DNA of 64,000 nt, taken from positions 434,001 to 498,000 of the forward strand of contig NZ_CANMNI010000002.1 of assembly GCF_947499215.1 (NCBI RefSeq). The letters run 5' to 3'. The position numbers and the translations under genes were made by a program. How positions within the stretch are numbered: the first letter of the stretch is position 1; each line of letters begins with the position of its first letter. This stretch comes from an uncultured Pontibacter sp. GTDB lineage: Bacteria; Bacteroidota; Bacteroidia; Cytophagales; Hymenobacteraceae. Below the pieces are notes generated by a model that did no database searches, was not told the DNA's origin, and was given only the letters and a program-made list of their open reading frames with translations. Below are positions 1-64,000 of the stretch, one piece after another.

Positions 1-1
1 C

Positions 2-922
2 AATCAAGCGACACAGCAATTTATCACTGTGACAGGCGGTGCCGAAGCCTCTTTCTTTGGAGGTGGCAATGCATGGATGTTCGGCCTGATCATGGCCGTA
101 CTGGTGGGCCTCGTGATATTGGGCGGCATGAAGAGCATTGCCCGCGTAACCGAGAAAGTGGTGCCTCTGATGTGCGGCGTTTACATTCTGGCGGCCATCG
201 TGGTGTTAGCGGTTAACTTCACGCAAATCCCTGCCGCTTTTGTGGCGATTTTTGAAGGTGCTTTCAGCGCGACTGCCATTGGTGGCGGTGTGGTGGGTGT
301 GATGATTCAGGGTCTGCGCCGCGGTATTTTCTCGAATGAGGCAGGTATAGGCTCAGCTTCCATTGCCCACTCCGCTGTGAAAACCAACATGCCGGTTACA
401 GAAGGTTTCGTGGCCTCGCTGGAGCCTTTTATAGATACTGTCATCGTCTGTACCATGACCGCGCTGGTTATTGTAGTAACAGGTGCTTACACGCAAGACA
501 CAGGCGATGGTATTGCGCTCACTTCATCAGCTTTCGCCACTGTGATCGACTGGTTCCCGCTTATCTTGGCGGCTGCTGTTATCCTATTCGCTTTCTCTAC
601 CATGATCACGTGGTCGTACTACGGCCTTAAGTCTTGGACCTATTTGTTTGGCCATACCAAAGCAGCCGACATCTCTTTTAAAGTGCTGTTCTGCGCCTTT
701 GTGGTGCTGGGCGCTCCGATTCAACTCAACAGTGTGGTCGCCTTTTCTGATGCCATGCTCTTTGCCATGAGTATACCTAATCTGGTAGGTTTGTTCATCT
801 TGGCACCTGTCGTGAAAAGCGAAATGCAGGCCTTCCTTGTCTACGCGCGCTCAAGCAACAAACAGCCGCTGACCCAAGAAGCTGTGGACGCAGCACAATT
901 GGAAGCTGAGCTCGAAGCATAG
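2..922 (+). CDS. AGCS-family alanine/glycine:cation symporter, C-terminal part
   Basis: This is the C-terminal part of an amino acid carrier of the alanine/glycine:cation symporter (AGCS) family, an inner-membrane protein that imports alanine or glycine with Na+ or H+. The reading frame is open from the first complete codon of the window, so the true start lies upstream. The GTG at 29 is internal. What remains shows about six hydrophobic segments and the family's conserved stretch with the motif [15 protein letters not shown] near the middle, followed by [17 protein letters not shown] strong hairpin terminator follows 26 bp after the stop, so the gene ends its transcript. Substrate choice between alanine, glycine and related amino acids cannot be told from sequence. 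Confidence 0.9.
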
Positions 923-947
923 GTTCTAGTCTAAGCCATAAAATGGA

Positions 948-986
948 AACGGGCCGCTTGCTTCTTGCAGGCGGCCCGTTTTTTTA
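948..986 (+). terminator. Intrinsic terminator after the AGCS symporter
   Basis: A 9-bp GC-rich stem (ACGGGCCGC pairing with GCGGCCCGT) with a 13-nt loop is followed by a run of T. It sits between the symporter and the convergent hemC gene. Confidence 0.9.
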
Positions 987-1004
987 AGAATCTTCGCTTC
1001 TATA

Positions 1005-1958
1005 TTATTCTGCTCTTTCAGATCTGATCTCTTTCAATATCTGATCACCGCCTCGGCCCAAAATAGTTTCAGCCAGCTTCACGCCTAATGCTTCAGCTTC
1101 TTCTTTGGCACTTTCGAATTTCTCATACAAGTGCTGCTGCCCATCCAGACTCACCAGTCCGCCTTGTATGCTCACGTTGCCATTGGCTGTCAAGGTAGCC
1201 AATGCGAAGGAAGGTATACTGCAACCACCCTCCATGGTGCGCAGGAAAGCGCGTTCCGCGACTAGACACACATGGGTATTGGCGTGGTCTAGGGCATCTT
1301 TCAGTTGCTGCTTCAGTTCAGGCTCTAAGTCGCGGGCGCATTCCACGGCCACGCTTCCCTGACCAGCGGCAGGTATAAACTCATCTTCTGGGAAGGTATG
1401 CACAATCAGGTCGTCGTAGCCCATGCGAAACACACCGGCATAAGCCAGCATGAGCGCATCAAACTGCCCGTCTTTGAGCTTCTGCAGGCGGGTCTGCAGG
1501 TTGCCGCGTGACTCGGCGGTGGTTACGTTCGGGTAATACTTTCTTAGCAAGGCCTTGCGGCGTGTTGACGAAGTACCGATCACCACCTTGCTGTCGCGCT
1601 CCAGTTTGAAATCCGGGTTGAACGACAGAATCACATCGTTCACTTTCTCGCGCTCCATAAAAGCCACCAGTTCCAGATCGTCAGGTATAGACGACTGCAC
1701 ATCTTTGGCGCTGTGCACGGCAATGTCGATGCTGCCGTCGCGCAGACCTACTTCCAGTTCTTCAGTGAACACGCCCTTTGAGCCAATCTTATCAAGGGAG
1801 CGGTCCAGAATCTGGTCGCCTTTGGTGCTGATGATCACGATTTCGGTGTCGAGACCGGCAGCTTGTAGCTTGTCGGCCACGGCGTGCGCCTGCCAAAGGG
1901 CCAGCTTGCTGCCGCGTGTTCCGATGTTAATGGTTTTTACTGCTGTATTATTTTCCAT
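1005..1958 (-). CDS. hemC: Porphobilinogen deaminase (hydroxymethylbilane synthase)
   Basis: HemC joins four porphobilinogen molecules into hydroxymethylbilane, a cytoplasmic step of heme biosynthesis. The 317-residue length is normal. GTRGSKLALWQA near residue 13 and VHSAKD near 81 (catalytic Asp about 86) are family motifs. EGGCSIP carries Cys246, the attachment site of the dipyrromethane cofactor. The Arg-rich TSSTRRKALL segment binds substrate carboxylates. The ATG at 1958 follows a purine-rich AAGAAGA about 5 nt upstream. No other hem gene is adjacent. The next gene on the strand is an unrelated small membrane protein 59 bp upstream. Confidence 0.96.
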   Translation of the reverse strand: MENNTAVKTINIGTRGSKLALWQAHAVADKLQAAGLDTEIVIISTKGDQILDRSLDKIGSKGVFTEELEVGLRDGSIDIAVHSAKDVQSSIPDDLELVAFMEREKVNDVILSFNPDFKLERDSKVVIGTSSTRRKALLRKYYPNVTTAESRGNLQTRLQKLKDGQFDALMLAYAGVFRMGYDDLIVHTFPEDEFIPAAGQGSVAVECARDLEPELKQQLKDALDHANTHVCLVAERAFLRTMEGGCSIPSFALATLTANGNVSIQGGLVSLDGQQHLYEKFESAKEEAEALGVKLAETILGRGGDQILKEIRSERAE

Positions 1959-2017
1959 GATATCTTCTTAGTTAGTGAACAAGTGTGGCCAAGTATGGCA
2001 CTTGTTCAGAACTTAAT

Positions 2018-2413
2018 TTATTCTTTTATAAGATGCCAATAGGCATATACTATCGCAATCAGAATCGCAAGGATAGAGAATGTGTACTTCCTCTGCCGAT
2101 GCTTTGTTAAATACCCGTCTTTCTTCATATCCCAATCACAGAGCATTTCGAAAAGAACATGGTGAAAACCGAATACAAACTCATGCCACTCAAAGGCCTC
2201 ATTTGCTTTTTTCTTTGTAATTACTTGCTTTTTCTTTTGATTGTAAAGATTAAAAACTGCTAGCTTCTTCTTTTCATACTCTACTGGAACATTCCTAATT
2301 ACCAGTTCCTTCTTTGCTTGGGCCACAGCCAAAGGATTCCACTCATCCGGATAATTCGCAATCCGAATTAGTTCGTCTGTTTCTCGTTCGCTTATAGGAG
2401 GATGAAATTCCAT
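2018..2413 (-). CDS. Hypothetical protein with C-terminal membrane segment
   Basis: I do not recognise this 131-residue protein. Its N-terminal half is soluble and charged. The opening ERETDELIRIANYPDEWNP followed by AVAQAKKELVIRN resembles a short helical motif seen in other uncharacterised Bacteroidota membrane proteins. A lysine-rich middle (KKKQVITKKK) precedes one clear transmembrane segment near residues 110-127 (FSILAILIAIVYAYWHLI) and a short tail, so it is probably a C-terminally anchored inner-membrane protein. It lies 23 bp downstream of holB on the same strand and may be read through from it. It is more AT-rich than its neighbours. Confidence 0.7.
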   Translation of the reverse strand: MEFHPPISERETDELIRIANYPDEWNPLAVAQAKKELVIRNVPVEYEKKKLAVFNLYNQKKKQVITKKKANEAFEWHEFVFGFHHVLFEMLCDWDMKKDGYLTKHRQRKYTFSILAILIAIVYAYWHLIKE

Positions 2414-2436
2414 ATAAATTACTTGCTAAACAGTGC

Positions 2437-3564
2437 TTAGTTAGCGTTGCGCAGGTACTGGGCAATTTGGATCGAGCTGTCCACGAACACCATTTTCGGG
2501 TTGGCGTTACGCTCTATGTGATAATGTGCCTCGTTGAGTTCCTGCGTTAGTTTGTCGGCATTGTTTTCGGTTATCAGCTTCGAGAACTTCTGTACGAAAT
2601 CGAGCTCGTTTGGGGGCAGGTATGCGATCAGTGCAGGGTCTACTCCATAGAGCATCACCTTACGGAACAGGTTAAGTGCGTATAGCAAGAAGTTCTTCTG
2701 GTTCTCGCGTCCCAGCTTCTGAAACTCTTCGCTAAAGTCTACTACCTTATCGAACTTATAGCTGTAGCAATTGCGCATCCAGTCGGTAAAGAAGGTAAAG
2801 TAGTCGCTGCTAACCTCGCTGGTAAGCTTGGCGGCGGCATTCAGGTTGCCTTCTGCGAGCTGTGCAATCTGGTAAGCGGCCGTGTCGTCGAGTCCGTGCT
2901 TTTCCTGCAGATAGGAAATTACTTCTTCCTGTGTGAAAGCACGCACCTGCACGATCTGGGTACGGGAGGTGATAGTCGCCAAGAGCTTCTCGGCCGACTG
3001 CGACACCAACAGGAATAGCGTTTTAGCTGGCGGTTCTTCGAGCAACTTGAGTAGCGCATTGGCCGCGAAGGGGTGCATCAGTTCGGGCAGCCAGATGAGC
3101 ACGATCTTGTAATCTCCCTCAAAAGCCTTTAAAGAAACTAGCTTCACCAGTTGGCGGCTTTCCTCTTTCGATATATTGCCCTGCTTGTTCTCGGCGCCGA
3201 TGTGCTGCATCCACTCGTTCAGCCCTTGATACGGATTGGCCAGCACGAACTCGCGCCAATCGGTCAGGAATTTCTGGCTCAGCACATCTTTCGTCACCGA
3301 CTTGGTGCTCGTCACAGGCATCACGAAGTTAAAGTCGGGGTGCACCAGCTTGTTCATTTTCACGCAGCTGCTGCACGTTCCACATGAATCATCAGCCTGC
3401 CGGTCCTCGCAGTTAATGTACGTGGCATAGGCCAGCGCCAGCGCCAGATTGGCACTCCCCTCCTGCCCCAGAAACAGCTGAGCATGCGCCACATGGTTCT
3501 GCCGCACCGAGTTAACCAGTAAGGCTTTCGTTTCCTGATGTCCTTTTATTTGAGAGAAATGCAC
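2437..3564 (-). CDS. holB: DNA polymerase III subunit delta prime
   Basis: This is the clamp-loader delta-prime subunit, which helps the gamma/tau complex open the sliding clamp at replication forks. The usual zinc-binding cysteines are present: Cys52, Cys61, Cys64 and Cys67 in CEDRQADDSCGTCSSC. The nucleotide loop is degenerate (FLGQEGSAN in place of GxxGxGKT), as expected for a delta-prime subunit that does not hydrolyse ATP. The conserved AANALLKLLEEPP and TSRTQIV segments follow at about 168-207. The length of 375 residues is typical for Bacteroidota. The gene is preceded by an intergenic stretch holding AACAATCAAC-type repeats. Confidence 0.93.
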   Translation of the reverse strand: MHFSQIKGHQETKALLVNSVRQNHVAHAQLFLGQEGSANLALALAYATYINCEDRQADDSCGTCSSCVKMNKLVHPDFNFVMPVTSTKSVTKDVLSQKFLTDWREFVLANPYQGLNEWMQHIGAENKQGNISKEESRQLVKLVSLKAFEGDYKIVLIWLPELMHPFAANALLKLLEEPPAKTLFLLVSQSAEKLLATITSRTQIVQVRAFTQEEVISYLQEKHGLDDTAAYQIAQLAEGNLNAAAKLTSEVSSDYFTFFTDWMRNCYSYKFDKVVDFSEEFQKLGRENQKNFLLYALNLFRKVMLYGVDPALIAYLPPNELDFVQKFSKLITENNADKLTQELNEAHYHIERNANPKMVFVDSSIQIAQYLRNAN

Positions 3565-3568
3565 GTTT

Positions 3569-3698
3569 GTTAATTGTTGGTTGCTGATTGTTGATTGGTT
3601 CTATTGATAGATGGTTGCAAGAATGGATGGCAGCTACCTAATCCAGTGGCGGCTATTCACATGCAGAAAAACAACAATAGGCAATTAACAATCAACAG
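3569..3698. repeat. Intergenic stretch with inverted AACAATCAAC-type repeats
   Basis: The gap between holB and the GlmU-like gene holds TTAATTGTTGG and ATTGTTGATTGG at its left end and the complementary GGCAATTAACAATCAACAG at its right end. Similar words recur at about 21745 and 46985-47010. This looks like a dispersed short intergenic repeat rather than a gene. Confidence 0.5.
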
Positions 3699-4904
3699 TT
3701 AAACTTTCCTATCCCACACCCGGTATTCGCGGGTTTGCTCGAAGATGTCGGCCATAATAGCTCGCTCGGTTTCATCGTAAGCTACACTGCGACGCTCCAT
3801 CACTTTTTCGGCTACTTCGTTGGCTTTGCGCAGTTGGAATGTTTCGAAGCCGGCGGCACCTCCCCAAGCGAAGGAAGGTATAAAGTTGCGCGGATAGCCT
3901 GCCCCGAATATGTTGGCGCTCACACCGACCACCGTGCCCGTGTTGAACATGGTGTTGATGCCGCTCTTGCTATGGTCGCCCATAATGAGGCCGCAGAACT
4001 GCTGCCCCGTGTTCTTGAAGCCGCCTTTGGCATAGCTCCATATCTTCACTTCGGCGTAGTTGTTCTTCAGATTCGAGGTATTGGTATCGGCACCTAAGTT
4101 GCACCACTCGCCTAGCACGGAGTTACCGAGGTAGCCTTCGTGGCCTTTGTTGGTATAGCCAAAGATAACCGAAGCCGCTACTTCGCCACCTACCTTCGAA
4201 AAAGGGCCGATGGTCACGTCGCCTCGCATTTTGCCGCCCACGTTCACGTTGCTACTTTCGCAGATCGCAAACGGACCTTTTACCACAGCCCCCTCGTGTA
4301 TCTGGGCATTCTTGCCTATGTAAATAGGTCCGCTCTCGGCATTGAGTATAGCCGCACGTATCTTAGCGCCCTCTTCGATGAAGATATTTTCCTCGCCATA
4401 CAACATAGTGTACTTGTCACCGATCGGTTGGCTCTCGCGGCCTTCGGTAAGCACCTTGTAGTCGCTGCGAATCTGCTCTCCGTTCTGCACAAAAATCTCC
4501 CATACCTCTTGAATGATGGTTTGTGGCTGGCATTCCTGCTTCAGTTCAAAGGTATGGTTGGCAAGGTCTTCCACCGTTTTGAACTCCCGTTCTCCTGCAT
4601 GCACCGCCACCAGTAAGCCATCTTGCCACAGGCTCTCGCCTGCCTGCAGGGACTTCACCTGCTGCACCAACTGCGGGTCAGGGCAGACGGCGCCGTTTAT
4701 ATACAGGCTGCTTGTCTGGAACTGCGCCGGAAACTTCTGCTGCAGATAGGACTGCGTGAGATACGACACACTGGCGTCGGTATACTTTTGCCATTTCTCG
4801 GCAACAGTCATTATACCTACCCGAATACAGGCTACCGGTCTTGTAAAAGTCAGCGGCAACAGCGACTGACGAATTACCGGTTCATCGAAGAGAATGATAT
4901 TCAT
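3699..4904 (-). CDS. GlmU-like sugar nucleotidyltransferase/acetyltransferase (Bacteroidota type)
   Basis: This 401-residue protein matches the Bacteroidota-specific family annotated as GlmU-related. It has a reduced N-terminal nucleotidyltransferase-like part beginning MNIILFDEPVIRQSLLPLTFTRP, and from about residue 180 a left-handed beta-helix built of hexapeptide repeats (for example GPIYIGKNAQIHEGAVVKGP). The proposed role is in UDP-N-acetylglucosamine supply or another sugar-nucleotide pathway for the cell envelope. The classical GlmU signature LAAGxGTRM is absent, so the uridylyltransferase activity is uncertain. The gene stands alone between holB and a lipoprotein gene. Start at the ATG at 4904. 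Confidence 0.85.
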   Translation of the reverse strand: MNIILFDEPVIRQSLLPLTFTRPVACIRVGIMTVAEKWQKYTDASVSYLTQSYLQQKFPAQFQTSSLYINGAVCPDPQLVQQVKSLQAGESLWQDGLLVAVHAGEREFKTVEDLANHTFELKQECQPQTIIQEVWEIFVQNGEQIRSDYKVLTEGRESQPIGDKYTMLYGEENIFIEEGAKIRAAILNAESGPIYIGKNAQIHEGAVVKGPFAICESSNVNVGGKMRGDVTIGPFSKVGGEVAASVIFGYTNKGHEGYLGNSVLGEWCNLGADTNTSNLKNNYAEVKIWSYAKGGFKNTGQQFCGLIMGDHSKSGINTMFNTGTVVGVSANIFGAGYPRNFIPSFAWGGAAGFETFQLRKANEVAEKVMERRSVAYDETERAIMADIFEQTREYRVWDRKV

Positions 4905-4917
4905 AGCTACAAAAATA

Positions 4918-4951
4918 GAAAAGTCTTCCCGAAATAGTTCAGGAAGACTGT
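4918..4951 (-). terminator. Terminator of the lipoprotein gene
   Basis: The stem AGTCTTCC/GGAAGACT with a 12-nt loop is followed, on the minus strand, by TTTTCTATTTTT. A nearly identical stem ends the rpmE2 transcript 570 bp away. Confidence 0.75.
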
Positions 4952-4974
4952 GTTAATTAGGTATAATCTTTTCG

Positions 4975-5421
4975 CTAATAGACCGTCAACTGGAAAGTCT
5001 TTTCTACTTGGTCGGCAGGAAAGGTTTGGCTCTTTCCAAAAGACTGCTGCATGTAGGTATAGCCGGTCCCGACAAACACACTTTCTTGGGCGTCCAGCAC
5101 AGCGGGCACTGTTTTCCGGATAGACAAGCGGTTGGCCCGCACAGGCATGTACTTTAAGGCCATGGTGAAGGTACTGTCAAACACCACCGTTTCTATCGCA
5201 TCTGCCACATCCCTGTTCATTCGACTGATCACTACTTGAATTGTTATCTCTTCCTCGCCATAGCGGCTGTAGGAGAAATCCTGATCGCCGAACACTTCAA
5301 AGATCACCGTTTTGTCGACTGGCCCGGGCTCAGGTATAACCTCTTCGGTTTTATCGCAAGAAGTGAAGGCGAAAAGCGACAGCAGGGCAAACAAGTAAGT
5401 AGCTCTTAATTTCATAGTCAA
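4975..5421 (-). CDS. Putative lipoprotein of unknown function
   Basis: I recognise no domain in this 148-residue protein. The N-terminus is a lipoprotein signal: positively charged start, hydrophobic run LFALLSLFAF, then the lipobox FTSC with the acceptor Cys at about residue 22, followed by an acidic/proline linker (DKTEEVIPEPGP). Translation may start at Met1 or Met3. The remaining 120 residues look beta-rich, as in small periplasm-facing or surface lipoproteins of Bacteroidota. It has its own terminator and stands between the GlmU-like gene and rpmE2. Confidence 0.75.
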   Translation of the reverse strand: MTMKLRATYLFALLSLFAFTSCDKTEEVIPEPGPVDKTVIFEVFGDQDFSYSRYGEEEITIQVVISRMNRDVADAIETVVFDSTFTMALKYMPVRANRLSIRKTVPAVLDAQESVFVGTGYTYMQQSFGKSQTFPADQVEKTFQLTVY

Positions 5422-5493
5422 GGGGGTTTGTAAGCGTCTATATATGCTTTTGGCTATAACAGAAACCGGGCCAATAAGTAAGGTGGACTCAAA

Positions 5494-5530
5494 TAAAAAA
5501 GTCTTCCCAATTTCTCAGGAAGACTTTTCT
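5494..5530 (-). terminator. Terminator of rpmE2
   Basis: AAAGTCTTCC pairs with GGAAGACTTT and a T-run follows on the minus strand. It ends the L31 transcript 33 bp after the stop codon. Confidence 0.85.
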
Positions 5531-5562
5531 AGTCAAACGTTTTAACCAAGTAGTATACTTGC

Positions 5563-5808
5563 TTATTTTTTCTTGTAACGTGTGTTGAAACGCTCCACAC
5601 GACCCGCAGTATCCACAAAAATGTTTTTACCAGTGTAGAAAGGGTGAGACGCAGAAGAAACTTCCACTTTGATTACTGGATACTCTTTGCCGTCTTCCAT
5701 TGTGATTGTCTCGCTAGAGTTCATGGTAGAACGCGTGATGAATTTAAAATCACTCGTCATATCCTGGAAAACCACCTCTCTGTATTCTGGGTGAATGCCT
5801 TTTTTCAT
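5563..5808 (-). CDS. rpmE2: 50S ribosomal protein L31 type B
   Basis: L31 is a large-subunit ribosomal protein. At 81 residues with [16 protein letters not shown] at the start and SHPFYTGK near the middle, this is the type B form. The CxxC zinc ligands of type A are absent: no cysteine occurs at all. Type B forms are the normal or zinc-independent version in many Bacteroidota. The gene is monocistronic, with a TAnnTTTG promoter element 43 bp upstream and a terminator immediately downstream. Confidence 0.96.
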
Positions 5809-5850
5809 TATTATAAACGTTAATTAACCTTAATTTCTGAATCGGACTGC

Positions 5851-5858
5851 AAATTTAA
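5851..5858 (-). promoter_or_regulatory. Bacteroidota -7 element upstream of rpmE2
   Basis: TAAATTTG on the minus strand matches the TAnnTTTG consensus and lies 43 bp upstream of the rpmE2 start. No convincing -33 box was found at the standard spacing. Confidence 0.5.
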
Positions 5859-5985
5859 TAAGTATTTTCGAAATTAAAACGCTACTAACCAAATTATTTT
5901 ACTCATTTGCCCTCGTGTGCTGTAGCTATCGATAATTATTTAAATTTGTCTCAGGCACAGCGCCATACCCTTTACCGACACCCAC

Positions 5986-6495
5986 ATGACACACCCACAG
6001 CAAAACCTGATACTCGACCAAGGGCAGATCCAGCAAAAGATCACCCGCATGGCCTACGAGGTATACGAGCAAAACTTTGAAGAACAAACACTTGTGCTGG
6101 CAGGTATACACCGCAACGGCTATACCTTGGCGGGTATGCTGGCCGCTGAACTGGAGAAAATCTCGCCTATCAAAGTGACGCTGTTGCAAGTTACATTAGA
6201 CAAAACCGCCCCGCTGCAAACGCCAGTATCCATCAGTCCGGAAGGCGCTTCGCTCAAAGACGCCGTGGTGATCATTGTAGATGATGTGCTGAACACGGGC
6301 AAGACGCTGGCCTATACCTTGAATGCCCTACTGCCGCAAGACCCCAAAAAAGTAGAGATCGCTACGCTCGTGAACCGTCACCATACTTTATTCCCGGTGT
6401 CGGCGACCTATACCGGCTACTCGCTGGCTACCACCCTGCGCGAACGAGTGGATGTGGTGCTGCAGGAAGATGAGGTCGCAGCGTATCTCCACTAA
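5986..6495 (+). CDS. PyrR-like phosphoribosyltransferase
   Basis: This 169-residue protein has the type I phosphoribosyltransferase fold, with the PRPP-binding motif VIIVDDVLNTGKTL near residues 93-106. The layout (ILDQGQIQQKITRMAYEVYEQN at the start, LAGIHRNGYTLA near 40, NRHHTLFP near 128) resembles PyrR, the bifunctional uracil phosphoribosyltransferase and pyrimidine regulator. It departs from PyrR at the usual DRGHRELP site, where NRHHTLFP is found. RNA-binding regulation is therefore doubtful, and I would call it a PyrR-like PRTase without naming the base. It heads a plus-strand run, 51 bp before a small membrane protein. Confidence 0.82.
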   Translation: MTHPQQNLILDQGQIQQKITRMAYEVYEQNFEEQTLVLAGIHRNGYTLAGMLAAELEKISPIKVTLLQVTLDKTAPLQTPVSISPEGASLKDAVVIIVDDVLNTGKTLAYTLNALLPQDPKKVEIATLVNRHHTLFPVSATYTGYSLATTLRERVDVVLQEDEVAAYLH

Positions 6496-6546
6496 AAGCA
6501 TATCCAAGCTATCCCCAAAAGGAGCATTGCCCTTAAACAGATTGCC

Positions 6547-6885
6547 ATGCAGTTAAACAAAGCAGAAATACACTTCATTAGGAAATGGGACAAGACGAAG
6601 GTGCGTGGCCAGTGGCGCTACATCCTGACCCGTGGCTTGCTGTGGGGTGTGCTCGTTGGTATCTTCTCAAAGCTTTTCCAATCATGGGATAAGCTAAAAG
6701 CTTGGGACACCGCTGCCATTGCCGACGCCTATGCCTCTTCTGATTTCTTGATCAGGCTTTTTATTTACAGTGCCATCGGCTTAGGTTTACACGCTTACCA
6801 CTGGAATTCTAATACCAAAAGGTATAACCAACTTAAAAACATAGAACGACGCTCACAGGCAATGGCAAATGCAACTCATGAATGA
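6547..6885 (+). CDS. Small two-helix membrane protein
   Basis: This is an unrecognised 112-residue protein. Two hydrophobic stretches are visible: about residues 25-45 (YILTRGLLWGVLVGIFSKLF) and about 70-88 (LFIYSAIGLGLHAYHW). They are separated by a polar loop, and both termini are basic. The opening FIRKWDKTKVRGQWRYILTRG recalls small inner-membrane proteins common in Cytophagales, but I cannot assign a function. It sits between the PyrR-like gene and rdgB on the same strand. The 100-bp gap before rdgB suggests a separate start for that gene. Confidence 0.7.
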   Translation: MQLNKAEIHFIRKWDKTKVRGQWRYILTRGLLWGVLVGIFSKLFQSWDKLKAWDTAAIADAYASSDFLIRLFIYSAIGLGLHAYHWNSNTKRYNQLKNIERRSQAMANATHE

Positions 6886-6986
6886 TGCAAAAAGCCTATA
6901 TTAATCTTAAAACACCTCAGCCCGTACTACTCAACTTAGCGCCAGAAGTATAAATTTTAGTCCCGCTCATCCTCAACTCCTGATCT

Positions 6987-7565
6987 ATGAAAGAACTCTG
7001 CTTCGCCACCAACAACAAAAACAAAGTAGCCGAGGTAAGCCGCATGCTCGAAGGCAAGTATAAACTACTCACCTTAGAGGACATTGGCTGCCACGAGGAA
7101 CTCGCCGAAGACCAAGACACACTGGAGGGCAACTCCCGCCAGAAAGCGCAATACGTGTGGGAGAAGTACAAGGTCAACTGTTTTGCTGACGACACGGGGC
7201 TGGAAGTGGATGCTATTTGCGGTGAACCGGGCGTATACTCCGCTCGCTATGCCGGACCGCAGCGCAATGACGCTGACAACATTCGCCACTTGCTCAAAAA
7301 GCTTGAAGGTCACGAGATCCGCCGCGCTCGCTTCAGAACCTCGATCACGCTATACCTTGACGGACAGGAGCACCAGTTTGAGGGCACTGTAAACGGCCAT
7401 ATCACCACCGAGTGGAAAGGCGATAAAGGCTTTGGCTACGACCCTATTTTTATACCCGAGGGCTATGATCGCACCTTTGCGGAGATGACGCCGGAGGAGA
7501 AAAACGCCATCAGCCACCGAGGAGAGGCCATCCGCAAACTCGTGGAATTTTTGAAGGAAGCTTAG
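6987..7565 (+). CDS. rdgB: XTP/dITP diphosphatase (RdgB/HAM1)
   Basis: RdgB hydrolyses non-canonical purine triphosphates (dITP, dXTP, ITP, XTP) to the monophosphate and so keeps them out of DNA and RNA. All family motifs are visible in the 192 residues: FATNNKNKVAEV at the N-terminus, FADDTGLEVDAICGEPGVYSARYAG near 66-90, GFGYDPIFIPEG near 150 and the C-terminal NAISHRGEAIRKL. The ATG at 6987 gives the standard N-terminus. It is followed by udk, which has its own promoter element. Confidence 0.97.
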   Translation: MKELCFATNNKNKVAEVSRMLEGKYKLLTLEDIGCHEELAEDQDTLEGNSRQKAQYVWEKYKVNCFADDTGLEVDAICGEPGVYSARYAGPQRNDADNIRHLLKKLEGHEIRRARFRTSITLYLDGQEHQFEGTVNGHITTEWKGDKGFGYDPIFIPEGYDRTFAEMTPEEKNAISHRGEAIRKLVEFLKEA

Positions 7566-7620
7566 CGTTGGGGAGGTAAAATAAATCGCTCAGGCTGTAG
7601 CCACATTGGCCTTAAAAGAC

Positions 7621-7628
7621 TAATTTTG
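7621..7628 (+). promoter_or_regulatory. Bacteroidota -7 element upstream of udk
   Basis: TAATTTTG fits TAnnTTTG and lies 23 bp before the udk ATG, giving a short 5' leader. The -33 box is not obvious. Confidence 0.45.
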
Positions 7629-7650
7629 TAGCCTGAAACCATAACTTCCA

Positions 7651-8268
7651 ATGCAAAAGCCATTTATCGTCGGAATTACAGGAGGTAGTGCTTCAGGGAA
7701 AACCACTTTTTTGAATAGACTACTTGCTTCATTCTCACCTGAGAACATCTGTCTTATCTCTCAGGACAATTATTACAAAGACCGCGAGCACCAAACCCGC
7801 GACTTAAATGGGGTTGTCAACTTCGACCTCCCATCCTGCATCGACGACGAAGCTTACGCACAGGACATCCTGCAGTTGAGCCGTGGCGAAAGCGTTTTCC
7901 GCAAAGAGTACACCTTCAACAACCCCAACGTAGTACCAAAGCAGCTGGAGTTCAAGCCAGCACCCATCGTGGTGGTAGAGGGTATTTTCGTATTCTACTT
8001 CGAGGAGATCGCCAAACTGCTCGATCTGAAGGTATATATCGACGCAAAAGAGTACATCAAACTGCAGCGCCGCATCGTGCGCGACAAAGTGGAGCGCGGC
8101 TACGACCTCGACGATGTACTGTACCGCTATACCCATCATGTAGCGCCTACTTACGAGAAGTACATCAAGCCTTACAAAAACGACGCAGACATCATCATCC
8201 CGAACAACGAGAACTTTGACCGCGGGCTGGATGTGCTGACCACATACCTTAACTCCAAGATAAAATAA
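7651..8268 (+). CDS. udk: Uridine kinase
   Basis: Udk phosphorylates uridine and cytidine to UMP and CMP in pyrimidine salvage. The 205-residue protein opens with the P-loop GGSASGKTTF (residues 11-20). It then shows the uridine-kinase segments ISQDNYYKDRE and NFDLPSCIDDE, VVVEGIFVF, and the lid residues RRIVRDKVERGYDL. The stop codon overlaps the ATG of the next gene by one base (TAATG), so translation of the two is likely coupled. Confidence 0.95.
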   Translation: MQKPFIVGITGGSASGKTTFLNRLLASFSPENICLISQDNYYKDREHQTRDLNGVVNFDLPSCIDDEAYAQDILQLSRGESVFRKEYTFNNPNVVPKQLEFKPAPIVVVEGIFVFYFEEIAKLLDLKVYIDAKEYIKLQRRIVRDKVERGYDLDDVLYRYTHHVAPTYEKYIKPYKNDADIIIPNNENFDRGLDVLTTYLNSKIK

Positions 8269-8960
8269 TGCGAAACAAGTTCGTAGTAATCGGCCTCGGT
8301 ATCTTCGGTAACTCCATTGCCCGCACACTCGCTGAGCGTGGCGCGGAAGTGCTCGCCATCGACAACGACGAAGACCACGTGGAAGCCATCAAGGACGAAG
8401 TGGCCTATGCCGTAGCTCTTGATGCTACGGACATCCGTGCCCTCGAAGCGCAGAACGTGCAGGACATGGACGCGGCCATCGTAGCCATTGGCGAGGACTT
8501 CGAGGCCTTGCTGATTACCACGGCCAACTTGCAGGAGCTTAACATCAAGCGTGTGATCACGCGTGCCTCTAACAAGCAGCAGCGCCGTATTTTGGAGAAA
8601 ATGGGTGTGCAGGAGATTCTATCGCCGGAGGGAGAAGTAGGTAAAACAGTGGCTGAGCGCCTGCTGCAACCCAACATCCGCACCTTCCTTCCGCTGCCCG
8701 ATAACTACGAGATCGTGGAGATTAACACCCCGCGTGGCATCGCCAACAAAAGCTTGGCCAAGATATCGCTGCGTGAGAAGTATAACCTCAACATGATCAC
8801 GATCAAGCGCTTTTTTGAAGAGATACAGGACGGCAAACCGACGCAGGTGGAGCACATCATCGGTGTTCCAAAGGCCGACACAATAATCTATCCTTCTGAT
8901 ATTCTGATTCTTATCGGTAAAAAGCACGATATTAAACGATTTATTGATATAAACCGCTAA
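8268..8960 (+). CDS. K+ channel/transporter regulatory subunit (KtrA/TrkA type)
   Basis: This 230-residue protein is a cytoplasmic gating ring subunit of a Ktr/Trk potassium uptake system. An RCK_N domain occupies about residues 1-130 with the dinucleotide-binding motif GLGIFGNSIA and an acidic residue at the end of the second strand (LAIDNDE). A TrkA_C domain fills the rest. It binds ATP/ADP or NAD(H) and controls a KtrB/TrkH-type membrane subunit. No such membrane gene is adjacent, so the partner must lie elsewhere. The one-base overlap with udk suggests co-translation. Confidence 0.88.
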   Translation: MRNKFVVIGLGIFGNSIARTLAERGAEVLAIDNDEDHVEAIKDEVAYAVALDATDIRALEAQNVQDMDAAIVAIGEDFEALLITTANLQELNIKRVITRASNKQQRRILEKMGVQEILSPEGEVGKTVAERLLQPNIRTFLPLPDNYEIVEINTPRGIANKSLAKISLREKYNLNMITIKRFFEEIQDGKPTQVEHIIGVPKADTIIYPSDILILIGKKHDIKRFIDINR

Positions 8961-8987
8961 CAGGTTTTATTTTTCAGAGAAAGCCAT

Positions 8988-8995
8988 TACATTTG
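8988..8995 (+). promoter_or_regulatory. Bacteroidota -7 element before the 9004 gene
   Basis: TACATTTG matches TAnnTTTG and lies 8 bp before the ATG at 9004, implying a very short or absent 5' leader. Confidence 0.45.
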
Positions 8996-9003
8996 CTTTC
9001 TAT

Positions 9004-9375
9004 ATGCCAAACGCATCTACCATACAAATCCACTTCCGTCATCTTTTGATGACCGTAACCCTGCTTTGGGCGCTTATGCTCAATGGGCAGGAAGTGGTGG
9101 CGTATACCTACACGGCGCAAGGCACTCCTGTAAAGTCGGCCTCCCAACTGGCTACTGCCCCGCAGGAAAAAACAGTAATCAAGCAAAAGGTCATGCTGGA
9201 GGCTACTACCTCCTTTGTGGTGCTCAATCTGGAGCAAGATGCGCTGGAGCCCACTCCCATACCTGCCTTTGCTATACCTACTGACGAAGCGCTGCCTGCC
9301 TATGCGGCCAGAGCGCCCGGAGCCGGTTTCGTAGCCCGCTTCTTCCCTATTTCTATTCAACCCAACGCTCCCTAA
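9004..9375 (+). CDS. Small exported protein of unknown function
   Basis: This is an unrecognised 123-residue protein. The N-terminus has basic residues followed by a hydrophobic run LLMTVTLLWALML, like a signal peptide or anchor. The remainder is rich in Ala, Thr and Pro with no cysteines and no domain I know. The gene is supported by a good -7 element just upstream, its position in the gap between ktrA and secDF, and an intact frame. A longer frame on the opposite strand (8974-9429) overlaps it and looks like a shadow. Confidence that this is expressed is moderate. Confidence 0.5.
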   Translation: MPNASTIQIHFRHLLMTVTLLWALMLNGQEVVAYTYTAQGTPVKSASQLATAPQEKTVIKQKVMLEATTSFVVLNLEQDALEPTPIPAFAIPTDEALPAYAARAPGAGFVARFFPISIQPNAP

Positions 9376-9545
9376 GCGATTCCCTTCTCCACAGGTCCGT
9401 CTACGGTCCTGACCCGTTGCGCATACCAAAATCTCAGGTATAGCGGAACAGCTTCACAGCATTTCTTGGTTTATATAAGATAGCACTGCTGTGATTTTCA
9501 GAGCATTACCATTATTTCAACTATACCTTTTTTATCAACCAACCC

Positions 9546-12500
9546 ATGCGGAATAAGAATTTCATCATCATTATGACCCTGATAGTATCGGCGCTCTGCC
9601 TGTACTACCTGTCATTCTCGTTCGTTGCCCGCAGTGTGCAGAAAGACGCTGAGGCCTATGCCACAGACGCACAAGGCAACGTAGACCACGCGCAACAGCA
9701 GTCATACCTTGACTCGGTGTGGAGAGAGCCAGTTTACAACTTCCTTGGTGCCGAGTATACCTATCAGGAAGTAAAAGAAAGCGAGTTAGGCCTTGGCCTT
9801 GACCTTCGTGGCGGTATGCACGTGGTGCTGGAGGTGTCTCCTATCGAGATCATCAGGTCTATGTCTGGCAACAGCAAAGACCCCAACTTCCTCAAAGCCC
9901 TTGCCCGCGCGCAGGAAATGCAGAAGAACAGCCAAGAGAAGTTCACTTCCCTGTTCGCTGAAGCCTTCAGAGAAGTAGAGCCGAACGGTCGTTTGAGCCG
10001 CATTTTCTCTAACACAGCCAACCGTGGCAAGATCAGCTACGAGTCTAGCAACGCCGAGGTGATCGACGCAATCGACGTGGAAGTGGAAGACGCCATTGAG
10101 CGTTCGTTCAACATCCTGCGCACACGCGTTGACAAATTCGGTGTAAACCAGCCAAACATCCAGCGCCTTGGCAACAGCGGTCGTATCCAGATCGAACTGC
10201 CGGGCATCGACAACCCTGACCGTGTGCGCAAGCTCCTGCAGGGTATGGCAAACTTGGAGTTCTGGGAAGTATGGACACCTGAAGAAGTATCTCCTTATTT
10301 CACACAGCTGAGTGATTACCTGAACACAGAAGAGAAAGCCGGCCGCTTGAACTTGGGCCGTACTTCCGCTCAGTCTACTTCGGCTGCAGCTACAACACCT
10401 GCCACTGTACAGGACGCCGCTGCTGACGATGTACTGGCACAAGCTGCCGCTACTTCTAACGACACAACTGCCGGTGCTGCTGGCGATACGACAGCCCTTG
10501 CTTCTGCTGCACAGGCTGACTCTGCTGATGCGCTTCAGTCGCTGCAGGACGAGCAAATGGGTGTAATGGCCCGTCTGTTCACCCAAATGCCGGGTGGTAT
10601 CGGTGCCAATACACGCGACACTGCCAAAATCAACGAGATTTTCAACAGACCTGACGTTCGCTCTATCTTCCCTCCAAACATGAAGTTCCTGTGGGGCGTG
10701 AAGCCACTTGTAGGCGACAACCGTCAGGAGTTTGTTGAGTTCTATGCCGTGAAGAAAGGCCGTGACGGCAAAGCGCCAATGACTGGTGATGCCGTGAACG
10801 ATGCCCGTCAGGATTTCGACCAGAACGGTCGTCCGGAGATCAACATGACCATGACACCTGCTGGTAGCAAGCGTTGGGCTAAACTGACAGGCGACAACGT
10901 GAACCGTCAAGTAGCAATCGTTCTTGATAACTATGTATACTCTGCTCCAGTGGTGCAGGGTGAGATTACCGGTGGTAACTCTTCTATCACGGGTAACTTT
11001 ACTATTGAAGAAGCAAAAGACCTTGCCAACATCCTGAAGGCCGGTAAAATGCCAGCTCCTACCCGCATCGTGGAAGAAGCCATTGTAGGTCCTTCACTGG
11101 GTCAGGAAGCCATTAACCAAGGTCTAATCTCTACAGTTGCTGGTCTGATCATGGTAATCATCTTTATGATCGCCTACTACAGCCGTGGTGGTTTCATCGC
11201 TGACCTTGCCTTGCTGTTCAACGTGTTCTTCATCTTGGGTGTATTGGCTCAGTTTGGTGCCGCGCTTACATTGCCTGGTATTGCTGGTATCGTATTGACA
11301 CTAGGTATGGCCGTGGATGCGAACGTACTCATTTTCGAGCGTATGCGTGAAGAGTCGCTCAAAGGCCTGAGCATGCGTGAAGTGATCAACAAAGGTTACG
11401 ACAAGGCTTTCTCGACGATCTTGGATGCGAACGTAACAACATTCTTAGTAGGCTTTATCCTGTACTTCTTCGGTTCTGGCCCAGTGAAAGGCTTCGCCAT
11501 CACGCTGATGATCGGTATCGCGACTTCATTCTTTACTTCTGTATTTATTTCAAGAATACTAGTAGAGCGTGTTTTCAAGAAGAGCGGCAAGCTGTCATTC
11601 GGCACTGCCCTTTCAGCTAACATGTTCCGCAACATCAAGTTCGACGTAATGAAGTTCAGAAAGCCTGCTTACGCTTTCTCACTGGCTGTGATTGTGTTTG
11701 GTTTCGTAGCGATGTACATCAACGGCGGTCCTAACTTGGGCGTTGACTTTAAAGGTGGTCGCTCTTATGTTGTAAACTTCGATCAGGCAATCGCTGCATC
11801 TGACGTGCGTTCTGCGCTGTTAGATGACTTCGAGTCTGCCGGTACTGAGGTGAAGACATTTGGTGCTTCGAACCGTGTGAAGGTTACAACCAGCTGGTTG
11901 GCTGATGATGAGAGCATTCAGGCGGACGAGCGTGTGAAAGCCGCTTTGATGCAAGGTCTGGAGCAGTATAACAACCAGAATCCTGAAATCCTGAGCTCCT
12001 CTAAAGTAGGTGCTACCATGGCCGATGACATTCAGAAAACAGCCCTTGTGGCCGTATTACTGGCGCTGGTGGGCATCTTTATCTACGTGATGATCCGCTT
12101 CAGCAAGTGGCAGTTCTCACTGGGCGGTGTAATCGCCTTACTGCATGACGCCCTGATGATCATTGCTGTGTTCTCGATCTTCGACCTGTTCGGTATTTCT
12201 TACGAAATGGACCAAGTGTTCATTGCGGCGGTACTGACTATCATCGGTTTCTCTATTAATGATACCGTGGTAATCTTTGACCGTGTGCGTGAGTACATGA
12301 ACGACAACCCGAACAAGCCGCTGCGCGACATCGTGAACCCAGCCCTTATCAGCACGTTCAGCCGTACGATCATCACGTCACTTACCCTGTTTGTAGTGGT
12401 AGTGATCCTGTTCATCTTCGGTGGTGAGGTACTGCGCGGCTTCTCATTCGCCATGATCATCGGTGTACTGGCCGGTACTTATTCTTCCCTTTTCATTGCG

Positions 12501-12566
12501 ACTCCAATCGTAGTGGATACCGTGAAAGAGAAAAAGACACCAGTAGCTTCCGCTAAAATGGCTTAA
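9546..12566 (+). CDS. secDF: Fused protein translocase subunit SecDF
   Basis: SecD and SecF are fused in one 1006-residue inner-membrane protein that uses the proton gradient to pull proteins through SecYEG. The SecD half shows DLRGGMHVVLEV near residue 86, the first periplasmic domain, and six helices including LTLGMAVDANVLIFERMREE. The SecF half starts near residue 700 with LGVDFKGGRSY and ends with GFSINDTVVIFDRVRE. Residues 273-334 form an Ala/Thr/Asp-rich low-complexity insertion in the SecD periplasmic region. Codon use looks optimised, and a strong terminator follows. Confidence 0.97.
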   Translation: MRNKNFIIIMTLIVSALCLYYLSFSFVARSVQKDAEAYATDAQGNVDHAQQQSYLDSVWREPVYNFLGAEYTYQEVKESELGLGLDLRGGMHVVLEVSPIEIIRSMSGNSKDPNFLKALARAQEMQKNSQEKFTSLFAEAFREVEPNGRLSRIFSNTANRGKISYESSNAEVIDAIDVEVEDAIERSFNILRTRVDKFGVNQPNIQRLGNSGRIQIELPGIDNPDRVRKLLQGMANLEFWEVWTPEEVSPYFTQLSDYLNTEEKAGRLNLGRTSAQSTSAAATTPATVQDAAADDVLAQAAATSNDTTAGAAGDTTALASAAQADSADALQSLQDEQMGVMARLFTQMPGGIGANTRDTAKINEIFNRPDVRSIFPPNMKFLWGVKPLVGDNRQEFVEFYAVKKGRDGKAPMTGDAVNDARQDFDQNGRPEINMTMTPAGSKRWAKLTGDNVNRQVAIVLDNYVYSAPVVQGEITGGNSSITGNFTIEEAKDLANILKAGKMPAPTRIVEEAIVGPSLGQEAINQGLISTVAGLIMVIIFMIAYYSRGGFIADLALLFNVFFILGVLAQFGAALTLPGIAGIVLTLGMAVDANVLIFERMREESLKGLSMREVINKGYDKAFSTILDANVTTFLVGFILYFFGSGPVKGFAITLMIGIATSFFTSVFISRILVERVFKKSGKLSFGTALSANMFRNIKFDVMKFRKPAYAFSLAVIVFGFVAMYINGGPNLGVDFKGGRSYVVNFDQAIAASDVRSALLDDFESAGTEVKTFGASNRVKVTTSWLADDESIQADERVKAALMQGLEQYNNQNPEILSSSKVGATMADDIQKTALVAVLLALVGIFIYVMIRFSKWQFSLGGVIALLHDALMIIAVFSIFDLFGISYEMDQVFIAAVLTIIGFSINDTVVIFDRVREYMNDNPNKPLRDIVNPALISTFSRTIITSLTLFVVVVILFIFGGEVLRGFSFAMIIGVLAGTYSSLFIATPIVVDTVKEKKTPVASAKMA

Positions 12567-12589
12567 GCTAAGCTAAGCCTATAAATAAA

Positions 12590-12628
12590 AAACTCCCGCC
12601 TCTGCAAAGGGGCGGGAGTTTTTTTTTG
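12590..12628 (+). terminator. Intrinsic terminator of secDF
   Basis: AACTCCCGCC pairs with GGCGGGAGTT, followed by a run of nine T, 25 bp after the secDF stop. Confidence 0.92.
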
Positions 12629-12705
12629 CCTACAGATATAGCTATACCAGACTCCACAACTTAGCTATACCTTCGGAGCATACCCATGGAGTTTACTCCT
12701 GAAAC

Positions 12706-12744
12706 ATAAAGGCCTGCCCCCTATACAGAGAGCAGGCCTTTATA
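12706..12744 (-). terminator. Intrinsic terminator of the nfu gene
   Basis: ATAAAGGCCTGC pairs with GCAGGCCTTTAT around a 14-nt loop, 20 bp downstream of the convergent nfu stop codon. Confidence 0.85.
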
Positions 12745-12763
12745 TCTTATCGTTTTGTCGCTT

Positions 12764-13378
12764 TTAGATGGTCACACCGTCAGCTACTACTTCAGTTACT
12801 TCCGGCACCATGCGCTTCAACAGGTTCTCTATACCAGCCTTAAGTGTTACGGTAGCTGAAGGACAGCCGCTGCAAGAACCTTGCAGGTGTACGGTTACCA
12901 CACCGTCTTTGTAAGACTTGAACGTGATGTTACCGCCATCCTGCTCTACTGCCGGGCGCACATAGTTTTCCAGCAGGTCAGTTACCTTCTTCGCAATAGC
13001 GGCGTCATCCTCAGACACCTCACCGTTTGCTTCGGTGCTAGCGGCTGGTTTGTTGGCTTGGAAGCCTTCTACGAAGATTGGGCCACCCGCCTCGACATAC
13101 GACTTCAGGAAAGTGCGCAGCTCTGGGATCAGTTTCACCCACTCAATATTTGATCCTTTGGTCACCGTCACGAAGTTGCTGGCGATGAACACACGGGATA
13201 CATAGTCGAAGTTGAAGAGTTCCTGCGCCAAAGGTGAATCAGCGGCACTCTCTAGGTTCGGGTAGTCCACGCTCTGGCCGTCAGGTAACAGGCCTACGTT
13301 CATCACAAACTTCATGGACTCGGGGTTCGGGTTGGCCTCGGCGTATACCGAAACCGTTTTTTCTTTATTATCTAACAT
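12764..13378 (-). CDS. Nfu-type iron-sulfur cluster carrier
   Basis: This 204-residue protein delivers 4Fe-4S clusters to apoenzymes. The N-terminal Nfu_N domain (about residues 8-100, with PNPESMKFVMN) is joined by an Ala/Glu linker to the NifU-like C-terminal domain. That domain carries the cluster-binding pair Cys169 and Cys172 in GSCSGCPSA. The architecture matches mitochondrial Nfu1 and bacterial Nfu. It stands alone with its own terminator, not in a suf operon. Confidence 0.93.
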   Translation of the reverse strand: MLDNKEKTVSVYAEANPNPESMKFVMNVGLLPDGQSVDYPNLESAADSPLAQELFNFDYVSRVFIASNFVTVTKGSNIEWVKLIPELRTFLKSYVEAGGPIFVEGFQANKPAASTEANGEVSEDDAAIAKKVTDLLENYVRPAVEQDGGNITFKSYKDGVVTVHLQGSCSGCPSATVTLKAGIENLLKRMVPEVTEVVADGVTI

Positions 13379-13589
13379 GGATATCAGCGTTTTAGATTAA
13401 AACTTAGGCCTGCGCCTTAAAGTTTCCAAAATTACTCAATTATTCTGAGAAGTGACAGCATCTAGGTATAGCGACATTCAGAAACACAGGAATCATATGC
13501 AGCAGAACAGCTGGGCGAGCTTAATGAGGAAATTGGGTGGAGAGCCTGCCTTGGATAGAACTTTAGCTAGCTATTTAGCCCAGAAAATG

Positions 13590-13597
13590 TAACTTTG
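13590..13597 (+). promoter_or_regulatory. Bacteroidota -7 element upstream of the antiporter gene
   Basis: TAACTTTG matches TAnnTTTG and lies 46 bp upstream of the ATG at 13644. Confidence 0.5.
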
Positions 13598-13643
13598 TGG
13601 CGCAGTTAAATTTTTGTCCTGACTTAAACACCGCGCGTTTAAC

Positions 13644-15032
13644 ATGCTCTATAACTACATCCTGCTGGCGCAAGCGCAGCAAGCCATACCTGGTTTTTTA
13701 ATTATCCCGTTTCTGCTCCTTATTGGATTGATTGCCAGTGGTCCGATTTTTTTCGGCCATTTCTGGGAGCACAATTACAAGAAAATAGCCGTTACGCTCG
13801 GTCTTACCGTATTGGCTTATTACCTGTTTGTGCTAGGAGATGTGCACATGCCTGCCCATACCTTGGCCGAGTACTTTACTTTTGCGGTACTGCTTAGCTC
13901 GCTTTACATTGCGGCGGGTGGTATATACCTGAACGTAAATGCGAAAGCCACACCGCTCATAAATGTGGCGCTCGTAGCCGTTGGTGCTGTTTTAGCCAAC
14001 TTTATAGGAACAACAGGTGCTTCCCTGCTCTTGATTCGCCCGTTTATGCGCCTTAATGCACACAGACTCAAGCCTTACCAAGTTGTATTCTTTATATTTA
14101 TTGTAAGTAACGCCGGTGGATTGCTGACTCCGCTCGGTGACCCGCCGCTGTTTATCGGTTTCATCAAAGGCGTACCGTTCTTCTGGACCCTTCAGCACTT
14201 GTTCATTCCATGGATAATATCCATTATCCTGCTTTGTACCCTGTTCTTCTTTGTGGATAGCCGCAATAAAGGAGATGAAATCACAGCGCACCTAGAGGCC
14301 GAGCCAACTACCGGAAAGACTGAGTTTCACTTCAGTGGCAGACGTAACCTGTTCTGGCTGGCTATCATCATCGGTGCCGTGTTCCTCGACCCGAACGTAA
14401 TCGAATCATTGCCACATATCTACTACGATGGCAACAAGTTCTCCTACATACGTGAGATCATTCAGCTGACAGCAGCTTTCATGTGCTTCCGTTTCTCTAG
14501 TAAAGAGGCCTTGGCGGGTAATCAGTTCAACTTCCACCCGATACTGGAGGTGGTATTCCTCTTCTTCGGTATTTTCTTCACCATGATGCCGGCCTTGCAG
14601 CTTTCAGCCGAGATCGCTTCTTCGCCTGCCTATGCCAATTATATCACACCGAACTTCCTTTACTGGGCTACAGGTTCGCTTTCCGGCTTCTTGGACAACG
14701 CACCAACTTATGCCAACTTCCTATCGCTGGCCATGGCCAAATTTGACCTCGCCCAGAATAATGTGGAAGATGTTAGACAGTTCGCTGCCGGTACTTCTGC
14801 TGCAGGTATGGAAACATTGGTACAGCTTGAGGCTATCTCTCTGGCAGCCGTACTTTTCGGTGCCTTTACTTACATTGGTAACGGACCGAACTTCATGGTA
14901 AAAGCGATCGCGGAAAGTGCCGGTGTGCGTATGCCGTCTTTCTTCGCTTACATCCTGCGTTACTCTATCCCATTCCTGCTGCCAATCTTCCTGCTGGTAT
15001 GGTTCTTAGTAGTACACCTGAGACTGTTCTAA
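13644..15032 (+). CDS. Na+/H+ antiporter-like membrane protein (IT superfamily, NhaD-like)
   Basis: This 462-residue polytopic protein has about 11-12 hydrophobic segments and the ion-transporter superfamily pattern. The signature stretch FIGTTGASLLLIRPFMR (about residues 120-136) and NAGGLLTPLGDPPLFIGF (about 153-170) resemble NhaD and ArsB-type permeases. The likely job is Na+ extrusion in exchange for H+. The C-terminal half repeats the fold with FLDNAPTYANFLSLA and YIGNGPNFMVKAIAE. The gene is monocistronic with its own promoter element and terminator. Substrate assignment rests on family resemblance only. Confidence 0.85.
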   Translation: MLYNYILLAQAQQAIPGFLIIPFLLLIGLIASGPIFFGHFWEHNYKKIAVTLGLTVLAYYLFVLGDVHMPAHTLAEYFTFAVLLSSLYIAAGGIYLNVNAKATPLINVALVAVGAVLANFIGTTGASLLLIRPFMRLNAHRLKPYQVVFFIFIVSNAGGLLTPLGDPPLFIGFIKGVPFFWTLQHLFIPWIISIILLCTLFFFVDSRNKGDEITAHLEAEPTTGKTEFHFSGRRNLFWLAIIIGAVFLDPNVIESLPHIYYDGNKFSYIREIIQLTAAFMCFRFSSKEALAGNQFNFHPILEVVFLFFGIFFTMMPALQLSAEIASSPAYANYITPNFLYWATGSLSGFLDNAPTYANFLSLAMAKFDLAQNNVEDVRQFAAGTSAAGMETLVQLEAISLAAVLFGAFTYIGNGPNFMVKAIAESAGVRMPSFFAYILRYSIPFLLPIFLLVWFLVVHLRLF

Positions 15033-15053
15033 ACCGTAAGGTATAGCGATAAA

Positions 15054-15096
15054 AGAAAGAGCCGCTCCTTGATGAAGGGAGCGGCTCTTTTTATTT
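15054..15096 (+). terminator. Intrinsic terminator of the antiporter gene
   Basis: AAAGAGCCGCTCC pairs with GGAGCGGCTCTTT with a short loop, then a T-rich tail. Confidence 0.92.
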
Positions 15097-15123
15097 TAGT
15101 GGCAGAAGTGGATAACCTTCTTA

Positions 15124-15696
15124 TTATGCTATACTTAGTATTTGCTTTGGTTTCCAGCTTGTATCAAAAGCTCTAGCCTCTGCCCCAATATTCCCAAAAT
15201 CAAATGTAATGGTAGTTGTGCTATCGTTGCTGCTATTATGATTATCCAGCATTAGGCAAAACCCCATGATTAGCTCACAATTGCAATCATCATCAGCAAT
15301 AATTCTGAAATTATCACCATCAAATAAGCTTACCATTTCCTTATCCCACCAAGCTACCTGCACATCGTTTTTATAGACTGAGTGCTTTCTACCTTTGTGC
15401 GCATAAATATCATAAAGACCTGCTCCATCACGACACTGTTAATGCATCCTCCAAACTGATACTGTAGTAAAATCAAGAACACCTCCATCATAGAGTGTTA
15501 GCTTATACCTTGTTTTAAACCATGACCACCTCTTCTGCATGGTAAGTCTCGCTTGGGATTTGTTGTTGTCGAACAGGTATAATCTCGGCATGAAGCTGAT
15601 AAGCTCTGTTGCTGCAGCGTACTTACGCTCTCCATCGACGAAAATCCTATACTTGTCTCCAAAAGAAATCTTCTTCTGATTGATGTCAATCACCAT
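15124..15696 (-). pseudogene. Tubby C2-like (LURP-one-type) protein gene interrupted by one in-frame stop
   Basis: Two adjacent frames belong to one gene. The first 85 codons (MVIDINQKKISFGDKYRIFV, then a KRWSWFKTRY segment) end at a TAA at 15439-15441. The same frame resumes at once with QCRDGAGLYDIYAHKGRKHS, then VQVAWWDKEMVSLFDGDNFR, and ends IGAEARAFDTSWKPK. Joined, they make about 190 residues with the look of the small tubby-C2-like/LURP-one family. The stop falls in WRMH*QCRDG, where a TAT or TAC tyrosine codon would restore the frame with a single base change. It is either a young nonsense pseudogene, a sequencing error, or read-through. The second half could also initiate at the GTG at 15363. 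The gene is more AT-rich than aroC, which lies 28 bp upstream. Confidence 0.75.
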
Positions 15697-15724
15697 AGCC
15701 CGATTGCCTTTACAATTACAGAAA

Positions 15725-16804
15725 CTACAATTTATTCGCCCGCTGCCTTAACAGGAAATCAGCCAGCACGAGGGCAGCCATAGCATCTACAATCGGCACG
15801 GCACGTGGGAGCACGCAGGGGTCGTGGCGGCCTTTGCCTTGCAGGGTTATTTCCTCGCCGGCATCGTTAATGGTTTGCTGTGGTTGCAGGATGGTGGCTA
15901 CTGGTTTGAAAGCCACGTTAAAATAGATATCCTGTCCGTTGCTGATGCCACCTTGTATACCGCCAGAGTGGTTGGTGCGGGTACGCACCTTGCCTTCAGC
16001 GTCGGTATAGAACTGATCGTTGTGCTCCGAGCCGCGCAACTTCACGCCCTCAAAACCGCTGCCATACTCAAAACCTTTCACGGCATTGATACTCAGCATG
16101 GCCTTGCCCAACTCCGCATGCAACTTATCAAACACAGGCTCTCCCAGCCCTGCCGGAACACCCTGCACCACACAACTCACCACTCCCCCAATTGTATCAA
16201 GGCTATCACGGGCGTCTTCGATCAGGCCGATCATACGGGCTGCTATTTTGCCGTCGGGGCAGCGCACCTTGTTGCTGTCGATTTGTGATAGGTCGAGTTT
16301 AGAGTAGTGCTTGCGCAGTTTGACACTGCCCACCTGCGACACATAGGACTGCACCGAAATGCCATAGTGCTGCAAAAGCTTATTGGCTAAGGCCCCAGAT
16401 GCTACACGGGCCACCGTTTCGCGGGCCGAGCTGCGGCCGCCACCACGGTGGTCGCGCAGGCCGTACTTGGCGGTATAGGTATAGTCGGCGTGCGACGGAC
16501 GGAAAGCCTGTGCCACATGCGAGTAGTCGTGACTTGCCTGATCTTTGTTGCCAACCACCAGCGCGATGGGTGTGCCGGTGGTCTTGCCCTCGAATACGCC
16601 GGAGAGTATGGTTACCCTGTCTTCTTCTTTTCGAGGTGTCGTGATGTCGGACTGTCCCGGACGACGGCGGTCAAGGGCCACCTGTATTTCCTCTGTGGTG
16701 ATCTCCAGACCTGCCGGACAGCCGTCCACTATCACGCCCACGGCTGCGCCGTGCGATTCGCCAAAAGTGGTTATCCGGAAGAGCTTACCGTATGTGTTGC
16801 TCAT
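15725..16804 (-). CDS. aroC: Chorismate synthase
   Basis: AroC makes chorismate from EPSP, the last shikimate-pathway step, using reduced FMN. The 359-residue protein carries the family signatures: [19 protein letters not shown] near residue 14, [21 protein letters not shown] near 115-135, and [15 protein letters not shown] near 260. Its ATG overlaps the batD stop (ATGA), so the two genes are co-translated although their functions look unrelated. The broken tubby-like gene follows. Confidence 0.97.
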
Positions 16805-18249
16805 CTTACGTTTCTATACTTTAGGAATATGAACCCTGACATGGCCAACAACACCAGCAAAATGATGTTGGTGTAGCGCTTTATGTCTTCTTCTTGGTAT
16901 AGACTCACCAAGGTGTGGTCCTCGTTTTCAATAATCTTATAAAAAGACCCTAGGTCTCTTGCCAGCACCATATTGCCCGCATCGGCTATACCTGTAATAG
17001 TTACAGCTTGGGTAGACTGCAGCGTATCATAAGTAGCTGTGGTCGGGTTAAAATAGATCCACTGGAAATCATCGCGCAGGTTGTAGGTGCCCGGCACCCT
17101 TCCTATCACAGAGTAGGCGAAACGCTTCACGCCCTGTACATGCCCCGCCCGCAGGGTGATATCCTGCCGCAAATCCGGTGAGTAAAAGTCGAGCGTGCCG
17201 GTAGTAGTCGGGCTTGGCGGCATGATGGCGGCCAGATTCCCCTCGCCTTCCAACTCAAACACGTAAGTGAAGCTCTTGTTCACAGGCACGGTTTGATGCG
17301 ACAGTCTCTCGCGCAGCGTATACTCCCCAACCGGCACTACATCACGCAATGGGTGCGGCGGCAACTCTTTGACAGGTATGATGCGCTCACGGGCAAAGAA
17401 GGTCTTATACCCTTCGAGGCGGTCTTCCAGCAAGGTCGGGTTTACGGCCACCTTGTATTTGATCATGCGCAATGACAGCTGCGGGAACTGCAGCGGCTCT
17501 GTCGTGAGCGGGTATAGCACGGCCTCATACAGGCGGAAGCGCAGGTATGGCTTGCCTTGCACCACTACTTGCTCTGGTGTCACCTCATCAAAGGCAAACA
17601 CCTCTTCCCATGCGTTTGGCTGCTTAAGTTGGCGCAGTATGCCGGTTATCTGGTTGCCAAAGTCATGGAAGTCTAAGAGGCGCTGGTCTTCTTCGGCTAA
17701 GTAGAAATAGAGCACAATGTTTAGGCCTTCGCCCACATATACCTCCTTTTTGTCGGTATAGAGCGTCAGGAAAGCGTTGTCCTCTTGATCGATGTATTCC
17801 TGCGGACGCTCCTCCCCCTGCACAGGCTCTTGTGGTATAACCAGACTGGAAAGATCAGGGCCCTGCGGACTCCCGGTAGTCATTGGCCCCACTTTTATTT
17901 TCATGCCCGCCGACTGCAGGTTCTGTCCGTTCACTTTCATGGAGAAAGGCTTCAGCTCAAAATCGCCCTCGGCCAAGGCAGCATAGTTTTGGGTGATGGT
18001 GAGGACTGTAGTGGTTTTGCCCCCCGTAATTACCGTTTTGGTGGATGAGAAGCGGTTGCTCTTCTTGAAGCCTTCAATCTCCGGGAAAGGCGAGTAGTCT
18101 TTTAGCTGCTGATCCTGTAGCCGTATGGATACGGTAAAGTAAGTATTGATGGGCAGCGGGCTTTTGCCAAGTTCAATGCGCGCCTGCTGCGCCATAGCCG
18201 GAACTAGGGCGATCAGGTATAACAGGACAAGCATGATAGTCTGGCGCAT
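16801..18249 (-). CDS. batD: BatD-like oxygen tolerance protein
   Basis: This 482-residue protein matches the BatD family of envelope proteins linked to aerotolerance and stress in Bacteroidota. A signal peptide ([15 protein letters not shown], cut near residue 21) precedes a beta-rich BatD region ([21 protein letters not shown], then [21 protein letters not shown]-type strands). The single C-terminal membrane helix is [19 protein letters not shown]. The usual batA/batB partners are not adjacent. A MoxR ATPase that often accompanies Bat genes is 20 kb away. It overlaps aroC by four bases. Confidence 0.85.
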
Positions 18250-18563
18250 GGCAGGGTGTAAGCTTAGTTAAGCTTTTAGCAAATTTACAAATTCTTCGTT
18301 CTCTCTGTCACAATAATATCTTATTAGCAGGCATAACCTTTTTAATCTGCTCTATCCTAGGCAGGAGTTCTCAATAGCTTGCTCAATGGCAAAATATGAG
18401 TTGACAAGTGGCGTTTATAAGAAAATCAGTTAGGAAAGCAGTAGTTTTTTTACACTCAGACTCAAGCCATTAACTAAGTATTCTACAAGTTTATCAAACT
18501 TTAGTCAACTTTTTAACCTAACTTCGTATATCTAAACAAAAGATCGTTTTTACACTTACCACA
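18250..18563. other. Intergenic region between divergent batD and a small-protein gene
   Basis: These 314 bp are AT-rich and contain no convincing frame, RNA gene or strong hairpin. They must hold the promoters of both flanking genes, but I could not pick a clear -7/-33 pair for either. Confidence 0.5.
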
Positions 18564-18755
18564 ATGCTGGAGTACATTAAAACTATTTTGTTGAAGGTTA
18601 GCTTCGACAAGAAGCTGTTTGAAAAAGAATTGAGAAAAGCATTCAGAGTGCTTGTTCCCGAAGAGATAAAACAGCTGAAGCAATGGTGCTATGAAAAGTT
18701 CTCGGAGATGTACCTGTTCATCCTGAACAACGTTTTCTCCAAGGCTCAGGCCTGA
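18564..18755 (+). CDS. Conserved small protein of Cytophagales
   Basis: This 63-residue protein (starting [20 protein letters not shown]) is basic and predicted all-helical, with [20 protein letters not shown] in its centre. I recall similar uncharacterised small proteins in related genomes, but no function is known to me. Its last ten bases overlap the convergent queG gene. The 314-bp gap upstream and the dense, frame-consistent coding pattern favour a real gene. It lacks a signal peptide or membrane helix and is probably cytoplasmic. Confidence 0.7.
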
Positions 18756-19693
18756 TGGTCGGTGGTTTGTTCCACGAACTGGATATTACGCAGCAAGCCA
18801 TTATAGCCCGTCCGTTTAACAGCTGATTTCTTAAACAGCTGCGCAAAGACTTCCTGTGTAATTTCTTCCCAGTCAGCTGTTTTCATTTCTTTGAGTTGCG
18901 GGTGCGGCTCAAAAGCGGGCTCTTTATGCGGCTTGCTGAAGCGGTTCCAAGGGCACACATCCTGACAGATGTCACAGCCGAATATCCAATTTCCGAACTT
19001 CCCGTCCATCTCCTGCGGCAGCTGGTCCTTTAGCTCGATGGTGAAGTAAGAAATGCACTTGCTGCCATCCACTACGTAGGGCGCTACGATGGCATCAGTG
19101 GGGCAGGCATCGAGACAGCGGGTGCAGGAGCCGCAATAGTCCTTAATGGGTCCGTCGTACTCCAGCTCCAAGTCGATGATTAATTCGGCGATAAAGTAGA
19201 AGCTGCCTACCTGCGGTGTGATCAGGTTGGAGTTTTTGCCTACCCAACCCAGTCCGCTCTTTTTAGCCCAAGCCTTGTCGAGCACTGGGGCGGAATCTAC
19301 GAAGCAACGGCCGCCCACCTCCCCTATCTGCTCGTTAATATACTGCAGCAGGGTCTTCAGCTTGTCCTTGATGACAAAGTGATAGTCCGTACCATAGGCA
19401 TACTTCGAGACTTTGTAAGTCCCTTCCTCGGGCTGCTGGTTTTCCTTTTCGGGGTAGTAATTCAGGAGCAAAGACACAACAGACTTGGCCCCCTCCACTA
19501 ACAGGCGCGGATCAAGGCGCTTGTCGAAGTGGTTTTCCATGTAGCGCATCTGCCCGTGCATGTTCTGCTTCAGCCAGTTCTCCAGCCGAGGGGCCTCCTC
19601 TTCCAGAAAATCGGCTTTGGAAACGCCACAGAACATGAAGCCCAGCTCCTGCGCCTTTTGTTTAATGAGATATGTATAATGTGCCTTGTTCAA
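18746..19693 (-). CDS. queG: Epoxyqueuosine reductase
   Basis: QueG reduces epoxyqueuosine to queuosine in the wobble base of tRNAs for Asp, Asn, His and Tyr, using cobalamin and two 4Fe-4S clusters. The 315-residue protein has an N-terminal corrinoid-binding part ([27 protein letters not shown]). Two ferredoxin-type cysteine motifs follow: [15 protein letters not shown] near 188-203 and [13 protein letters not shown] near 239-251. Residue [20 protein letters not shown] is characteristic of the family. It overlaps the convergent small-protein gene by 10 bp. Confidence 0.95.
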
Positions 19694-19810
19694 AATATTG
19701 TCGCTCAGGTATAAGACTATACCTTGGGGAGAACAAATTTACGGAGAAATAAATCCGATTGATAGTTAAGATTGCTGAAGCCTGTCGCCAATCTTTCTTG
19801 TTGCTTACTT

Positions 19811-19826
19811 AGAAGTGCACACTTCT
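19811..19826. promoter_or_regulatory. Palindrome upstream of the RidA-like gene
   Basis: AGAAGTG-CA-CACTTCT is a perfect 7-bp inverted repeat with a 2-bp centre, 140 bp upstream of the exported RidA-like gene. It could be a repressor operator. I cannot name the regulator. Confidence 0.3.
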
Positions 19827-19965
19827 GGACAAAAGCGCCCATTTCGGGACATCTTGGATGCTGACTTCATTCTTAATATCGTGCTAGGAATCAATAAAAC
19901 TGGGCCTTATACATTTGGCACACTCTTAGAAATAGATTCAGAAACAAAATAACCTCTATACAATT

Positions 19966-20412
19966 ATGAAAAAATACATATTTCTGCTAACAGCCTTACT
20001 GACAGTGCTTTCTTATGATGTGCAAGCTCAGGGACAGAAACTTCAAAACGGTAAAATTTATCATCTTCATCCGAAAGGCGAACAGGAGTGGAATTATGCA
20101 CAGGCCTATCGGAGTGGCAACATGCTCTATCTCTCGGGTACAGTTGGGAAAGGGACCATGGACCAAGCAATGGAACGCGTGTACCAGACCATTGCGCTCA
20201 CCCTGAAGCAGTATGACCTCGACCTGACACACGTTGTGAAGGAGAATTTATACGCTACAGACATTGAGGCTGCCAAGAAAAGCCAGCCTATACGCCGGAA
20301 GTATTATGGCACCCACACACCCGCTGCCACTTGGGTGCAGGTGTCAAGGCTGTTTGAAGAAGACACTATTTTAGAAATAGAGGTAATCGCAGAGATTAAG
20401 AAGACGGAGTAG
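19966..20412 (+). CDS. Exported RidA/YjgF-like protein lacking the catalytic arginine
   Basis: This 148-residue protein has the Rid fold (YAQAYRSGNMLYLSGTV; LEIEVIAEI at the end) but begins with a signal peptide (MKKYIFLLTALLTVLSYDVQ, then AQ). It therefore acts in the periplasm or outside. In enamine/imine deaminases of this family the substrate carboxylate is held by an Arg in P-A-R-S/T. Here the site reads PAATWVQV, with Ala121 in place of Arg, so classic 2-aminoacrylate deaminase activity is not expected. The glutamate of LEIE is kept. It stands alone between queG and ruvB. A second, arginine-containing family member lies at 57267-57692. Confidence 0.8.
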   Translation: MKKYIFLLTALLTVLSYDVQAQGQKLQNGKIYHLHPKGEQEWNYAQAYRSGNMLYLSGTVGKGTMDQAMERVYQTIALTLKQYDLDLTHVVKENLYATDIEAAKKSQPIRRKYYGTHTPAATWVQVSRLFEEDTILEIEVIAEIKKTE

Positions 20413-20441
20413 CTTCGCGCTGTGCCTGATTTACACTAAAC

Positions 20442-20470
20442 AAAAAAGCAGGTCTAAGACCTGCATTTTT
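20442..20470. terminator. Bidirectional terminator between RidA-like gene and ruvB
   Basis: AAAAAAGCAGGTCT and AGACCTGCATTTTT form a hairpin with A/T flanks on both sides, suited to ending both convergent transcripts. Confidence 0.75.
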
Positions 20471-20491
20471 AATATATCACAAACAGTTTTT

Positions 20492-21535
20492 TTATTCAGC
20501 TTGATCAAACAACCCGCCAGATACCACCTGTGTCGGTGGCACTTTGCCTAGGTGGCGGTAAGCGGCTTCAGTCGCTTCACGACCGCGGGCCGTACGCTTA
20601 ATGTAACCTTCCTGAATCAGGAAAGGTTCGTAAACTTCCTCAATAGTTTCGGCTTCCTCACCACAAGCCGTCGCAATGGTCGATATACCTACCGGACCGC
20701 CTTTATACTTGTCGATGATACAGGACAGGATGCGCTTATCCATATCGTCGAGGCCGTTATGGTCCACATCCAGCGCTGCCAGTGCGAAGCGGGCGATCTC
20801 CACATCAATGGTGCCGTTGCTTTTGACCTGCGCAAAATCGCGGGTACGTCGCAGCAGGTTGTTGGCAATACGCGGCGTGCCACGGCTACGGCGGGCAATC
20901 TCAAAAGCGGCATCCTCATGAATAGGTGCGCCCAGCAAAGCAGACGAGCGCTTCACAATAGAAGTCAGCAGTTCCGCATCATAATACTCCAGTCGGCTGT
21001 TAATGCTGAAACGGGCACGAAGCGGTGCTGTAAGCAAACCGGACCGGGTCGTCGCACCGATCAGCGTGAATGGGTTCAGGCTAATCTGCACGGAACGGGC
21101 ATTCGGACCAGAATCCAGCATGATGTCGATCTTATAGTCTTCCATCGCCGAGTACAGGTACTCTTCCACAATCGGGTTGAGGCGGTGTATCTCATCAATA
21201 AACAGCACGTCGTTCGGATCGAGGTTGGTGAGCAAGCCAGCGAGATCGCTCGGCTTGTCCAGCACCGGGCCAGAGGTCATTTTTATACCTGCGTCAAGCT
21301 CTGAAGCGATGATGTGCGACAGCGTGGTTTTACCCAAGCCCGGAGGTCCGTGCAACAACACGTGGTCCAAGGCCTCGCCTCGGCGCTTGGCCGCCAGCAC
21401 AAATATCTTGAGGTTCTCCACCACCTTAGCCTGACCTGTAAAGTCATGGAAACTAAGTGGACGGAGTGCTTTATCGATGTCCTTCTCAGCCGGCGACATG
21501 TAATCGCTTTCGCCTGTCAGATAATCTTCTCTCAT
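20492..21535 (-). CDS. ruvB: Holliday junction branch migration helicase RuvB
   Basis: RuvB is the hexameric AAA+ motor that drives branch migration of Holliday junctions with RuvA. The 347 residues include the Walker [11 protein letters not shown] (63-72), Walker B FIDEIHRL (112-119), sensor 1 [20 protein letters not shown] and the C-terminal winged helix with [15 protein letters not shown]. The length and start ([19 protein letters not shown]) are typical of the family. The flanking genes are unrelated, and ruvA is not in the window. Confidence 0.98.
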
Positions 21536-21681
21536 AAAATAATGTATTCTAATTTAGCGCTTTCGCTATACCTAAAGGTAACAGTTTCAGCGTTGCTTTC
21601 GCTCCATTTCTACTTACGAATTTACGGCTTTTTGCTAATTATTTTATAATATTTCACCATAAATCTAATCATATTAGCAAA

Positions 21682-21715
21682 ATAAAGGCAGCCACTCTCG
21701 CAGCTGCCTTTCTCT
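21682..21715 (-). terminator. Terminator of the acyl-CoA dehydrogenase gene
   Basis: AAAGGCAGC pairs with GCTGCCTTT and is followed on the minus strand by TATTTTGC, about 50 bp past the stop codon. Confidence 0.7.
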
Positions 21716-21764
21716 CTATAATTTACCATCACCCGATCAACGAGCAACGCACAACAATCAACGA

Positions 21765-22943
21765 TTACTTAAACGCAGGTATACCTGTAATATCAGCACC
21801 AGTAATCAGCAAATGGATATCGTGCGTGCCTTCGTAGGTGATCACCGACTCAAGGTTCATCATGTGGCGCATGATCGGGTATTCGCCCGTGATGCCCATA
21901 CCACCGTGTATCTGACGTGCTTCGCGGGCGATGTGCAGGGCGATGTCCACGTTGTTGCGCTTGGCCATCGAGATTTGCTGAGTGGTAGCTTTGCCTTCGT
22001 TTTTCAAGGTGCCAAGTCTCCAAGCCAACAGCTGCGCTTTGGTAATTTCAGTTAGCATTTCGGCCAGTTTCTTCTGCGTGAGCTGGAATGCCCCGATAGG
22101 CTTATCGAACTGGATGCGCTCCATGGCGTACTTACGGGCCGATTCGTAGCAATCGATGGCTACACCAATGGCACCCCAAGCGATGCCGTAGCGGGCAGAG
22201 TCGAGGCAGCCTAGCGGTCCGCGGAGGCCCTCTATGTTTGGCAGCAGGTTTTCTTTTGGCACTTTCACATTGTCGAACACCAGTTCGCCGGTGCAGCTGG
22301 CACGCAGGCTCCATTTATTGTGAATCTCCGGTGTTGAGAAGCCTTCCATGCCGCGCTCCACGATCAGACCTTTGATACGACCCTCCTCATTTTTGGCCCA
22401 TACAACGGCTACTTGGCACTCAGGTGAGTTCGATATCCACATTTTGGCGCCATTGAGCAGATAATGATCGCCCATGTCTTTGATGTTGGTCGTCATGCCA
22501 CCCGGGTTAGAGCCATGGTCTGGCTCGGTCAGACCAAAACAGCCCAGCCACTCACCGCTGGCTAGTTTAGGCAGGTATTTTTTGCGCTGCTCTTCCGAGC
22601 CGTAAGCGTAAATAGGGTACATCACCAGCGAGCCCTGCACCGAAGCAGTAGAACGCATCCCAGAATCACCACGCTCAATCTCCTGCATGATGATACCGTA
22701 GCTAATGTAGTCCAGACCGCCACCGCCGTACTCGGTAGGAATGGTCGGGCCGAAAGCGCCTACATCACCGAATTTTTTCACAATCTCAGAAGGAAAATGC
22801 GCGTCCTGCGCCCACTGCTCGATGTTCGGGGAAATCTCGCGCTTCACAAAGTCACGCAGGGTCTGGCGGATGAGGCGATGCTCTTCGGTCAGTAAGTCGT
22901 CGATGTTATAGTAGTCAGGTGCTCCTGTGGATTCGTAGGCCAT
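21765..22943 (-). CDS. Acyl-CoA dehydrogenase, glutaryl-CoA dehydrogenase type
   Basis: This is a 392-residue FAD-dependent acyl-CoA dehydrogenase. The sequence runs through the three ACAD domains, with GCFGLTEPDHGSNPGGM near 154-170, WISNSPECQVAVVWAK, and the C-terminal QIHGGMGITGEYPIMRHMMN. The catalytic base is the Glu of VITYEGTHDIH (about residue 371), the position used by glutaryl-CoA dehydrogenase. The LRASCTGELVFDNVKVP segment also fits that subfamily. The likely role is lysine/tryptophan catabolism, oxidising glutaryl-CoA to crotonyl-CoA. An ALDH7-type aminoadipate semialdehyde dehydrogenase at the far end of the window would act in the same route. Confidence 0.88.
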   Translation of the reverse strand: MAYESTGAPDYYNIDDLLTEEHRLIRQTLRDFVKREISPNIEQWAQDAHFPSEIVKKFGDVGAFGPTIPTEYGGGGLDYISYGIIMQEIERGDSGMRSTASVQGSLVMYPIYAYGSEEQRKKYLPKLASGEWLGCFGLTEPDHGSNPGGMTTNIKDMGDHYLLNGAKMWISNSPECQVAVVWAKNEEGRIKGLIVERGMEGFSTPEIHNKWSLRASCTGELVFDNVKVPKENLLPNIEGLRGPLGCLDSARYGIAWGAIGVAIDCYESARKYAMERIQFDKPIGAFQLTQKKLAEMLTEITKAQLLAWRLGTLKNEGKATTQQISMAKRNNVDIALHIAREARQIHGGMGITGEYPIMRHMMNLESVITYEGTHDIHLLITGADITGIPAFK

Positions 22944-22998
22944 AGCTTATTTGGTTGTTTTAAGGAAAGGGTAATACGCAAAGATAAAATTTAAAATC

Positions 22999-23252
22999 AA
23001 TTGTCAGAATCAGGATTTACAGGATTTCACCTCCCCCTACCCCCACCTGAGAAAAGGAGGGGAAATTAAAGTATCCTCTGTACATCATCTATTCATACTA
23101 TAGAAAATCTCCTTCCGCATTTCAAATATTCGAATTGTATAAAGCTCTATCTAAACTGATTATACAATCGCCATAAATAAGTTTGCTGCTCTCAGTAGAA
23201 CAACCAATTAATTCCCCTCCTGTTTTGGAGGTAGGGGTCCTCGACAAGAGGA
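22999..23252. repeat. Intergenic region with an inverted-repeat pair
   Basis: The 380-bp gap between the acyl-CoA dehydrogenase and the receptor holds no frame. It contains CTCCCCCTACCCCCACCTGA ending in AGGAGGGGAAATTA (23031-23068). An inverted relative, TAATTCCCCTCCTG ending in GGAGGTAGGGG (23208-23238), lies about 140 bp away. Just before the left arm is GAATCAGGATTTACAGGATT (23008-23027), a word family also seen at 63297-63451. The layout looks like a small non-autonomous or REP-like element. Confidence 0.6.
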
Positions 23253-23268
23253 GAGGCAAAAGAAAGGC

Positions 23269-23300
23269 AAAAAAAAGCCCCACCAACTGGCAGGGCTCTT
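23269..23300 (-). terminator. Terminator of the TonB-dependent receptor gene
   Basis: AGCCC...GGGCT stem followed by a run of eight T on the minus strand, just after the receptor stop codon. Confidence 0.75.
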
Positions 23301-23323
23301 AAGCAACTAAAAATCAATCTATG

Positions 23324-25798
23324 CTAAAATCGTAAGCCCACTGAGGCCAAGAAGTTGCGCGTAGCCTGCGGATAGTAGAAGTTCTCAGTCACTTGGCCGC
23401 CTCCGGCGATGTAACTGAAAGTATAACCATTGGCTGCGTAGCGCTCATTGAAGAGGTTGTTGACCAACAGACCTAACTCCAAGCCTTTCAGCACACCCGT
23501 GAAACCAGTGGTATAGCGCAGACGCAGGTCGCCCACTTGGTAAGCAGGTATGATGCGGCTCTCATTCTGGGTGTTGTCAAGGTACTGCTTGCTCACAGTT
23601 TTGTAGATAAAGGCTGTCTTCAGCCCTTTCAATACCTCTACCTCCAGCTGAGTAGCCGACACAAAATCCGGGGAGAAGGCAATCGCTGACTCGCTATAAC
23701 GGTTCACGACCTGTCCGCCTTCATCGTAGTCGTCAATATACTCTGCAAAATCCTGCACTTTATTCTGGCTGTAGCTCAGGTTACTGGTTAGTGTAGCGAA
23801 ACTACCCAAACGCAACGCTCCGGCAAGCTCTATACCTTGACGATAACTTTTGTCAATGTTGGTGCGGGTATAGGCCCCCACATCGTTAATCTCACCCGTG
23901 AGCACTAGTTGGTTTTTGTAGTCCATGAAGAAGTAGTTCGCCTCCACGTTGGCGCTTAGCGCACGTCCCGCCAGTTCGCCTAAGCCCAACTGACCTCTGT
24001 AGCCGGCCTCTAGGTTGCGCAGCGTCTCATGCTTCGGACGGCTATCGGCGGTTGTCTCTGTAAAGTCTTTGCGCACAGGCTCACGATTGCCAATGGCATA
24101 AGATGCGTATAGCTGGTGCCCCTCACGCACCTCGTAGCTTATACCTGCCTTCGGGTTCACGAAGGTATAGTTCACCTCCTGCTCCAAGTTCTCGAAGTTG
24201 TTGTTGATGCCCTCGAAGGTATAGTTGATCGTACGCAGCTGCAGGTCGCCAAACAGACTCAGTTTATCAGTCAGGCCGTAAGTTACTTTCGCGAAGGTGT
24301 TGAAATCGGTCTTCACAGCATTGTTGTCGTAGTAACGGTCCCGGATGTTAGACGTCGAAGCAAATCGTGCCCAGATCACCTCTCCGAAATGGTCGCCGTC
24401 ATACCTGTTCCAAGCACCACCCAGCGTGGCGTTCAAACGCGGAGTCGGGTTGTATTGAAAGGCATAGGTAGCGCCATAGAAACCGTTGTCGAGCCAGCGG
24501 CGGCGGATCAAGTCGGTGCGGCTGATCACTTCGTCACCTATCTCCACATTTGGCAATCCATAGTTGGAGAGGCGGTCGTTGTTGCGGTACTGCTCGTAAT
24601 AGCCACGGCCGTAGGTATAGTGCAGCGCTCCCGAAAAAGTGAGCTCCGGCGAGAAGTCATGTGACAGGTGCAGCTGGTAGTGGTCCTGCTGGTAATTGTC
24701 GGTTTCGTTGTCGTAGGTATAGTAGTTATACCTGCGACCGGCTGTGCGCAGGTTCTCGAGATCGCTGCCTTCTATCCAGTTGCGGTCGATGTAGGCCTGC
24801 AGGTCGGCTTCATTGCCATATACCAGTGCCTCCGGCGTGCCGTACCAAGCCTGATAGGTCTGCTCCTTTCCGGAGAAAGTCACAAATTTCAATGTAGTCT
24901 TTTCGCCGTAGTAGCCACCCGAGAAGTACATCGACTTCAGGTCGGAGAAGGCACGATCGATGTAGCCATCGGACTTGATGCGCGAAAGTCGGCCGTCGAA
25001 GGCGAACTTGCCGTTGATCAGGCCGGTTCCAAAGCGCACATTGTTTTTCCACGTGTTGAAAGAGCCGTAGCTGTTGTCGGTTTCGGCGTAGGCCTCGCGG
25101 CGCACCTGCTGCGTCTGGATGTTGATGCTGGCCCCGAAAGCCCCGGCTCCGTTGGTAGATGTACCCACACCGCGCTGTACCTGCATGTCCTCCACAGAAG
25201 AGGCAAAATCAGGCATGTTTACGAAGAAAGTACCGTGGCTCTCAGAGTCATTGATAGGTATACCGTTCACCGTCACATTGATGCGCGTGATGTCGGAACC
25301 ACGAATGCGGATGCCGGTATAGCCCACGCCTGCACCCGCGTCGGAGTTCACAACCACAGAAGGCGTCTGCTCCAACAGGTAAGGCAAGTCCTGACCGAAG
25401 TTGCGCTCGGCAATCTCTTCACGGGTGACATTGGTAAAAGTAGTACCGGTTTTTTCGTTGGCGCGGGTAGCCGATACCAGCACTTCGCCGGTGCTCACGC
25501 TAGCCTGCTGCAGCGCCATGTTTACCTGTGTGTCCACGATCAGCCGGATTTGTCTGCTGGCTTGGTTATACCCCAGAAAAGAAACCTGCAAGGTATACTC
25601 GCCTTCCGGCAGGCTTTGAAATTCGAAATAGCCGTTGGCGGCTGTGGTGGTACCGGTGTTGCTGCCGGTCAGCACGACGGTGACTCCCGCCAGCGCCTCG
25701 TTTTTGGCAGCGTCTGTTACGTAGCCGCTCAGTTTGAACTGGGCAAGCAACTGCAATGGCAATAGCACGATCGCCATCACAATCAGTAATTTTTTCAT
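23324..25798 (-). CDS. TonB-dependent receptor under TPP riboswitch control (putative thiamine receptor)
   Basis: This 824-residue outer-membrane receptor imports a ligand with TonB energy. It has a signal peptide (to about residue 20), then a carboxypeptidase-like regulatory domain (FKLSGYVTDAAKNEALAGVT to about 100). The plug domain (LPYLLEQTPSVVVNSDAGAG; IRIRGSDITRINVTVNGIPI) and a 22-strand barrel ending in aromatic residue F (LASVGLRF) follow. A TPP riboswitch lies 70 bp upstream, so the ligand is most likely thiamine or a precursor, as for the TPP-controlled outer-membrane receptors described in Bacteroides. No pnuT or thiamine pyrophosphokinase is in the same transcript. A PnuC-family transporter lies 3 kb upstream. 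Confidence 0.92.
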   Translation of the reverse strand: MKKLLIVMAIVLLPLQLLAQFKLSGYVTDAAKNEALAGVTVVLTGSNTGTTTAANGYFEFQSLPEGEYTLQVSFLGYNQASRQIRLIVDTQVNMALQQASVSTGEVLVSATRANEKTGTTFTNVTREEIAERNFGQDLPYLLEQTPSVVVNSDAGAGVGYTGIRIRGSDITRINVTVNGIPINDSESHGTFFVNMPDFASSVEDMQVQRGVGTSTNGAGAFGASINIQTQQVRREAYAETDNSYGSFNTWKNNVRFGTGLINGKFAFDGRLSRIKSDGYIDRAFSDLKSMYFSGGYYGEKTTLKFVTFSGKEQTYQAWYGTPEALVYGNEADLQAYIDRNWIEGSDLENLRTAGRRYNYYTYDNETDNYQQDHYQLHLSHDFSPELTFSGALHYTYGRGYYEQYRNNDRLSNYGLPNVEIGDEVISRTDLIRRRWLDNGFYGATYAFQYNPTPRLNATLGGAWNRYDGDHFGEVIWARFASTSNIRDRYYDNNAVKTDFNTFAKVTYGLTDKLSLFGDLQLRTINYTFEGINNNFENLEQEVNYTFVNPKAGISYEVREGHQLYASYAIGNREPVRKDFTETTADSRPKHETLRNLEAGYRGQLGLGELAGRALSANVEANYFFMDYKNQLVLTGEINDVGAYTRTNIDKSYRQGIELAGALRLGSFATLTSNLSYSQNKVQDFAEYIDDYDEGGQVVNRYSESAIAFSPDFVSATQLEVEVLKGLKTAFIYKTVSKQYLDNTQNESRIIPAYQVGDLRLRYTTGFTGVLKGLELGLLVNNLFNERYAANGYTFSYIAGGGQVTENFYYPQATRNFLASVGLRF

Positions 25799-25865
25799 TG
25801 GTGTGTAAGAAAAGAATAAGATGAAACATACAGACCTGCCAGGGGTCGGCAGTCTGCTATATTGT

Positions 25866-25952
25866 TTCCCCGCGTTTTTCCCTTCGCCGGCATTACCCGG
25901 ATCAGGTTCAATGGGTATGATCTCAGCCCGTTGTTATAAGGCACCCCTAAAC
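25866..25952 (-). ncRNA. TPP riboswitch (THI element)
   Basis: Read on the minus strand, the leader contains GGGGTGCC, GGCTGAGATCA, GAACCTGATC, GGGTAATGCC and GAAGGGAA, in the order and spacing of the thiamine pyrophosphate aptamer. The conserved CTGAGA and GAACCTGATC cores are intact. It lies between a good promoter and the TonB-dependent receptor, so thiamine pyrophosphate should repress the receptor. Confidence 0.95.
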
Positions 25953-25957
25953 TGATG

Positions 25958-25989
25958 CAAAGGTATACCTGATTTTCTGTGAAAACAAA
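25958..25989 (-). promoter_or_regulatory. Promoter of the riboswitch-receptor transcript
   Basis: On the minus strand a -33 TTTG (25989-25986) and a -7 TACCTTTG (25965-25958) are 20 bp apart, the Bacteroidota spacing. The predicted start is a few bases before the riboswitch. Confidence 0.7.
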
Positions 25990-26190
25990 ACCGCACAGCG
26001 TGATTTATGGCCAATCCACTGTATCAAGTAGTTAAGTACAATTTAATTTTACCAAAACCCGATAACCACATCTTGCCAAACTACGTTGAAATCATTAAGA
26101 GGCACATTTTCTCGCACCTGCTCAACTGCAACAGGAATTGCTAGGAAAATAGGCCAGCTGAACAATTTTTTGAGATTAAGAAGAAATGTG

Positions 26191-26439
26191 ATGATGATCA
26201 GCTTACTGTATACTTTAGCACTGCTAACGATACTGGCATATTACGCTTTCGCTCCGCGCAAAAAATTCAGGGGGTCTTCCTCTACTGATAATGACGATGA
26301 CGGAGGCGAACCTCTAGGCGACGATCTGCCAGATCTGGATCTACCCCCCGGCATATCATTGCCTATCAATGACTATGAACCGAAGTATGACTTGAGACGC
26401 ATTAAGGTTCCCAAGTTTCCGGAACCTTCTCTGCAATGA
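26191..26439 (+). CDS. Small membrane-anchored acidic protein
   Basis: The frame is open from 26086, but the likely start is the ATG at 26191, preceded by AAGAAGAA. The resulting 82-residue protein opens with a single membrane helix (ISLLYTLALLTILAYYAF), a basic stop-transfer (PRKKF), then an acidic, proline-rich tail with DNDDDGG and DLPDLDLPPG. It has no recognised domain. Small anchor-plus-acidic-tail proteins of this kind recur in Cytophagales, but I know of no function. It is transcribed away from the riboswitch and ends at a clear terminator. Confidence 0.65.
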   Translation: MMISLLYTLALLTILAYYAFAPRKKFRGSSSTDNDDDGGEPLGDDLPDLDLPPGISLPINDYEPKYDLRRIKVPKFPEPSLQ

Positions 26440-26444
26440 AAACA

Positions 26445-26485
26445 AAAAAGTCCCCTGCTCTATCTACCGAGCCGGGGACTTTAAA
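26445..26485 (+). terminator. Terminator of the small acidic membrane protein gene
   Basis: AAAGTCCCC pairs with GGGGACTTT, A-rich before and T-rich after, so it may serve both directions. Confidence 0.8.
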
Positions 26486-26548
26486 TTTATAGGAGCTACT
26501 CCTACCTAGTTTGAGGCGATTCCCAATCTAATACGTAATCTACCTTGC

Positions 26549-27424
26549 CTACAGCACCTCTAACGTATAGGTGCGTTCAAACACATGGTCCGGGCTGAGG
26601 TGGTTGATGCCCTCTTTCTTTTCCAGTTCGCCGGACTCGCCGTCGCGGCCCGCTATACCACACCACGGCTCGATGCACACATAAGGCGACGGTCCCGGCT
26701 TAGCCCAGATGCCAAGATATGGAAAACCTTCAAACGTCATTTCGATGCGTCGTTGGTTGGTCCTGCTGCCCAAGGAAAGCTTATCTGAGTTTAGTTTCTT
26801 AAACACGAGTGCATCTTTGTCAAAATAGCTGTGCCTGAGCGGCAGTTTCCGTTCATGCTCAAGCACCTTCTCCGTATCGCCACTCTGCAACCCTTTGTCG
26901 GTAAGCAGGTAGCGGTGAAGCGTTTCCTCTTTGTCAAACTCAATAAAATAGTCTGCATACTGCTCGCCGGGGTAGAAAGGCACATTGAAGCCCGGATGAC
27001 CGCCAATGGAGAAGTACATCGCCTTTTTGTCGCGGTTAAGCACTTGGTAGGTTATAGAAAGCTTATTATTCTCGAGCTTGTAGGCGATCAGCAGCCTGAA
27101 TTTGAAAGGGTATACCGGCAGCGTCTCTTCATCATCTTCCAATTCAAACACCAGTTTATTCTCTTCTTGCTCTATCACCTTAAACTCTTTCTGCCGGGCG
27201 AAACCGTGGCGCTTCAGGGCGAAAATCTCATCGTCATAAGTATAGGTCCCATCGGGCAGCTCCCCCACGATCGGGAAAAGATTAGGCGCGTGACTGCCCC
27301 AGATTTCCGGGTCAGCCTGCCAGATAAACTCCAACTGCTCATCGAGCTTGATCAGGTGCTGCAATTCGGCGCCATTACTTTCGACGCCCACTTTAAAGTT
27401 ATAGTTCTGCAAATAGTATAGCAT
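26549..27424 (-). CDS. Aldose 1-epimerase family protein
   Basis: This 291-residue protein has the galactose mutarotase-like beta-sandwich. Typical segments are HAPNLFPIVGELPDG near 45, LKRHGFARQKEF near 69 (catalytic His) and FSIGGHPGFNVPF near 137 (second His). An acidic residue in the FIEFDKEET-to-CIEPWCGI region may act as base. It resembles the LacX subgroup rather than true GalM, so the sugar is unknown. It lies 13 bp downstream of the NadR-like kinase gene and is presumably co-transcribed with it. Confidence 0.85.
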   Translation of the reverse strand: MLYYLQNYNFKVGVESNGAELQHLIKLDEQLEFIWQADPEIWGSHAPNLFPIVGELPDGTYTYDDEIFALKRHGFARQKEFKVIEQEENKLVFELEDDEETLPVYPFKFRLLIAYKLENNKLSITYQVLNRDKKAMYFSIGGHPGFNVPFYPGEQYADYFIEFDKEETLHRYLLTDKGLQSGDTEKVLEHERKLPLRHSYFDKDALVFKKLNSDKLSLGSRTNQRRIEMTFEGFPYLGIWAKPGPSPYVCIEPWCGIAGRDGESGELEKKEGINHLSPDHVFERTYTLEVL

Positions 27425-27437
27425 GGCAAGGTATAGG

Positions 27438-27959
27438 TTAGGATTGTTGCTTGAGCAAGCTGTCCACGTACCGCTTGGCCTGCTCCAGACGGGAATCCTG
27501 CTGTCCGCTTATTTCCACGAAGGGCACCTGCAGTGCTTCCAGCTCCTTTTTGTACCATTCGTAAAAATACTGTCGCAAGTGCGGATGCTCTCGCTGCGGA
27601 TCAGGCTCCCACGGCAAATCAACGCCCATGAGCAGATAAAGGTTGTAGTCCTGTTGCTTTAGTTTTTGCAGCACCCAATCCGGGCAGTGGCCAAAGGCGT
27701 GTTCGCTCCAGATTTTGATCACGAGCAGGTCCGTGTCGACAAACAAAACCTGCTTTGCCTGTAGCTCCGTTTGCCTTTCCAAAGCCAGCTGCCCCTGCGC
27801 AATCGTCTCTATATCCTGCAGGGTATAAGGCCTTCCCAGTTCCTCTATATACGTACGGGCATACTCCGGTACCCAAACTGTGTTGTAGTGCACAGCCAGT
27901 TTTTCCGACAAAGTAGATTTGCCCGTAGATTCAGGCCCGGTGACAGCGACTTTCAGCAT
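27438..27959 (-). CDS. NadR-type nucleoside kinase (AAA_28 ATPase)
   Basis: This is a P-loop protein of about 173 residues resembling the ribosylnicotinamide kinase domain of NadR. After MLKVAVTGPESTGKSTLSEK (Walker A) come VPEYARTYIEELGRPYTL and LFVDTDLLVIKIWSEHAFGH, both family hallmarks, and a lid region with PWEPDPQREHP. It would phosphorylate nicotinamide riboside to NMN. The start is taken at 27959, because the upstream ATG (27977) precedes the promoter element TACCTTTG. A PnuC-family transporter gene 0.8 kb upstream would supply the riboside. A thiamine-related role is the alternative, given the nearby TPP riboswitch. Confidence 0.8.
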   Translation of the reverse strand: MLKVAVTGPESTGKSTLSEKLAVHYNTVWVPEYARTYIEELGRPYTLQDIETIAQGQLALERQTELQAKQVLFVDTDLLVIKIWSEHAFGHCPDWVLQKLKQQDYNLYLLMGVDLPWEPDPQREHPHLRQYFYEWYKKELEALQVPFVEISGQQDSRLEQAKRYVDSLLKQQS

Positions 27960-27963
27960 ACAG

Positions 27964-27971
27964 CAAAGGTA
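27964..27971 (-). promoter_or_regulatory. Bacteroidota -7 element before the kinase gene
   Basis: TACCTTTG on the minus strand lies 4 bp upstream of the ATG at 27959, suggesting a leaderless or nearly leaderless transcript. Confidence 0.4.
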
Positions 27972-28009
27972 TGGCAAAATTTAACAGGGAGACGCTATAC
28001 CTAGTCTCT

Positions 28010-28050
28010 CAAAAAAACTGCCGCTGATAAGTCTCCCTACCGGCGGCAGC
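28010..28050 (-). terminator. Orphan intrinsic terminator
   Basis: On the minus strand CTGCCGC pairs with GCGGCAG and is followed by seven T. No annotated gene ends here: the next upstream gene has its own terminator at 28318-28353. Confidence 0.7.
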
Positions 28051-28317
28051 TCAATTAAACAGCCTCCTACTGTTTGCATTCATCTAATTGCTTGCAACCT
28101 ATATAGCTGATCAACAAGTATCTTCACTGAAAGTAATATCCTCTAATCTTATGGAACGTTATTCGGTTCTTAGACTCAACAGTGAGTCAATTCTAATTAA
28201 GTATACCTTGAAAAATATAATCAATCTAATAAATTTTCAGATTTACAGCAGATAAACAGTCTAATAGTGCTAACGTTGTCTAACACAGGGTATAGAAGAG
28301 ATGCATTAAACCAAAAA
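28051..28317 (-). other. Gene-less AT-rich stretch, possible small RNA or micro-ORF
   Basis: These 267 bp lie between two minus-strand terminators. The only frame of note is ten codons (MNANSRRLFN) ending just before the 28010-28050 terminator. The region may encode a small RNA or leader peptide. No known RNA family is recognised, and no clear promoter was found. Confidence 0.3.
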
Positions 28318-28353
28318 AAGAGGGGATGCATCCGTTAAAATGCATCCCCTCTG
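28318..28353 (-). terminator. Strong terminator downstream of the 28.4-kb small gene
   Basis: AGAGGGGATGCAT pairs with ATGCATCCCCTCT (13 bp) around an 8-nt loop. On the minus strand a T-run follows. Confidence 0.92.
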
Positions 28354-28392
28354 TACTTTCCTCTCTGTCAGGTTGGTTAAGACAGGTATTTC

Positions 28393-28569
28393 TTAGTTTT
28401 CTGTGAAGCTGTAATCATAAAAGTTATACACCTCCACCTCTTTGGGGTGCCGATTGCCGTGCTGCTGAAGCAGCAGGCGCTTAGGGCTCTCGTCAGGAGA
28501 CTCATAGCCCCATTTCATACGGTTTTCGTACTTAAGTTCGGCAGGCAATTCAATCTTACGGTTCTTCAT
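28393..28569 (-). CDS. Small hypothetical protein
   Basis: The most natural start is the ATG at 28569, giving 58 residues (MKNRKIELPAELKYENRMKW, then ESPDESPKRLLLQQHGNRHP). An in-frame extension to 28629 is possible but has a less protein-like N-terminus. No domain is recognised. It is soluble, charged, and rich in Glu and Lys. A strong terminator follows 40 bp later, and pnuC lies upstream on the same strand, which supports expression. Function unknown. Confidence 0.5.
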   Translation of the reverse strand: MKNRKIELPAELKYENRMKWGYESPDESPKRLLLQQHGNRHPKEVEVYNFYDYSFTEN

Positions 28570-28714
28570 ACATAGTGTCGTTGTAGCGTTGAACATAGGT
28601 ACTCGCATACTTTGGCGCACTAAAATCATCTATTGCCTCAGTTAGACTCATTTACGTTGCTGCTCTTTGCACGATCACATAAGATAAAAACATAAAGTAG
28701 GACATTTCCAATAA

Positions 28715-29338
28715 TCAACTTGTAACATGGGCTACAGCCTCTTTTTCCATGTCACGTTTCCAGTCGAAATAGCCAATAGTAGCCAAGATCAGAAATACAA
28801 AGTACAGAAAAGCCGTTAGGTATAACTCCTTATATAGGTATACCCCCACATATACCACGTCAACAGCCAGCCACACCAGCCAATTCTCTAGTCGCTTCTT
28901 GGCCATCATCCAGTAGGCCATCAGGCTCACGGCAGTGGTGCCAGAATCGGTATAAGAGAGATCAGCGTCAGTGTAATTATCCAAGAAGTAACCTAGTCCG
29001 CCTGTAAACAAAACTACTAGCGTTATTAACACCCAGAGTTCGCGCTGTCCTACTTTGGTAACCTTTCGCTCGGTGTGCCCTTTGCCGCCGTACAACCACT
29101 CGTACCAGCCATACACACTACTGATGATATAAAATACGCTCAACCCCATATCGGCATAGAGCCGAGCATCGTAAAACACAAATACGTATGCCGTCACGCT
29201 CACAATACTAACAGGCCATGTCCAAATATTTTGGCGGGCAGCCAGCCACACTCCGGCTATACCTGAAATCACTCCTATTACCTCTATCAGGCTCATGGCC
29301 TGCAGCGCATCTGCTATACTTGTGTAAAAATCTGACAT
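28715..29338 (-). CDS. pnuC: PnuC-family vitamin transporter
   Basis: This 207-residue inner-membrane protein has about seven helices of the PnuC/SWEET-like fold. It shows ISGIAGVWLAARQNIWTWPV near 23-42, YIISSVYGWYEWLYGG near 70-85 and ENWLVWLAVDVVYVGVYLYK near 150-170. Members import nicotinamide riboside (PnuC) or, in some Bacteroidota, thiamine (PnuT). The nearby NadR-like kinase argues for nicotinamide riboside. The TPP-controlled receptor 3 kb downstream leaves thiamine open. It is divergent from the rhodanese gene. Confidence 0.87.
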   Translation of the reverse strand: MSDFYTSIADALQAMSLIEVIGVISGIAGVWLAARQNIWTWPVSIVSVTAYVFVFYDARLYADMGLSVFYIISSVYGWYEWLYGGKGHTERKVTKVGQRELWVLITLVVLFTGGLGYFLDNYTDADLSYTDSGTTAVSLMAYWMMAKKRLENWLVWLAVDVVYVGVYLYKELYLTAFLYFVFLILATIGYFDWKRDMEKEAVAHVTS

Positions 29339-29446
29339 CTATACCTGTTTAAGGGCTGTGCTTTGGGCTAATTTGTTGCTAAGTTTGCAAATCGGAACCA
29401 AACCGCCAAAGCAAGCGGTATAGCCATACAAAAGGCATGTAAAATT

Positions 29447-31320
<1,874 letters not shown>

Positions 31321-31341
31321 GCACTCCCGCTATACAACAAC

Positions 31342-31386
31342 AGAAGAAGTAGGTCGGCCTTTGGTTAACCTACTTCTTCTTTTTTA
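31342..31386 (+). terminator. Intrinsic terminator of guaB
   Basis: AGAAGAAGTAGGT pairs with ACCTACTTCTTCT (13 bp), followed by TTTTTTA. Confidence 0.93.
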
Positions 31387-31458
31387 CGTTATGCAAGGTG
31401 TTCTTTCAAAACTCACCTTGACAGCTTGGCCAAAGAGCGAAAATTTTTCTTACCTTAC

Positions 31459-33594
31459 ATGCCGACAAAGTCTCGGGCAAGCCAAATGCTGTCGCCAATA
31501 AAACTAAGCACGGGTTACCGTTTTATGCTTTATAGAACCAACGCGAAATCCTTATTTGTCACGGCAGCCATCATCAGCTGGTCACTTCTGCTGGCCAATG
31601 TGCTGCTGGCGGCCGAAAGCTTGCGGCAGGACAGCTCCAATTCGCTCGCCCTGCCTTACGTCAACAACTTCCTGATCGTCATTTTCATCGTGTCTGTTTT
31701 TGGCTACCAGCGCCTCAGCGCCGAAAACTTAAAAGGCATCGATTTCATCAGCTATCTCTGGAATATTTTCGTGAAGGGAGGTGTGGCCGCCTACCTGAGC
31801 GTGGCCCTGTACATGGTGTACCGGATAGTAGTCAATTATGCTAACGTCCAGTCCCCCCTATTGCTGCACATGGTATACCAAGTGAACTTCGGCTTGCTCG
31901 TGCTCTTTCTGGCCAAGGCTTTTTACATCTGGCGCCAGCTGCTGCTTTACCACAAAAACAAGTTTCTGCAGATTGCCTGGGACTGGTATGAAATTCTGCT
32001 TTTTGCCACCCTGCTACTCACCCTGCTCAACTTCGACTACAGCAGTATGATTTTCCTGCCGCTTCTGGTCCTGATTGGTCTCTACACCTTATTCCTGAGC
32101 ACCAACCTGAAGTGGGTAGCCTACCTGACGTTCAACAAAAAGGGGCGCTCGTTGATTCTCTTGGCCGCTATCCTACTGGCCTGCTACATTTTCACTGATT
32201 TCTTCTACAACTTTGTCGATAGCCCTGAACTGGTGATCGACTACACGGATGTCGGCTTCCTGCAGTTGGCTATGCTCTTTGTGGGCACCTATACCTTGGC
32301 AGCCTTTTTGGTGGCACTGTTCAGTTTGCCAACCTCCAGTGTGTTTGAGCAAAAGAGCGAAGACCTGCTCAATTTCCAGCGTCTGAGCCAGTCCATACAG
32401 CAGGGGCAAAGCGAGAAGCAGGTATACGACATGCTATTTGAGAGCACCGTAAAAGCCGCCGATGCCAGCGCCGCTTGGCTTGAGATCTTCAAGGGTGACA
32501 AAGACGTGGAGCTGTGCCACCAGCTGACCATCGAAGAAGAGCAGATCAAGCGCATCCGCCACTTGCTGCTGGCCTACAACATCCAGAACATCGACTACAT
32601 CAACAATAATCTGGATCGCAACCCCGGTTTTAGGGACCTTACCCTGCCTTGGAAGTCGCTCATCATACTACCCATCAAATCGAAGAAGCACTTATTTGGC
32701 GTGCTATACCTGCTGAAGGATATTGAGCAGGGCTTTGACAGGGAAACGGTGAACGTGCTGCGCACTTTTACCAACCAAACAATTCTCACCATCGAGAACT
32801 TGCGACTGGTGCATGAGTCGTTGCAGAACGAACGCTACAAAGAGGAGCTAAAGATTGCCTCGCTGGTGCAGGACAGTCTAATCCCGAAAAACTTTCCGAG
32901 TGATAGTTGGTTTGAAATAGCGACACACGCTAAAGCGGCCAAGGAGGTTGGGGGTGATTTTTACGACTTCCTTCAACTCAGTGAGTCACGTATCGCCATT
33001 ATTATCGGTGACGTGTCGGGCAAAGGTATTTCAGCGGCTTTCCATATGGCGCAGATGAAGGGTATCTTTCACGGGCTGATGCAGCAGGATATGCCGCCGA
33101 GCGAGTTCATGAAACAGGCCAACAGTGCGCTGAGCCGCTGTCTTGAGAAAACCTCTTTCATTACTTCTGCGCTATATATCATTGATTATCGCATGAAGGG
33201 CTTTATGTTTGCGAGAGCGGGCCATTGCCATACCCTGTACTACAACTCCATGATGGAGGACACCTTCTACTTCCAGACGGACGGACTGGGACTGGGCATT
33301 ATCCGCGATAAAAGCTACAACAACCACGTGCGGGAAATGTACTACGACTACAACCCGACCGATGTGATGGTGATCTACACGGATGGTATTGTGGAGGCGC
33401 GAAACAAGGAAAATGACGAATATGGCGAAGATCGCCTGCGCTACATGCTTACTCAAACCTACCACTTGGAGGCTGAGGATATCAAATGCGCTATTATAAA
33501 CGACTTGGAGGATTTCACGGGTCCGACAGACAACCTGTACGACGACCAGACCCTGCTTGTCATTAAGTTTAAACCTACTCAACCTAGTGAATAA
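31459..33594 (+). CDS. Membrane PP2C-family (SpoIIE/RsbU-type) serine phosphatase with GAF domain
   Basis: This is a three-part signalling protein of about 711 residues. The N-terminal 300 residues contain about seven hydrophobic segments, then a GAF-like domain (about 305-460 with LTLPWKSLIILPIKSKKHLF). The SpoIIE-type PP2C phosphatase domain has the metal-binding motifs GGDFYDF, GDVSGKGISAAFH, YTDGIVEARN and DDQTLLVIKF. It should dephosphorylate the STAS protein encoded 14 bp downstream and so switch a sigma factor or other target on. The start is uncertain: ATGs at 31459, 31486 and 31525 are all possible, and none has a good ribosome site. Confidence 0.88.
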   Translation: MPTKSRASQMLSPIKLSTGYRFMLYRTNAKSLFVTAAIISWSLLLANVLLAAESLRQDSSNSLALPYVNNFLIVIFIVSVFGYQRLSAENLKGIDFISYLWNIFVKGGVAAYLSVALYMVYRIVVNYANVQSPLLLHMVYQVNFGLLVLFLAKAFYIWRQLLLYHKNKFLQIAWDWYEILLFATLLLTLLNFDYSSMIFLPLLVLIGLYTLFLSTNLKWVAYLTFNKKGRSLILLAAILLACYIFTDFFYNFVDSPELVIDYTDVGFLQLAMLFVGTYTLAAFLVALFSLPTSSVFEQKSEDLLNFQRLSQSIQQGQSEKQVYDMLFESTVKAADASAAWLEIFKGDKDVELCHQLTIEEEQIKRIRHLLLAYNIQNIDYINNNLDRNPGFRDLTLPWKSLIILPIKSKKHLFGVLYLLKDIEQGFDRETVNVLRTFTNQTILTIENLRLVHESLQNERYKEELKIASLVQDSLIPKNFPSDSWFEIATHAKAAKEVGGDFYDFLQLSESRIAIIIGDVSGKGISAAFHMAQMKGIFHGLMQQDMPPSEFMKQANSALSRCLEKTSFITSALYIIDYRMKGFMFARAGHCHTLYYNSMMEDTFYFQTDGLGLGIIRDKSYNNHVREMYYDYNPTDVMVIYTDGIVEARNKENDEYGEDRLRYMLTQTYHLEAEDIKCAIINDLEDFTGPTDNLYDDQTLLVIKFKPTQPSE

Positions 33595-33607
33595 TTACAC
33601 GTAAAGG

Positions 33608-33952
33608 ATGCCGATGAAAATTACAAACCAAATCAAAGACACGACAATCATCATCACCCTTGATGGTGAACTGGACGCTAGCTCATCAGTTATGCTCGAT
33701 GAAGCGCTCTCAGACCCCGAAATCATGACTTACAGCAAAATTCTGGTCGACTGCGAGAATCTGAATTACATCTCCTCTGCCGGCCTTGGGGTATTTATTT
33801 CGCACCTGCAGCGATTTGAAGACGCACAGATTAAACTCATTTTCTATAACATGCAGGACAAAGTGCGCAACGTATTCGAAATTTTGGGTCTTGACTTACT
33901 CATGACCATCGTTTCGGATTACGAGGAAGCCATGACCATCGCTGATGAATAA
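33608..33952 (+). CDS. STAS-domain anti-sigma factor antagonist
   Basis: This 114-residue protein is one STAS domain like SpoIIAA/RsbV. TLDGELDASSSVML and the loop NYISSAGLGVFISHL are visible. One of the two serines at 56-57 is the expected phosphorylation site. It binds the anti-sigma kinase when unphosphorylated and is reactivated by the upstream PP2C phosphatase. The gene overlaps the next one by 8 bp, so the two proteins are made together. Start at 33608, with Met3 (33614) as an alternative. Confidence 0.92.
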   Translation: MPMKITNQIKDTTIIITLDGELDASSSVMLDEALSDPEIMTYSKILVDCENLNYISSAGLGVFISHLQRFEDAQIKLIFYNMQDKVRNVFEILGLDLLMTIVSDYEEAMTIADE

Positions 33953-34355
33953 TAAGATTACAGTTAGCTGTACTAAAAAAAATCTAAAGCAAATACGTGA
34001 TTTCGTCACGGTTTATCTGGCAGGCTATAAACTGTCGGATATCCTGATGAATCAGATCGTGTTGGCTGTGGATGAGATATGCGCGAACCTCATCATACAC
34101 GCCAATCAGGAAGACCCTTCCAAATTTATTTCACTGGGCATAACGGAGAAGAGCGGCATGCTCAAATTCGAGATTACCGACAACGGCGTAGCCTTCCGCC
34201 GCTCAGAATACAGGGAACCCAACATCGAAGAACACATCCGGATCGGTAAGAAAGGGGGCGTCGGCATAGCCCTCGTCAACCGCATCATGGATCGTGTGGA
34301 GTTCGAGTCAGACGAGAGGCAGAACACCTGCCTCCTCTACAAAAAAATTAAATAG
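33945..34355 (+). CDS. Anti-sigma regulatory serine kinase (RsbW-like)
   Basis: This 136-residue GHKL-type protein has the N-box VLAVDEICANLIIHA near 44-58, the ATP-binding ITDNGVAF near 80, and GKKGGVGIALVNRIMDRVEF near 104-123. It would phosphorylate the STAS partner and hold a target protein inactive. Together with the two upstream genes it forms a complete partner-switching module. No sigma factor gene is adjacent, so the target is unknown. The nearest ECF sigma gene is 28 kb away and has its own anti-sigma factor. Confidence 0.9.
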   Translation: MNNKITVSCTKKNLKQIRDFVTVYLAGYKLSDILMNQIVLAVDEICANLIIHANQEDPSKFISLGITEKSGMLKFEITDNGVAFRRSEYREPNIEEHIRIGKKGGVGIALVNRIMDRVEFESDERQNTCLLYKKIK

Positions 34356-34519
34356 GGCTGAGCTGTACACTTTTAACGCCCCCTGTCCGTTATCGGGAAC
34401 GAAATCGCATGCAATAGGATTATAGTGATACTTTTTGACTAATCTGTCAGAAAAATTAACTAAAATTGCATGATCTGACCTCGTCAGGACAAAACCAAGC
34501 GTTAGTTTATAATCTATTT

Positions 34520-36829
34520 ATGCGCAGCAATCAACTACTTGTTGCGGCAGCGGCCCTTTTAGTGGCCGGCTGTACCGTAACCAAGAAGAATGACAAGCAG
34601 GAACCCATCATCGCGACCGTTGGCTCCCAACCTATCTATACATCGGAGTTTCAGTATGTTTATGAAAAGAACAACGGAGGCAACGAAGATGCTTACACCC
34701 GACAGAGCGTAAGCGAGTACCTCGATCTGTATACCCGTTTCAAACTTAAAGTGATGGAAGGCGAAAGCCGTGGGTTGGACACGACCACAGCCTTTAAGCG
34801 TGAACTGGAAGGATACAAGGAGCAACTCGCCCAGCCATACCTGACCGAAAAAAGTGTAACCGACAAACTGGTACAGGAGGCCTACGAGCGCCTAAAACAG
34901 GAGGTAAACGCCTCGCACATTCTTTTTGGCCTTCCGAACGACCCTAGTCCGCAAGACACTTTGACGGCCTATAACCAAGCGCTTGAGGTTCGCAACCGCA
35001 TCGAGGCCGGAGAGGCATTCGATAAACTGGCGCGTGAGTTCTCTCAAGACCCCTCAGCCAAGGAGAACGGCGGCAACCTAGGCTATTTTACGGCCATGCA
35101 GATGGTGTACCGCTTTGAGGATGCGGCCTACAAAACCCCGGTTGGACAGGTATCCATGCCGGTGCGTTCGCGCTTCGGCTATCACCTCATCAAGGTACAC
35201 GACAAGCGCCAAGCACAGGGCGAGGTGAAAGTAGCGCATATCATGGTGCGCGCTACGCCGGGCATGCCTAAGGCCGACTCACTGGCCGCCAAACAGCGTA
35301 TAGACGCCATCTACAAGCGCGTGCAGCGCAACGAGAACTGGGACCGTCTGGCAGCAGAGTTCTCTGAAGACGCCAACTCCGCCCCTAATGGCGGCGAACT
35401 GCCTTGGTTCGGCACCGGCCGCATGATCCCTTCGTTTGAAGAAGTCGCTTTCTCCTTGAAGAAAGAAGGCGAAGTGGCCAAGCCTGTGCTAACACCGTAC
35501 GGCTGGCACATCATCAAACTGATCGGCAAGCAGAACCTCCCTCCTTTTGAGGACATGGAGCAGAGTCTGCGCAACAAAATCGCGAAGGACTCCCGCTCTG
35601 AACTGAACAAGGCCGCGTTCATGAAGCGCATCAAGGCAGAGAATAATTTCACGGAAGACGCAGCCGCCAAAACCGCCGCACTGGGTAAGTCGACCGATGC
35701 CCTGATGCAGGGTAAGTGGGACTACGATGCCGCCGACAAATCACTTAAAACAACACTGTTCACGATACAGGGCAAGCCTTATACCGTGGGCGACTTCTAT
35801 ACCTTCGTAAAGGCAGAGCAGCGTCCGCGCGCCACGGGTACCTCAGAACACCACATGAACTCGCTTTACGACAGCTTCGTGAACAAGAGCTTGCTGGAGT
35901 ACGAGCGCGCTAACCTCGAAAACAAATACCCTGACTTCCGCATGCTGGTACGCGAGTACCACGACGGCATTCTGCTGTTCCAGTTGATGGACGAGAAGGT
36001 ATGGTCTAAAGCAGTGGAAGACTCCGTAGGCCTGAAGGCATATTTTGAACAGAACAGCGCCAAGTACCAGTGGGGAGAACGTGCGCATGCCACCGTAATC
36101 AGTGCCGCCAACAAAGAACTACTCACCAAGGCACAGCAACAGCTCGACCAGCGCCGCTACGAGGTGCGCAATGGCAAACCTGCGGACATTACCTTCGAAA
36201 CCAACAGCGCCACCCCTGACAAGGCTGGTATGGCTAAGCTGAACGAACTGGCTGACCGCCTCAGTAACAACCCAAATCTATCGCTGGAGGTGAATGGGCA
36301 CGCTGACGCACGCGAAGCCGCCGGTAAGCGAGATCTTTCGGCGGAACGCTCCAAAGCCGTAGTAGCCTACCTGACAGAGCGTGGTGTACCGGCTGAGCAA
36401 TTGAGTTCCAAGACACTTGGCAAAACGAAACAGGCTGCGGCTGACAATACCGAAACCGGCCGTCGTCGCAACAGAAGAGTTTCTTTTGCGCTTTACTCAT
36501 CAGACCTGAGCGTACTGGCTGAAAACCTGAATGCCGGCAACCCGCTGGGCGTGCAGATATCGGAGAAGAAATTCCAGAAAGGTGAGAACAAAGCCGTGGA
36601 TGCTGTGAAATGGGAGAAAGGCGCTCACAACACTGAGCTTAACGGTCGCCAGTACCTCATCATCGTGCACGACGTGTTAGCCCCGGCTGCGAAACAACTC
36701 TCTGAAGTAAGAGGTCAAGCCACAGCCGACTACCAGAACTATCTGGATGAGCAATGGGTGAAGCAGCTACAGGAGAAACACCCGGTTTCCATCAACGACG
36801 CAGAGGTAGAAAAAATCATCAGAAAATAA
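34520..36829 (+). CDS. Lipoprotein prolyl isomerase (SurA-like) with inserted OmpA-like domain
   Basis: Taking the ATG at 34520 gives a lipoprotein signal (LLVAAAALLVAGC, acceptor Cys18) on a 769-residue protein. Two parvulin-type PpiC domains lie at about residues 130-229 and 236-337 (ASHILFGLPND; AHIMVRATPG). Both have the family's GGxLGYF/GGELPWF motif. Around residues 556-659 an OmpA-like peptidoglycan-binding domain is inserted (ITFETNSATPDKAGMAKLNE; VNGHADAREAAGKRDLSAER; TGRRRNRRV). The normal C-terminal end of the isomerase family resumes after it (DEQWVKQLQEKHPV). It is probably a periplasmic outer-membrane chaperone tethered to the wall, and it is followed by surA. Confidence 0.88.
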   Translation: MRSNQLLVAAAALLVAGCTVTKKNDKQEPIIATVGSQPIYTSEFQYVYEKNNGGNEDAYTRQSVSEYLDLYTRFKLKVMEGESRGLDTTTAFKRELEGYKEQLAQPYLTEKSVTDKLVQEAYERLKQEVNASHILFGLPNDPSPQDTLTAYNQALEVRNRIEAGEAFDKLAREFSQDPSAKENGGNLGYFTAMQMVYRFEDAAYKTPVGQVSMPVRSRFGYHLIKVHDKRQAQGEVKVAHIMVRATPGMPKADSLAAKQRIDAIYKRVQRNENWDRLAAEFSEDANSAPNGGELPWFGTGRMIPSFEEVAFSLKKEGEVAKPVLTPYGWHIIKLIGKQNLPPFEDMEQSLRNKIAKDSRSELNKAAFMKRIKAENNFTEDAAAKTAALGKSTDALMQGKWDYDAADKSLKTTLFTIQGKPYTVGDFYTFVKAEQRPRATGTSEHHMNSLYDSFVNKSLLEYERANLENKYPDFRMLVREYHDGILLFQLMDEKVWSKAVEDSVGLKAYFEQNSAKYQWGERAHATVISAANKELLTKAQQQLDQRRYEVRNGKPADITFETNSATPDKAGMAKLNELADRLSNNPNLSLEVNGHADAREAAGKRDLSAERSKAVVAYLTERGVPAEQLSSKTLGKTKQAAADNTETGRRRNRRVSFALYSSDLSVLAENLNAGNPLGVQISEKKFQKGENKAVDAVKWEKGAHNTELNGRQYLIIVHDVLAPAAKQLSEVRGQATADYQNYLDEQWVKQLQEKHPVSINDAEVEKIIRK

Positions 36830-36865
36830 TTCCGGTCACCAGTACGACACCGGCACCCAAGCAAC

Positions 36866-38251
36866 ATGCACAAAACAATCAATAAAACGAAAACGCTGCG
36901 CCTTTCATTAGCCACAGCCCTGCTCTGCCTCCTTTCCGTCTTCACGGCTTCGGCACAAGTGCCAACTCAGAAAAAACTGGACGGCATCATTGCGAAAGTA
37001 GACAACCACATCATCCTGCGTTCTGAGCTTGAGTTCAGCTACCTGCAGTACCTAGCCCAGACCAAACAGCAGCCAAGCGCTCAGACAGAGCCGCTTAAAT
37101 GCGACATTCTGAAGTCGATGGTACAGGAGAAACTGTTGCTGGCCCGTGCCGAGATTGACTCCGTAGTAGTAGAGGATGCCGCTGTAACCGGCGAGCTAAA
37201 CCGCAGAATTGACTACCTCGCCTCCCAAGTAGGTGGCACCGAGCGCTTGGAGCAGTACTATAACAAAAGCATCAAGCAGCTGCGCGATGAGTTGCGCCGC
37301 ACCGTGCGCAACCAAATGCTATCAGAGAAGATGCAGCGTGAGATCACCGAGAAAGTGACAGTGACGCCGAAAGAGGTGCGCCGCTATTTCAACCAGATCC
37401 CGGCTGACAGCTTGCCATACTTCTCGAGCGAGGTGCAGCTGAGCCACATTGTAAAGTATGCGGAAGTTAGCCGTGTTCAAAAACAAGCCGCCCGTCAGAA
37501 ATTGGAAGCCCTGCGCGAACGCATTTTAGCCGGTGAGGATTTTGCCACATTGGCGCGTGAGTACTCTGAGGACCCGGGTTCTGCCGAATCAGGTGGCGAA
37601 CTGGGCTTCTTCAAGAAAAAAGAACTGGTACCGGAGTATGAGGCGGCAGCGCTTCGCCTAGAGCCGGGTCAGATGTCCAACGTGATCGAGTCGATGTTTG
37701 GTTTCCACCTCATCCAGCTGATTGAGCGCAAAGGACAGGAGTTTAACACGCGACACATCCTGATCAAGCCAGCCACAGCCCGTGTTGATGTGCAGGACGC
37801 TATTGCCGTTCTCGACAGTGTGCGTACGCTTATCCTAAACGACAGCACTACGTTTGCGAAAGCGGCCAAAGAGTTCTCGGATGACAAGGGCACCAAAGAC
37901 AACGGTGGTATGCTTCAAAGCCGCGCGACAGGCAGTACCTACATCCCAATGGACGAAGTGGAGCCCGGCATATTCTTCGTGATCGACACGATGAAAGTAG
38001 GCAACATATCGAAGCCGGTGACCTTTACAACGCCTGACGGCAGAGAGGCTGCCCGCATCATTAAGCTTAACTACAAGTCGTCGCCGCACATGGCCAACAT
38101 GCGCGATGATTACCAGAAAATTGCAACTGCCGCTCTCGCACAAAAGAGAGACAAAGCGGTGGATGAGTGGTTCCGAAAAAACTTCGACACCGTATACATC
38201 GAGATCGATCCTGAATTTGACCGTTGTAAGGTGCTAGAACTAACCCAATAA
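36866..38251 (+). CDS. surA: Periplasmic chaperone and prolyl isomerase SurA
   Basis: SurA escorts outer-membrane barrel proteins across the periplasm. The 461-residue protein has a signal peptide (to about residue 30, ASAQ), then the SurA N-domain (KLDGIIAKVDNHIILRSELE). Two parvulin domains follow, at about 190-290 (QLSHIVKYAEVSR) and 295-395 (NTRHILIKPATARVD), both with GGELGFF/GGMLQS-type loops. It lies 36 bp after the OmpA-containing isomerase gene and 7 bp before moxR, suggesting one operon for envelope assembly. Confidence 0.93.
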   Translation: MHKTINKTKTLRLSLATALLCLLSVFTASAQVPTQKKLDGIIAKVDNHIILRSELEFSYLQYLAQTKQQPSAQTEPLKCDILKSMVQEKLLLARAEIDSVVVEDAAVTGELNRRIDYLASQVGGTERLEQYYNKSIKQLRDELRRTVRNQMLSEKMQREITEKVTVTPKEVRRYFNQIPADSLPYFSSEVQLSHIVKYAEVSRVQKQAARQKLEALRERILAGEDFATLAREYSEDPGSAESGGELGFFKKKELVPEYEAAALRLEPGQMSNVIESMFGFHLIQLIERKGQEFNTRHILIKPATARVDVQDAIAVLDSVRTLILNDSTTFAKAAKEFSDDKGTKDNGGMLQSRATGSTYIPMDEVEPGIFFVIDTMKVGNISKPVTFTTPDGREAARIIKLNYKSSPHMANMRDDYQKIATAALAQKRDKAVDEWFRKNFDTVYIEIDPEFDRCKVLELTQ

Positions 38252-38258
38252 ACAGACT

Positions 38259-39224
38259 ATGAAGCAGTATACCTCTGACAAAGAAGCAGCCGACGCGCTG
38301 TACCGTGCCTATCAGGACCTGACATCCGAAATCTCAAAGGTCATCGTAGGCCAAGAGGATGTGGTGCGCTTGGTACTCACAGCCGTTTTTTGTCAGGGGC
38401 ACTGCCTGTTGGTGGGCGTACCGGGCCTCGCCAAAACGCTCCTTATCCAGACGATCGCCTCCTCGCTAGACATGTCCTTCAGCAGAGTGCAGTTTACCCC
38501 TGACCTCATGCCGACCGACATTGTAGGTGCCGAGACACTGGACAAAGACCGTAATTTCAACTTCGTGACCGGCCCGATCTTCGCCAACATCATTTTGGCC
38601 GATGAGATAAACCGCACACCGCCTAAGACACAGGCGGCCTTGCTCGAGGCGATGCAGGAATATGCCGTGACCGTAGCCGGCAAACGTTACGAACTGCCAA
38701 AGCCTTTCTTCGTGCTGGCCACCCAGAACCCGATCGAGCAGGAAGGCACTTATCCGTTGCCGGAAGCGCAGCTGGACCGCTTCATGTTCAACATCACACT
38801 GGGCTACCCGAGCTATGAGTCGGAACTGCAGATAGTGAAGAATACGACCGGCGCCCTTCGCACCACACTCGACAAAATACTGCACGCAGACGATATCTTG
38901 GCATTTCAACAACTGGTACGCCGCGTGCCGGTGGTTGACAACGTGGTGGAGTATGCCGTGAAACTGGTGCATAAAACCCGCCCGAACACCGAGATGGGAT
39001 CACAGCAGGCCAGCCAATATCTGGAGTGGGGCGCCGGCCCAAGAGCTTCGCAGCACCTGATCATCGGGGCCAAATGCAATGCCCTGCTCAATGGCAAGTA
39101 CTCCCCTGACATAGAGGACGTACAGGCCGTAGCCCTCCCTATCTTGCGCCACCGCATTGTGCGCAACTTCAAGGCTGAGGCCGAAGGCATCACCGTAGAG
39201 CAGCTGATACAAGATCTTCTGTAA
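38259..39224 (+). CDS. MoxR-family AAA+ ATPase
   Basis: This 321-residue AAA+ protein is of the MoxR type, thought to act as a chaperone for metal-centre or complex assembly with von Willebrand-type partners. The Walker A motif is GVPGLAKTLL (53-62), Walker B is ILADEINRTPPKTQAALLEA (about 112-131), and the sensor region is ATQNPIEQEGTYPLPEAQLD. It lies 7 bp after surA. No DUF58 or VWA gene follows, although a BatD gene is elsewhere in the window. Confidence 0.93.
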   Translation: MKQYTSDKEAADALYRAYQDLTSEISKVIVGQEDVVRLVLTAVFCQGHCLLVGVPGLAKTLLIQTIASSLDMSFSRVQFTPDLMPTDIVGAETLDKDRNFNFVTGPIFANIILADEINRTPPKTQAALLEAMQEYAVTVAGKRYELPKPFFVLATQNPIEQEGTYPLPEAQLDRFMFNITLGYPSYESELQIVKNTTGALRTTLDKILHADDILAFQQLVRRVPVVDNVVEYAVKLVHKTRPNTEMGSQQASQYLEWGAGPRASQHLIIGAKCNALLNGKYSPDIEDVQAVALPILRHRIVRNFKAEAEGITVEQLIQDLL

Positions 39225-39312
39225 TTTAAGACTAGATGCGAGATGAAGTGGGTGCATAGCTAATTTTAGCAATTTAACCACCAAACAATTTAGCAATCTA
39301 ACCTTATTGGTG

Positions 39313-39320
39313 TAATTTTG
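39313..39320 (+). promoter_or_regulatory. Bacteroidota -7 element before the 39.4-kb gene
   Basis: TAATTTTG matches TAnnTTTG and lies 36 bp before the ATG at 39357. Confidence 0.5.
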
Positions 39321-39356
39321 CGCCCGTACTGATTTTTCAACATTACCCCTAGACCT

Positions 39357-39788
39357 ATGGAAGCGGCAGCGCTATACGTTCGCTTTAAAGATAATCTGGC
39401 CACCATTATAGGAGCCCTAAACAGCAAGCTGGAGGTTCGCTCCATGCCTTATAATGTATCCATTCCACTGGAAGTAGACCTGCTAGCCGACATTCTTCAC
39501 CTGCACGGCCTTGAGTTCAAGTCAGAGACTGCAGGCGTTGGCAGACTGGAGGACTTTGTTCGCTGGTTTCAGCAGAACGAGAACGCGGTTATGGATACCA
39601 TGCAGCATGTGATGGAAGACAAGCGCGCCTACATGAAAACCGCTGGTGGCGTAGTGCTGCAAAAAGAAATGCTGATCAGAAGACTGGAGTACTTCAACGA
39701 GACGGCCCATACCTTGGACGTGATGATGCGCCAGCAGCAGCTCAACAGCCCGAAGCACTTCCAGTACCCTTTCCTACTGAACCAATAG
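39357..39788 (+). CDS. Conserved hypothetical cytosolic protein
   Basis: I cannot assign this 143-residue soluble protein. It has no signal peptide, no membrane helix and no cysteines. The sequence alternates a beta-rich first part (SMPYNVSIPLEVDLLADILH) with a long helical second part (VLQKEMLIRRLEYFNETAHT). A good -7 promoter element upstream and a strong terminator downstream show that it is a single-gene transcript. Confidence 0.75.
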   Translation: MEAAALYVRFKDNLATIIGALNSKLEVRSMPYNVSIPLEVDLLADILHLHGLEFKSETAGVGRLEDFVRWFQQNENAVMDTMQHVMEDKRAYMKTAGGVVLQKEMLIRRLEYFNETAHTLDVMMRQQQLNSPKHFQYPFLLNQ

Positions 39789-39811
39789 TCCAACGCTATA
39801 CCTGATATACA

Positions 39812-39848
39812 GAGCGCCCGCAGTTTTATAGCTGCGGGCGCTTTTTCT
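39812..39848 (+). terminator. Terminator between the 39.4-kb gene and the SDR gene
   Basis: AGCGCCCGCAG pairs with CTGCGGGCGCT and is followed by a T-run. Confidence 0.92.
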
Positions 39849-39870
39849 TATACCTAGTGGCGGTTTAGGC

Positions 39871-40737
39871 TTAGCTGTTCCGAATTGAGGTATGCCCTTC
39901 TTTGGAATGCTTTGTATCCAGCTTGCCATCCGGCTCTTTCTTCATGCTGGAATCCGCCTCCTCGCCTACCGGACCTTTGGCCACTGTAATTCCTCCGTCC
40001 ACCATATACAGTGCTCCCGTTACATAAGAGGCTTCATCAGAAGCAAGGAAGCAATACACGTTGGCCACTTCTTCAGGGGTGCCTCTGCGACCCATGGGCG
40101 TGGCCACTTTCATTGTCTTCACCATTTTGCTGTCCATAGGCCCGGTGCTGGCGTGCGTCCAAGCCGTGTCGATGGGGCCGGGGCCTACGATGTTTACCCG
40201 CACACCAAACTGCGCCTGCTCCACAGCCAACCCTTTCATAAAAGCGTGTATAAAGCCTTTGGTACCGCCATAGGGCGCATTTTGCGCTATACCTATCACG
40301 CCCGCCTCTGAACCGGCGGACACAATGTTGCCTTTCGTTTTGTGCAGTTCAGGCAGCGCTGCCTTGCTCATCGCAAAAGCCGACTTAATATTGTTCTTGA
40401 TCATGTAGTCCAATGCCTCCTCGGTATAGTCTTGCAGCAGATTTACCTCTGGGAATACACCGGCATTGTTAACGAGAATATCCAGCTGCCCAAACTCGCT
40501 TACTGCCAGTTTCACACAGCTCTTCGCGTTAGCCTCTGTGGAAATATCGCCGGTGAAGGCAATGGCCATGCCTCCCTCCTTTTGGATTTCCTTTGCGACA
40601 TCCTCCACCGGGTCTTCCGGAAAACCGGCCACGACCACTTTGGCACCTTCTTGGGCGAACTTCTTGCAAATGGCTTCGCCTATACCTGTACCACCTCCTG
40701 TTACAATGGCTACTTTTCCTTCCAGTCTGTTTTTCAT
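39871..40737 (-). CDS. Short-chain dehydrogenase/reductase
   Basis: This NAD(P)-dependent oxidoreductase has about 288 residues from the ATG at 40737, preferred over 40764 because it gives the standard start MKNRLEGKVAIVTGGGTGIG. The Rossmann glycine motif is GGGTGIGE and LVNNAGVFPEVN carries the NNAG motif. The catalytic Ser lies in IVSAGSEAGV and Tyr-x3-Lys in APYGGTKGF. An extra charged tail (KKEPDGKLDTKHSKEG) follows the normal C-terminus. Substrate unknown; similar proteins are often labelled glucose 1-dehydrogenase without evidence. Confidence 0.88.
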   Translation of the reverse strand: MKNRLEGKVAIVTGGGTGIGEAICKKFAQEGAKVVVAGFPEDPVEDVAKEIQKEGGMAIAFTGDISTEANAKSCVKLAVSEFGQLDILVNNAGVFPEVNLLQDYTEEALDYMIKNNIKSAFAMSKAALPELHKTKGNIVSAGSEAGVIGIAQNAPYGGTKGFIHAFMKGLAVEQAQFGVRVNIVGPGPIDTAWTHASTGPMDSKMVKTMKVATPMGRRGTPEEVANVYCFLASDEASYVTGALYMVDGGITVAKGPVGEEADSSMKKEPDGKLDTKHSKEGHTSIRNS

Positions 40738-40915
40738 AGATTTCGAATTAAGATGACAATTCACTGAACATACATTGTTGTAACGGCCGCTTTTTTATGA
40801 CGGTTGGTTTTTTAGTTAATGTAGAATAATTAAAACACGTTTTCGCATGATTAGCGTATTACAAAGCAAGGAAGGAGATCAACAGAGCGCCTCCCTTTAA
40901 AATCAACGTGCATCT

Positions 40916-41545
40916 ATGAGCTTTCTTTACAACACCTTATCCGGCTCCTTTGAAGAAAAGTTGGAAACTGAGCACCTCTTGCTTCGCCCCTATGAAGATG
41001 GCGATGAGCAGGAGTTCATGCGGCTGATACAAGAGAATACATTAGCCCTCTGCCCCGCCTTTGCGGGGAGACTGGCCCGAGTACGCGCCCTAGATGACGC
41101 CCGTTCGCAGTTGGCGCAGCTCCGCACAGACTGGGACAACCGGAAGCAATTTGATTTTGGAGTGTGGATAAAAGAGAGTGGTACCTACATAGGCGATATT
41201 ACGCTCAAAAACATTGACCGGAGCGTACCAAAAGCGGAGGCGGCACTTTACTTTACCGGCTGGCCCGACATGAACATTTTGGCCCAAGAGGCCTTTCGAG
41301 CCATTCTGAGCTTCGCCTTTGAGGACTTACAGCTGAACAAGGTATACATGCGCTGCACACAGTATAATCTCGCCTGCTCCCAACTGGCAGAGAGCTGTGG
41401 ATTTAGAAAAGAAGGCGTGCTGCGGAGCGATTTCAGAGGAGCTGATTCGGATGAACTGCTGGACCTGAACTACTATGGTATGATCCGCGATGATTACGAA
41501 CAGGAAACCCAGCTTAGAGAGAGCGACAGCAAGGCCCTTGTATAA
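40916..41545 (+). CDS. GNAT-family N-acetyltransferase (RimJ/RimL-like)
   Basis: This 209-residue acetyltransferase resembles ribosomal-protein acetyltransferases such as RimJ/RimL. TEHLLLRPYEDGDEQEFMRL opens the fold, IGDITLKNIDRSVPKAEAAL the central strands, AFRAILSFAFEDLQLNKVYM the acetyl-CoA region, and AESCGFRKEGVLRSDF the final strand. The substrate may be a ribosomal protein or a small molecule. It stands alone between divergent and convergent neighbours. Confidence 0.87.
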   Translation: MSFLYNTLSGSFEEKLETEHLLLRPYEDGDEQEFMRLIQENTLALCPAFAGRLARVRALDDARSQLAQLRTDWDNRKQFDFGVWIKESGTYIGDITLKNIDRSVPKAEAALYFTGWPDMNILAQEAFRAILSFAFEDLQLNKVYMRCTQYNLACSQLAESCGFRKEGVLRSDFRGADSDELLDLNYYGMIRDDYEQETQLRESDSKALV

Positions 41546-41550
41546 TTCCG

Positions 41551-42699
41551 CTACTTCCGGGGTTTAGCCACAAAAAAATCGGTGTCGAACGTCAGGTATA
41601 GCGCATTAGAAAACTCCAGTTTCGGGTCGTCCAAATCCAGTACTGGCTCCAAACGCAAAGTCAGCGTAAGGTCTTCGATTAGCTCAATGTCTTTCATGAG
41701 GCGCAAAATAAGCAGTTGCCGATCCTCCTGCACATAGTCCGGATTCTTGTAGGTGGTGGATGCCGACTGAAAAAGCTGCCCACCCAACTCTGTTATATAC
41801 CCATCTCCTCTCCAATAGCTCATCATCACATCTTGGTACTTGGTATCAATACCAGCGTTCAGGTATAGCGCGCTTCCACGCTTAAAGGGAAGCGTAAACT
41901 CATTGGAGTAGTCCCCGAAGCCCAGCACATAGTTTTTGGTGTATATCCGGTGCAGCATTCTGTACGGCAGTTGGCGCTCCAGCTCAAATCCGACAGCTGC
42001 ATTCACAACAGTAAGTAGCGGCAGCGGTGAATTGTCAATTTGCCCGCCTTTGTGCTGGGCCGTGAACTGTATAGGTATAGAAAGCCGCAGCGAGTCCCCC
42101 TCTACCCGGCCCGGTCGGTTGAGCAGGTGTATGGCCGAGCTGATGCCCCCGGCCACTTCTTCGCGGTCCGGATCGGCACGGTAGATCATTTTGTTCCAAT
42201 CTATCCAAGCATCCATGCTAACGCGGTGTGTGTTGAGCAGGAACTGAAGACCGTTCTCAAGCCGGTTGGTCATTATCCGTTCAAAATCATAGAGAGGCTC
42301 TATATAATTATGGCTAAGGTTGCCCTCTAGCGTACCAAACACAAAGGCCCAGTTCTCGCGCTGCAGCTTCACCGTGAAAGTCGGCTGTATGTCCTGATAC
42401 CCTGAACTTCCGAAGTCTTTCCAGAGAAGTGCGCCTGCATCGATGCGCACTGAGGCAGCCGGATAGTAGCTCACACGAGGCAGCACGTGGTAGCCAAATA
42501 AGGTATAGCCGTCGGCTATCTTGTTGAAGTACTCATTGTTTTTAGAGAAACCGAAAGCATGCACACCAATTCTAATATGGTTAGCATTTTCAGGTATAAC
42601 AGGCATCTTTAGCTTTAAGGCATCGTTGTTAAGCTGCCCATATGCTAAACCGCTGTAAAGCATAGTAAAGGCACATAATAAAAGCCTAAAATATCTCAT
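41551..42699 (-). CDS. Putative outer-membrane beta-barrel protein
   Basis: From the ATG at 42699 the protein has about 382 residues. A signal peptide (MRYFRLLLCAFTMLYSGLAY, then GQ) is followed by amphipathic beta-strand-like segments, many with aromatic girdles (NWAFVFGTLEGNLSHNYIEP). It ends in charged residues rather than a terminal Phe. An upstream in-frame ATG (42723) would add eight residues and is less likely. No domain name can be given. It may be an outer-membrane barrel or a porin-like protein. It ends 5 bp from the convergent acetyltransferase gene. Confidence 0.7.
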   Translation of the reverse strand: MRYFRLLLCAFTMLYSGLAYGQLNNDALKLKMPVIPENANHIRIGVHAFGFSKNNEYFNKIADGYTLFGYHVLPRVSYYPAASVRIDAGALLWKDFGSSGYQDIQPTFTVKLQRENWAFVFGTLEGNLSHNYIEPLYDFERIMTNRLENGLQFLLNTHRVSMDAWIDWNKMIYRADPDREEVAGGISSAIHLLNRPGRVEGDSLRLSIPIQFTAQHKGGQIDNSPLPLLTVVNAAVGFELERQLPYRMLHRIYTKNYVLGFGDYSNEFTLPFKRGSALYLNAGIDTKYQDVMMSYWRGDGYITELGGQLFQSASTTYKNPDYVQEDRQLLILRLMKDIELIEDLTLTLRLEPVLDLDDPKLEFSNALYLTFDTDFFVAKPRK

Positions 42700-42861
42700 A
42701 AAAAAGGAAAAGAAATGGCACAAAAAGCCGACAAAAGCTGTTGTAACAAGACGGCATTAGTCAACTAAAAAAATTAGCAAAATACCTGTTACTTTTTTTG
42801 CAAATTGATTTTGAACGTCGTAATTTCACCATCAATATAAAGCTATTTTAATTAAACACAC

Positions 42862-43905
42862 ATGAGCGTAAGCAACGAAAAACTAAAAGCCCTGCAGCTG
42901 ACGATAGACAAGCTTGACAAGACTTACGGTAAAGGCACCGTAATGAAACTGAGCGACAACAAGGTGGAAGACATTCCGGCTATCTCAACCGGCTCACTTG
43001 GGCTGGACATTGCGTTGGGTATTGGCGGTTTGCCACGCGGCCGTGTCATTGAGATCTACGGTCCTGAATCGTCTGGTAAAACCACGCTTACCATGCATGC
43101 TATTGCTGAGGCGCAACGCGCTGGTGGCTTGGCCGCCTTTATTGACGCAGAGCACGCATTTGACAAGGTATACGCTGAGAAACTCGGTATCGACACCGAA
43201 AACCTATTGATATCACAGCCTGACAACGGTGAGCAGGCACTGGAAATCGCTGACCACCTGATCCGTTCAGGCGCGATCGATATTATCGTAATTGACTCTG
43301 TGGCCGCTCTGGTACCGAAAGGCGAACTCGAAGGCGACATGGGTGACAGCAAAATGGGCCTTCAGGCACGTTTGATGTCACAGGCACTGCGTAAGCTGAC
43401 CGGTACAATTAACAAAACTGGCTGCTGCTGTATCTTCATCAACCAGCTTCGTGAGAAGATCGGTGTGATGTTCGGTAACCCAGAGACAACTACTGGTGGT
43501 AACGCTCTTAAATTCTACGCTTCCGTGCGTCTGGATATCCGTCGTATTGGCCAGATCAAGGAATCTGCTGATAACATCACTGGTAACCGTACCCGTGTGA
43601 AGGTGGTGAAAAACAAAGTGGCGCCTCCATTCAAAGTGGTTGAATTCGACATCATGTATGGCGAAGGCATCTCTAAAGTAGGCGAGATACTTGACCTTGG
43701 CGTAGAGCTAGGTGTTGTGCAGAAATCAGGTTCTTGGTTCTCTTACAACGGCGACAAGTTGGGTCAGGGCCGCGACGGCGTGAAGCAGATTCTGCTTGAC
43801 AATCCGGAACTGCAGGAGGAGATCGAGGCGAAGATCAGAGCTATCGTTAAAGGCGAGCCTGAGAAGGTGGCTGCTGCCTTAGACGATATTGCCGGAGCCG
43901 AGTGA
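42862..43905 (+). CDS. recA: Recombinase RecA
   Basis: RecA forms filaments on single-stranded DNA, drives strand exchange and triggers LexA cleavage. The 347-residue protein is canonical: Walker [10 protein letters not shown] (67-75), [14 protein letters not shown], the loop region [20 protein letters not shown], and [21 protein letters not shown] -33 TTTG (42797-42800) and a weaker -7 TAATTTCA (42821-42828) sit 20 bp apart upstream. A terminator follows the gene. Confidence 0.99.
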
Positions 43906-43931
43906 ACATTGTTCGCTAATACGAAGTAATT

Positions 43932-43964
43932 AAAAAGGTGCTGCCCTGTGTAGCACCTTTTTGC
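43932..43964 (+). terminator. Intrinsic terminator of recA
   Basis: AAAAAGGTGCT pairs with AGCACCTTTTT, 27 bp after the recA stop. Confidence 0.9.
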
Positions 43965-44077
43965 ATTTTAAGTTGTTGGTAGTGTGAATACAACCCACTA
44001 TCTTTAATGTGAAGACCCACAGTTGGTATAATAGTTGATTATGTAGCAACTAGAACCCCTGAATGTCTGAAATGCTT

Positions 44078-44890
44078 ATGAAGAAGATTTTCCCAGCGAT
44101 ATTATTAATCCTGCTCGTTCTTTCCGGCTTCGTTGCAAAAGAAAGCCTGAGGACCGTACCCAACGACAGTTTTGGCAAAGGAGAACTGCTGAAGTACAAA
44201 GTGCATTATGGTCCCATCAATGCGGCGGAGGCAGTGATTGACATTTCCCCAAACCTGCACCGCATAAACGACAGGCTTACCTACAAGGCTACTGTTTATG
44301 GCAAGACCAACAGTTCCTTCGATATTTTTGTTAAGGTAAGGGATACGTGGCAGTCTTACATTGACACAGCCGCCATACTTCCGCACCGCTCCTTCCGCAA
44401 CATAGAAGAAGGCAGCTACCGCAAGCGCGAAACAGTGGACTTTAATCACTTCACTAACACGGCGCAGGTGGAGATGAAAAAGAAGAACCGAGACAAAAAG
44501 CAGAGCACACACAAGATCCCGCATGGCGCACAGGATATTGTGAGTGGCTTTTATTACCTGCGCACACTCGACTACGATCGTTTTAAGGTAGGAGACAAGT
44601 TCACGATCAAGGGTTTCTTTGATGAAGAGACTTTTGACATGGTGGTAACTTACCAAGGCCGCGAGACGGTGAGCACGAAGGCCGGTTCGTTTAGAGCGAT
44701 CAAGCTCGTGCCCAAAATGCCGAAGAATAAACTGTTTAGAGGCGAGGATGCGATTACGGTATACCTGTCTGATGATAAAAACAAGGTACCTGTCATGATC
44801 GCGGCGGAGATGTTTGTGGGTTCCGTGAAAGTAGATCTTTACGAACACAAAAACTTAAGACATAAACCCGCCCTTGTAGCACAGAAATAG
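44078..44890 (+). CDS. DUF3108 domain-containing exported protein
   Basis: The ATG at 44078 gives about 270 residues starting MKKIFPAILLILLVLSGFVA, a signal peptide or membrane anchor. Earlier ATGs at 44063 and 44072 are in frame but less natural. The rest matches DUF3108: GKGELLKYKVHYGPINAAEA, then DIVSGFYYLRTLDYDRFKVG and FRAIKLVPKMPKNKLFRGED. The family occurs in the periplasm of many Bacteroidota and Proteobacteria, with no established function. It is followed by a terminator. Confidence 0.87.
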   Translation: MKKIFPAILLILLVLSGFVAKESLRTVPNDSFGKGELLKYKVHYGPINAAEAVIDISPNLHRINDRLTYKATVYGKTNSSFDIFVKVRDTWQSYIDTAAILPHRSFRNIEEGSYRKRETVDFNHFTNTAQVEMKKKNRDKKQSTHKIPHGAQDIVSGFYYLRTLDYDRFKVGDKFTIKGFFDEETFDMVVTYQGRETVSTKAGSFRAIKLVPKMPKNKLFRGEDAITVYLSDDKNKVPVMIAAEMFVGSVKVDLYEHKNLRHKPALVAQK

Positions 44891-44892
44891 GG

Positions 44893-44923
44893 AAAAGCCA
44901 GCTCCAGTAGCTGGCTTTTTTTA
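44893..44923 (+). terminator. Terminator of the DUF3108 gene
   Basis: AAAAGCCAGCT pairs with AGCTGGCTTTT, followed by T, directly after the stop codon. Confidence 0.9.
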
Positions 44924-44995
44924 TGGGTGAAGTTAGCCGTATGTTATGATAACATTATGATTTTGTAAAGTCAGCGTTCCGTCTCTTTAAAACAA

Positions 44996-45003
44996 TATAT
45001 TTG
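44996..45003 (+). promoter_or_regulatory. Bacteroidota -7 element upstream of the response regulator
   Basis: TATATTTG matches TAnnTTTG and lies 81 bp before the GTG start of the regulator gene. Confidence 0.45.
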
Positions 45004-45083
45004 TACTGTGGTCTTAAGTATAAAGAGTAACCCCATACCTGAGAACTACATCATGAAGTGTTACCACTTTAAAACCAAGAAAC

Positions 45084-45779
45084 GTGCAGACACCAACCCA
45101 TCCTCTCTATAAAATACTGGTAGTGGACGACGATCCGGATATCGTTGAGTTACTCCAATACAACCTGACCCGCGAGGGCTATCAGGTAAACCAAGCGGAG
45201 AACGGCAAAAAAGCCATTGAGGTAGCCCATGCCTTTAAGCCCAACGTGATTCTGATGGATGTGATGATGCCGGTACTGGATGGAATAGCCGCCTGTCGCC
45301 AGTTGCGCGAAGAACCTGATTTCCGCCATACGCACATCATTTTTCTGACAGCCCGCTCCGAGGAGTTCTCCGAAGTGGCCGCTTTTGACGCCGGAGCCGA
45401 TGATTTTATCACAAAGCCGATAAAACCGCGTGCTCTACTTAGCCGCCTTGCCGCCTACGCCCGTCGCGATGCACAGCAGGAAGAGCAGGAACAGGTAATA
45501 GAGATCGGAGGCCTGCGCATCGACCGCACCAGTTTTGCCGTGTACAAAGGCGAGGAAAAGATCACCCTGCCAAAGAAAGAGTTTGAGCTATTGGCATTTT
45601 TGGCAGCCACCCCGAACAAGGTATTTACCCGCGAGGAGCTGCTCAACAACGTATGGGGTAGCGATGTATATGTAATTGCCCGTACGGTGGATGTGCACAT
45701 CCGAAAAGTGCGTGAAAAAATAGGCGAAGACCACATAAGAACGATTAAAGGTGTCGGTTACAAGTTTAACACCGACTAA
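45084..45779 (+). CDS. PhoB/OmpR-type response regulator
   Basis: This 231-residue DNA-binding regulator starts at a GTG preceded by AAGAAA; no suitable ATG exists. The receiver domain has the acidic pair VVDDDPD, the phospho-acceptor Asp59 in VILMDVMMP, the conserved Thr in IFLTARSE and the Lys in ITKPIKP. A winged-helix OmpR/PhoB domain follows (LPKKEFELLAFLAATPNKVF; RTVDVHIRKVREKIG). It is 3 bp from the histidine kinase gene. By gene order and sequence it resembles PhoB, but phosphate control is not shown here. Confidence 0.92.
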   Translation: MQTPTHPLYKILVVDDDPDIVELLQYNLTREGYQVNQAENGKKAIEVAHAFKPNVILMDVMMPVLDGIAACRQLREEPDFRHTHIIFLTARSEEFSEVAAFDAGADDFITKPIKPRALLSRLAAYARRDAQQEEQEQVIEIGGLRIDRTSFAVYKGEEKITLPKKEFELLAFLAATPNKVFTREELLNNVWGSDVYVIARTVDVHIRKVREKIGEDHIRTIKGVGYKFNTD

Positions 45780-45782
45780 AGC

Positions 45783-46823
45783 ATGAATTTAAATTCCCGT
45801 ACGCTTGCCCTTTTGGTATCACTGGCAGTGGCACTTGTGCTCACTGCCTTTTTGGCTTTGGCCAGCTACTTCTCTTCCAGAGGGTTTATAGCAGCCCTTG
45901 TCATCGTATTCGTTTGCTGCTTTCTGCTGATCTACTTTTCATATGAGGCGCTCGTGTTCCGCGAAATTAAGAACGTGTACTCCAGTTTCGAGAAGATAAA
46001 GAGACAGGAATTTCGCAAAGCGGAGGGCCGTTCCCTCTTTACAGCAGATCCGCTCCGAAAGATAAAAGACGACATATATCAGATTGCTGAGCGCAAGCAG
46101 CAGGAAATTGATGAACTGAAACACCTGCAAGTGATGCGCCGCGAGTTCTTGGCCGATGTGTCGCACGAACTTAAAACACCGATATTTGCCGCACAAGGCT
46201 TCATCCATACCCTACTCGACGGCGCCGTGGACGACCCTACTGTGCGCGACAAGTTTCTGCAGAAGGCCGCCAACAGCCTCGACGGCCTCGACACGCTGGT
46301 TCAGGACCTCATCAGCATCTCGCAGTTTGAGAAAGGGGTCGTGAAGATGGAGAAGCTGGACTTCGACGCGGTGCAATTGGTGCGCGAGGTCTTTGAGCAA
46401 CTGGAGCAGAAAGCAGACAGCCGCCAGATCAGCCTGCACCTCGAAGCAAAGCCGAACGAAAAAGTCATGCTGCACGCCGACCCTAACCGCATACGGCAGG
46501 TCTTTATCAACCTCGTGGACAATGCCATTAAGTACGGCCGCACGGGCGGCAACATCTGGGTGTCATTTACAGAGGGCCGCAAGCGTTATACCATCACCGT
46601 GAAAGACGACGGTACAGGTATAGCCCAAGAGCACATCAACCGCATATTCGAGCGCTTCTACCGCATCGACAAAAGCCGCTCCCGCGATAGCGGCGGCTCC
46701 GGCCTCGGACTGGCCATCTCCAAGCACATCATTGAGGCGCACCGCTCCTTCATCGCCGTAAAAAGCGAGCTCGGCAAAGGCACTACTTTGCGCTTTAAGC
46801 TGCTGAAGGCGAAGGTAGGTTGA
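45783..46823 (+). CDS. PhoR-like sensor histidine kinase
   Basis: This 346-residue kinase has two membrane helices at the N-terminus (about 8-30 and 35-53) with almost no periplasmic loop. A HAMP/linker follows, then HisKA with His128 in FLADVSHELKTPIFAAQGFI. The ATPase domain has an N-box (VFINLVDNAIKYG), G1 (VKDDGTGI), F-box (IFERFYRIDK) and G2 (GGSGLGLAISKHI). The lack of a sensory loop fits the PhoR type, where the signal comes through other proteins. It is co-transcribed with the regulator upstream. Confidence 0.92.
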   Translation: MNLNSRTLALLVSLAVALVLTAFLALASYFSSRGFIAALVIVFVCCFLLIYFSYEALVFREIKNVYSSFEKIKRQEFRKAEGRSLFTADPLRKIKDDIYQIAERKQQEIDELKHLQVMRREFLADVSHELKTPIFAAQGFIHTLLDGAVDDPTVRDKFLQKAANSLDGLDTLVQDLISISQFEKGVVKMEKLDFDAVQLVREVFEQLEQKADSRQISLHLEAKPNEKVMLHADPNRIRQVFINLVDNAIKYGRTGGNIWVSFTEGRKRYTITVKDDGTGIAQEHINRIFERFYRIDKSRSRDSGGSGLGLAISKHIIEAHRSFIAVKSELGKGTTLRFKLLKAKVG

Positions 46824-47030
46824 TTGCCTAATTGTTGATTGTCGAATGTTTCAAGAGAAATTAATTAAAGGGCACGTACAGATATCCTCACAAACTTAAA
46901 GGAGGAATTCAGAATCACACCTCTCACATATCCTCACATACTTGGTGTGTTAGCAATTAGACTATTTAGCAATCATCAACTGACAATCTACAACCAACAA
47001 TCAACAATCAGCCTAACCACCAAATTTACG
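46824..47030. repeat. Intergenic stretch with AACAATCAACAATC repeat and a short direct repeat
   Basis: TTGCCTAATTGTTGATTGTCG at the left and CAACCAACAATCAACAATCA at 46991-47010 are inverted relatives of the holB intergenic repeat. ATATCCTCACAAACTT and ATATCCTCACATACTT (about 46872 and 46926) form a direct repeat. No frame is present. Confidence 0.5.
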
Positions 47031-47038
47031 TATCTTTG
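47031..47038 (+). promoter_or_regulatory. Bacteroidota -7 element before the pseudouridine synthase gene
   Basis: TATCTTTG is an exact TAnnTTTG match, 52 bp upstream of the ATG at 47091. Confidence 0.6.
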
Positions 47039-47090
47039 CAGGCTGCGCGGCTCTAAGGTATAGCCGCGCCCATTAACGATACAGTACAGC

Positions 47091-47804
47091 ATGAAATACC
47101 CGGTTTTTAAAGACCTGATCATATTTGAGAATGAGGACTTCTTGGTGGTGAACAAGCCGCCTTTTCTATCCACGCTCGAAGACCGCACACCGAACACAAC
47201 CAACCTGCTCAAACTTGCCAAGCAGCATAACCCGGACCTGCAGGCCTGCCACCGCCTCGACAAAGACACGTCGGGCTGCCTCGTGTTTGCCAAAAATCCG
47301 GAGGCTTACCGCCACTTGTCGATGCAGTTTGAGCACCGCGAGGTATACAAGGTATACCATGCCGTAGCTTGGGGCGTGCACAAGTTCGAGGACCAACTGG
47401 TGAACCGCTCTATCTTGGCAGGCGCCAAAGGTGTGGCCAAACTTACCCCACAGGGCAAACCAGCTGAAACTTACTTCACGACGCTCGAAAGCTACAGCCG
47501 CCATACCTTGCTGGAGTGTATGCCGGTAACTGGTCGCCTGCACCAGATTCGCATACATTTGGCCTTTTTGGGAGCACCGATTGTAGGTGACTCGCTATAC
47601 GGCGGCGAAAATGTATACCTGAGCAGCCTAAAGCGCAAGTTTAACCTGAAACAGCAGACAGAAGAGCAGCCGCTCATCAAGCGATTTGCCTTGCACTCGC
47701 ATACCATCGGTTTTAAGCTGATGGATGGAGAACCGATCAAAATTGAAGCGCCCTACCCGAAAGACATGGCCGTGCTGATCAAGCAACTCCGGCAATACAA
47801 CTAG
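47091..47804 (+). CDS. RluA-family pseudouridine synthase
   Basis: This 237-residue enzyme converts uridine to pseudouridine in rRNA or tRNA. It has the catalytic motif CHRLDKDTSGCLVFAKN with nucleophile Asp57, VVNKPPFLSTLED at the start, and GRLHQIRIHLAFLGAPIVGD near 145-165. No S4 domain is present, so it is the short RluA form rather than RluC/D. The exact target base cannot be told. A promoter element and a strong terminator bracket it. Confidence 0.93.
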   Translation: MKYPVFKDLIIFENEDFLVVNKPPFLSTLEDRTPNTTNLLKLAKQHNPDLQACHRLDKDTSGCLVFAKNPEAYRHLSMQFEHREVYKVYHAVAWGVHKFEDQLVNRSILAGAKGVAKLTPQGKPAETYFTTLESYSRHTLLECMPVTGRLHQIRIHLAFLGAPIVGDSLYGGENVYLSSLKRKFNLKQQTEEQPLIKRFALHSHTIGFKLMDGEPIKIEAPYPKDMAVLIKQLRQYN

Positions 47805-47812
47805 CGTAAAAA

Positions 47813-47846
47813 CAAAGGGGCCTGATGCGACATCAGGCCCTTTTTG
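47813..47846 (+). terminator. Terminator between the pseudouridine synthase and quinone reductase genes
   Basis: GGGCCTGATG pairs with CATCAGGCCC around a 3-nt loop, with A before and T after. It can serve both convergent genes. Confidence 0.93.
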
Positions 47847-47867
47847 CTTTTATAAGGTATAAACTTT

Positions 47868-48848
47868 CTAGCTTACCCGCAGCACAATCTTCCCGATATT
47901 CTTGTTGGCCTCCATATACCGGTGCGCCTCCGCTGCGTCCGACCAGTCGAATACAGAATCAACAACTGGTTTGATCGTGCCATTCTCAAATAAAGGCATG
48001 GCAAAAGCTGCCATGTCTTGTGTGAGTCGGATCTGGTAATCGCGGGTACGGGAGCGCAGCGTAGAGCCGATCACTTGCAGGCGCTTGATCAGAATCTGAC
48101 GCAGGTCAAAGTCTTCTACTTTGCCGCCGCCTAAACTAGCCAACAACACCATTCTCCCATCTAGGCGCAAGCACTCGATGTTCTGCTTAAAGTAGGGGCC
48201 GGCAATAAAATCCACGATCACATCCACCCCTTCCGAATTGGTATGCGCCAGCACCTCGTCTTCAAAAGGCACTTCTTTATAATTAATGGCTTTGTGCGCA
48301 CCCAGTTCTAGACAGGCTTTGACTTTGTGCTCCGAAGCCGTCACCAGTACTTCCGCCTTCAGGGCACGGGCCAACTGTATACCTGCCGTGCCCACGCCAC
48401 TTGCTCCGGCATGAATCAACACCCGCTCGCCAGCCTGCAGCTTGCCTAGCCAAGAGATCGCTTGCCAAGCCGTCAGGAAAACCTCCGGTATGGCCGCCGC
48501 CTCTTCCATGCTCAGGTTTTCAGGTATAGCCATGGCCATCTCTTCGTGAATCACGGCGTACTCGGCATAGCCGCCGCCCGGTAGCAGGCCCATCACCTTG
48601 TCTCCCTTTTTGAAACGGGTGCAGCCTATACCTGCCTCCACCACCTCTCCGGCTATCTCAAGCCCCAGCAGCGGGCTTTCTCCCTTCGGAGGAGGGTACT
48701 TGCCCTGTCGCTGCAAGGTGTCGGCACGGTTAAGCGCAGTGGCATGCACGCGCACCAGCAGTTCATATGGCTTGGGCAGTGGCTGTTCGGACTCTCCCAG
48801 CACCAGTTGTTCTGGTCCGCCGGGTTGCTTTACAAGAATGGCTTTCAT
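47868..48848 (-). CDS. Zinc-independent quinone oxidoreductase (PIG3-like)
   Basis: This 326-residue medium-chain dehydrogenase/reductase belongs to the NAD(P)H:quinone oxidoreductase group. The catalytic-domain start is ALNRADTLQRQGKYPPPKGE, the segment typical of the human PIG3-like subgroup. The nucleotide motif is ERVLIHAGASGVGTAGIQLA, followed by ELGAHKAINYKE. Zinc ligands of alcohol dehydrogenases are absent. It should reduce quinones with NADPH by one-electron transfer. It has no obvious operon partner. Confidence 0.92.
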   Translation of the reverse strand: MKAILVKQPGGPEQLVLGESEQPLPKPYELLVRVHATALNRADTLQRQGKYPPPKGESPLLGLEIAGEVVEAGIGCTRFKKGDKVMGLLPGGGYAEYAVIHEEMAMAIPENLSMEEAAAIPEVFLTAWQAISWLGKLQAGERVLIHAGASGVGTAGIQLARALKAEVLVTASEHKVKACLELGAHKAINYKEVPFEDEVLAHTNSEGVDVIVDFIAGPYFKQNIECLRLDGRMVLLASLGGGKVEDFDLRQILIKRLQVIGSTLRSRTRDYQIRLTQDMAAFAMPLFENGTIKPVVDSVFDWSDAAEAHRYMEANKNIGKIVLRVS

Positions 48849-49009
48849 ATCTGTTGATTTAGAGTTAAGTCAGGCTATACCTTAAGACGCCAGCTAAAAA
48901 TAGATGTTTCCGCTTTATTCCCATAACCGCTTCCACTGGCAGCATTCGTAATTTTGATCCTCATCAGAAAAAAATAATTAAAGAATTATTACATAAACAC
49001 TTGACCTTA

Positions 49010-49044
49010 TTACGAAACTTTCGTAACTATACGAAAATATCGTA
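49010..49044 (+). promoter_or_regulatory. Two tandem BlaI-type operators
   Basis: Two palindromes of identical layout, TACGA-N5-TCGTA, lie at 49011-49025 (within TTACGAAACTTTCGTAA) and 49030-49044. Their centres are 19 bp apart, nearly two helical turns. They end 5 bp before the blaI ATG, so a bound repressor would block transcription or its first steps. This fits autoregulation by the encoded BlaI-like repressor. Confidence 0.8.
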
Positions 49045-49049
49045 GAATT

Positions 49050-49415
49050 ATGGAAAAGCTGACACAACAAGAAGAAGATGCCATGCAGGCGATTTGGTCG
49101 CTGGACGGCGGTTTCATCAAAGACTTTTTGGAACAACTGGACGAGCCGAAACCGCCTTATACCACATTGGCCTCTACGGTGAAAAATCTGGAGAAGAAAG
49201 GCTTTTTGCAGAGTGAGAAGTTCGGCAACACCTACCGCTATACGCCACTCATCAAAGAAGAAGACTACAAAAAGCGCTTCATGAAAGGCTTTGTGGGCGA
49301 CTATTTTAAAAACTCCTACAAAGAACTGGTGGCTTTCTTTGCGAAGGAGAAGCAAATTAGCGCCGAAGAGCTGAAAGAGATTATTGACATGATCGAGAAC
49401 AAAAAGTCGAAATGA
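49050..49415 (+). CDS. BlaI/MecI-family transcriptional repressor
   Basis: This 121-residue winged-helix repressor has the family pattern LTQQEEDAMQAIWSLDGGFI and YTTLASTVKNLEKKGFLQSE. The C-terminal dimerisation helix ends FFAKEKQISAEELKEIIDMI. It is expected to bind the two operators just upstream and to be inactivated by the M56 protease encoded one base downstream. In Bacteroidota such pairs are often not linked to a beta-lactamase, and none is seen here. Confidence 0.93.
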   Translation: MEKLTQQEEDAMQAIWSLDGGFIKDFLEQLDEPKPPYTTLASTVKNLEKKGFLQSEKFGNTYRYTPLIKEEDYKKRFMKGFVGDYFKNSYKELVAFFAKEKQISAEELKEIIDMIENKKSK

Positions 49416-49416
49416 T

Positions 49417-52038
49417 ATGCCAACCCTGCTCCTATACCTGCTGAAAGCAAACGTAGCCCTCGTGCTGTTTTACTTGGCTTACCACTTGGTGCTGCGCAAA
49501 CTCACGTTTTATCACCTCAACCGAATTTTTCTGGTGTTCGGCATTGTGTTCTCTGCTGTGTATCCGCTGGTTGACCTCACCGAACTATTTAGCCGACACG
49601 AAGAGCTTGCCGCCATGCAAAGCTATGCGGTAGTGCTGCCTGCTTGGACACCCACCGCTATACCTGAGCAAGCCGAAGCATTCGACTACTGGCTCATACC
49701 TGTCGGGCTATTCTGGCTCGGCTGCGGCCTGATGCTGCTACGGCTGATCATGCAGTTTGCCTCGCTCTACCAAATACACCGCGCCTCGGTGCCCGCCTCC
49801 TATCAAGGGGTAGGCTACCGCAAGGTGCAAGGCATAAGCGAAGCCTTCTCGTTCTGGAAAACTATTTACCTGAATCCGACACAGCACCAATCGCCTGAAC
49901 TGGAATCGATCCTGCGGCATGAGCAGATTCACGTAAACGGCTGGCATACGCTGGATGTACTGCTAGCGGAGTTGAGCACCGTTTTTTACTGGTTCAACCC
50001 GGGTGTGTGGCTCATGAAAAAGGCCATGAAAGAAAACTTAGAGTTTATAGCTGACCAGCATGTTGTAGATGCTGGCGTCGATAGAGTAGCATACCAATAC
50101 CTCTTACTGAAAGTTGTAGGCGCCACACAACCTCAGATTGCCAATCAGTTTAACTTCCCATCCCTTAAACGAAGAATTGTCATGATGAATAAAATGCCCA
50201 CAAGCAAGGCAAACCGGCTCAGACTGCTGGTTGTGTTACCGCTCGTAACGGTGCTGCTGGTTGCCTTCCGGAACGCCACTCCTCTAACAGAGTCTATAGC
50301 AAACATAGCAGAAACTGAGACGTTGCAACAAAATGAAGGATCTAAGCTGCCTGACGAACTTGTAGACATCTTAAAAAACATCTTAACAAATCATCCAGCC
50401 ATAAAAAGCGTGCGTGGTAAAGTTGTTGACAACAGAAATGCTGTAGTTATCAGTTTAAAAGACGGCGGCACGGAAATATATTACCTTGACAGTAGCAAAA
50501 GCATTGCTGCCTTAGAGCGCAAATATGGTGAATTGCCAAGTACGCCACCAGTAACCAGAAGAGATAAAACAGGCCAAGAACCCATCTACACATCAGAAGA
50601 TTATGAAGAATTTTTGATACGCAACCCGAATGTAAAGCGTGTGTATTGGGTACCTGATGAAGAAGCAAGCCAAGAAAGCAAAGTTGACCGTATGGTAGTT
50701 GAGCTTAAGTCTGGTGGCCTTGAAAGCTACCGAATGGTTTACAAAAGCGAGATAGACGCAGCCGAGAAAAAGTACGGCAAACTGCCTGCAAAGCCAGCTA
50801 GGCCGCCAATGGTCGACAACTCAGAGCTGCCAGTTCCTCCTGCGCCTTATAACCCAGATCAGGATGAAAGGGCGAAAAAAGTAGCTGAAGAGCACAAGGC
50901 TTTCTATGCCCGCAACCCGCAGGTAAGAAAGATTGAATGGATATCCAGAAATGAGATCAGGGTAAGGCTTGAATCAACGGAGGAAATCTACAAAATGACT
51001 GACAAGAAAAGTCGTGCTGCGGCTGAGAAAAAGTATGGTCAGTTTCCATCAAGCCCAGGTGCTGCACAAGTTGTATCCAGAGCAGAGTTTGAATCTCAGA
51101 AGAATAATGCTGTACAGCAACAGAACGGGGAACGCATCTTCTCACCAACGGATATTGGCTACTACCAAGACCGCAAAAACCTGCCTGTGGAGTATACCAA
51201 CTTCCTGAAAAGGAACCCGACGATTGATAAAGTTGGCTGGAAAATCCATCCGGAGAAAGGCCCACAAGCAGTAGTGCTTTTTCTAAAATCGGGCACCACC
51301 GAAATATATAACCTGAATGACCAGAAGAGCATGGCGAAAGCGAAAAGTAAATACGGCGAATTCCCTGGTTTACTGCCGCCGCCACCGCCTGTGATGATAA
51401 AAGATGAATTGCCTCCTCCCCCACCGCCTGCACCGGCTGCCCCAGATGCGCCGCCAGCTCCGGATAAAAATGAACTACTGTCAGGCATGCCAAAAGGAGC
51501 GCTGTATTATATTGACGGAGTAGAAGCGAGCCGAGAAGCCTTACAAAAGCTTGACCCAAAGACTATCCACAGTATGAATGTAGTCAAAGGTAAAACCGCA
51601 GTAGATCTATTCGGCAATAGAGCCTCAAAGGGTGTTGTTTCGTTTGTAACTGAAAAGAACAAAGAATCCCGTCAGGTACAGGAGTTTAATAAAAAACTTC
51701 CTACCCCGCCAGCACCGCCTGTTCCAAATGCACCCGGCACGCCACCGCCTCCTTCTGCACCAGCCGACATCCCTGTAAAAATTTATATTCCAGATGCCGA
51801 TAATCTTCATGAAGACCATAAAGCGTTCCTAAAACGGAATTCAGAGGTAAAAGAAATAGGCTGGATGATTGGTGAAAATGACAGCAAAAAGCTCAGGATG
51901 ATAATACTGTATTTGAATGAGGGGAAAACAGAAGCGTATGATTTGGATAATGAGGCATCTATTGCAAAGGCGGAGAAAAAATATGGAAAACTACCTAACC
52001 TGCCACCTCCGCCGCCACCTGTAAAAAAGCAGAAATAG
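49417..52038 (+). CDS. BlaR1-like M56 metallopeptidase with five C-terminal repeats
   Basis: This is an 873-residue integral membrane protease and sensor. The first 290 residues hold four or five membrane segments with the zinc motif HEQIH (168-172) and the downstream acidic ENLEFIADQH. Instead of a penicillin-binding sensor, the exported part carries five repeats of about 55-65 residues, near 316-374, 394-457, 491-544, 592-650 and 798-860. Each follows the pattern FLxRNPxVKxVxW ... LKSGxTExYxL ... AEKKYGxLP. They are separated by proline-rich linkers. Between repeats 4 and 5, GALYYIDGVEASREALQKLD and the following residues to ASKGVVSFVT resemble a TonB-receptor plug motif. The stop-start spacing to blaI is one base. 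Confidence 0.88.
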   Translation: MPTLLLYLLKANVALVLFYLAYHLVLRKLTFYHLNRIFLVFGIVFSAVYPLVDLTELFSRHEELAAMQSYAVVLPAWTPTAIPEQAEAFDYWLIPVGLFWLGCGLMLLRLIMQFASLYQIHRASVPASYQGVGYRKVQGISEAFSFWKTIYLNPTQHQSPELESILRHEQIHVNGWHTLDVLLAELSTVFYWFNPGVWLMKKAMKENLEFIADQHVVDAGVDRVAYQYLLLKVVGATQPQIANQFNFPSLKRRIVMMNKMPTSKANRLRLLVVLPLVTVLLVAFRNATPLTESIANIAETETLQQNEGSKLPDELVDILKNILTNHPAIKSVRGKVVDNRNAVVISLKDGGTEIYYLDSSKSIAALERKYGELPSTPPVTRRDKTGQEPIYTSEDYEEFLIRNPNVKRVYWVPDEEASQESKVDRMVVELKSGGLESYRMVYKSEIDAAEKKYGKLPAKPARPPMVDNSELPVPPAPYNPDQDERAKKVAEEHKAFYARNPQVRKIEWISRNEIRVRLESTEEIYKMTDKKSRAAAEKKYGQFPSSPGAAQVVSRAEFESQKNNAVQQQNGERIFSPTDIGYYQDRKNLPVEYTNFLKRNPTIDKVGWKIHPEKGPQAVVLFLKSGTTEIYNLNDQKSMAKAKSKYGEFPGLLPPPPPVMIKDELPPPPPPAPAAPDAPPAPDKNELLSGMPKGALYYIDGVEASREALQKLDPKTIHSMNVVKGKTAVDLFGNRASKGVVSFVTEKNKESRQVQEFNKKLPTPPAPPVPNAPGTPPPPSAPADIPVKIYIPDADNLHEDHKAFLKRNSEVKEIGWMIGENDSKKLRMIILYLNEGKTEAYDLDNEASIAKAEKKYGKLPNLPPPPPPVKKQK

Positions 52039-52061
52039 GGTAACAGCTTATACCTGAGTTT

Positions 52062-52110
52062 AAACTCACCGACCTAAAGAAGCCCTCTGCCACTTCAGGT
52101 CGGTGAGTTT
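52062..52110 (+). terminator. Long hairpin after the M56 gene
   Basis: AAACTCACCGACCT pairs with AGGTCGGTGAGTTT (14 bp) around a 21-nt loop. The usual T-run is weak (TTATACC follows), so it may be a terminator or an RNA-stability hairpin. TATACCT words flank both arms. Confidence 0.6.
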
Positions 52111-52204
52111 ATACCTAACCTTCCTAGCCTTTTGCTTTTTACACTATTCCCCTGTGTCACAGCATATTTCTACACCAAGTATTGCATATCAAATAAAGAG
52201 TTTC

Positions 52205-52212
52205 TATCTTTG
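52205..52212 (+). promoter_or_regulatory. Bacteroidota -7 element of the rplM operon
   Basis: TATCTTTG matches TAnnTTTG exactly, with a TTG about 20 bp upstream. It lies 66 bp before the rplM start. Confidence 0.6.
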
Positions 52213-52278
52213 TGACCATTTTTCAAGAACCATCGAGAAAAAATTAATTGTTAAATAAATCGCTTACAACCACCAAAA

Positions 52279-52728
52279 ATGGATCATTTAAGTTATAAGA
52301 CCCTTACTGTCAATAAGAAGACAGCCAACAAAGGCTGGGTGATTATCGACGCGGGGCAAGGAAGCTTGGGTCGTGTGGCATCGGAAGTTGCCAAGATCCT
52401 CAGAGGCAAGCACAAGCCTTCATTCACGCCAAACGCTGACTGCGGTGACAACGTGATTATCATCAATGCTGATGATACTCGTTTCACAGGACGCAAGTGG
52501 GATCAGAAGTACTACCTGACACACACGGGTTACCCAGGTGGTCAGAAGAAGACTTCTCCACGTGAGCTTAAGGCTAAATCATCAACGCTGCTCGTAGAGC
52601 GTGCGGTTCGTGGCATGTTGCCTAAAGGCCCACTAGGTCGCGAGCTATTCAGAAATCTTCATGTTTTTGCAGGAACCGAGCATCCATTTGCAGCTCAGCA
52701 GCCTAAAGAATTAACCCTCAACATCTAA
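52279..52728 (+). CDS. rplM: 50S ribosomal protein L13
   Basis: L13 is an early-assembly large-subunit protein. The 149 residues include NKGWVIIDAGQGSLGRVASE, KTSPRELKAKSSTLLVERAV and RGMLPKGPLGRELFRNLHVF, all typical. It starts the operon rplM-rpsI-rpsB; rpsI follows 6 bp later. Codon use is strongly biased, as expected for a highly expressed gene, and the AGGTATA word is absent here. Confidence 0.99.
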   Translation: MDHLSYKTLTVNKKTANKGWVIIDAGQGSLGRVASEVAKILRGKHKPSFTPNADCGDNVIIINADDTRFTGRKWDQKYYLTHTGYPGGQKKTSPRELKAKSSTLLVERAVRGMLPKGPLGRELFRNLHVFAGTEHPFAAQQPKELTLNI

Positions 52729-52734
52729 TAATTA

Positions 52735-53121
52735 ATGGAAGTTATCAATACATCTGGTAGAAGAAAAACCTCGGTGGCTCGTATCTACATGACGGCCGGG
52801 CAAGGGAATATCACTATTAACGGTAAAGATATCAAGGCGTACTTCCCTAACGAAGTACTGCAAACTATTGTGAATCAGCCGTTTCAAACCTTAGAAGCAA
52901 TTGGCAAGTACGATGTTACTGCTAATCTAAAAGGTGGTGGTGTAAGCGGCCAGGCTGAAGCACTTAGACTTGCTATCGCGAAAGCACTGGTAGTAGAAAA
53001 CGCCGAGACTAAATCTGCACTCCGCAAAGAAGGATTCGTAACCAGAGATCCTCGTATGGTGGAGCGTAAGAAGTTCGGTAAGCGCAAAGCGCGTCGTTCA
53101 TTCCAGTTCAGTAAACGTTAA
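52735..53121 (+). CDS. rpsI: 30S ribosomal protein S9
   Basis: S9 is a small-subunit protein whose C-terminal tail reaches the P-site tRNA. The 128 residues show SGRRKTSVARIYMTAGQGNI at the start, the middle GGGVSGQAEALRLAIAKAL, and the basic tail KFGKRKARRSFQFSKR. It lies in the conserved order after rplM. Confidence 0.99.
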   Translation: MEVINTSGRRKTSVARIYMTAGQGNITINGKDIKAYFPNEVLQTIVNQPFQTLEAIGKYDVTANLKGGGVSGQAEALRLAIAKALVVENAETKSALRKEGFVTRDPRMVERKKFGKRKARRSFQFSKR

Positions 53122-53142
53122 TATTAAAGGTGTATCAACAAC

Positions 53143-53910
53143 ATGGCAAGTACTAATTATAAAGAATTACTTGAGGCAGGTGTTCACTTCGGTCACCTTA
53201 CCCGCAAGTGGGATCCGAAAATGGCTCCGTATATCTTCATGGAGAAGAACGGTATCCACATCATTGACCTTAACAAAACTTTGGTTGCGCTTGACGAGGC
53301 TACTTCAGCTATCAAGAACATCGCCAAGTCTGGTCGTAAGATCCTTTTCGTAGCTACCAAAAAGCAGGCGCAGGACATCGTAGCTGAAGAAGCTCGTCGT
53401 CTTAAAATGCCTTATGTAACCGACCGTTGGTTGGGTGGTATGCTTACCAACTTCGCTACTGTGCGTAAATCGCTTAAGAAAATGTCTACTATCGACAAGA
53501 TGGTGAAAGACAACACAGCTTATGCAGCTATCGCAAAGCGTGAGCGTCTGATGCTTTCTCGTGAGCGTGAGAAACTGGAGCGTGTTCTTGGCGGTATCGC
53601 TGATTTGTCTCGCCTGCCAGCCGCTCTTTTCATCGTTGACGTGAAGCGTGAGCACATCGCAGTAAAAGAAGCACACAAGTTGAACCTTCCTGTATTCGCA
53701 GTTTGCGATACAAACTCAAACCCTGAGACGGTTGACTTCCCAATCCCTGCAAACGATGACGCTTCTAAGTCTATCGCCCTGATCGTTTCTATCATGGGTA
53801 AGGCCATTGAAGAAGGTCTGTCTGAGCGCAAAGTGGACAAAGAAGAGACTGAGCGTAAGCGTTCTGAAGAAGAAGGCATCAAGGCCAAGCAGGAAGCTGA
53901 CGAGCAATAA
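53143..53910 (+). CDS. rpsB: 30S ribosomal protein S2
   Basis: S2 binds the 30S head near S1. The 255-residue protein has the markers LLEAGVHFGHLTRKWDPKMA, VTDRWLGGMLTNFATVRKSL and NLPVFAVCDTNSNPETVDFP. It ends in a charged tail (ERKRSEEEGIKAKQEADEQ). rpsB and tsf are usually linked. Here a hairpin and a 226-bp gap separate them. Confidence 0.99.
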   Translation: MASTNYKELLEAGVHFGHLTRKWDPKMAPYIFMEKNGIHIIDLNKTLVALDEATSAIKNIAKSGRKILFVATKKQAQDIVAEEARRLKMPYVTDRWLGGMLTNFATVRKSLKKMSTIDKMVKDNTAYAAIAKRERLMLSREREKLERVLGGIADLSRLPAALFIVDVKREHIAVKEAHKLNLPVFAVCDTNSNPETVDFPIPANDDASKSIALIVSIMGKAIEEGLSERKVDKEETERKRSEEEGIKAKQEADEQ

Positions 53911-53938
53911 TCTCTAATGCATATAGCATCGTAAATAA

Positions 53939-53980
53939 ACTGAACATTGGGCCCTCAAGCTTCAATGTTCAGTTTGTTTT
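53939..53980 (+). terminator. Hairpin between rpsB and tsf
   Basis: CTGAACATTG pairs with CAATGTTCAG around a 13-nt loop, then TTTGTTTT. It probably reduces read-through from the ribosomal operon into tsf. Confidence 0.8.
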
Positions 53981-54136
53981 AGGGGAACTCGGAAGCAGAT
54001 AGTCCCATTGACGAAAGAGATTTTGACAAAGGACAAAAGACTGGAAATAATTTCAACTAGGTCTAACTTTCTTTTACTGAGAACCTCACAAAAGATACTT
54101 CTTAATTATTAATTCATAATTCTTAATTATACAATC

Positions 54137-54970
54137 ATGGCTATTACAGCACAAGACGTTAACAGACTTCGCCAGGAAACTGGTGCAGGTATGATGGATT
54201 GCAAAAAAGCACTTACAGAAGCCAACGGTGACTTCGAAGCTGCTAAAGATATTCTGCGTAAGCAAGGCCAGAAGATTGCCAGCAAGCGTGCTGACAACGT
54301 TACTTCTGAAGGTCTGGTACTTACGCAGGTAAGCGAAGACGGCACTAACGGTAAAGTAGTTGCTGTAGCTTGCGAAACTGAGCCAGTTTCTAAAGTTGAA
54401 GACTTCAAGAACTTGGCTAAAACCATCTTGGAAACTGCTGTTTCTACAAATGCTTCTTCTAAAGAAGAATTGCTGGCAGCACCACAGGCTGACGGTCGTT
54501 CACTGCAGGACCACATCACTGACCTGATGGGTAAAATCGGCGAGAAAATCGACGTAGTTTCTTACGAGTCTGTAACTGCTGAGAAAGTTATCGCTTACAA
54601 CCACTCTAATGGTAAGTTGGGTGTATTGGTAGGTATGAACAACACTAACGGTACAGACGTGACTGAAGTTGGCAAAGACATCGCGATGCAGATCGCTGCC
54701 ATGAAGCCAATCGCTCTTGACAAAGACGGTGTTGACGCTGCTACAATCGAGCGTGAAATCGAGATCGGCAAAGAGCAGGCACGTGCTGAAGGTAAGCCAG
54801 AGCAAATGCTGGAGAAGATTGCTCAGGGTAAACTGAACAAGTTCTACAAAGAGAGCACGCTGTTGAACCAAGAGTTCGTAAAAGACTCTTCACTTACAAT
54901 CTCTCAATTGCTTGAGAAAACAAGCAAAGGTTTGACTGTAACTGAGTTCAAGCGTGTAGCTATCGGCTAA
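54137..54970 (+). CDS. tsf: Elongation factor Ts
   Basis: EF-Ts recycles EF-Tu by exchanging GDP for GTP. The 277-residue protein opens with ITAQDVNRLRQETGAGMMDC and shows ANGDFEAAKDILRKQGQKIA. The TDFVA-type contact region appears in variant form, followed by the long coiled-coil/dimer region and LNKFYKESTLLNQEFVKDSS. The ATG at 54137 is standard. A terminator follows immediately. Confidence 0.98.
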   Translation: MAITAQDVNRLRQETGAGMMDCKKALTEANGDFEAAKDILRKQGQKIASKRADNVTSEGLVLTQVSEDGTNGKVVAVACETEPVSKVEDFKNLAKTILETAVSTNASSKEELLAAPQADGRSLQDHITDLMGKIGEKIDVVSYESVTAEKVIAYNHSNGKLGVLVGMNNTNGTDVTEVGKDIAMQIAAMKPIALDKDGVDAATIEREIEIGKEQARAEGKPEQMLEKIAQGKLNKFYKESTLLNQEFVKDSSLTISQLLEKTSKGLTVTEFKRVAIG

Positions 54971-54990
54971 TCCCTATTAGCATGCATATT

Positions 54991-55021
54991 AAAAAGGCTC
55001 TGAGAAATCAGAGCCTTTTTT
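54991..55021 (+). terminator. Intrinsic terminator of tsf
   Basis: AAAAAGGCTCTGA pairs with TCAGAGCCTTTTT around a 4-nt loop. Confidence 0.95.
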
Positions 55022-55105
55022 GTTTGTCTATACCTTAAAACGATAAAGCCTGCTCCGTTGCAGGCGTTATCATTCTGTACAACATGAAGCCAATACGACT
55101 ATACC

Positions 55106-55348
55106 TTAATCATTACGCCTTATCGTACTCACGAAGGCATCGCGCATGTCTTGGAATCGATTGACAACCGCTTCAATAAACTCTTCGTCTAGTAAAGCTT
55201 TGGCTCCCTCGTCTCCATTTACTTCCGTTTCTTCTATTTTATAAATCTGCTCCAGGTTGGCTTTTTCCAGCTTCAGGATGTACTTACCATTATAGGAATG
55301 CAGCGTGATCTTCACGTGCGGGTTAGGTATGTCGGCTACTACTCTCAT
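55106..55348 (-). CDS. Conserved small hypothetical protein
   Basis: This 80-residue soluble protein (starting MRVVADIPNPHVKITLHSYN) is acidic and looks like a two-part beta-then-helix fold: KYILKLEKANLEQIYKIEET then EEFIEAVVNRFQDMRDAFVS. I recognise no named family, though similar short proteins exist in Cytophagales. It lies just downstream of the MutS-like gene on the same strand, with a 69-bp gap. Confidence 0.7.
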   Translation of the reverse strand: MRVVADIPNPHVKITLHSYNGKYILKLEKANLEQIYKIEETEVNGDEGAKALLDEEFIEAVVNRFQDMRDAFVSTIRRND

Positions 55349-55417
55349 AGGTTTATCTGTTGGTTGTTTAAGTGTGTTGATATGCTAACGTAAAATTGGG
55401 GGCAGAGGTACACGCCT

Positions 55418-57238
55418 TTATCCAGCCTCATCGGTCCTTTCCATCTCAATCCCCATCAGCTGCATGAGTTTACTGGCATTGAAGCTGCCGCAGATGCCGC
55501 GCTGCAAGGTATAGTCGAATAGAATTTTATCTCCCTCGATGGTGCTGTTAAAGCTGAAGTTCTCTACGCTACCAGGCAATTCTTGCTCCATCGCGCCCAG
55601 CTCCAGATCATGTGTCGAGATAAGGCCGGAGGCGTTGCGGCGGTGCAGCTGACGGATGAGGGCCATCGCGCCGGCGTGGCGGTCGCGGGAGTTGGTGCCT
55701 TTTAGTATTTCATCGAGGAGGTAGAAAACCGGCTCCTCTCCTTCTGTCATGTTCAGCAAGATGCGCAGGCGTTTGAGTTCGGCGTAGAAAGAAGAGGTAT
55801 TCTCAGCCAGATTATCAGCAGTACGCATGGCGGTGTATACCTGAGCCGGGGCCACTATCAGACGGCGAGCGCATACGACAGCCCCCATAAAGGCCAGCAC
55901 CATGTTGATGCCTACCGTACGCAGGAAGGTCGTCTTACCGGACATATTAGAGCCTGTTACCACAATGGTCTTGCCCGCTCCCTGCATCTGGAAATCATTG
56001 GCGATGCGCTCCACCGAAAAGATAAGCGGATGCGCTAGTTGCTCGGCATCAAACTCGAAAGGTATAGCGCTTAACTCAGGTATAGCAAAATGCGGCTGGG
56101 CGTATTGGAAGGCTGCCATACTGGTCAGTGCTTCAAACTCCGCCAACAAATCAAGTCCCTTCTCTATGTGGTCCAGATGCTCTGCTTTCCAAGACTCAAT
56201 CCTGTAGATCCACACAAAGTCCCACATCAGGATAGTGTTCAGGAAAAAGCTCATCAAAGTGCTGAGCCGCCACGAAAAATAATCGATGATGGTGGCCACC
56301 TTGCCAATGGCTGTGGAAGTAGGCGTGTTGCCTTTGTAAAGCCGCGTCCGGATCTCCTCTAGAAGCGGAGCTTTAAACGGATGCGCCTCCAAGTGCCGCA
56401 GCTGATCGGTATAGCTTTGCATGGCTTCGTACATGCCGATGCTCTTATCGTAGTAATCGTCGCGTTGCTTCTGAAACTTAAGCCCCAACAGGTACTGAAT
56501 AACCAGAAAACCAACTGCGATGTACCCTGAGTAGCCATAGAACCAAGCCGCGATCGAGGCTAAGGTCAGTACAGGCAGCACAAACACCAATAGCTTCAGC
56601 CAAGGATGCGCTTTGTACAGGTCTTGCGCATGTAACCAGTCGAAGAACTCCTGTGTATTCTCATTGAAGTGCTTGTAGTGCATCGGCTTCACGATGGCCT
56701 GCTGCAGCCATTCCTGTTGGTCGGGCTGGGCTAGTTCTGCCACTGCCTCCTGCCTGCGCAGCACTTCCGGGGTAGGCGCCGCCTGCCGAAACCATTGTGC
56801 TAGCCGTAGCTTACCGATGCTGGTCACGGAACGGTTCATGAGTTGAAAGAGCGAATCCGGGCCGAAAATATCCAGATCGGAGGTATAGGGATGCTGGTCG
56901 TTTTTGAAATCGATGCCGCCATCGAAACTATGCAGCTTGCCATGCAGCCGGTCAATCTCCTGCAGGTTGAGTTTGCCGAGCAACTGCAGCTGCTTATACC
57001 TGTAGTCGAGCCGGCTGTGCCAGCGCATGGTGATCACAAAAAGGATGTAGAACCCAACGATGCTGATGGCTCCTGCACTGGTGTTGCCGTCTCTGAAAAA
57101 GAGCCAAGCCGTAATAACGACTGCCAAAAACACCACTACTCTTAACCACGACACCGACTTCGATTTGCCGGCTGCTTTATGTTCTTGTTCAGCATAGGCC
57201 GCAGCCCGCTGCTTAAATTCGTTTTCTCTGCTGTTCAC
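55418..57238 (-). CDS. Membrane-anchored MutS-family ATPase
   Basis: The GTG at 57238 is preferred. An upstream TTG would overlap the ridA gene and is unlikely. The 606-residue protein has two membrane hairpins (about residues 31-71 and 214-249). It then has a MutS core and the ATPase domain with Walker A VTGSNMSGKTTFL (about 427-439) and Walker B PVFYLLDEILKGTNSR. The mismatch-binding N-terminal domain of MutS and the Smr domain of MutS2 are missing. Membrane MutS homologues of this type are common in Bacteroidota; their role is not established. Confidence 0.87.
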   Translation of the reverse strand: MNSRENEFKQRAAAYAEQEHKAAGKSKSVSWLRVVVFLAVVITAWLFFRDGNTSAGAISIVGFYILFVITMRWHSRLDYRYKQLQLLGKLNLQEIDRLHGKLHSFDGGIDFKNDQHPYTSDLDIFGPDSLFQLMNRSVTSIGKLRLAQWFRQAAPTPEVLRRQEAVAELAQPDQQEWLQQAIVKPMHYKHFNENTQEFFDWLHAQDLYKAHPWLKLLVFVLPVLTLASIAAWFYGYSGYIAVGFLVIQYLLGLKFQKQRDDYYDKSIGMYEAMQSYTDQLRHLEAHPFKAPLLEEIRTRLYKGNTPTSTAIGKVATIIDYFSWRLSTLMSFFLNTILMWDFVWIYRIESWKAEHLDHIEKGLDLLAEFEALTSMAAFQYAQPHFAIPELSAIPFEFDAEQLAHPLIFSVERIANDFQMQGAGKTIVVTGSNMSGKTTFLRTVGINMVLAFMGAVVCARRLIVAPAQVYTAMRTADNLAENTSSFYAELKRLRILLNMTEGEEPVFYLLDEILKGTNSRDRHAGAMALIRQLHRRNASGLISTHDLELGAMEQELPGSVENFSFNSTIEGDKILFDYTLQRGICGSFNASKLMQLMGIEMERTDEAG

Positions 57239-57266
57239 GTATAGCTGTTCTGTTTGCAGGTATAGC

Positions 57267-57692
57267 CTAGTCGATCGTGGCAATGCACTTTAACTCGATG
57301 GCAATGGGCGTTGGCAATTTATTTATCTCCACGGTGGTGCGGCAAGGCTGGTTGTCCTTGAAATACTCGGCATAGATTCGATTATACGTGGCAAAGTCGT
57401 CTTTCATATTCGTCAAGAAAACGGTCACGTCCACAAGATTTGCCCAGCTCGAACCGGCGTCTTCCAGTATGTAGCGCACATTTTGAAACACGGAATGACA
57501 CTGCGCTTCAATGTCGTATGAAGTGATTTCACCTGCCTCGTTCAGCTCCACACCCGGAATTTTTTTATTGCCTCTTTCCCTAGGTCCAACGCCAGACAGG
57601 AACAAAAGATTGCCCACGCGGCGGGCATGCGGGTATAGCCCCACCGGTTCAGGGGCTTTCGATGAATTGAGAAGCTCTTTGTCGTTTGTCAT
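57267..57692 (-). CDS. RidA-family enamine/imine deaminase
   Basis: This 141-residue cytoplasmic Rid protein keeps the catalytic arginine (Arg118 in CRTTVEINKLP) and the glutamate of AIELKCIA (Glu133). Related sequences include RidA and 2-aminomuconate deaminase-like enzymes. NAEGxITSYDIEAQ-like residues near the middle fit the latter group, but the substrate is not determined. It is the upstream partner of the MutS-like gene by position, with 28 bp between them. Contrast the exported, arginine-less member at 19966. Confidence 0.88.
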   Translation of the reverse strand: MTNDKELLNSSKAPEPVGLYPHARRVGNLLFLSGVGPRERGNKKIPGVELNEAGEITSYDIEAQCHSVFQNVRYILEDAGSSWANLVDVTVFLTNMKDDFATYNRIYAEYFKDNQPCRTTVEINKLPTPIAIELKCIATID

Positions 57693-57864
57693 TTAAGCTT
57701 AGTTTATGGTTACAGATCAGTTGTTATACTTTCTGTTAATCAAATCTACGAATGCCTACCGATTTTCTATAGGAGGAGGCCCTTTATTAATTTAAGATAT
57801 ATTCTATTTAACTTTAAGATTGATATGGGCATCTCAGTCCATAGCTGTTTCATAATTCCGTGAG

Positions 57865-58962
57865 ATGTTTTTAAAACAGATAGAAAGCTTTGATTCCAAT
57901 TACTTGAGGGGTATAGCTATTCTCACTATTATGCTCCACAACTATTTTCACATCTTGGATGGGGCACCGGGAGAAAACGAATTTTCCTTCTCTATTACCC
58001 CTACTTATACCTATCTGCATAATCTGCTTTACCTACCGGCAGACTTTCTTAAGCAAACCTTCTCTTTCTTTGGTCATTATGCGGTGCAGGTATTTATATT
58101 TTTGAGTGGGTATGGATTAGCCATGAGGTACGCAAAAGGTACCCGCATCAGCTATTTTACATTCTTACAGGAGCGCTTCCTTAAGATTTACCCTACTTTT
58201 TTCTTTGCCGTTATCCTCTTATTTTTCTATAAGGCAGGGATTTCCACACTGTTTCCTGCCAAACAAATGGATCTTAGTTCTTTTGCTTACGAAGCTTTCC
58301 TTAAGCTGACCTTATTATCCAATTTTATTCCGGGCGAAGCTCTGAGTATTTCTGGCCCATGGTGGTTCTTCTCACTTTTGTTTCAGCTGTACCTAGTTGC
58401 ACCACTTCTATTACTAATCCGCAAACAGGAGCACCTGCTGACTCTTATACTTGTCTCTTGGACACTTCAATTATTGATACTCACGTTTTACCCTGATTCT
58501 ATCTCCTACCTGCGAGTTAATTTACTGGGGCATCTACCTGAGTTTATACTTGGAATTTATATTGCCCGAGCATCCACAAATATTCTTACTCCTTTAGTGT
58601 TACTCTCTGCATTGGGCCTTTTTATAGCAGGGTCATTTAGCCCTTTCTTCTGGGTAATCTCATTCATTAGTGTGCCAATACTAGCACTCGCGGCCTATAC
58701 ATCCATCAACCCAACAGTTTATGGTTCACTAACTAGACTCATTATATTCTTCGGGAAAAATTCTCTATACTTCTTTGCTGTGCATGGCCTGTGCAGAGCT
58801 CCTTTTGTGCCGTGGGGCAATAAGTCCGTTTTGTGGTCTATAATCGCTGCTATAGCTTATCTGGTAGGAGTTGTAATCATAACAATGTTATTTAAGTTTA
58901 TCGTTCTTACTCTAACTAACTGGATCAGTAATAAGTGGCTAACAACTTTTTCCAAAAATTAA
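57865..58962 (+). CDS. Acyltransferase 3 family membrane protein
   Basis: This 365-residue membrane protein has about ten hydrophobic helices. The N-terminal pattern NYLRGIAILTIMLHNYFHIL carries the Arg and His typical of the acyltransferase 3 (OafA/YrhL-like) family, which adds acetyl or other acyl groups to sugars of the envelope. GPWWFFSLLFQLYLVAPLLL is also characteristic. The target glycan is unknown. The gene and its neighbour 7 bp downstream are more AT-rich than the surroundings and likely were acquired together. Confidence 0.88.
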   Translation: MFLKQIESFDSNYLRGIAILTIMLHNYFHILDGAPGENEFSFSITPTYTYLHNLLYLPADFLKQTFSFFGHYAVQVFIFLSGYGLAMRYAKGTRISYFTFLQERFLKIYPTFFFAVILLFFYKAGISTLFPAKQMDLSSFAYEAFLKLTLLSNFIPGEALSISGPWWFFSLLFQLYLVAPLLLLIRKQEHLLTLILVSWTLQLLILTFYPDSISYLRVNLLGHLPEFILGIYIARASTNILTPLVLLSALGLFIAGSFSPFFWVISFISVPILALAAYTSINPTVYGSLTRLIIFFGKNSLYFFAVHGLCRAPFVPWGNKSVLWSIIAAIAYLVGVVIITMLFKFIVLTLTNWISNKWLTTFSKN

Positions 58963-58969
58963 AGTCCTA

Positions 58970-60595
58970 ATGCATTTCCCTTCAAGATATCTACAGCCAG
59001 CTCTGCTCTATATTACCATTTCCTTGTTTATAGTCACTGTAGAAATGCGGCCGGGCAGGGTGTATCAAATATTGCAGATGCTGCTATTTCAAGATAGTGT
59101 GTTAAGTCTAACGCTATACCTATTGGTTTTCAGTATTGTGGCATGGAGCTTTCAGGCTGCACTATTCAACAAAAGCCGTGCTATAGGTATACTTACAATG
59201 GGCATATGGCTTCCATTCTTGTTCATAAGTCTACTTTATCGCTTTATTTCCGGCTATAACTACAATTACGCCGATGCGCATACCGCACTTAACAATACCC
59301 AATTTGCGACATCGGCTTTCGAAAATTATACCTTACCCGTATTGCTAGCTCTATTTTCGGCTGTGCTTATTGGCATTTTGGTGTACATTATTCGCAGGCG
59401 TCTCCCATACTTACATCGCCCCTTACATGCTTTAGCTTTAGTACCTTCAGCATTAATTAGTTATTGGTATATAAGTAATACGTTAGGGGTTATAGACGAC
59501 CTGCCTGCCTTATACCGGGTACCCCTTAGCACATATATTGCACACAGTCACGCTCTCCCCAGCACACCTAGAGTGGCAGTTCTACAAAAGTCACAGCAAG
59601 CTGGCGTAAAACATCTTTTTATGCTAGTTGATGAGAGTATAACAGGGAGTGCGCTGGCCATTAATGGCGCAACGGCTAACACAACACCTTTTCTAAATAG
59701 TGTTGCAGGTCAGTTTCAAAATTTTGGTATTGCTTCGGCCTACACTAATTACAGTGCGGGCAGTAACATTGCCCTTATGAGCGGTTTGCAAGCGCATGAA
59801 CTGCCGGACTATGAGAAGCAAGCTTTGAAGAAGCCTAGTATATTTCAATATGCTAAACAAGCAGGTTACGAAACCTATTTTATCGATATGCAAATGGGGC
59901 GAGGCATTCTGCAAAACTATGTAACGCCGTATGATCTAGAGAGTATTGACCACTACATTTTCGTCACGGAAGAGCAACTGGAGAGGCCATACTATGAACG
60001 CGACCACTACATTGCAGATATGTTACTAAAAATGGCCAAGTCAGATCAAAAGGTATTCGTTTATGCTAACAAAGTGGGTGCTCATTGGCCTTATGCTCGT
60101 ACTTACCCAGCTGACTCTGCTTTTTTCATGCCGGTCCTTTCAGAGCGCAGCATGCTTAAAGACAGAGAAAAATCAACAAATACCTACTTTAATTCTATCA
60201 GATGGTCGGTAGATGAATTTTGGAAAAAGCTTTACAATGACTTAACTCCACAGGATAGCACATTTATAGTATATACATCCGACCATGGACAAGATCTATC
60301 AGGAGACGGCATCAGTATTGTACATGCCAGAAATCAGGATATTGCGACGGTCGAGGCAGATGTTCCACTTTGGTGTTTGGATAAGACAGGATATACCGCC
60401 TCCTTTCCTATACCGGCGCCAAACCGGCAGACTCACGCCCAAATTTTCCCGACTTTACTATTATTGCAGGGATACGATCCTAGTTTTATTATAAACAGGT
60501 ATGGTCCTACTCTTTATGATTCCCCCCCAACCAAGCGTTCTTTCTTAAGCGGCGATATCTTTGGGAGGGGTCGTAGTAATGTACATGATTTTTAA
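58970..60595 (+). CDS. Sulfatase-superfamily phosphotransferase (EptA/LtaS-like)
   Basis: This 541-residue protein has five membrane helices followed by a periplasmic sulfatase-type domain. The start of the domain is LFMLVDESITGSALAINGAT. The nucleophile region YTNYSAGSNIALMSG carries Ser/Thr where EptA-type enzymes have the phospho-acceptor Thr. Metal ligands appear in VYTSDHGQDLSGDG and KVGAHWPYARTY. It probably moves phosphoethanolamine or phosphoglycerol onto a lipid or glycan. It is co-transcribed with the acyltransferase. Confidence 0.85.
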   Translation: MHFPSRYLQPALLYITISLFIVTVEMRPGRVYQILQMLLFQDSVLSLTLYLLVFSIVAWSFQAALFNKSRAIGILTMGIWLPFLFISLLYRFISGYNYNYADAHTALNNTQFATSAFENYTLPVLLALFSAVLIGILVYIIRRRLPYLHRPLHALALVPSALISYWYISNTLGVIDDLPALYRVPLSTYIAHSHALPSTPRVAVLQKSQQAGVKHLFMLVDESITGSALAINGATANTTPFLNSVAGQFQNFGIASAYTNYSAGSNIALMSGLQAHELPDYEKQALKKPSIFQYAKQAGYETYFIDMQMGRGILQNYVTPYDLESIDHYIFVTEEQLERPYYERDHYIADMLLKMAKSDQKVFVYANKVGAHWPYARTYPADSAFFMPVLSERSMLKDREKSTNTYFNSIRWSVDEFWKKLYNDLTPQDSTFIVYTSDHGQDLSGDGISIVHARNQDIATVEADVPLWCLDKTGYTASFPIPAPNRQTHAQIFPTLLLLQGYDPSFIINRYGPTLYDSPPTKRSFLSGDIFGRGRSNVHDF

Positions 60596-60611
60596 GCTTC
60601 TGTCTCCCAAA

Positions 60612-60652
60612 ACAGAGAAGCCGACCCAGTGATAGGTCGGCTTCTCTTACCT
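60612..60652. terminator. Bidirectional terminator after the envelope-modification pair
   Basis: AGAGAAGCCGACC pairs with GGTCGGCTTCTCT (13 bp) around an 8-nt loop between two convergent transcripts. Confidence 0.88.
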
Positions 60653-60707
60653 TAAACAAACTCTATTATTCAACCCACTCGGGGCTAATATGTTTCAAAT
60701 CAAGGGC

Positions 60708-61823
60708 TTATTTTGTAAACCTTACATCGTTGTACTTCGAGGTGATGTTGATGGAACCCTTAGAAGTCGAGCTTCCAAATCTGCCTTTATACGCTGCTGA
60801 GGTATGGCCTTTTTCTAATGTTGTGAACTTAACCAGGTTACGGTCTACTTTAAAGTCGGCAAACTGCACGTTTACGTTAAAGTCGAAGGCTGAGTCATCC
60901 TCAAAATGAAACTGGATTGGGGTAAAGCCGCCGTTCACCGAAATGGTCTTGAAATTCCTTTTCACGTTGTCCACTCTGAAAGTGCCGTACTTCACATCCA
61001 TATCTAAGGCTTCGGAGAGATTGCCAATCTTCAGATCACTGAACTTGGAAGAGCCATTCACGCCGTTGGTATTGCCCAGATTTAAAGTAGAGTAGGCTAA
61101 ATCCACATTGCCTTTGTTGAGGGAGCTGATCGTGTTAGAGGAACTGTTGCAGAACGAGGCTTTGATGGAGTTAGAGGAGTTCGCCAAATTTCCTACTTTA
61201 AAGGCCCCATAGCGCACAGTCAGGTCCACTTTGCCTTTCATATCTGGCAGGTATACGTTGCCGAAGCTGTTCTTCACCACCAGTTGGTTATCTTCGGGCA
61301 TGTTAATAGTATAGTTGATCTCAAAGCTCTGGTGACCACCCTTGGAGTTCATAGATCCCATTTCGGTCTTGACAGAGATGGTACTACCGCTTCGGCTGTC
61401 AGCTACATTGATCTTGTTTAGCATTTCCTGTGCCAGCTGCTCTGAGTTGGCACGGCTAATGATGTCGACTTTCACCTGTATCTCGTTGCGATTCCAAGTG
61501 TTCACGTGCACGTTGCCGAACTTATTATCGATGTTCAGCACATCCGACTTGCTTACTTTGTAGGTCTTGTCGAAGGTCTTGCGCTTCTCTGATTTATAGG
61601 CATAGACCTCAGCTTCCGGTTGTTGTGGCATCACCACAGGGGGCACTGGGGGAACTGGAGGTGCAGGCGGCAGTGTCTGCTGCGCAGTAAGGATTGGCGG
61701 CGCAGGCGGCGCTTGGCTTGGACAAGGCTCTGGCGCATAAGGCTGTGCTATGGCCAAGGCGGGCAGTATAACCAAAAGCGTGGCTATGTGGTAGCGCAAT
61801 GATTTAAATAGTAGTAGTTCCAT
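60708..61823 (-). CDS. DUF4097-type repetitive beta-helical exported protein
   Basis: This 371-residue exported protein has a signal peptide (IATLLVILPALAIAQ), then a proline-rich linker (PPAPPVPPVPPVVMP). A long beta-rich domain with repeated short motifs (VLNIDNKFGNVHVNTWNRNE; NSFGNVYLPDMKGKVDLTVR; KYGTFRVDN) follows. It fits DUF4097, the putative auto-adhesin-like domain often downstream of ECF sigma/anti-sigma pairs. Its start overlaps the anti-sigma gene by 20 bp, indicating translational coupling. Function unknown. Confidence 0.85.
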   Translation of the reverse strand: MELLLFKSLRYHIATLLVILPALAIAQPYAPEPCPSQAPPAPPILTAQQTLPPAPPVPPVPPVVMPQQPEAEVYAYKSEKRKTFDKTYKVSKSDVLNIDNKFGNVHVNTWNRNEIQVKVDIISRANSEQLAQEMLNKINVADSRSGSTISVKTEMGSMNSKGGHQSFEINYTINMPEDNQLVVKNSFGNVYLPDMKGKVDLTVRYGAFKVGNLANSSNSIKASFCNSSSNTISSLNKGNVDLAYSTLNLGNTNGVNGSSKFSDLKIGNLSEALDMDVKYGTFRVDNVKRNFKTISVNGGFTPIQFHFEDDSAFDFNVNVQFADFKVDRNLVKFTTLEKGHTSAAYKGRFGSSTSKGSINITSKYNDVRFTK

Positions 61824-62469
61824 TGTTCTGTGGTTCAGTAGTATCCTGTTCTTTTATAGCTTCTATTTTCTTGAGCACTTCCAGCTGACGGTTCAGCACT
61901 TCGATCCGGATCTGCAGGTTCTGGATCATGGCCGCCATCACTTGGTCGGTGTTCGGAGAGGTATGCAATTGATTTTTGAGTCGGGTATAGCTGCTGTCGA
62001 GGCGGGCTAGTTCGCGGTCTATCTCGCGTGTCTCGTCCAGACCAAGCACTTTCAGGTCGTATTCGCTCAGTTCTTCGCGTTTGCTGTTGATCTGGCTGGT
62101 ATAGTATACCTCCACTTCGGCAAGTTCTGGCGCCATTTGGTATACTGAAGCCTGCTCACTTACCGCGGTATTTGAGGCGAGGGTATTTATGGCGGCCGGA
62201 TTGTTCTGTTTCACCATAAAGATCGTGATGCCACAGGCGAGCAAGAGCACGATGGTGGCGGCTACGCGCATGAACATGAAGTCGGCAGTGAAGTTGAGGC
62301 GCTCCCCGAAGTTGATGCTGATCACCTTTGCTTCCTTGCGGGGCTTCTCTACCTGTGCCTTCTGTGTTTTCAGATCGCTACAGATCTCCTGCCATAACTC
62401 CGGTCTGGGCTCGAATACATCGAAGTCCTCCCGGTTTTCGTTCACAAATTCCTTTAATCTATCTTTCAT
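61804..62469 (-). CDS. Membrane anti-sigma factor
   Basis: This 221-residue protein has a cytoplasmic N-terminal part (about 85 residues), one membrane helix (MRVAATIVLLLACGITIFMV) and a periplasmic helical part. That part contains long charged heptads (REIDRELARLDSSYTRLKNQ; LQIRIEVLNRQLEVLKKIEA). It lacks the standard zinc anti-sigma motif HxxxCxxC. Its place between an ECF sigma gene and the DUF4097 gene, and its single helix, support the anti-sigma call. Confidence 0.8.
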   Translation of the reverse strand: MKDRLKEFVNENREDFDVFEPRPELWQEICSDLKTQKAQVEKPRKEAKVISINFGERLNFTADFMFMRVAATIVLLLACGITIFMVKQNNPAAINTLASNTAVSEQASVYQMAPELAEVEVYYTSQINSKREELSEYDLKVLGLDETREIDRELARLDSSYTRLKNQLHTSPNTDQVMAAMIQNLQIRIEVLNRQLEVLKKIEAIKEQDTTEPQNNGTTTI

Positions 62470-62497
62470 CTTTCTCCTCTTTATAATCTACCCACGG

Positions 62498-63055
62498 CTA
62501 GGCCATGGAATGTGTGTCTTTCATAATCTCTAAGAGCTTCTTGCGAGCCCGGCTGTACTGCGACTTCGAAGTAGATTCGGTTATACCTAGCACCTCTCCT
62601 ATTTCGGCATGGTCGAGACCTTCCAATAGGTATAAGCTAAGCACCACTCTGTAGCCATCGGGCAGTCGCTGTATGGCGCGTCGCACCTGATCTACCTGCC
62701 ACTCGGTATCGTCGTCGTAGTCCTCGTCAGGTATGTCCCCGGCGATGCGGTCTTCGAGCGGCACCAGCTCCGAGCGGCGCTTGCGCACGGCATTGACCGA
62801 TGCATTGATCACGATCCGTTTGAGCCAGCTCCCGAATGAAGCTTCTGCTTTGTAAGAATGAAGGTTCTTGAAGGCGCTCATGAAGGCTTCCTGCAGCACA
62901 TCCTCGGACTCGGCATAGTCGTTGGTGATGCGCATGCTCACGTTAAACATGGCTTTGGAGTACAGTTTATACAGCTCGTACTGGGCACGGTTATCCCCTT
63001 CCCTGCAGCGCTGCACTACCTGTGCGTTTACATCCTGAAAAGTGCCTTTTTCCAA
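62498..63055 (-). CDS. ECF-subfamily RNA polymerase sigma factor
   Basis: This 185-residue sigma factor has region 2 (YELYKLYSKAMFNVSMRITN; AESEDVLQEAFMSAFKNLHS) and region 4 (VRRAIQRLPDGYRVVLSLYL; HAEIGEVLGITESTSKSQYS). An acidic linker (DIPDEDYDDDTE) joins them. It has no region 1 or 3. With the downstream anti-sigma and DUF4097 genes it forms a self-contained signalling operon, probably responding to envelope conditions. Confidence 0.94.
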   Translation of the reverse strand: MEKGTFQDVNAQVVQRCREGDNRAQYELYKLYSKAMFNVSMRITNDYAESEDVLQEAFMSAFKNLHSYKAEASFGSWLKRIVINASVNAVRKRRSELVPLEDRIAGDIPDEDYDDDTEWQVDQVRRAIQRLPDGYRVVLSLYLLEGLDHAEIGEVLGITESTSKSQYSRARKKLLEIMKDTHSMA

Positions 63056-63257
63056 AATCGCCTCGTTTATCGTTCTATTTACCTTGTTAGTCGACCTAAT
63101 CCCTTAGTTCATCTTGTTTTTTACCCTCCCTTCATTCTATCTGCACTAAAGACACAAGTGAATGCGTTGGGTTGCATCAAGTTGCAAAATATTTTTAAAA
63201 ATTTTCCGTTGCTCACCGCTGCCTAGCGCAGTTTCACTTATTTGTCAGGTATAGCCA

Positions 63258-63289
63258 CAAAAAAAGCCAGCCCCCTTCGGAGCTGGCTG
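63258..63289 (-). terminator. Terminator of the aldehyde dehydrogenase gene
   Basis: AGCCAGC pairs with GCTGGCT and on the minus strand a run of seven T follows. It lies past the repeat element at 63297-63451. Confidence 0.85.
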
Positions 63290-63296
63290 TATATTT

Positions 63297-63451
63297 TCTG
63301 AATCATGATTTGCAGGATTTTGTAAGATGGACAGGTCTGGGTTACCCTGCATGGTAAGTATAACAACGACTAAATTTCAGGTTAGAATTTTGTCTTATAA
63401 GACATACTCAATTCTGCCTATCCTTAATAATCCTCAGAATCCTGATTCAGA
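63297..63451. repeat. Dispersed inverted-repeat element
   Basis: TCTGAATCATGATTTGCAGG at the left end and, inverted, TCTGAATCAGGATTCTGAGG at the right end bound about 155 bp with no frame. The arms contain GGATT words spaced about one helical turn apart. A related word occurs at 23003-23027. Confidence 0.65.
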
Positions 63452-63455
63452 CACA

Positions 63456-64000
63456 TTACCCAATATCAAACTTGATACCCTGTGCCAGTGGCAGTTCGCG
63501 GCTGTAGTTGATGGTGTTGGTCTGGCGGCGCATGTAGATTTTCCATGCGTCAGAACCTGACTCGCGGCCACCGCCTGTGTCTTTCTCGCCCCCGAAGGCA
63601 CCACCGATCTCAGCACCGGACGTACCAATGTTCACGTTGGCTATACCGCAGTCTGAACCCCAGTGTGTCAGGAAGGCTTCTGTTTCTAGGAGATTGGATG
63701 AGAAGATCGCAGACGATAAGCCCTGCTTCACACCGTTTTGGATATCAATAGCGTTTTCCACTTCGCCACTATACCTAATCATATATAGGATCGGCGCAAA
63801 GGTCTCTTCCTGCACCATATGGTAGTGGTTCTCGGCCTCTACGATGGCAGGCGTCACATACGTTCCTGTTGCGTACTGCTCGCCCTCCAGCACCTCACCA
63901 CCGATCAACAGCTTGCCGCCTTCGCTCTGTACTTCTTCCAGCGCATTTTGGAAAGCCTTTACCGCATCTTTGTCAATCAGCGGACCAACCAGTGTCGTGT
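63456..64000 (-). CDS. Aldehyde dehydrogenase, ALDH7/aminoadipate semialdehyde type (C-terminal part)
   Basis: The last 180 or so residues of an aldehyde dehydrogenase lie in the window; the start is beyond its right edge. The frame is open to position 64000, so the in-frame TTG at 63908 is internal. [20 protein letters not shown] followed by [20 protein letters not shown] is the signature of the ALDH7 (antiquitin) group, which oxidises alpha-aminoadipate semialdehyde in lysine breakdown. [14 protein letters not shown] carries the conserved Glu. The catalytic cysteine falls outside the window. Confidence 0.93.

Follow-up and report, generated by a model that had tools for sequence, protein, structure and literature searches.

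Organization of the locus

The window (the whole stretch of 64,000 nucleotides that was analyzed, from an uncultured Pontibacter sp.) carries a gene pair in which the blaI stop codon lies one base before the start codon of a larger open reading frame. Judged from its sequence, this 873-aa frame encodes an M56 protease of the BlaR1 type, and blaI encodes its partner repressor. The features of the protease gene and its core, in window positions, are the following.

49417..52038, + strand: M56 (BlaR1-type) protease gene with a modular tail, 873 aa
49417..50274, + strand: membrane and gluzincin core, aa 1-286 (Pfam M56, AlphaFold helices, BlaR1 structural match)
49918..49932, + strand: zinc motif HEQIH, aa 168-172 (H168, E169, and H172 invariant in 30 aligned sequences)
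50041..50055, + strand: presumed third zinc ligand Glu209 with Asp213 (ExxxD; invariant in 30 aligned sequences)

The original prediction of an M56 protease is borne out by the Pfam M56 match (E 2.2e-12, 47.2 bits against a curated cut-off of 31), the BlaR1-like core, and the intact zinc ligands, the 30 aligned sequences including the window protein. The HEXXH...ExxxD arrangement is also found in BlaR1, as described in one account of that protein (PMC9834060). In a structural comparison of the core model, BlaR1 heads the list with five entries, the best at Z 12.5 (207 residues aligned, rmsd 4.2) and the lowest at 9.2, and the next-ranked structure reaches only 5.1; Foldseek by itself reached BlaR1 at just E 4e-3, and the pLDDT is modest over the M56 part of the AlphaFold model. 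Long hydrophobic-type helices near aa 2-26, 32-51, 93-124, and 264-286 of this model probably represent membrane helices, and all that lies beyond the last of them constitutes a 587-residue tail. The PHROGs search gave a single match, to the core, at 0.095, and Rfam gave no match over 48800-52400.

The BlaI partner and its operators

49050..49415, + strand: BlaI/MecI-type repressor, 121 aa (Pfam Penicillinase_R E 2.2e-28; aligns to MecI and S. aureus BlaI)
49335..49340, + strand: BlaI Phe96-Phe97 (opposite Asn101-Phe102 of S. aureus BlaI in the alignment to 1sd4)
49011..49025, unstranded: distal BlaI-type operator, TACGA-N5-TCGTA (TACGAAACTTTCGTA; exact match, kept upstream of blaI in relatives)
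49030..49044, unstranded: proximal BlaI-type operator (TACGAAAATATCGTA; 19 bp on from the distal operator, conserved in relatives)

In S. aureus BlaI, BlaR1 is described as cutting between Asn101 and Phe102 (PMC9834060), and the aligned site reads Phe-Phe in all 31 BlaI sequences, the window BlaI included. BlaI probably binds TACGA-N5-TCGTA, which occurs in exact form only twice in the 4.3-Mb genome, both times before blaI; the reversed pattern, used as a single-site control, gave 7 matches against these 2. None of the receptor genes in the window's genome has an exact operator in front. The operator pair is present in 42 of 47 genus genomes, with exactly one pair in 38 of the 47, and it is also present in the relative L023. 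When the reversed pair pattern was searched as a control (up to three mismatches), 16 matches were obtained in 14/47 genomes and none in the window's genome. Further single operator sites occur in other genus genomes (among the matches listed). The sequence arrangement makes the blaI-M56 switch look self-regulated.

Extra operator pairs were found in G017, G034, G001, and G024. In G017 and G034 a pair lies some 125 bp upstream of a gene for a secreted thioredoxin-like protein, with one mismatch in one of the two sites in G034, and another pair of G017 lies 71 bp ahead of a gene for a CarboxypepD_reg protein. The extra pair of G001 has a broken M56 relative nearby, and that of G024 precedes a second blaI-M56 pair. 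A wider regulon with the thioredoxin-like gene as a general target was considered and rejected, since this gene is found in 4/47 genomes (E 1e-60), the window's genome not being among them, and two of the four copies have no operator within 300 bp.

The modular tail

50335..50538, + strand: KYG unit 1, aa 307-374 (profile and pairwise comparison; alpha-beta3-alpha in the full model)
50575..50787, + strand: KYG unit 2, aa 387-457 (profile and pairwise comparison; full AlphaFold model)
50839..51048, + strand: KYG unit 3, aa 475-544 (profile and pairwise comparison; full AlphaFold model)
51172..51366, + strand: KYG unit 4, aa 586-650 (same comparisons and full model; modelled alone at pLDDT 93.1)
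51367..51480, + strand: proline-rich linker before the plug (16 Pro in 38 residues; aa 654-680 at pLDDT <50)
51481..51696, + strand: SusC/RagA plug half, aa 689-760 (TIGR04056, Pfam Plug, profile, structure match)
51697..51786, + strand: proline-rich linker after the plug (13 Pro in 30 residues; aa 766-786 at pLDDT <50)
51787..51996, + strand: KYG unit 5, aa 791-860 (profile and pairwise comparison; full AlphaFold model)
51997..52035, + strand: C-terminal polyproline end NLPPPPPPVKKQK (6 Pro in 13 residues)

Five divergent repeats had been predicted in the tail, and five are present. Each unit is recovered by a profile of the other four (E 4.9e-12 to 3.3e-20), against a best value of 0.0099 among 2000 shuffles per target, and all 10 unit pairs score 12-26 SD above 1000 shuffles. 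When the last nine residues, which form the KYG end, are cut off, the pairs still score 3.8-21.5 SD above shuffles, the weakest being 1-2 (matched by 1/1000 shuffles) and 1-3 (matched by 5/1000). Hence the possibility that the repeats align no better than chance by profile comparison, which the original prediction had itself raised, does not hold. The predicted span of 50362-51996 is close to the bounds drawn here (50335-51996), whereas the units measure 65-71 residues instead of the 55-65 first supposed. Their ends read, in order, KYGELP, KYGKLP, KYGQFP, KYGEFP, and KYGKLP. Structure prediction, which had been suggested as a check, gives an alpha-beta-beta-beta-alpha fold in every copy (pLDDT 93 for a unit alone), and E47, Y49, K63, Y64, G65, and P68 are conserved at 90% or more over 71 KYG copies.

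With the limit set at E 1, no recurrent Pfam family was found for the unit over the 71 copies; DUF2931, the most frequent match, covers 3/71 copies with a best value of 0.0018 (among the 25 of 30 families listed). There is likewise no clear PDB relative in the searches made (best by sequence E 0.27, by Foldseek E 0.099, by VIA Z 4.0), which does not show that the fold is new. Kinship of the unit with TonB_C (hhalign prob 0.4) or with the plug (prob 2.1) was considered and set aside. In the full model, unit 1 aligns to a protein in a Lactococcus ribosome entry (chain A; Z 5.0, rmsd 4.8, 68 aligned), which we take to be a hibernation factor, and more weakly to dsRNA-binding domains. These share the helix-strands-helix layout at scores under the level of trust and were not accepted as relatives.

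The insert between units 4 and 5, originally likened to a TonB-receptor plug, does have SusC/RagA homology but comprises just the C-terminal half of a plug (Pfam positions 56-107 of 107). It matches SusC/RagA TIGR04056 at E 3e-7 and Pfam Plug at 23.5 bits, just below the cut-off of 23.9. A profile from 25 plug segments reaches RagA at E 1.8e-12, and every one of its 11 PDB matches below 0.001 is a TonB-dependent receptor, of the SusC/RagA type or another. Similarly, model residues 679-747 align to the SusC homologue 6zlt_B (Z 4.0, rmsd 2.6, 67 residues). Pfam matches neither an N-terminal plug half nor a beta-barrel in the M56 protein; a full SusC from the window's genome matches Plug 2-107 and the barrel. 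Binding of TonB by the plug, whose N-terminal half is unmatched, is not supported. The proline-rich linkers foreseen between the repeats are evident around the plug and at the C-terminal end, moderate between units 1-2 (2/12 Pro) and 2-3 (5/17), and low in proline between units 3 and 4 (2/41). The motif LPxLPPPP is found in 22/31 relatives, counted anywhere in the protein.

Variation of the array among relatives

A survey of repeat number, another check that had been suggested, gave 0-5 units and 0-2 plugs over 31 aligned relatives. These comprise the window protein, the loci of the best-scoring matches, and L011, so weakly matching members of the genus are under-represented. L007-L010 were left out, being on the same contigs as L016, L013, L015, and L012. 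L030, which runs off its locus, is counted in the module survey and absent from the 30-row alignment (its full form L088 gives the same count), and one of the four units counted in L023 is partial (E 1e-2). The repeats were predicted to be old duplications, and their sequences agree: 62 of the 63 repeats of multi-repeat proteins have their nearest relative in another species. Hence the units are old duplications in an array that, from these comparisons, is still reshuffling. The plug is absent in 8/31 relatives and the KYG unit in 1/31; genus-wide, 11/50 genomes are without a KYG unit, and six such genomes (G012, G019, G021, G035, G106, and G148) keep the operator pair. Neither module is therefore needed in every member.

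Ton-system modules in M56 proteins and comparison with known systems

Modules of the Ton system recur in M56 proteins of the phylum. TonB_C is found in 13/30 proteins of a first set and 4/16 of a second, CarboxypepD_reg in 2/30 of the first, and Plug and ExbD in 3/16 and 1/16 of the second; many tails have none of these modules. Two proteins are common to both sets, and among the 30 are L119, the paralogue from the window's own genome, and L115, a fragment of 263 aa. From 20 M56 regions fetched, L121, L123, L124, and L127 were dropped as no ORF passed the motif filter; for L114 and L117, which extended past the ends of their loci, L139 and L140 were substituted, but the Pfam scans include both forms. 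The final ORF filter on the phylum regions left 44 ORFs. Of 60 phylum genomes sampled, 31 have an M56 gene that scores above the family cut-off.

The own-genome paralogue has a TonB_C tail and is divergent from an adjoining susC-susD pair. L088, a close relative, carries TonB_C in two stretches, and L076, a distant KYG-bearing M56 protein, has TonB_C together with two plug stretches. In the window M56 protein Pfam reports no TonB_C, and no receptor gene is among the window genes scanned near the locus, which encode a histidine kinase, a pseudouridine synthase, a dehydrogenase, L13, S9, S2, EF-Ts, and a MutS-like protein.

The system resembles BlaR1/MecR1-BlaI/MecI in core fold, zinc motif, ExxxD, a BlaI partner that has Phe where the cut site aligns, and paired palindromic operators ahead of blaI. 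It differs in that Pfam reports no penicillin-binding domain, in its 587-residue modular tail, and in its operator, TACGA-N5-TCGTA, with exact sites in the window's genome solely before its own operon. MecR1-TonB fusion proteins have reportedly been described by Chu, Peacock and Vogel (2007, Biometals). Like these, the window protein joins an M56-type membrane part to Ton-system parts, and the paralogue with the TonB_C tail is of this very kind; unlike them, the window protein has a plug half and KYG units in place of a TonB_C match. The plug half is shared with SusC/RagA receptors, but its carrier is an inner-membrane-type protease.

Proposed function and alternatives

We propose that the protein is a BlaR1-type antirepressor with a periplasmic envelope-sensing tail that most likely monitors the Ton/SusC machinery of the outer membrane, and put the probability of this reading at about 0.45. 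In place of the penicillin sensor of BlaR1 there would be a chain in the periplasm, long and flexible, in which five alpha-beta3-alpha beads and one plug half sit on partly proline-rich spacers; with the sensor so replaced, the signal is probably an envelope cue other than penicillin. The chain would most likely span the periplasm and read the state of Ton/SusC, for example unassembled or engaged receptors. The extracytoplasmic signal would pass through the inner-membrane core to switch on the cytoplasm-facing zinc protease, which would release the blaI-blaR promoter by cleaving BlaI, encoded in its own operon, probably between Phe96 and Phe97. A receptor-facing sensor, as first suggested, is plausible on the indirect evidence of the Ton modules of phylum M56 proteins and the TonB_C paralogue beside susC-susD. 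Counted against Ton/SusC are the half plug, the receptor-free neighbourhood, the want of an operator-bearing receptor gene, and the module-free relatives.

A cell-wall sensor, in which KYG beads and polyproline touch peptidoglycan and are shifted by wall damage to activate the protease, is rather unlikely. The tail follows the last predicted membrane helix, and BlaR1 is described as responding to wall-targeting drugs (PMC9834060), but Pfam reports no wall-binding domain in the M56 protein, the presence of plug and TonB_C modules among relatives speaks for transport at the outer membrane and not for the wall, and the net charges of units 1-5 are mixed (0, -4, +4, +6, -2).

A low probability is likewise given to the tail being a passive spacer or drifting filler whose modules change with little effect, sensing being left to the membrane helices or the helix 2-3 loop. 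The tree of 30 core sequences requires at least 15 changes of repeat number and at least 4 of plug presence, with L040 excluded for its very long branch (it may be a separate lineage). Over 29 sequences, median identity to the window protein is 0.71 in the core and drops to 0.42 in the tail columns that align, and the operator pair survives in the six KYG-less genomes. Against this, the conserved core residues and the confident predicted fold place the KYG unit under constraint, and at least one unit is kept in 30/31 aligned relatives.

Quite unlikely is a variant of the Ton/SusC reading in which the plug half acts as a decoy, the protease gauging SusC/Ton assembly or overload directly, by competition with genuine receptors, and the KYG bead being a new periplasmic binding module.

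As to the bead itself, it is doubtful that it is a divergent form of PepSY_like (PF11396), a periplasmic fold known in Bacteroidota. By eye, one helix and three strands follow each other in the same order, hhalign pairs KYG positions 15-48 with the half-repeat in a plausible register (score 13.0, prob 2.6), and UipA, presumably a PepSY protein, ranks fourth when the full model is searched with Foldseek (prob 0.66, E 0.05). However, 2/100 column-shuffled controls scored equally well, the KYG unit has an extra conserved second helix ending in KYGxLP, and PepSY_like is not among the 25 of 30 Pfam families listed for the 71 copies, PepSY appearing on one copy at 0.019.

An unrecognized BlaR1-like beta-lactam sensor, as the BlaI partner and BlaR1-like core might suggest, is very improbable: Pfam reports no penicillin-binding domain in the M56 protein up to the limit of E 10, in keeping with the predicted unlikeness to penicillin-binding BlaR1, and the NCBI blaR1_generic match is confined to aa 154-295 of the core with 34 of 400 bits.

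Significance

BlaR1-type sensors are known for antibiotics, and to our knowledge the signals of phylum M56 genes are mostly unknown. The locus defines a small unnamed domain, the KYG unit, and a tail that is rebuilt between species upon a constant protease, and the single operator pair in 38/47 genus genomes offers a clean readout. If the tail does read Ton/SusC, it would tie nutrient uptake at the outer membrane directly to transcription, by way of proteolysis.

Organization of the locus

The anatomy of the locus is secure. A BlaI gene is followed by the gene of an M56 protein, which starts one base past it and whose tail (the 587 residues after the last predicted membrane helix) carries five copies of a unit ending in a KYGxLP-like motif, the KYG unit.

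49050-49415: BlaI gene, 121 aa
49417-52038: M56 gene, 873 aa
aa 307-374 of the M56 protein: KYG unit 1
aa 387-457: KYG unit 2
aa 475-544: KYG unit 3
aa 586-650: KYG unit 4
aa 791-860: KYG unit 5

The locus is flanked upstream by genes for a histidine kinase, a pseudouridine synthase and a dehydrogenase of the zinc type, and downstream by a MutS-like gene and those for L13, S9, S2 and EF-Ts. A 22-nt inverted repeat (52058-52114; 91% complementary, 13-nt loop) occupies the gap that separates the end of the M56 gene from the ribosomal protein genes; a simple scan called no terminator there.

The 121-aa protein is a Penicillinase_R member (Pfam, E 2e-28). The original prediction of an M56 protease unlike the penicillin-binding BlaR1 is borne out, as the N-terminal part of the 873-aa protein matches Peptidase_M56 (47.2 bits, cut-off 31) and Pfam reported no penicillin-binding domain in it up to an E of 10. 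H168, E169, H172, E209 and D213 are unvarying in an alignment of 30 M56 sequences, the window protein among them, and match the HEXXH and ExxxD motifs that BlaR1 bears according to an excerpt of PMC9834060. The structural-similarity list for the full model is likewise topped by BlaR1 entries (Z 12.5 to 9.2; next row 5.1). The same excerpt states that BlaR1 cuts BlaI at Asn101/Phe102 and that the Phe after the cut is almost invariant (PMC9834060); Phe96-Phe97 of the window BlaI align to this site, and Phe-Phe occupies both positions in 31/31 BlaI sequences. Likeness to BlaR1 would place the tail outside the cytoplasm and makes it a likely sensor.

Operators and probable self-regulation

Two TACGA-N5-TCGTA palindromes, 19 bp apart, stand immediately 5' of blaI, and the 4.3-Mb genome contains no other exact match (reversed control, 7). 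Of the 31 relatives, 28 have both sites exact and spaced alike to within 1 bp, two carry a single mismatch in the proximal operator, and in the last the pair was masked by a wrong start call and found by a genus-wide pair search. A third site occurs in 6/31. Allowing up to 3 mismatches, the pair is present in 42 of 47 genus genomes, exactly once in 38 of them, while the reversed control gave 16 matches in 14 of the 47, none in the window's genome. The blaI-M56 system thus looks self-regulated. The pair is missing from five genomes (G025, G029, G032, G033, G151), all of which also lack the KYG unit. Six KYG-free genomes (G012, G019, G021, G035, G106, G148) have the pair, and therefore the switch also exists without the repeats.

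The same operator pair also lies some 125 bp upstream of a gene for a secreted, thioredoxin-like protein (L196, L197), with hints of a wider regulon in the two genomes concerned (G017, G034). An exact pair beside a disrupted gene related to the M56 gene (L198, G001:C1:4092500-4099000) apparently marks a decayed second copy.

The KYG units

The five repeats are related, as had been proposed, and do not align at chance level: in leave-one-out searches a four-unit profile recovered the remaining copy at E 4.9e-12 to 3.3e-20, and shuffles (2000 per target) reached 0.0099 at best. All ten unit pairs score 12-26 SD above 1000 shuffles, and still 3.8-21.5 SD without the last nine residues, the two weakest trimmed pairs being equalled by 1 and 5 of 1000 shuffles. 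Given 71 aligned units drawn from 30 proteins, AlphaFold confidently predicts a helix, three strands and a helix for the unit (pLDDT 93.1, pTM 0.78); the full-length model repeats this order in all five copies, with low-confidence linkers. The unit had no recurrent match in Pfam, and no PDB chain matched it well by sequence or by fold.

The KYG unit was found in 39/50 genus, 58/150 family and 3/395 phylum genomes, the last count including the window's genome, where it is confined to the M56 gene of the locus. Nine loci read in other genera of the family (L077-L085) have it within M56 proteins. The distant occurrences are a 157-aa stand-alone protein from a distant family of the class, which is rich in proline, begins with a signal-like segment and contains one unit (L075:1291-1764, plus strand), and an M56 protein in another distant genome, which also has TonB_C and two stretches of plug (L076).

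The plug segment

The TonB-receptor plug suspected between copies 4 and 5 is recognizable, with residues 689-760 matching the SusC/RagA model at E 3e-7 and Pfam Plug at 23.5 bits (cut-off 23.9). A profile of 25 such segments reached RagA in the PDB at 1.8e-12, and all 11 of its hits below 0.001 were TonB-dependent receptors, of the SusC/RagA type or others. Residues 679-747 of the full-length model superpose on a SusC homologue (Z 4.0, rmsd 2.6, 67 residues, 28% identity), and Foldseek aligned the model, over a range not given in its output, to RagA (rmsd 1.5, 52 columns, 35% identity, E 0.26, probability 1.00). Of the plug, the window protein has the C-terminal half alone, whereas a SusC of the same genome has it in full (Plug matched 2 to 107).

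Evolution of the tail

Among 31 aligned relatives selected by best match, the window protein included, tails hold 0-5 KYG units and 0-2 plug modules, with the unit in 30/31 and the plug in 23/31. All five named genomes that contain a relative belong to Pontibacter; the window is thus probably from that genus or one near it. In multi-unit proteins, 62 of 63 units were nearest to a unit of another species and one to a unit of the same protein; hence the unit types predate the species, in agreement with the old duplications suggested earlier. On a 30-row tree of the core (the N-terminal membrane and protease part), copy number changed at least 15 times and plug presence at least 4. L021, sister to the window protein in the core tree (83% core identity, on a long branch), carries a single unit where the window protein carries five, and L012, 92% identical to the window protein over the first 300 residues, has three. 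Median identity to the window protein is 0.71 for the core and 0.42 for the tail (29 sequences). By eye, the C-termini of L012, L014, L029 and L037 show an extra alpha/beta-looking module (EVAxxAFxxxGFxLKF...), absent from the window protein; that of L012 had no Pfam match.

Association with the Ton system

Two sets of M56 proteins sampled over the phylum (30 and 16, two proteins common to both) contained TonB_C in 13/30 and 4/16, CarboxypepD_reg in 2/30, Plug in 3/16 and ExbD in 1/16; the plug profile matched 5/44 and the KYG profile 0/44. Ton-system parts in M56 tails are thus a tendency rather than a rule, since many tails are something else. One M56 protein (L133:593-2170, minus strand) has an ExbD/TolR domain in its tail (E 8e-10). 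The window's genome has a second BlaI/M56 operon (L141 2217-10354, G000:C1), whose M56 paralogue has a TonB_C tail; a susC-susD pair lies in divergent orientation to it, and the protein encoded after it contains three TonB_C stretches. The promoter region of this operon carries, by eye, a seemingly different operator pair (ACTAA...TTAGT).

Fusions of MecR1 to TonB were reportedly described in 2007, and the general kind is therefore already known. No plug-bearing or KYG-bearing M56 protein appeared in the titles or abstract openings among the literature matches listed, and an excerpt of PMC12204202 does not mention M56, BlaR or MecR. In Porphyromonas gingivalis, an excerpt of PMC10470040 places a BlaI gene among those with hemin-dependent expression and methylation differences, and lists the M56 gene that bears the following locus tag with the methylated sites.

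Our best guess, because of the modules and neighbours of its relatives, is that the tail watches the Ton/SusC machinery. It may instead bind the cell wall, or it may be a passive spacer.
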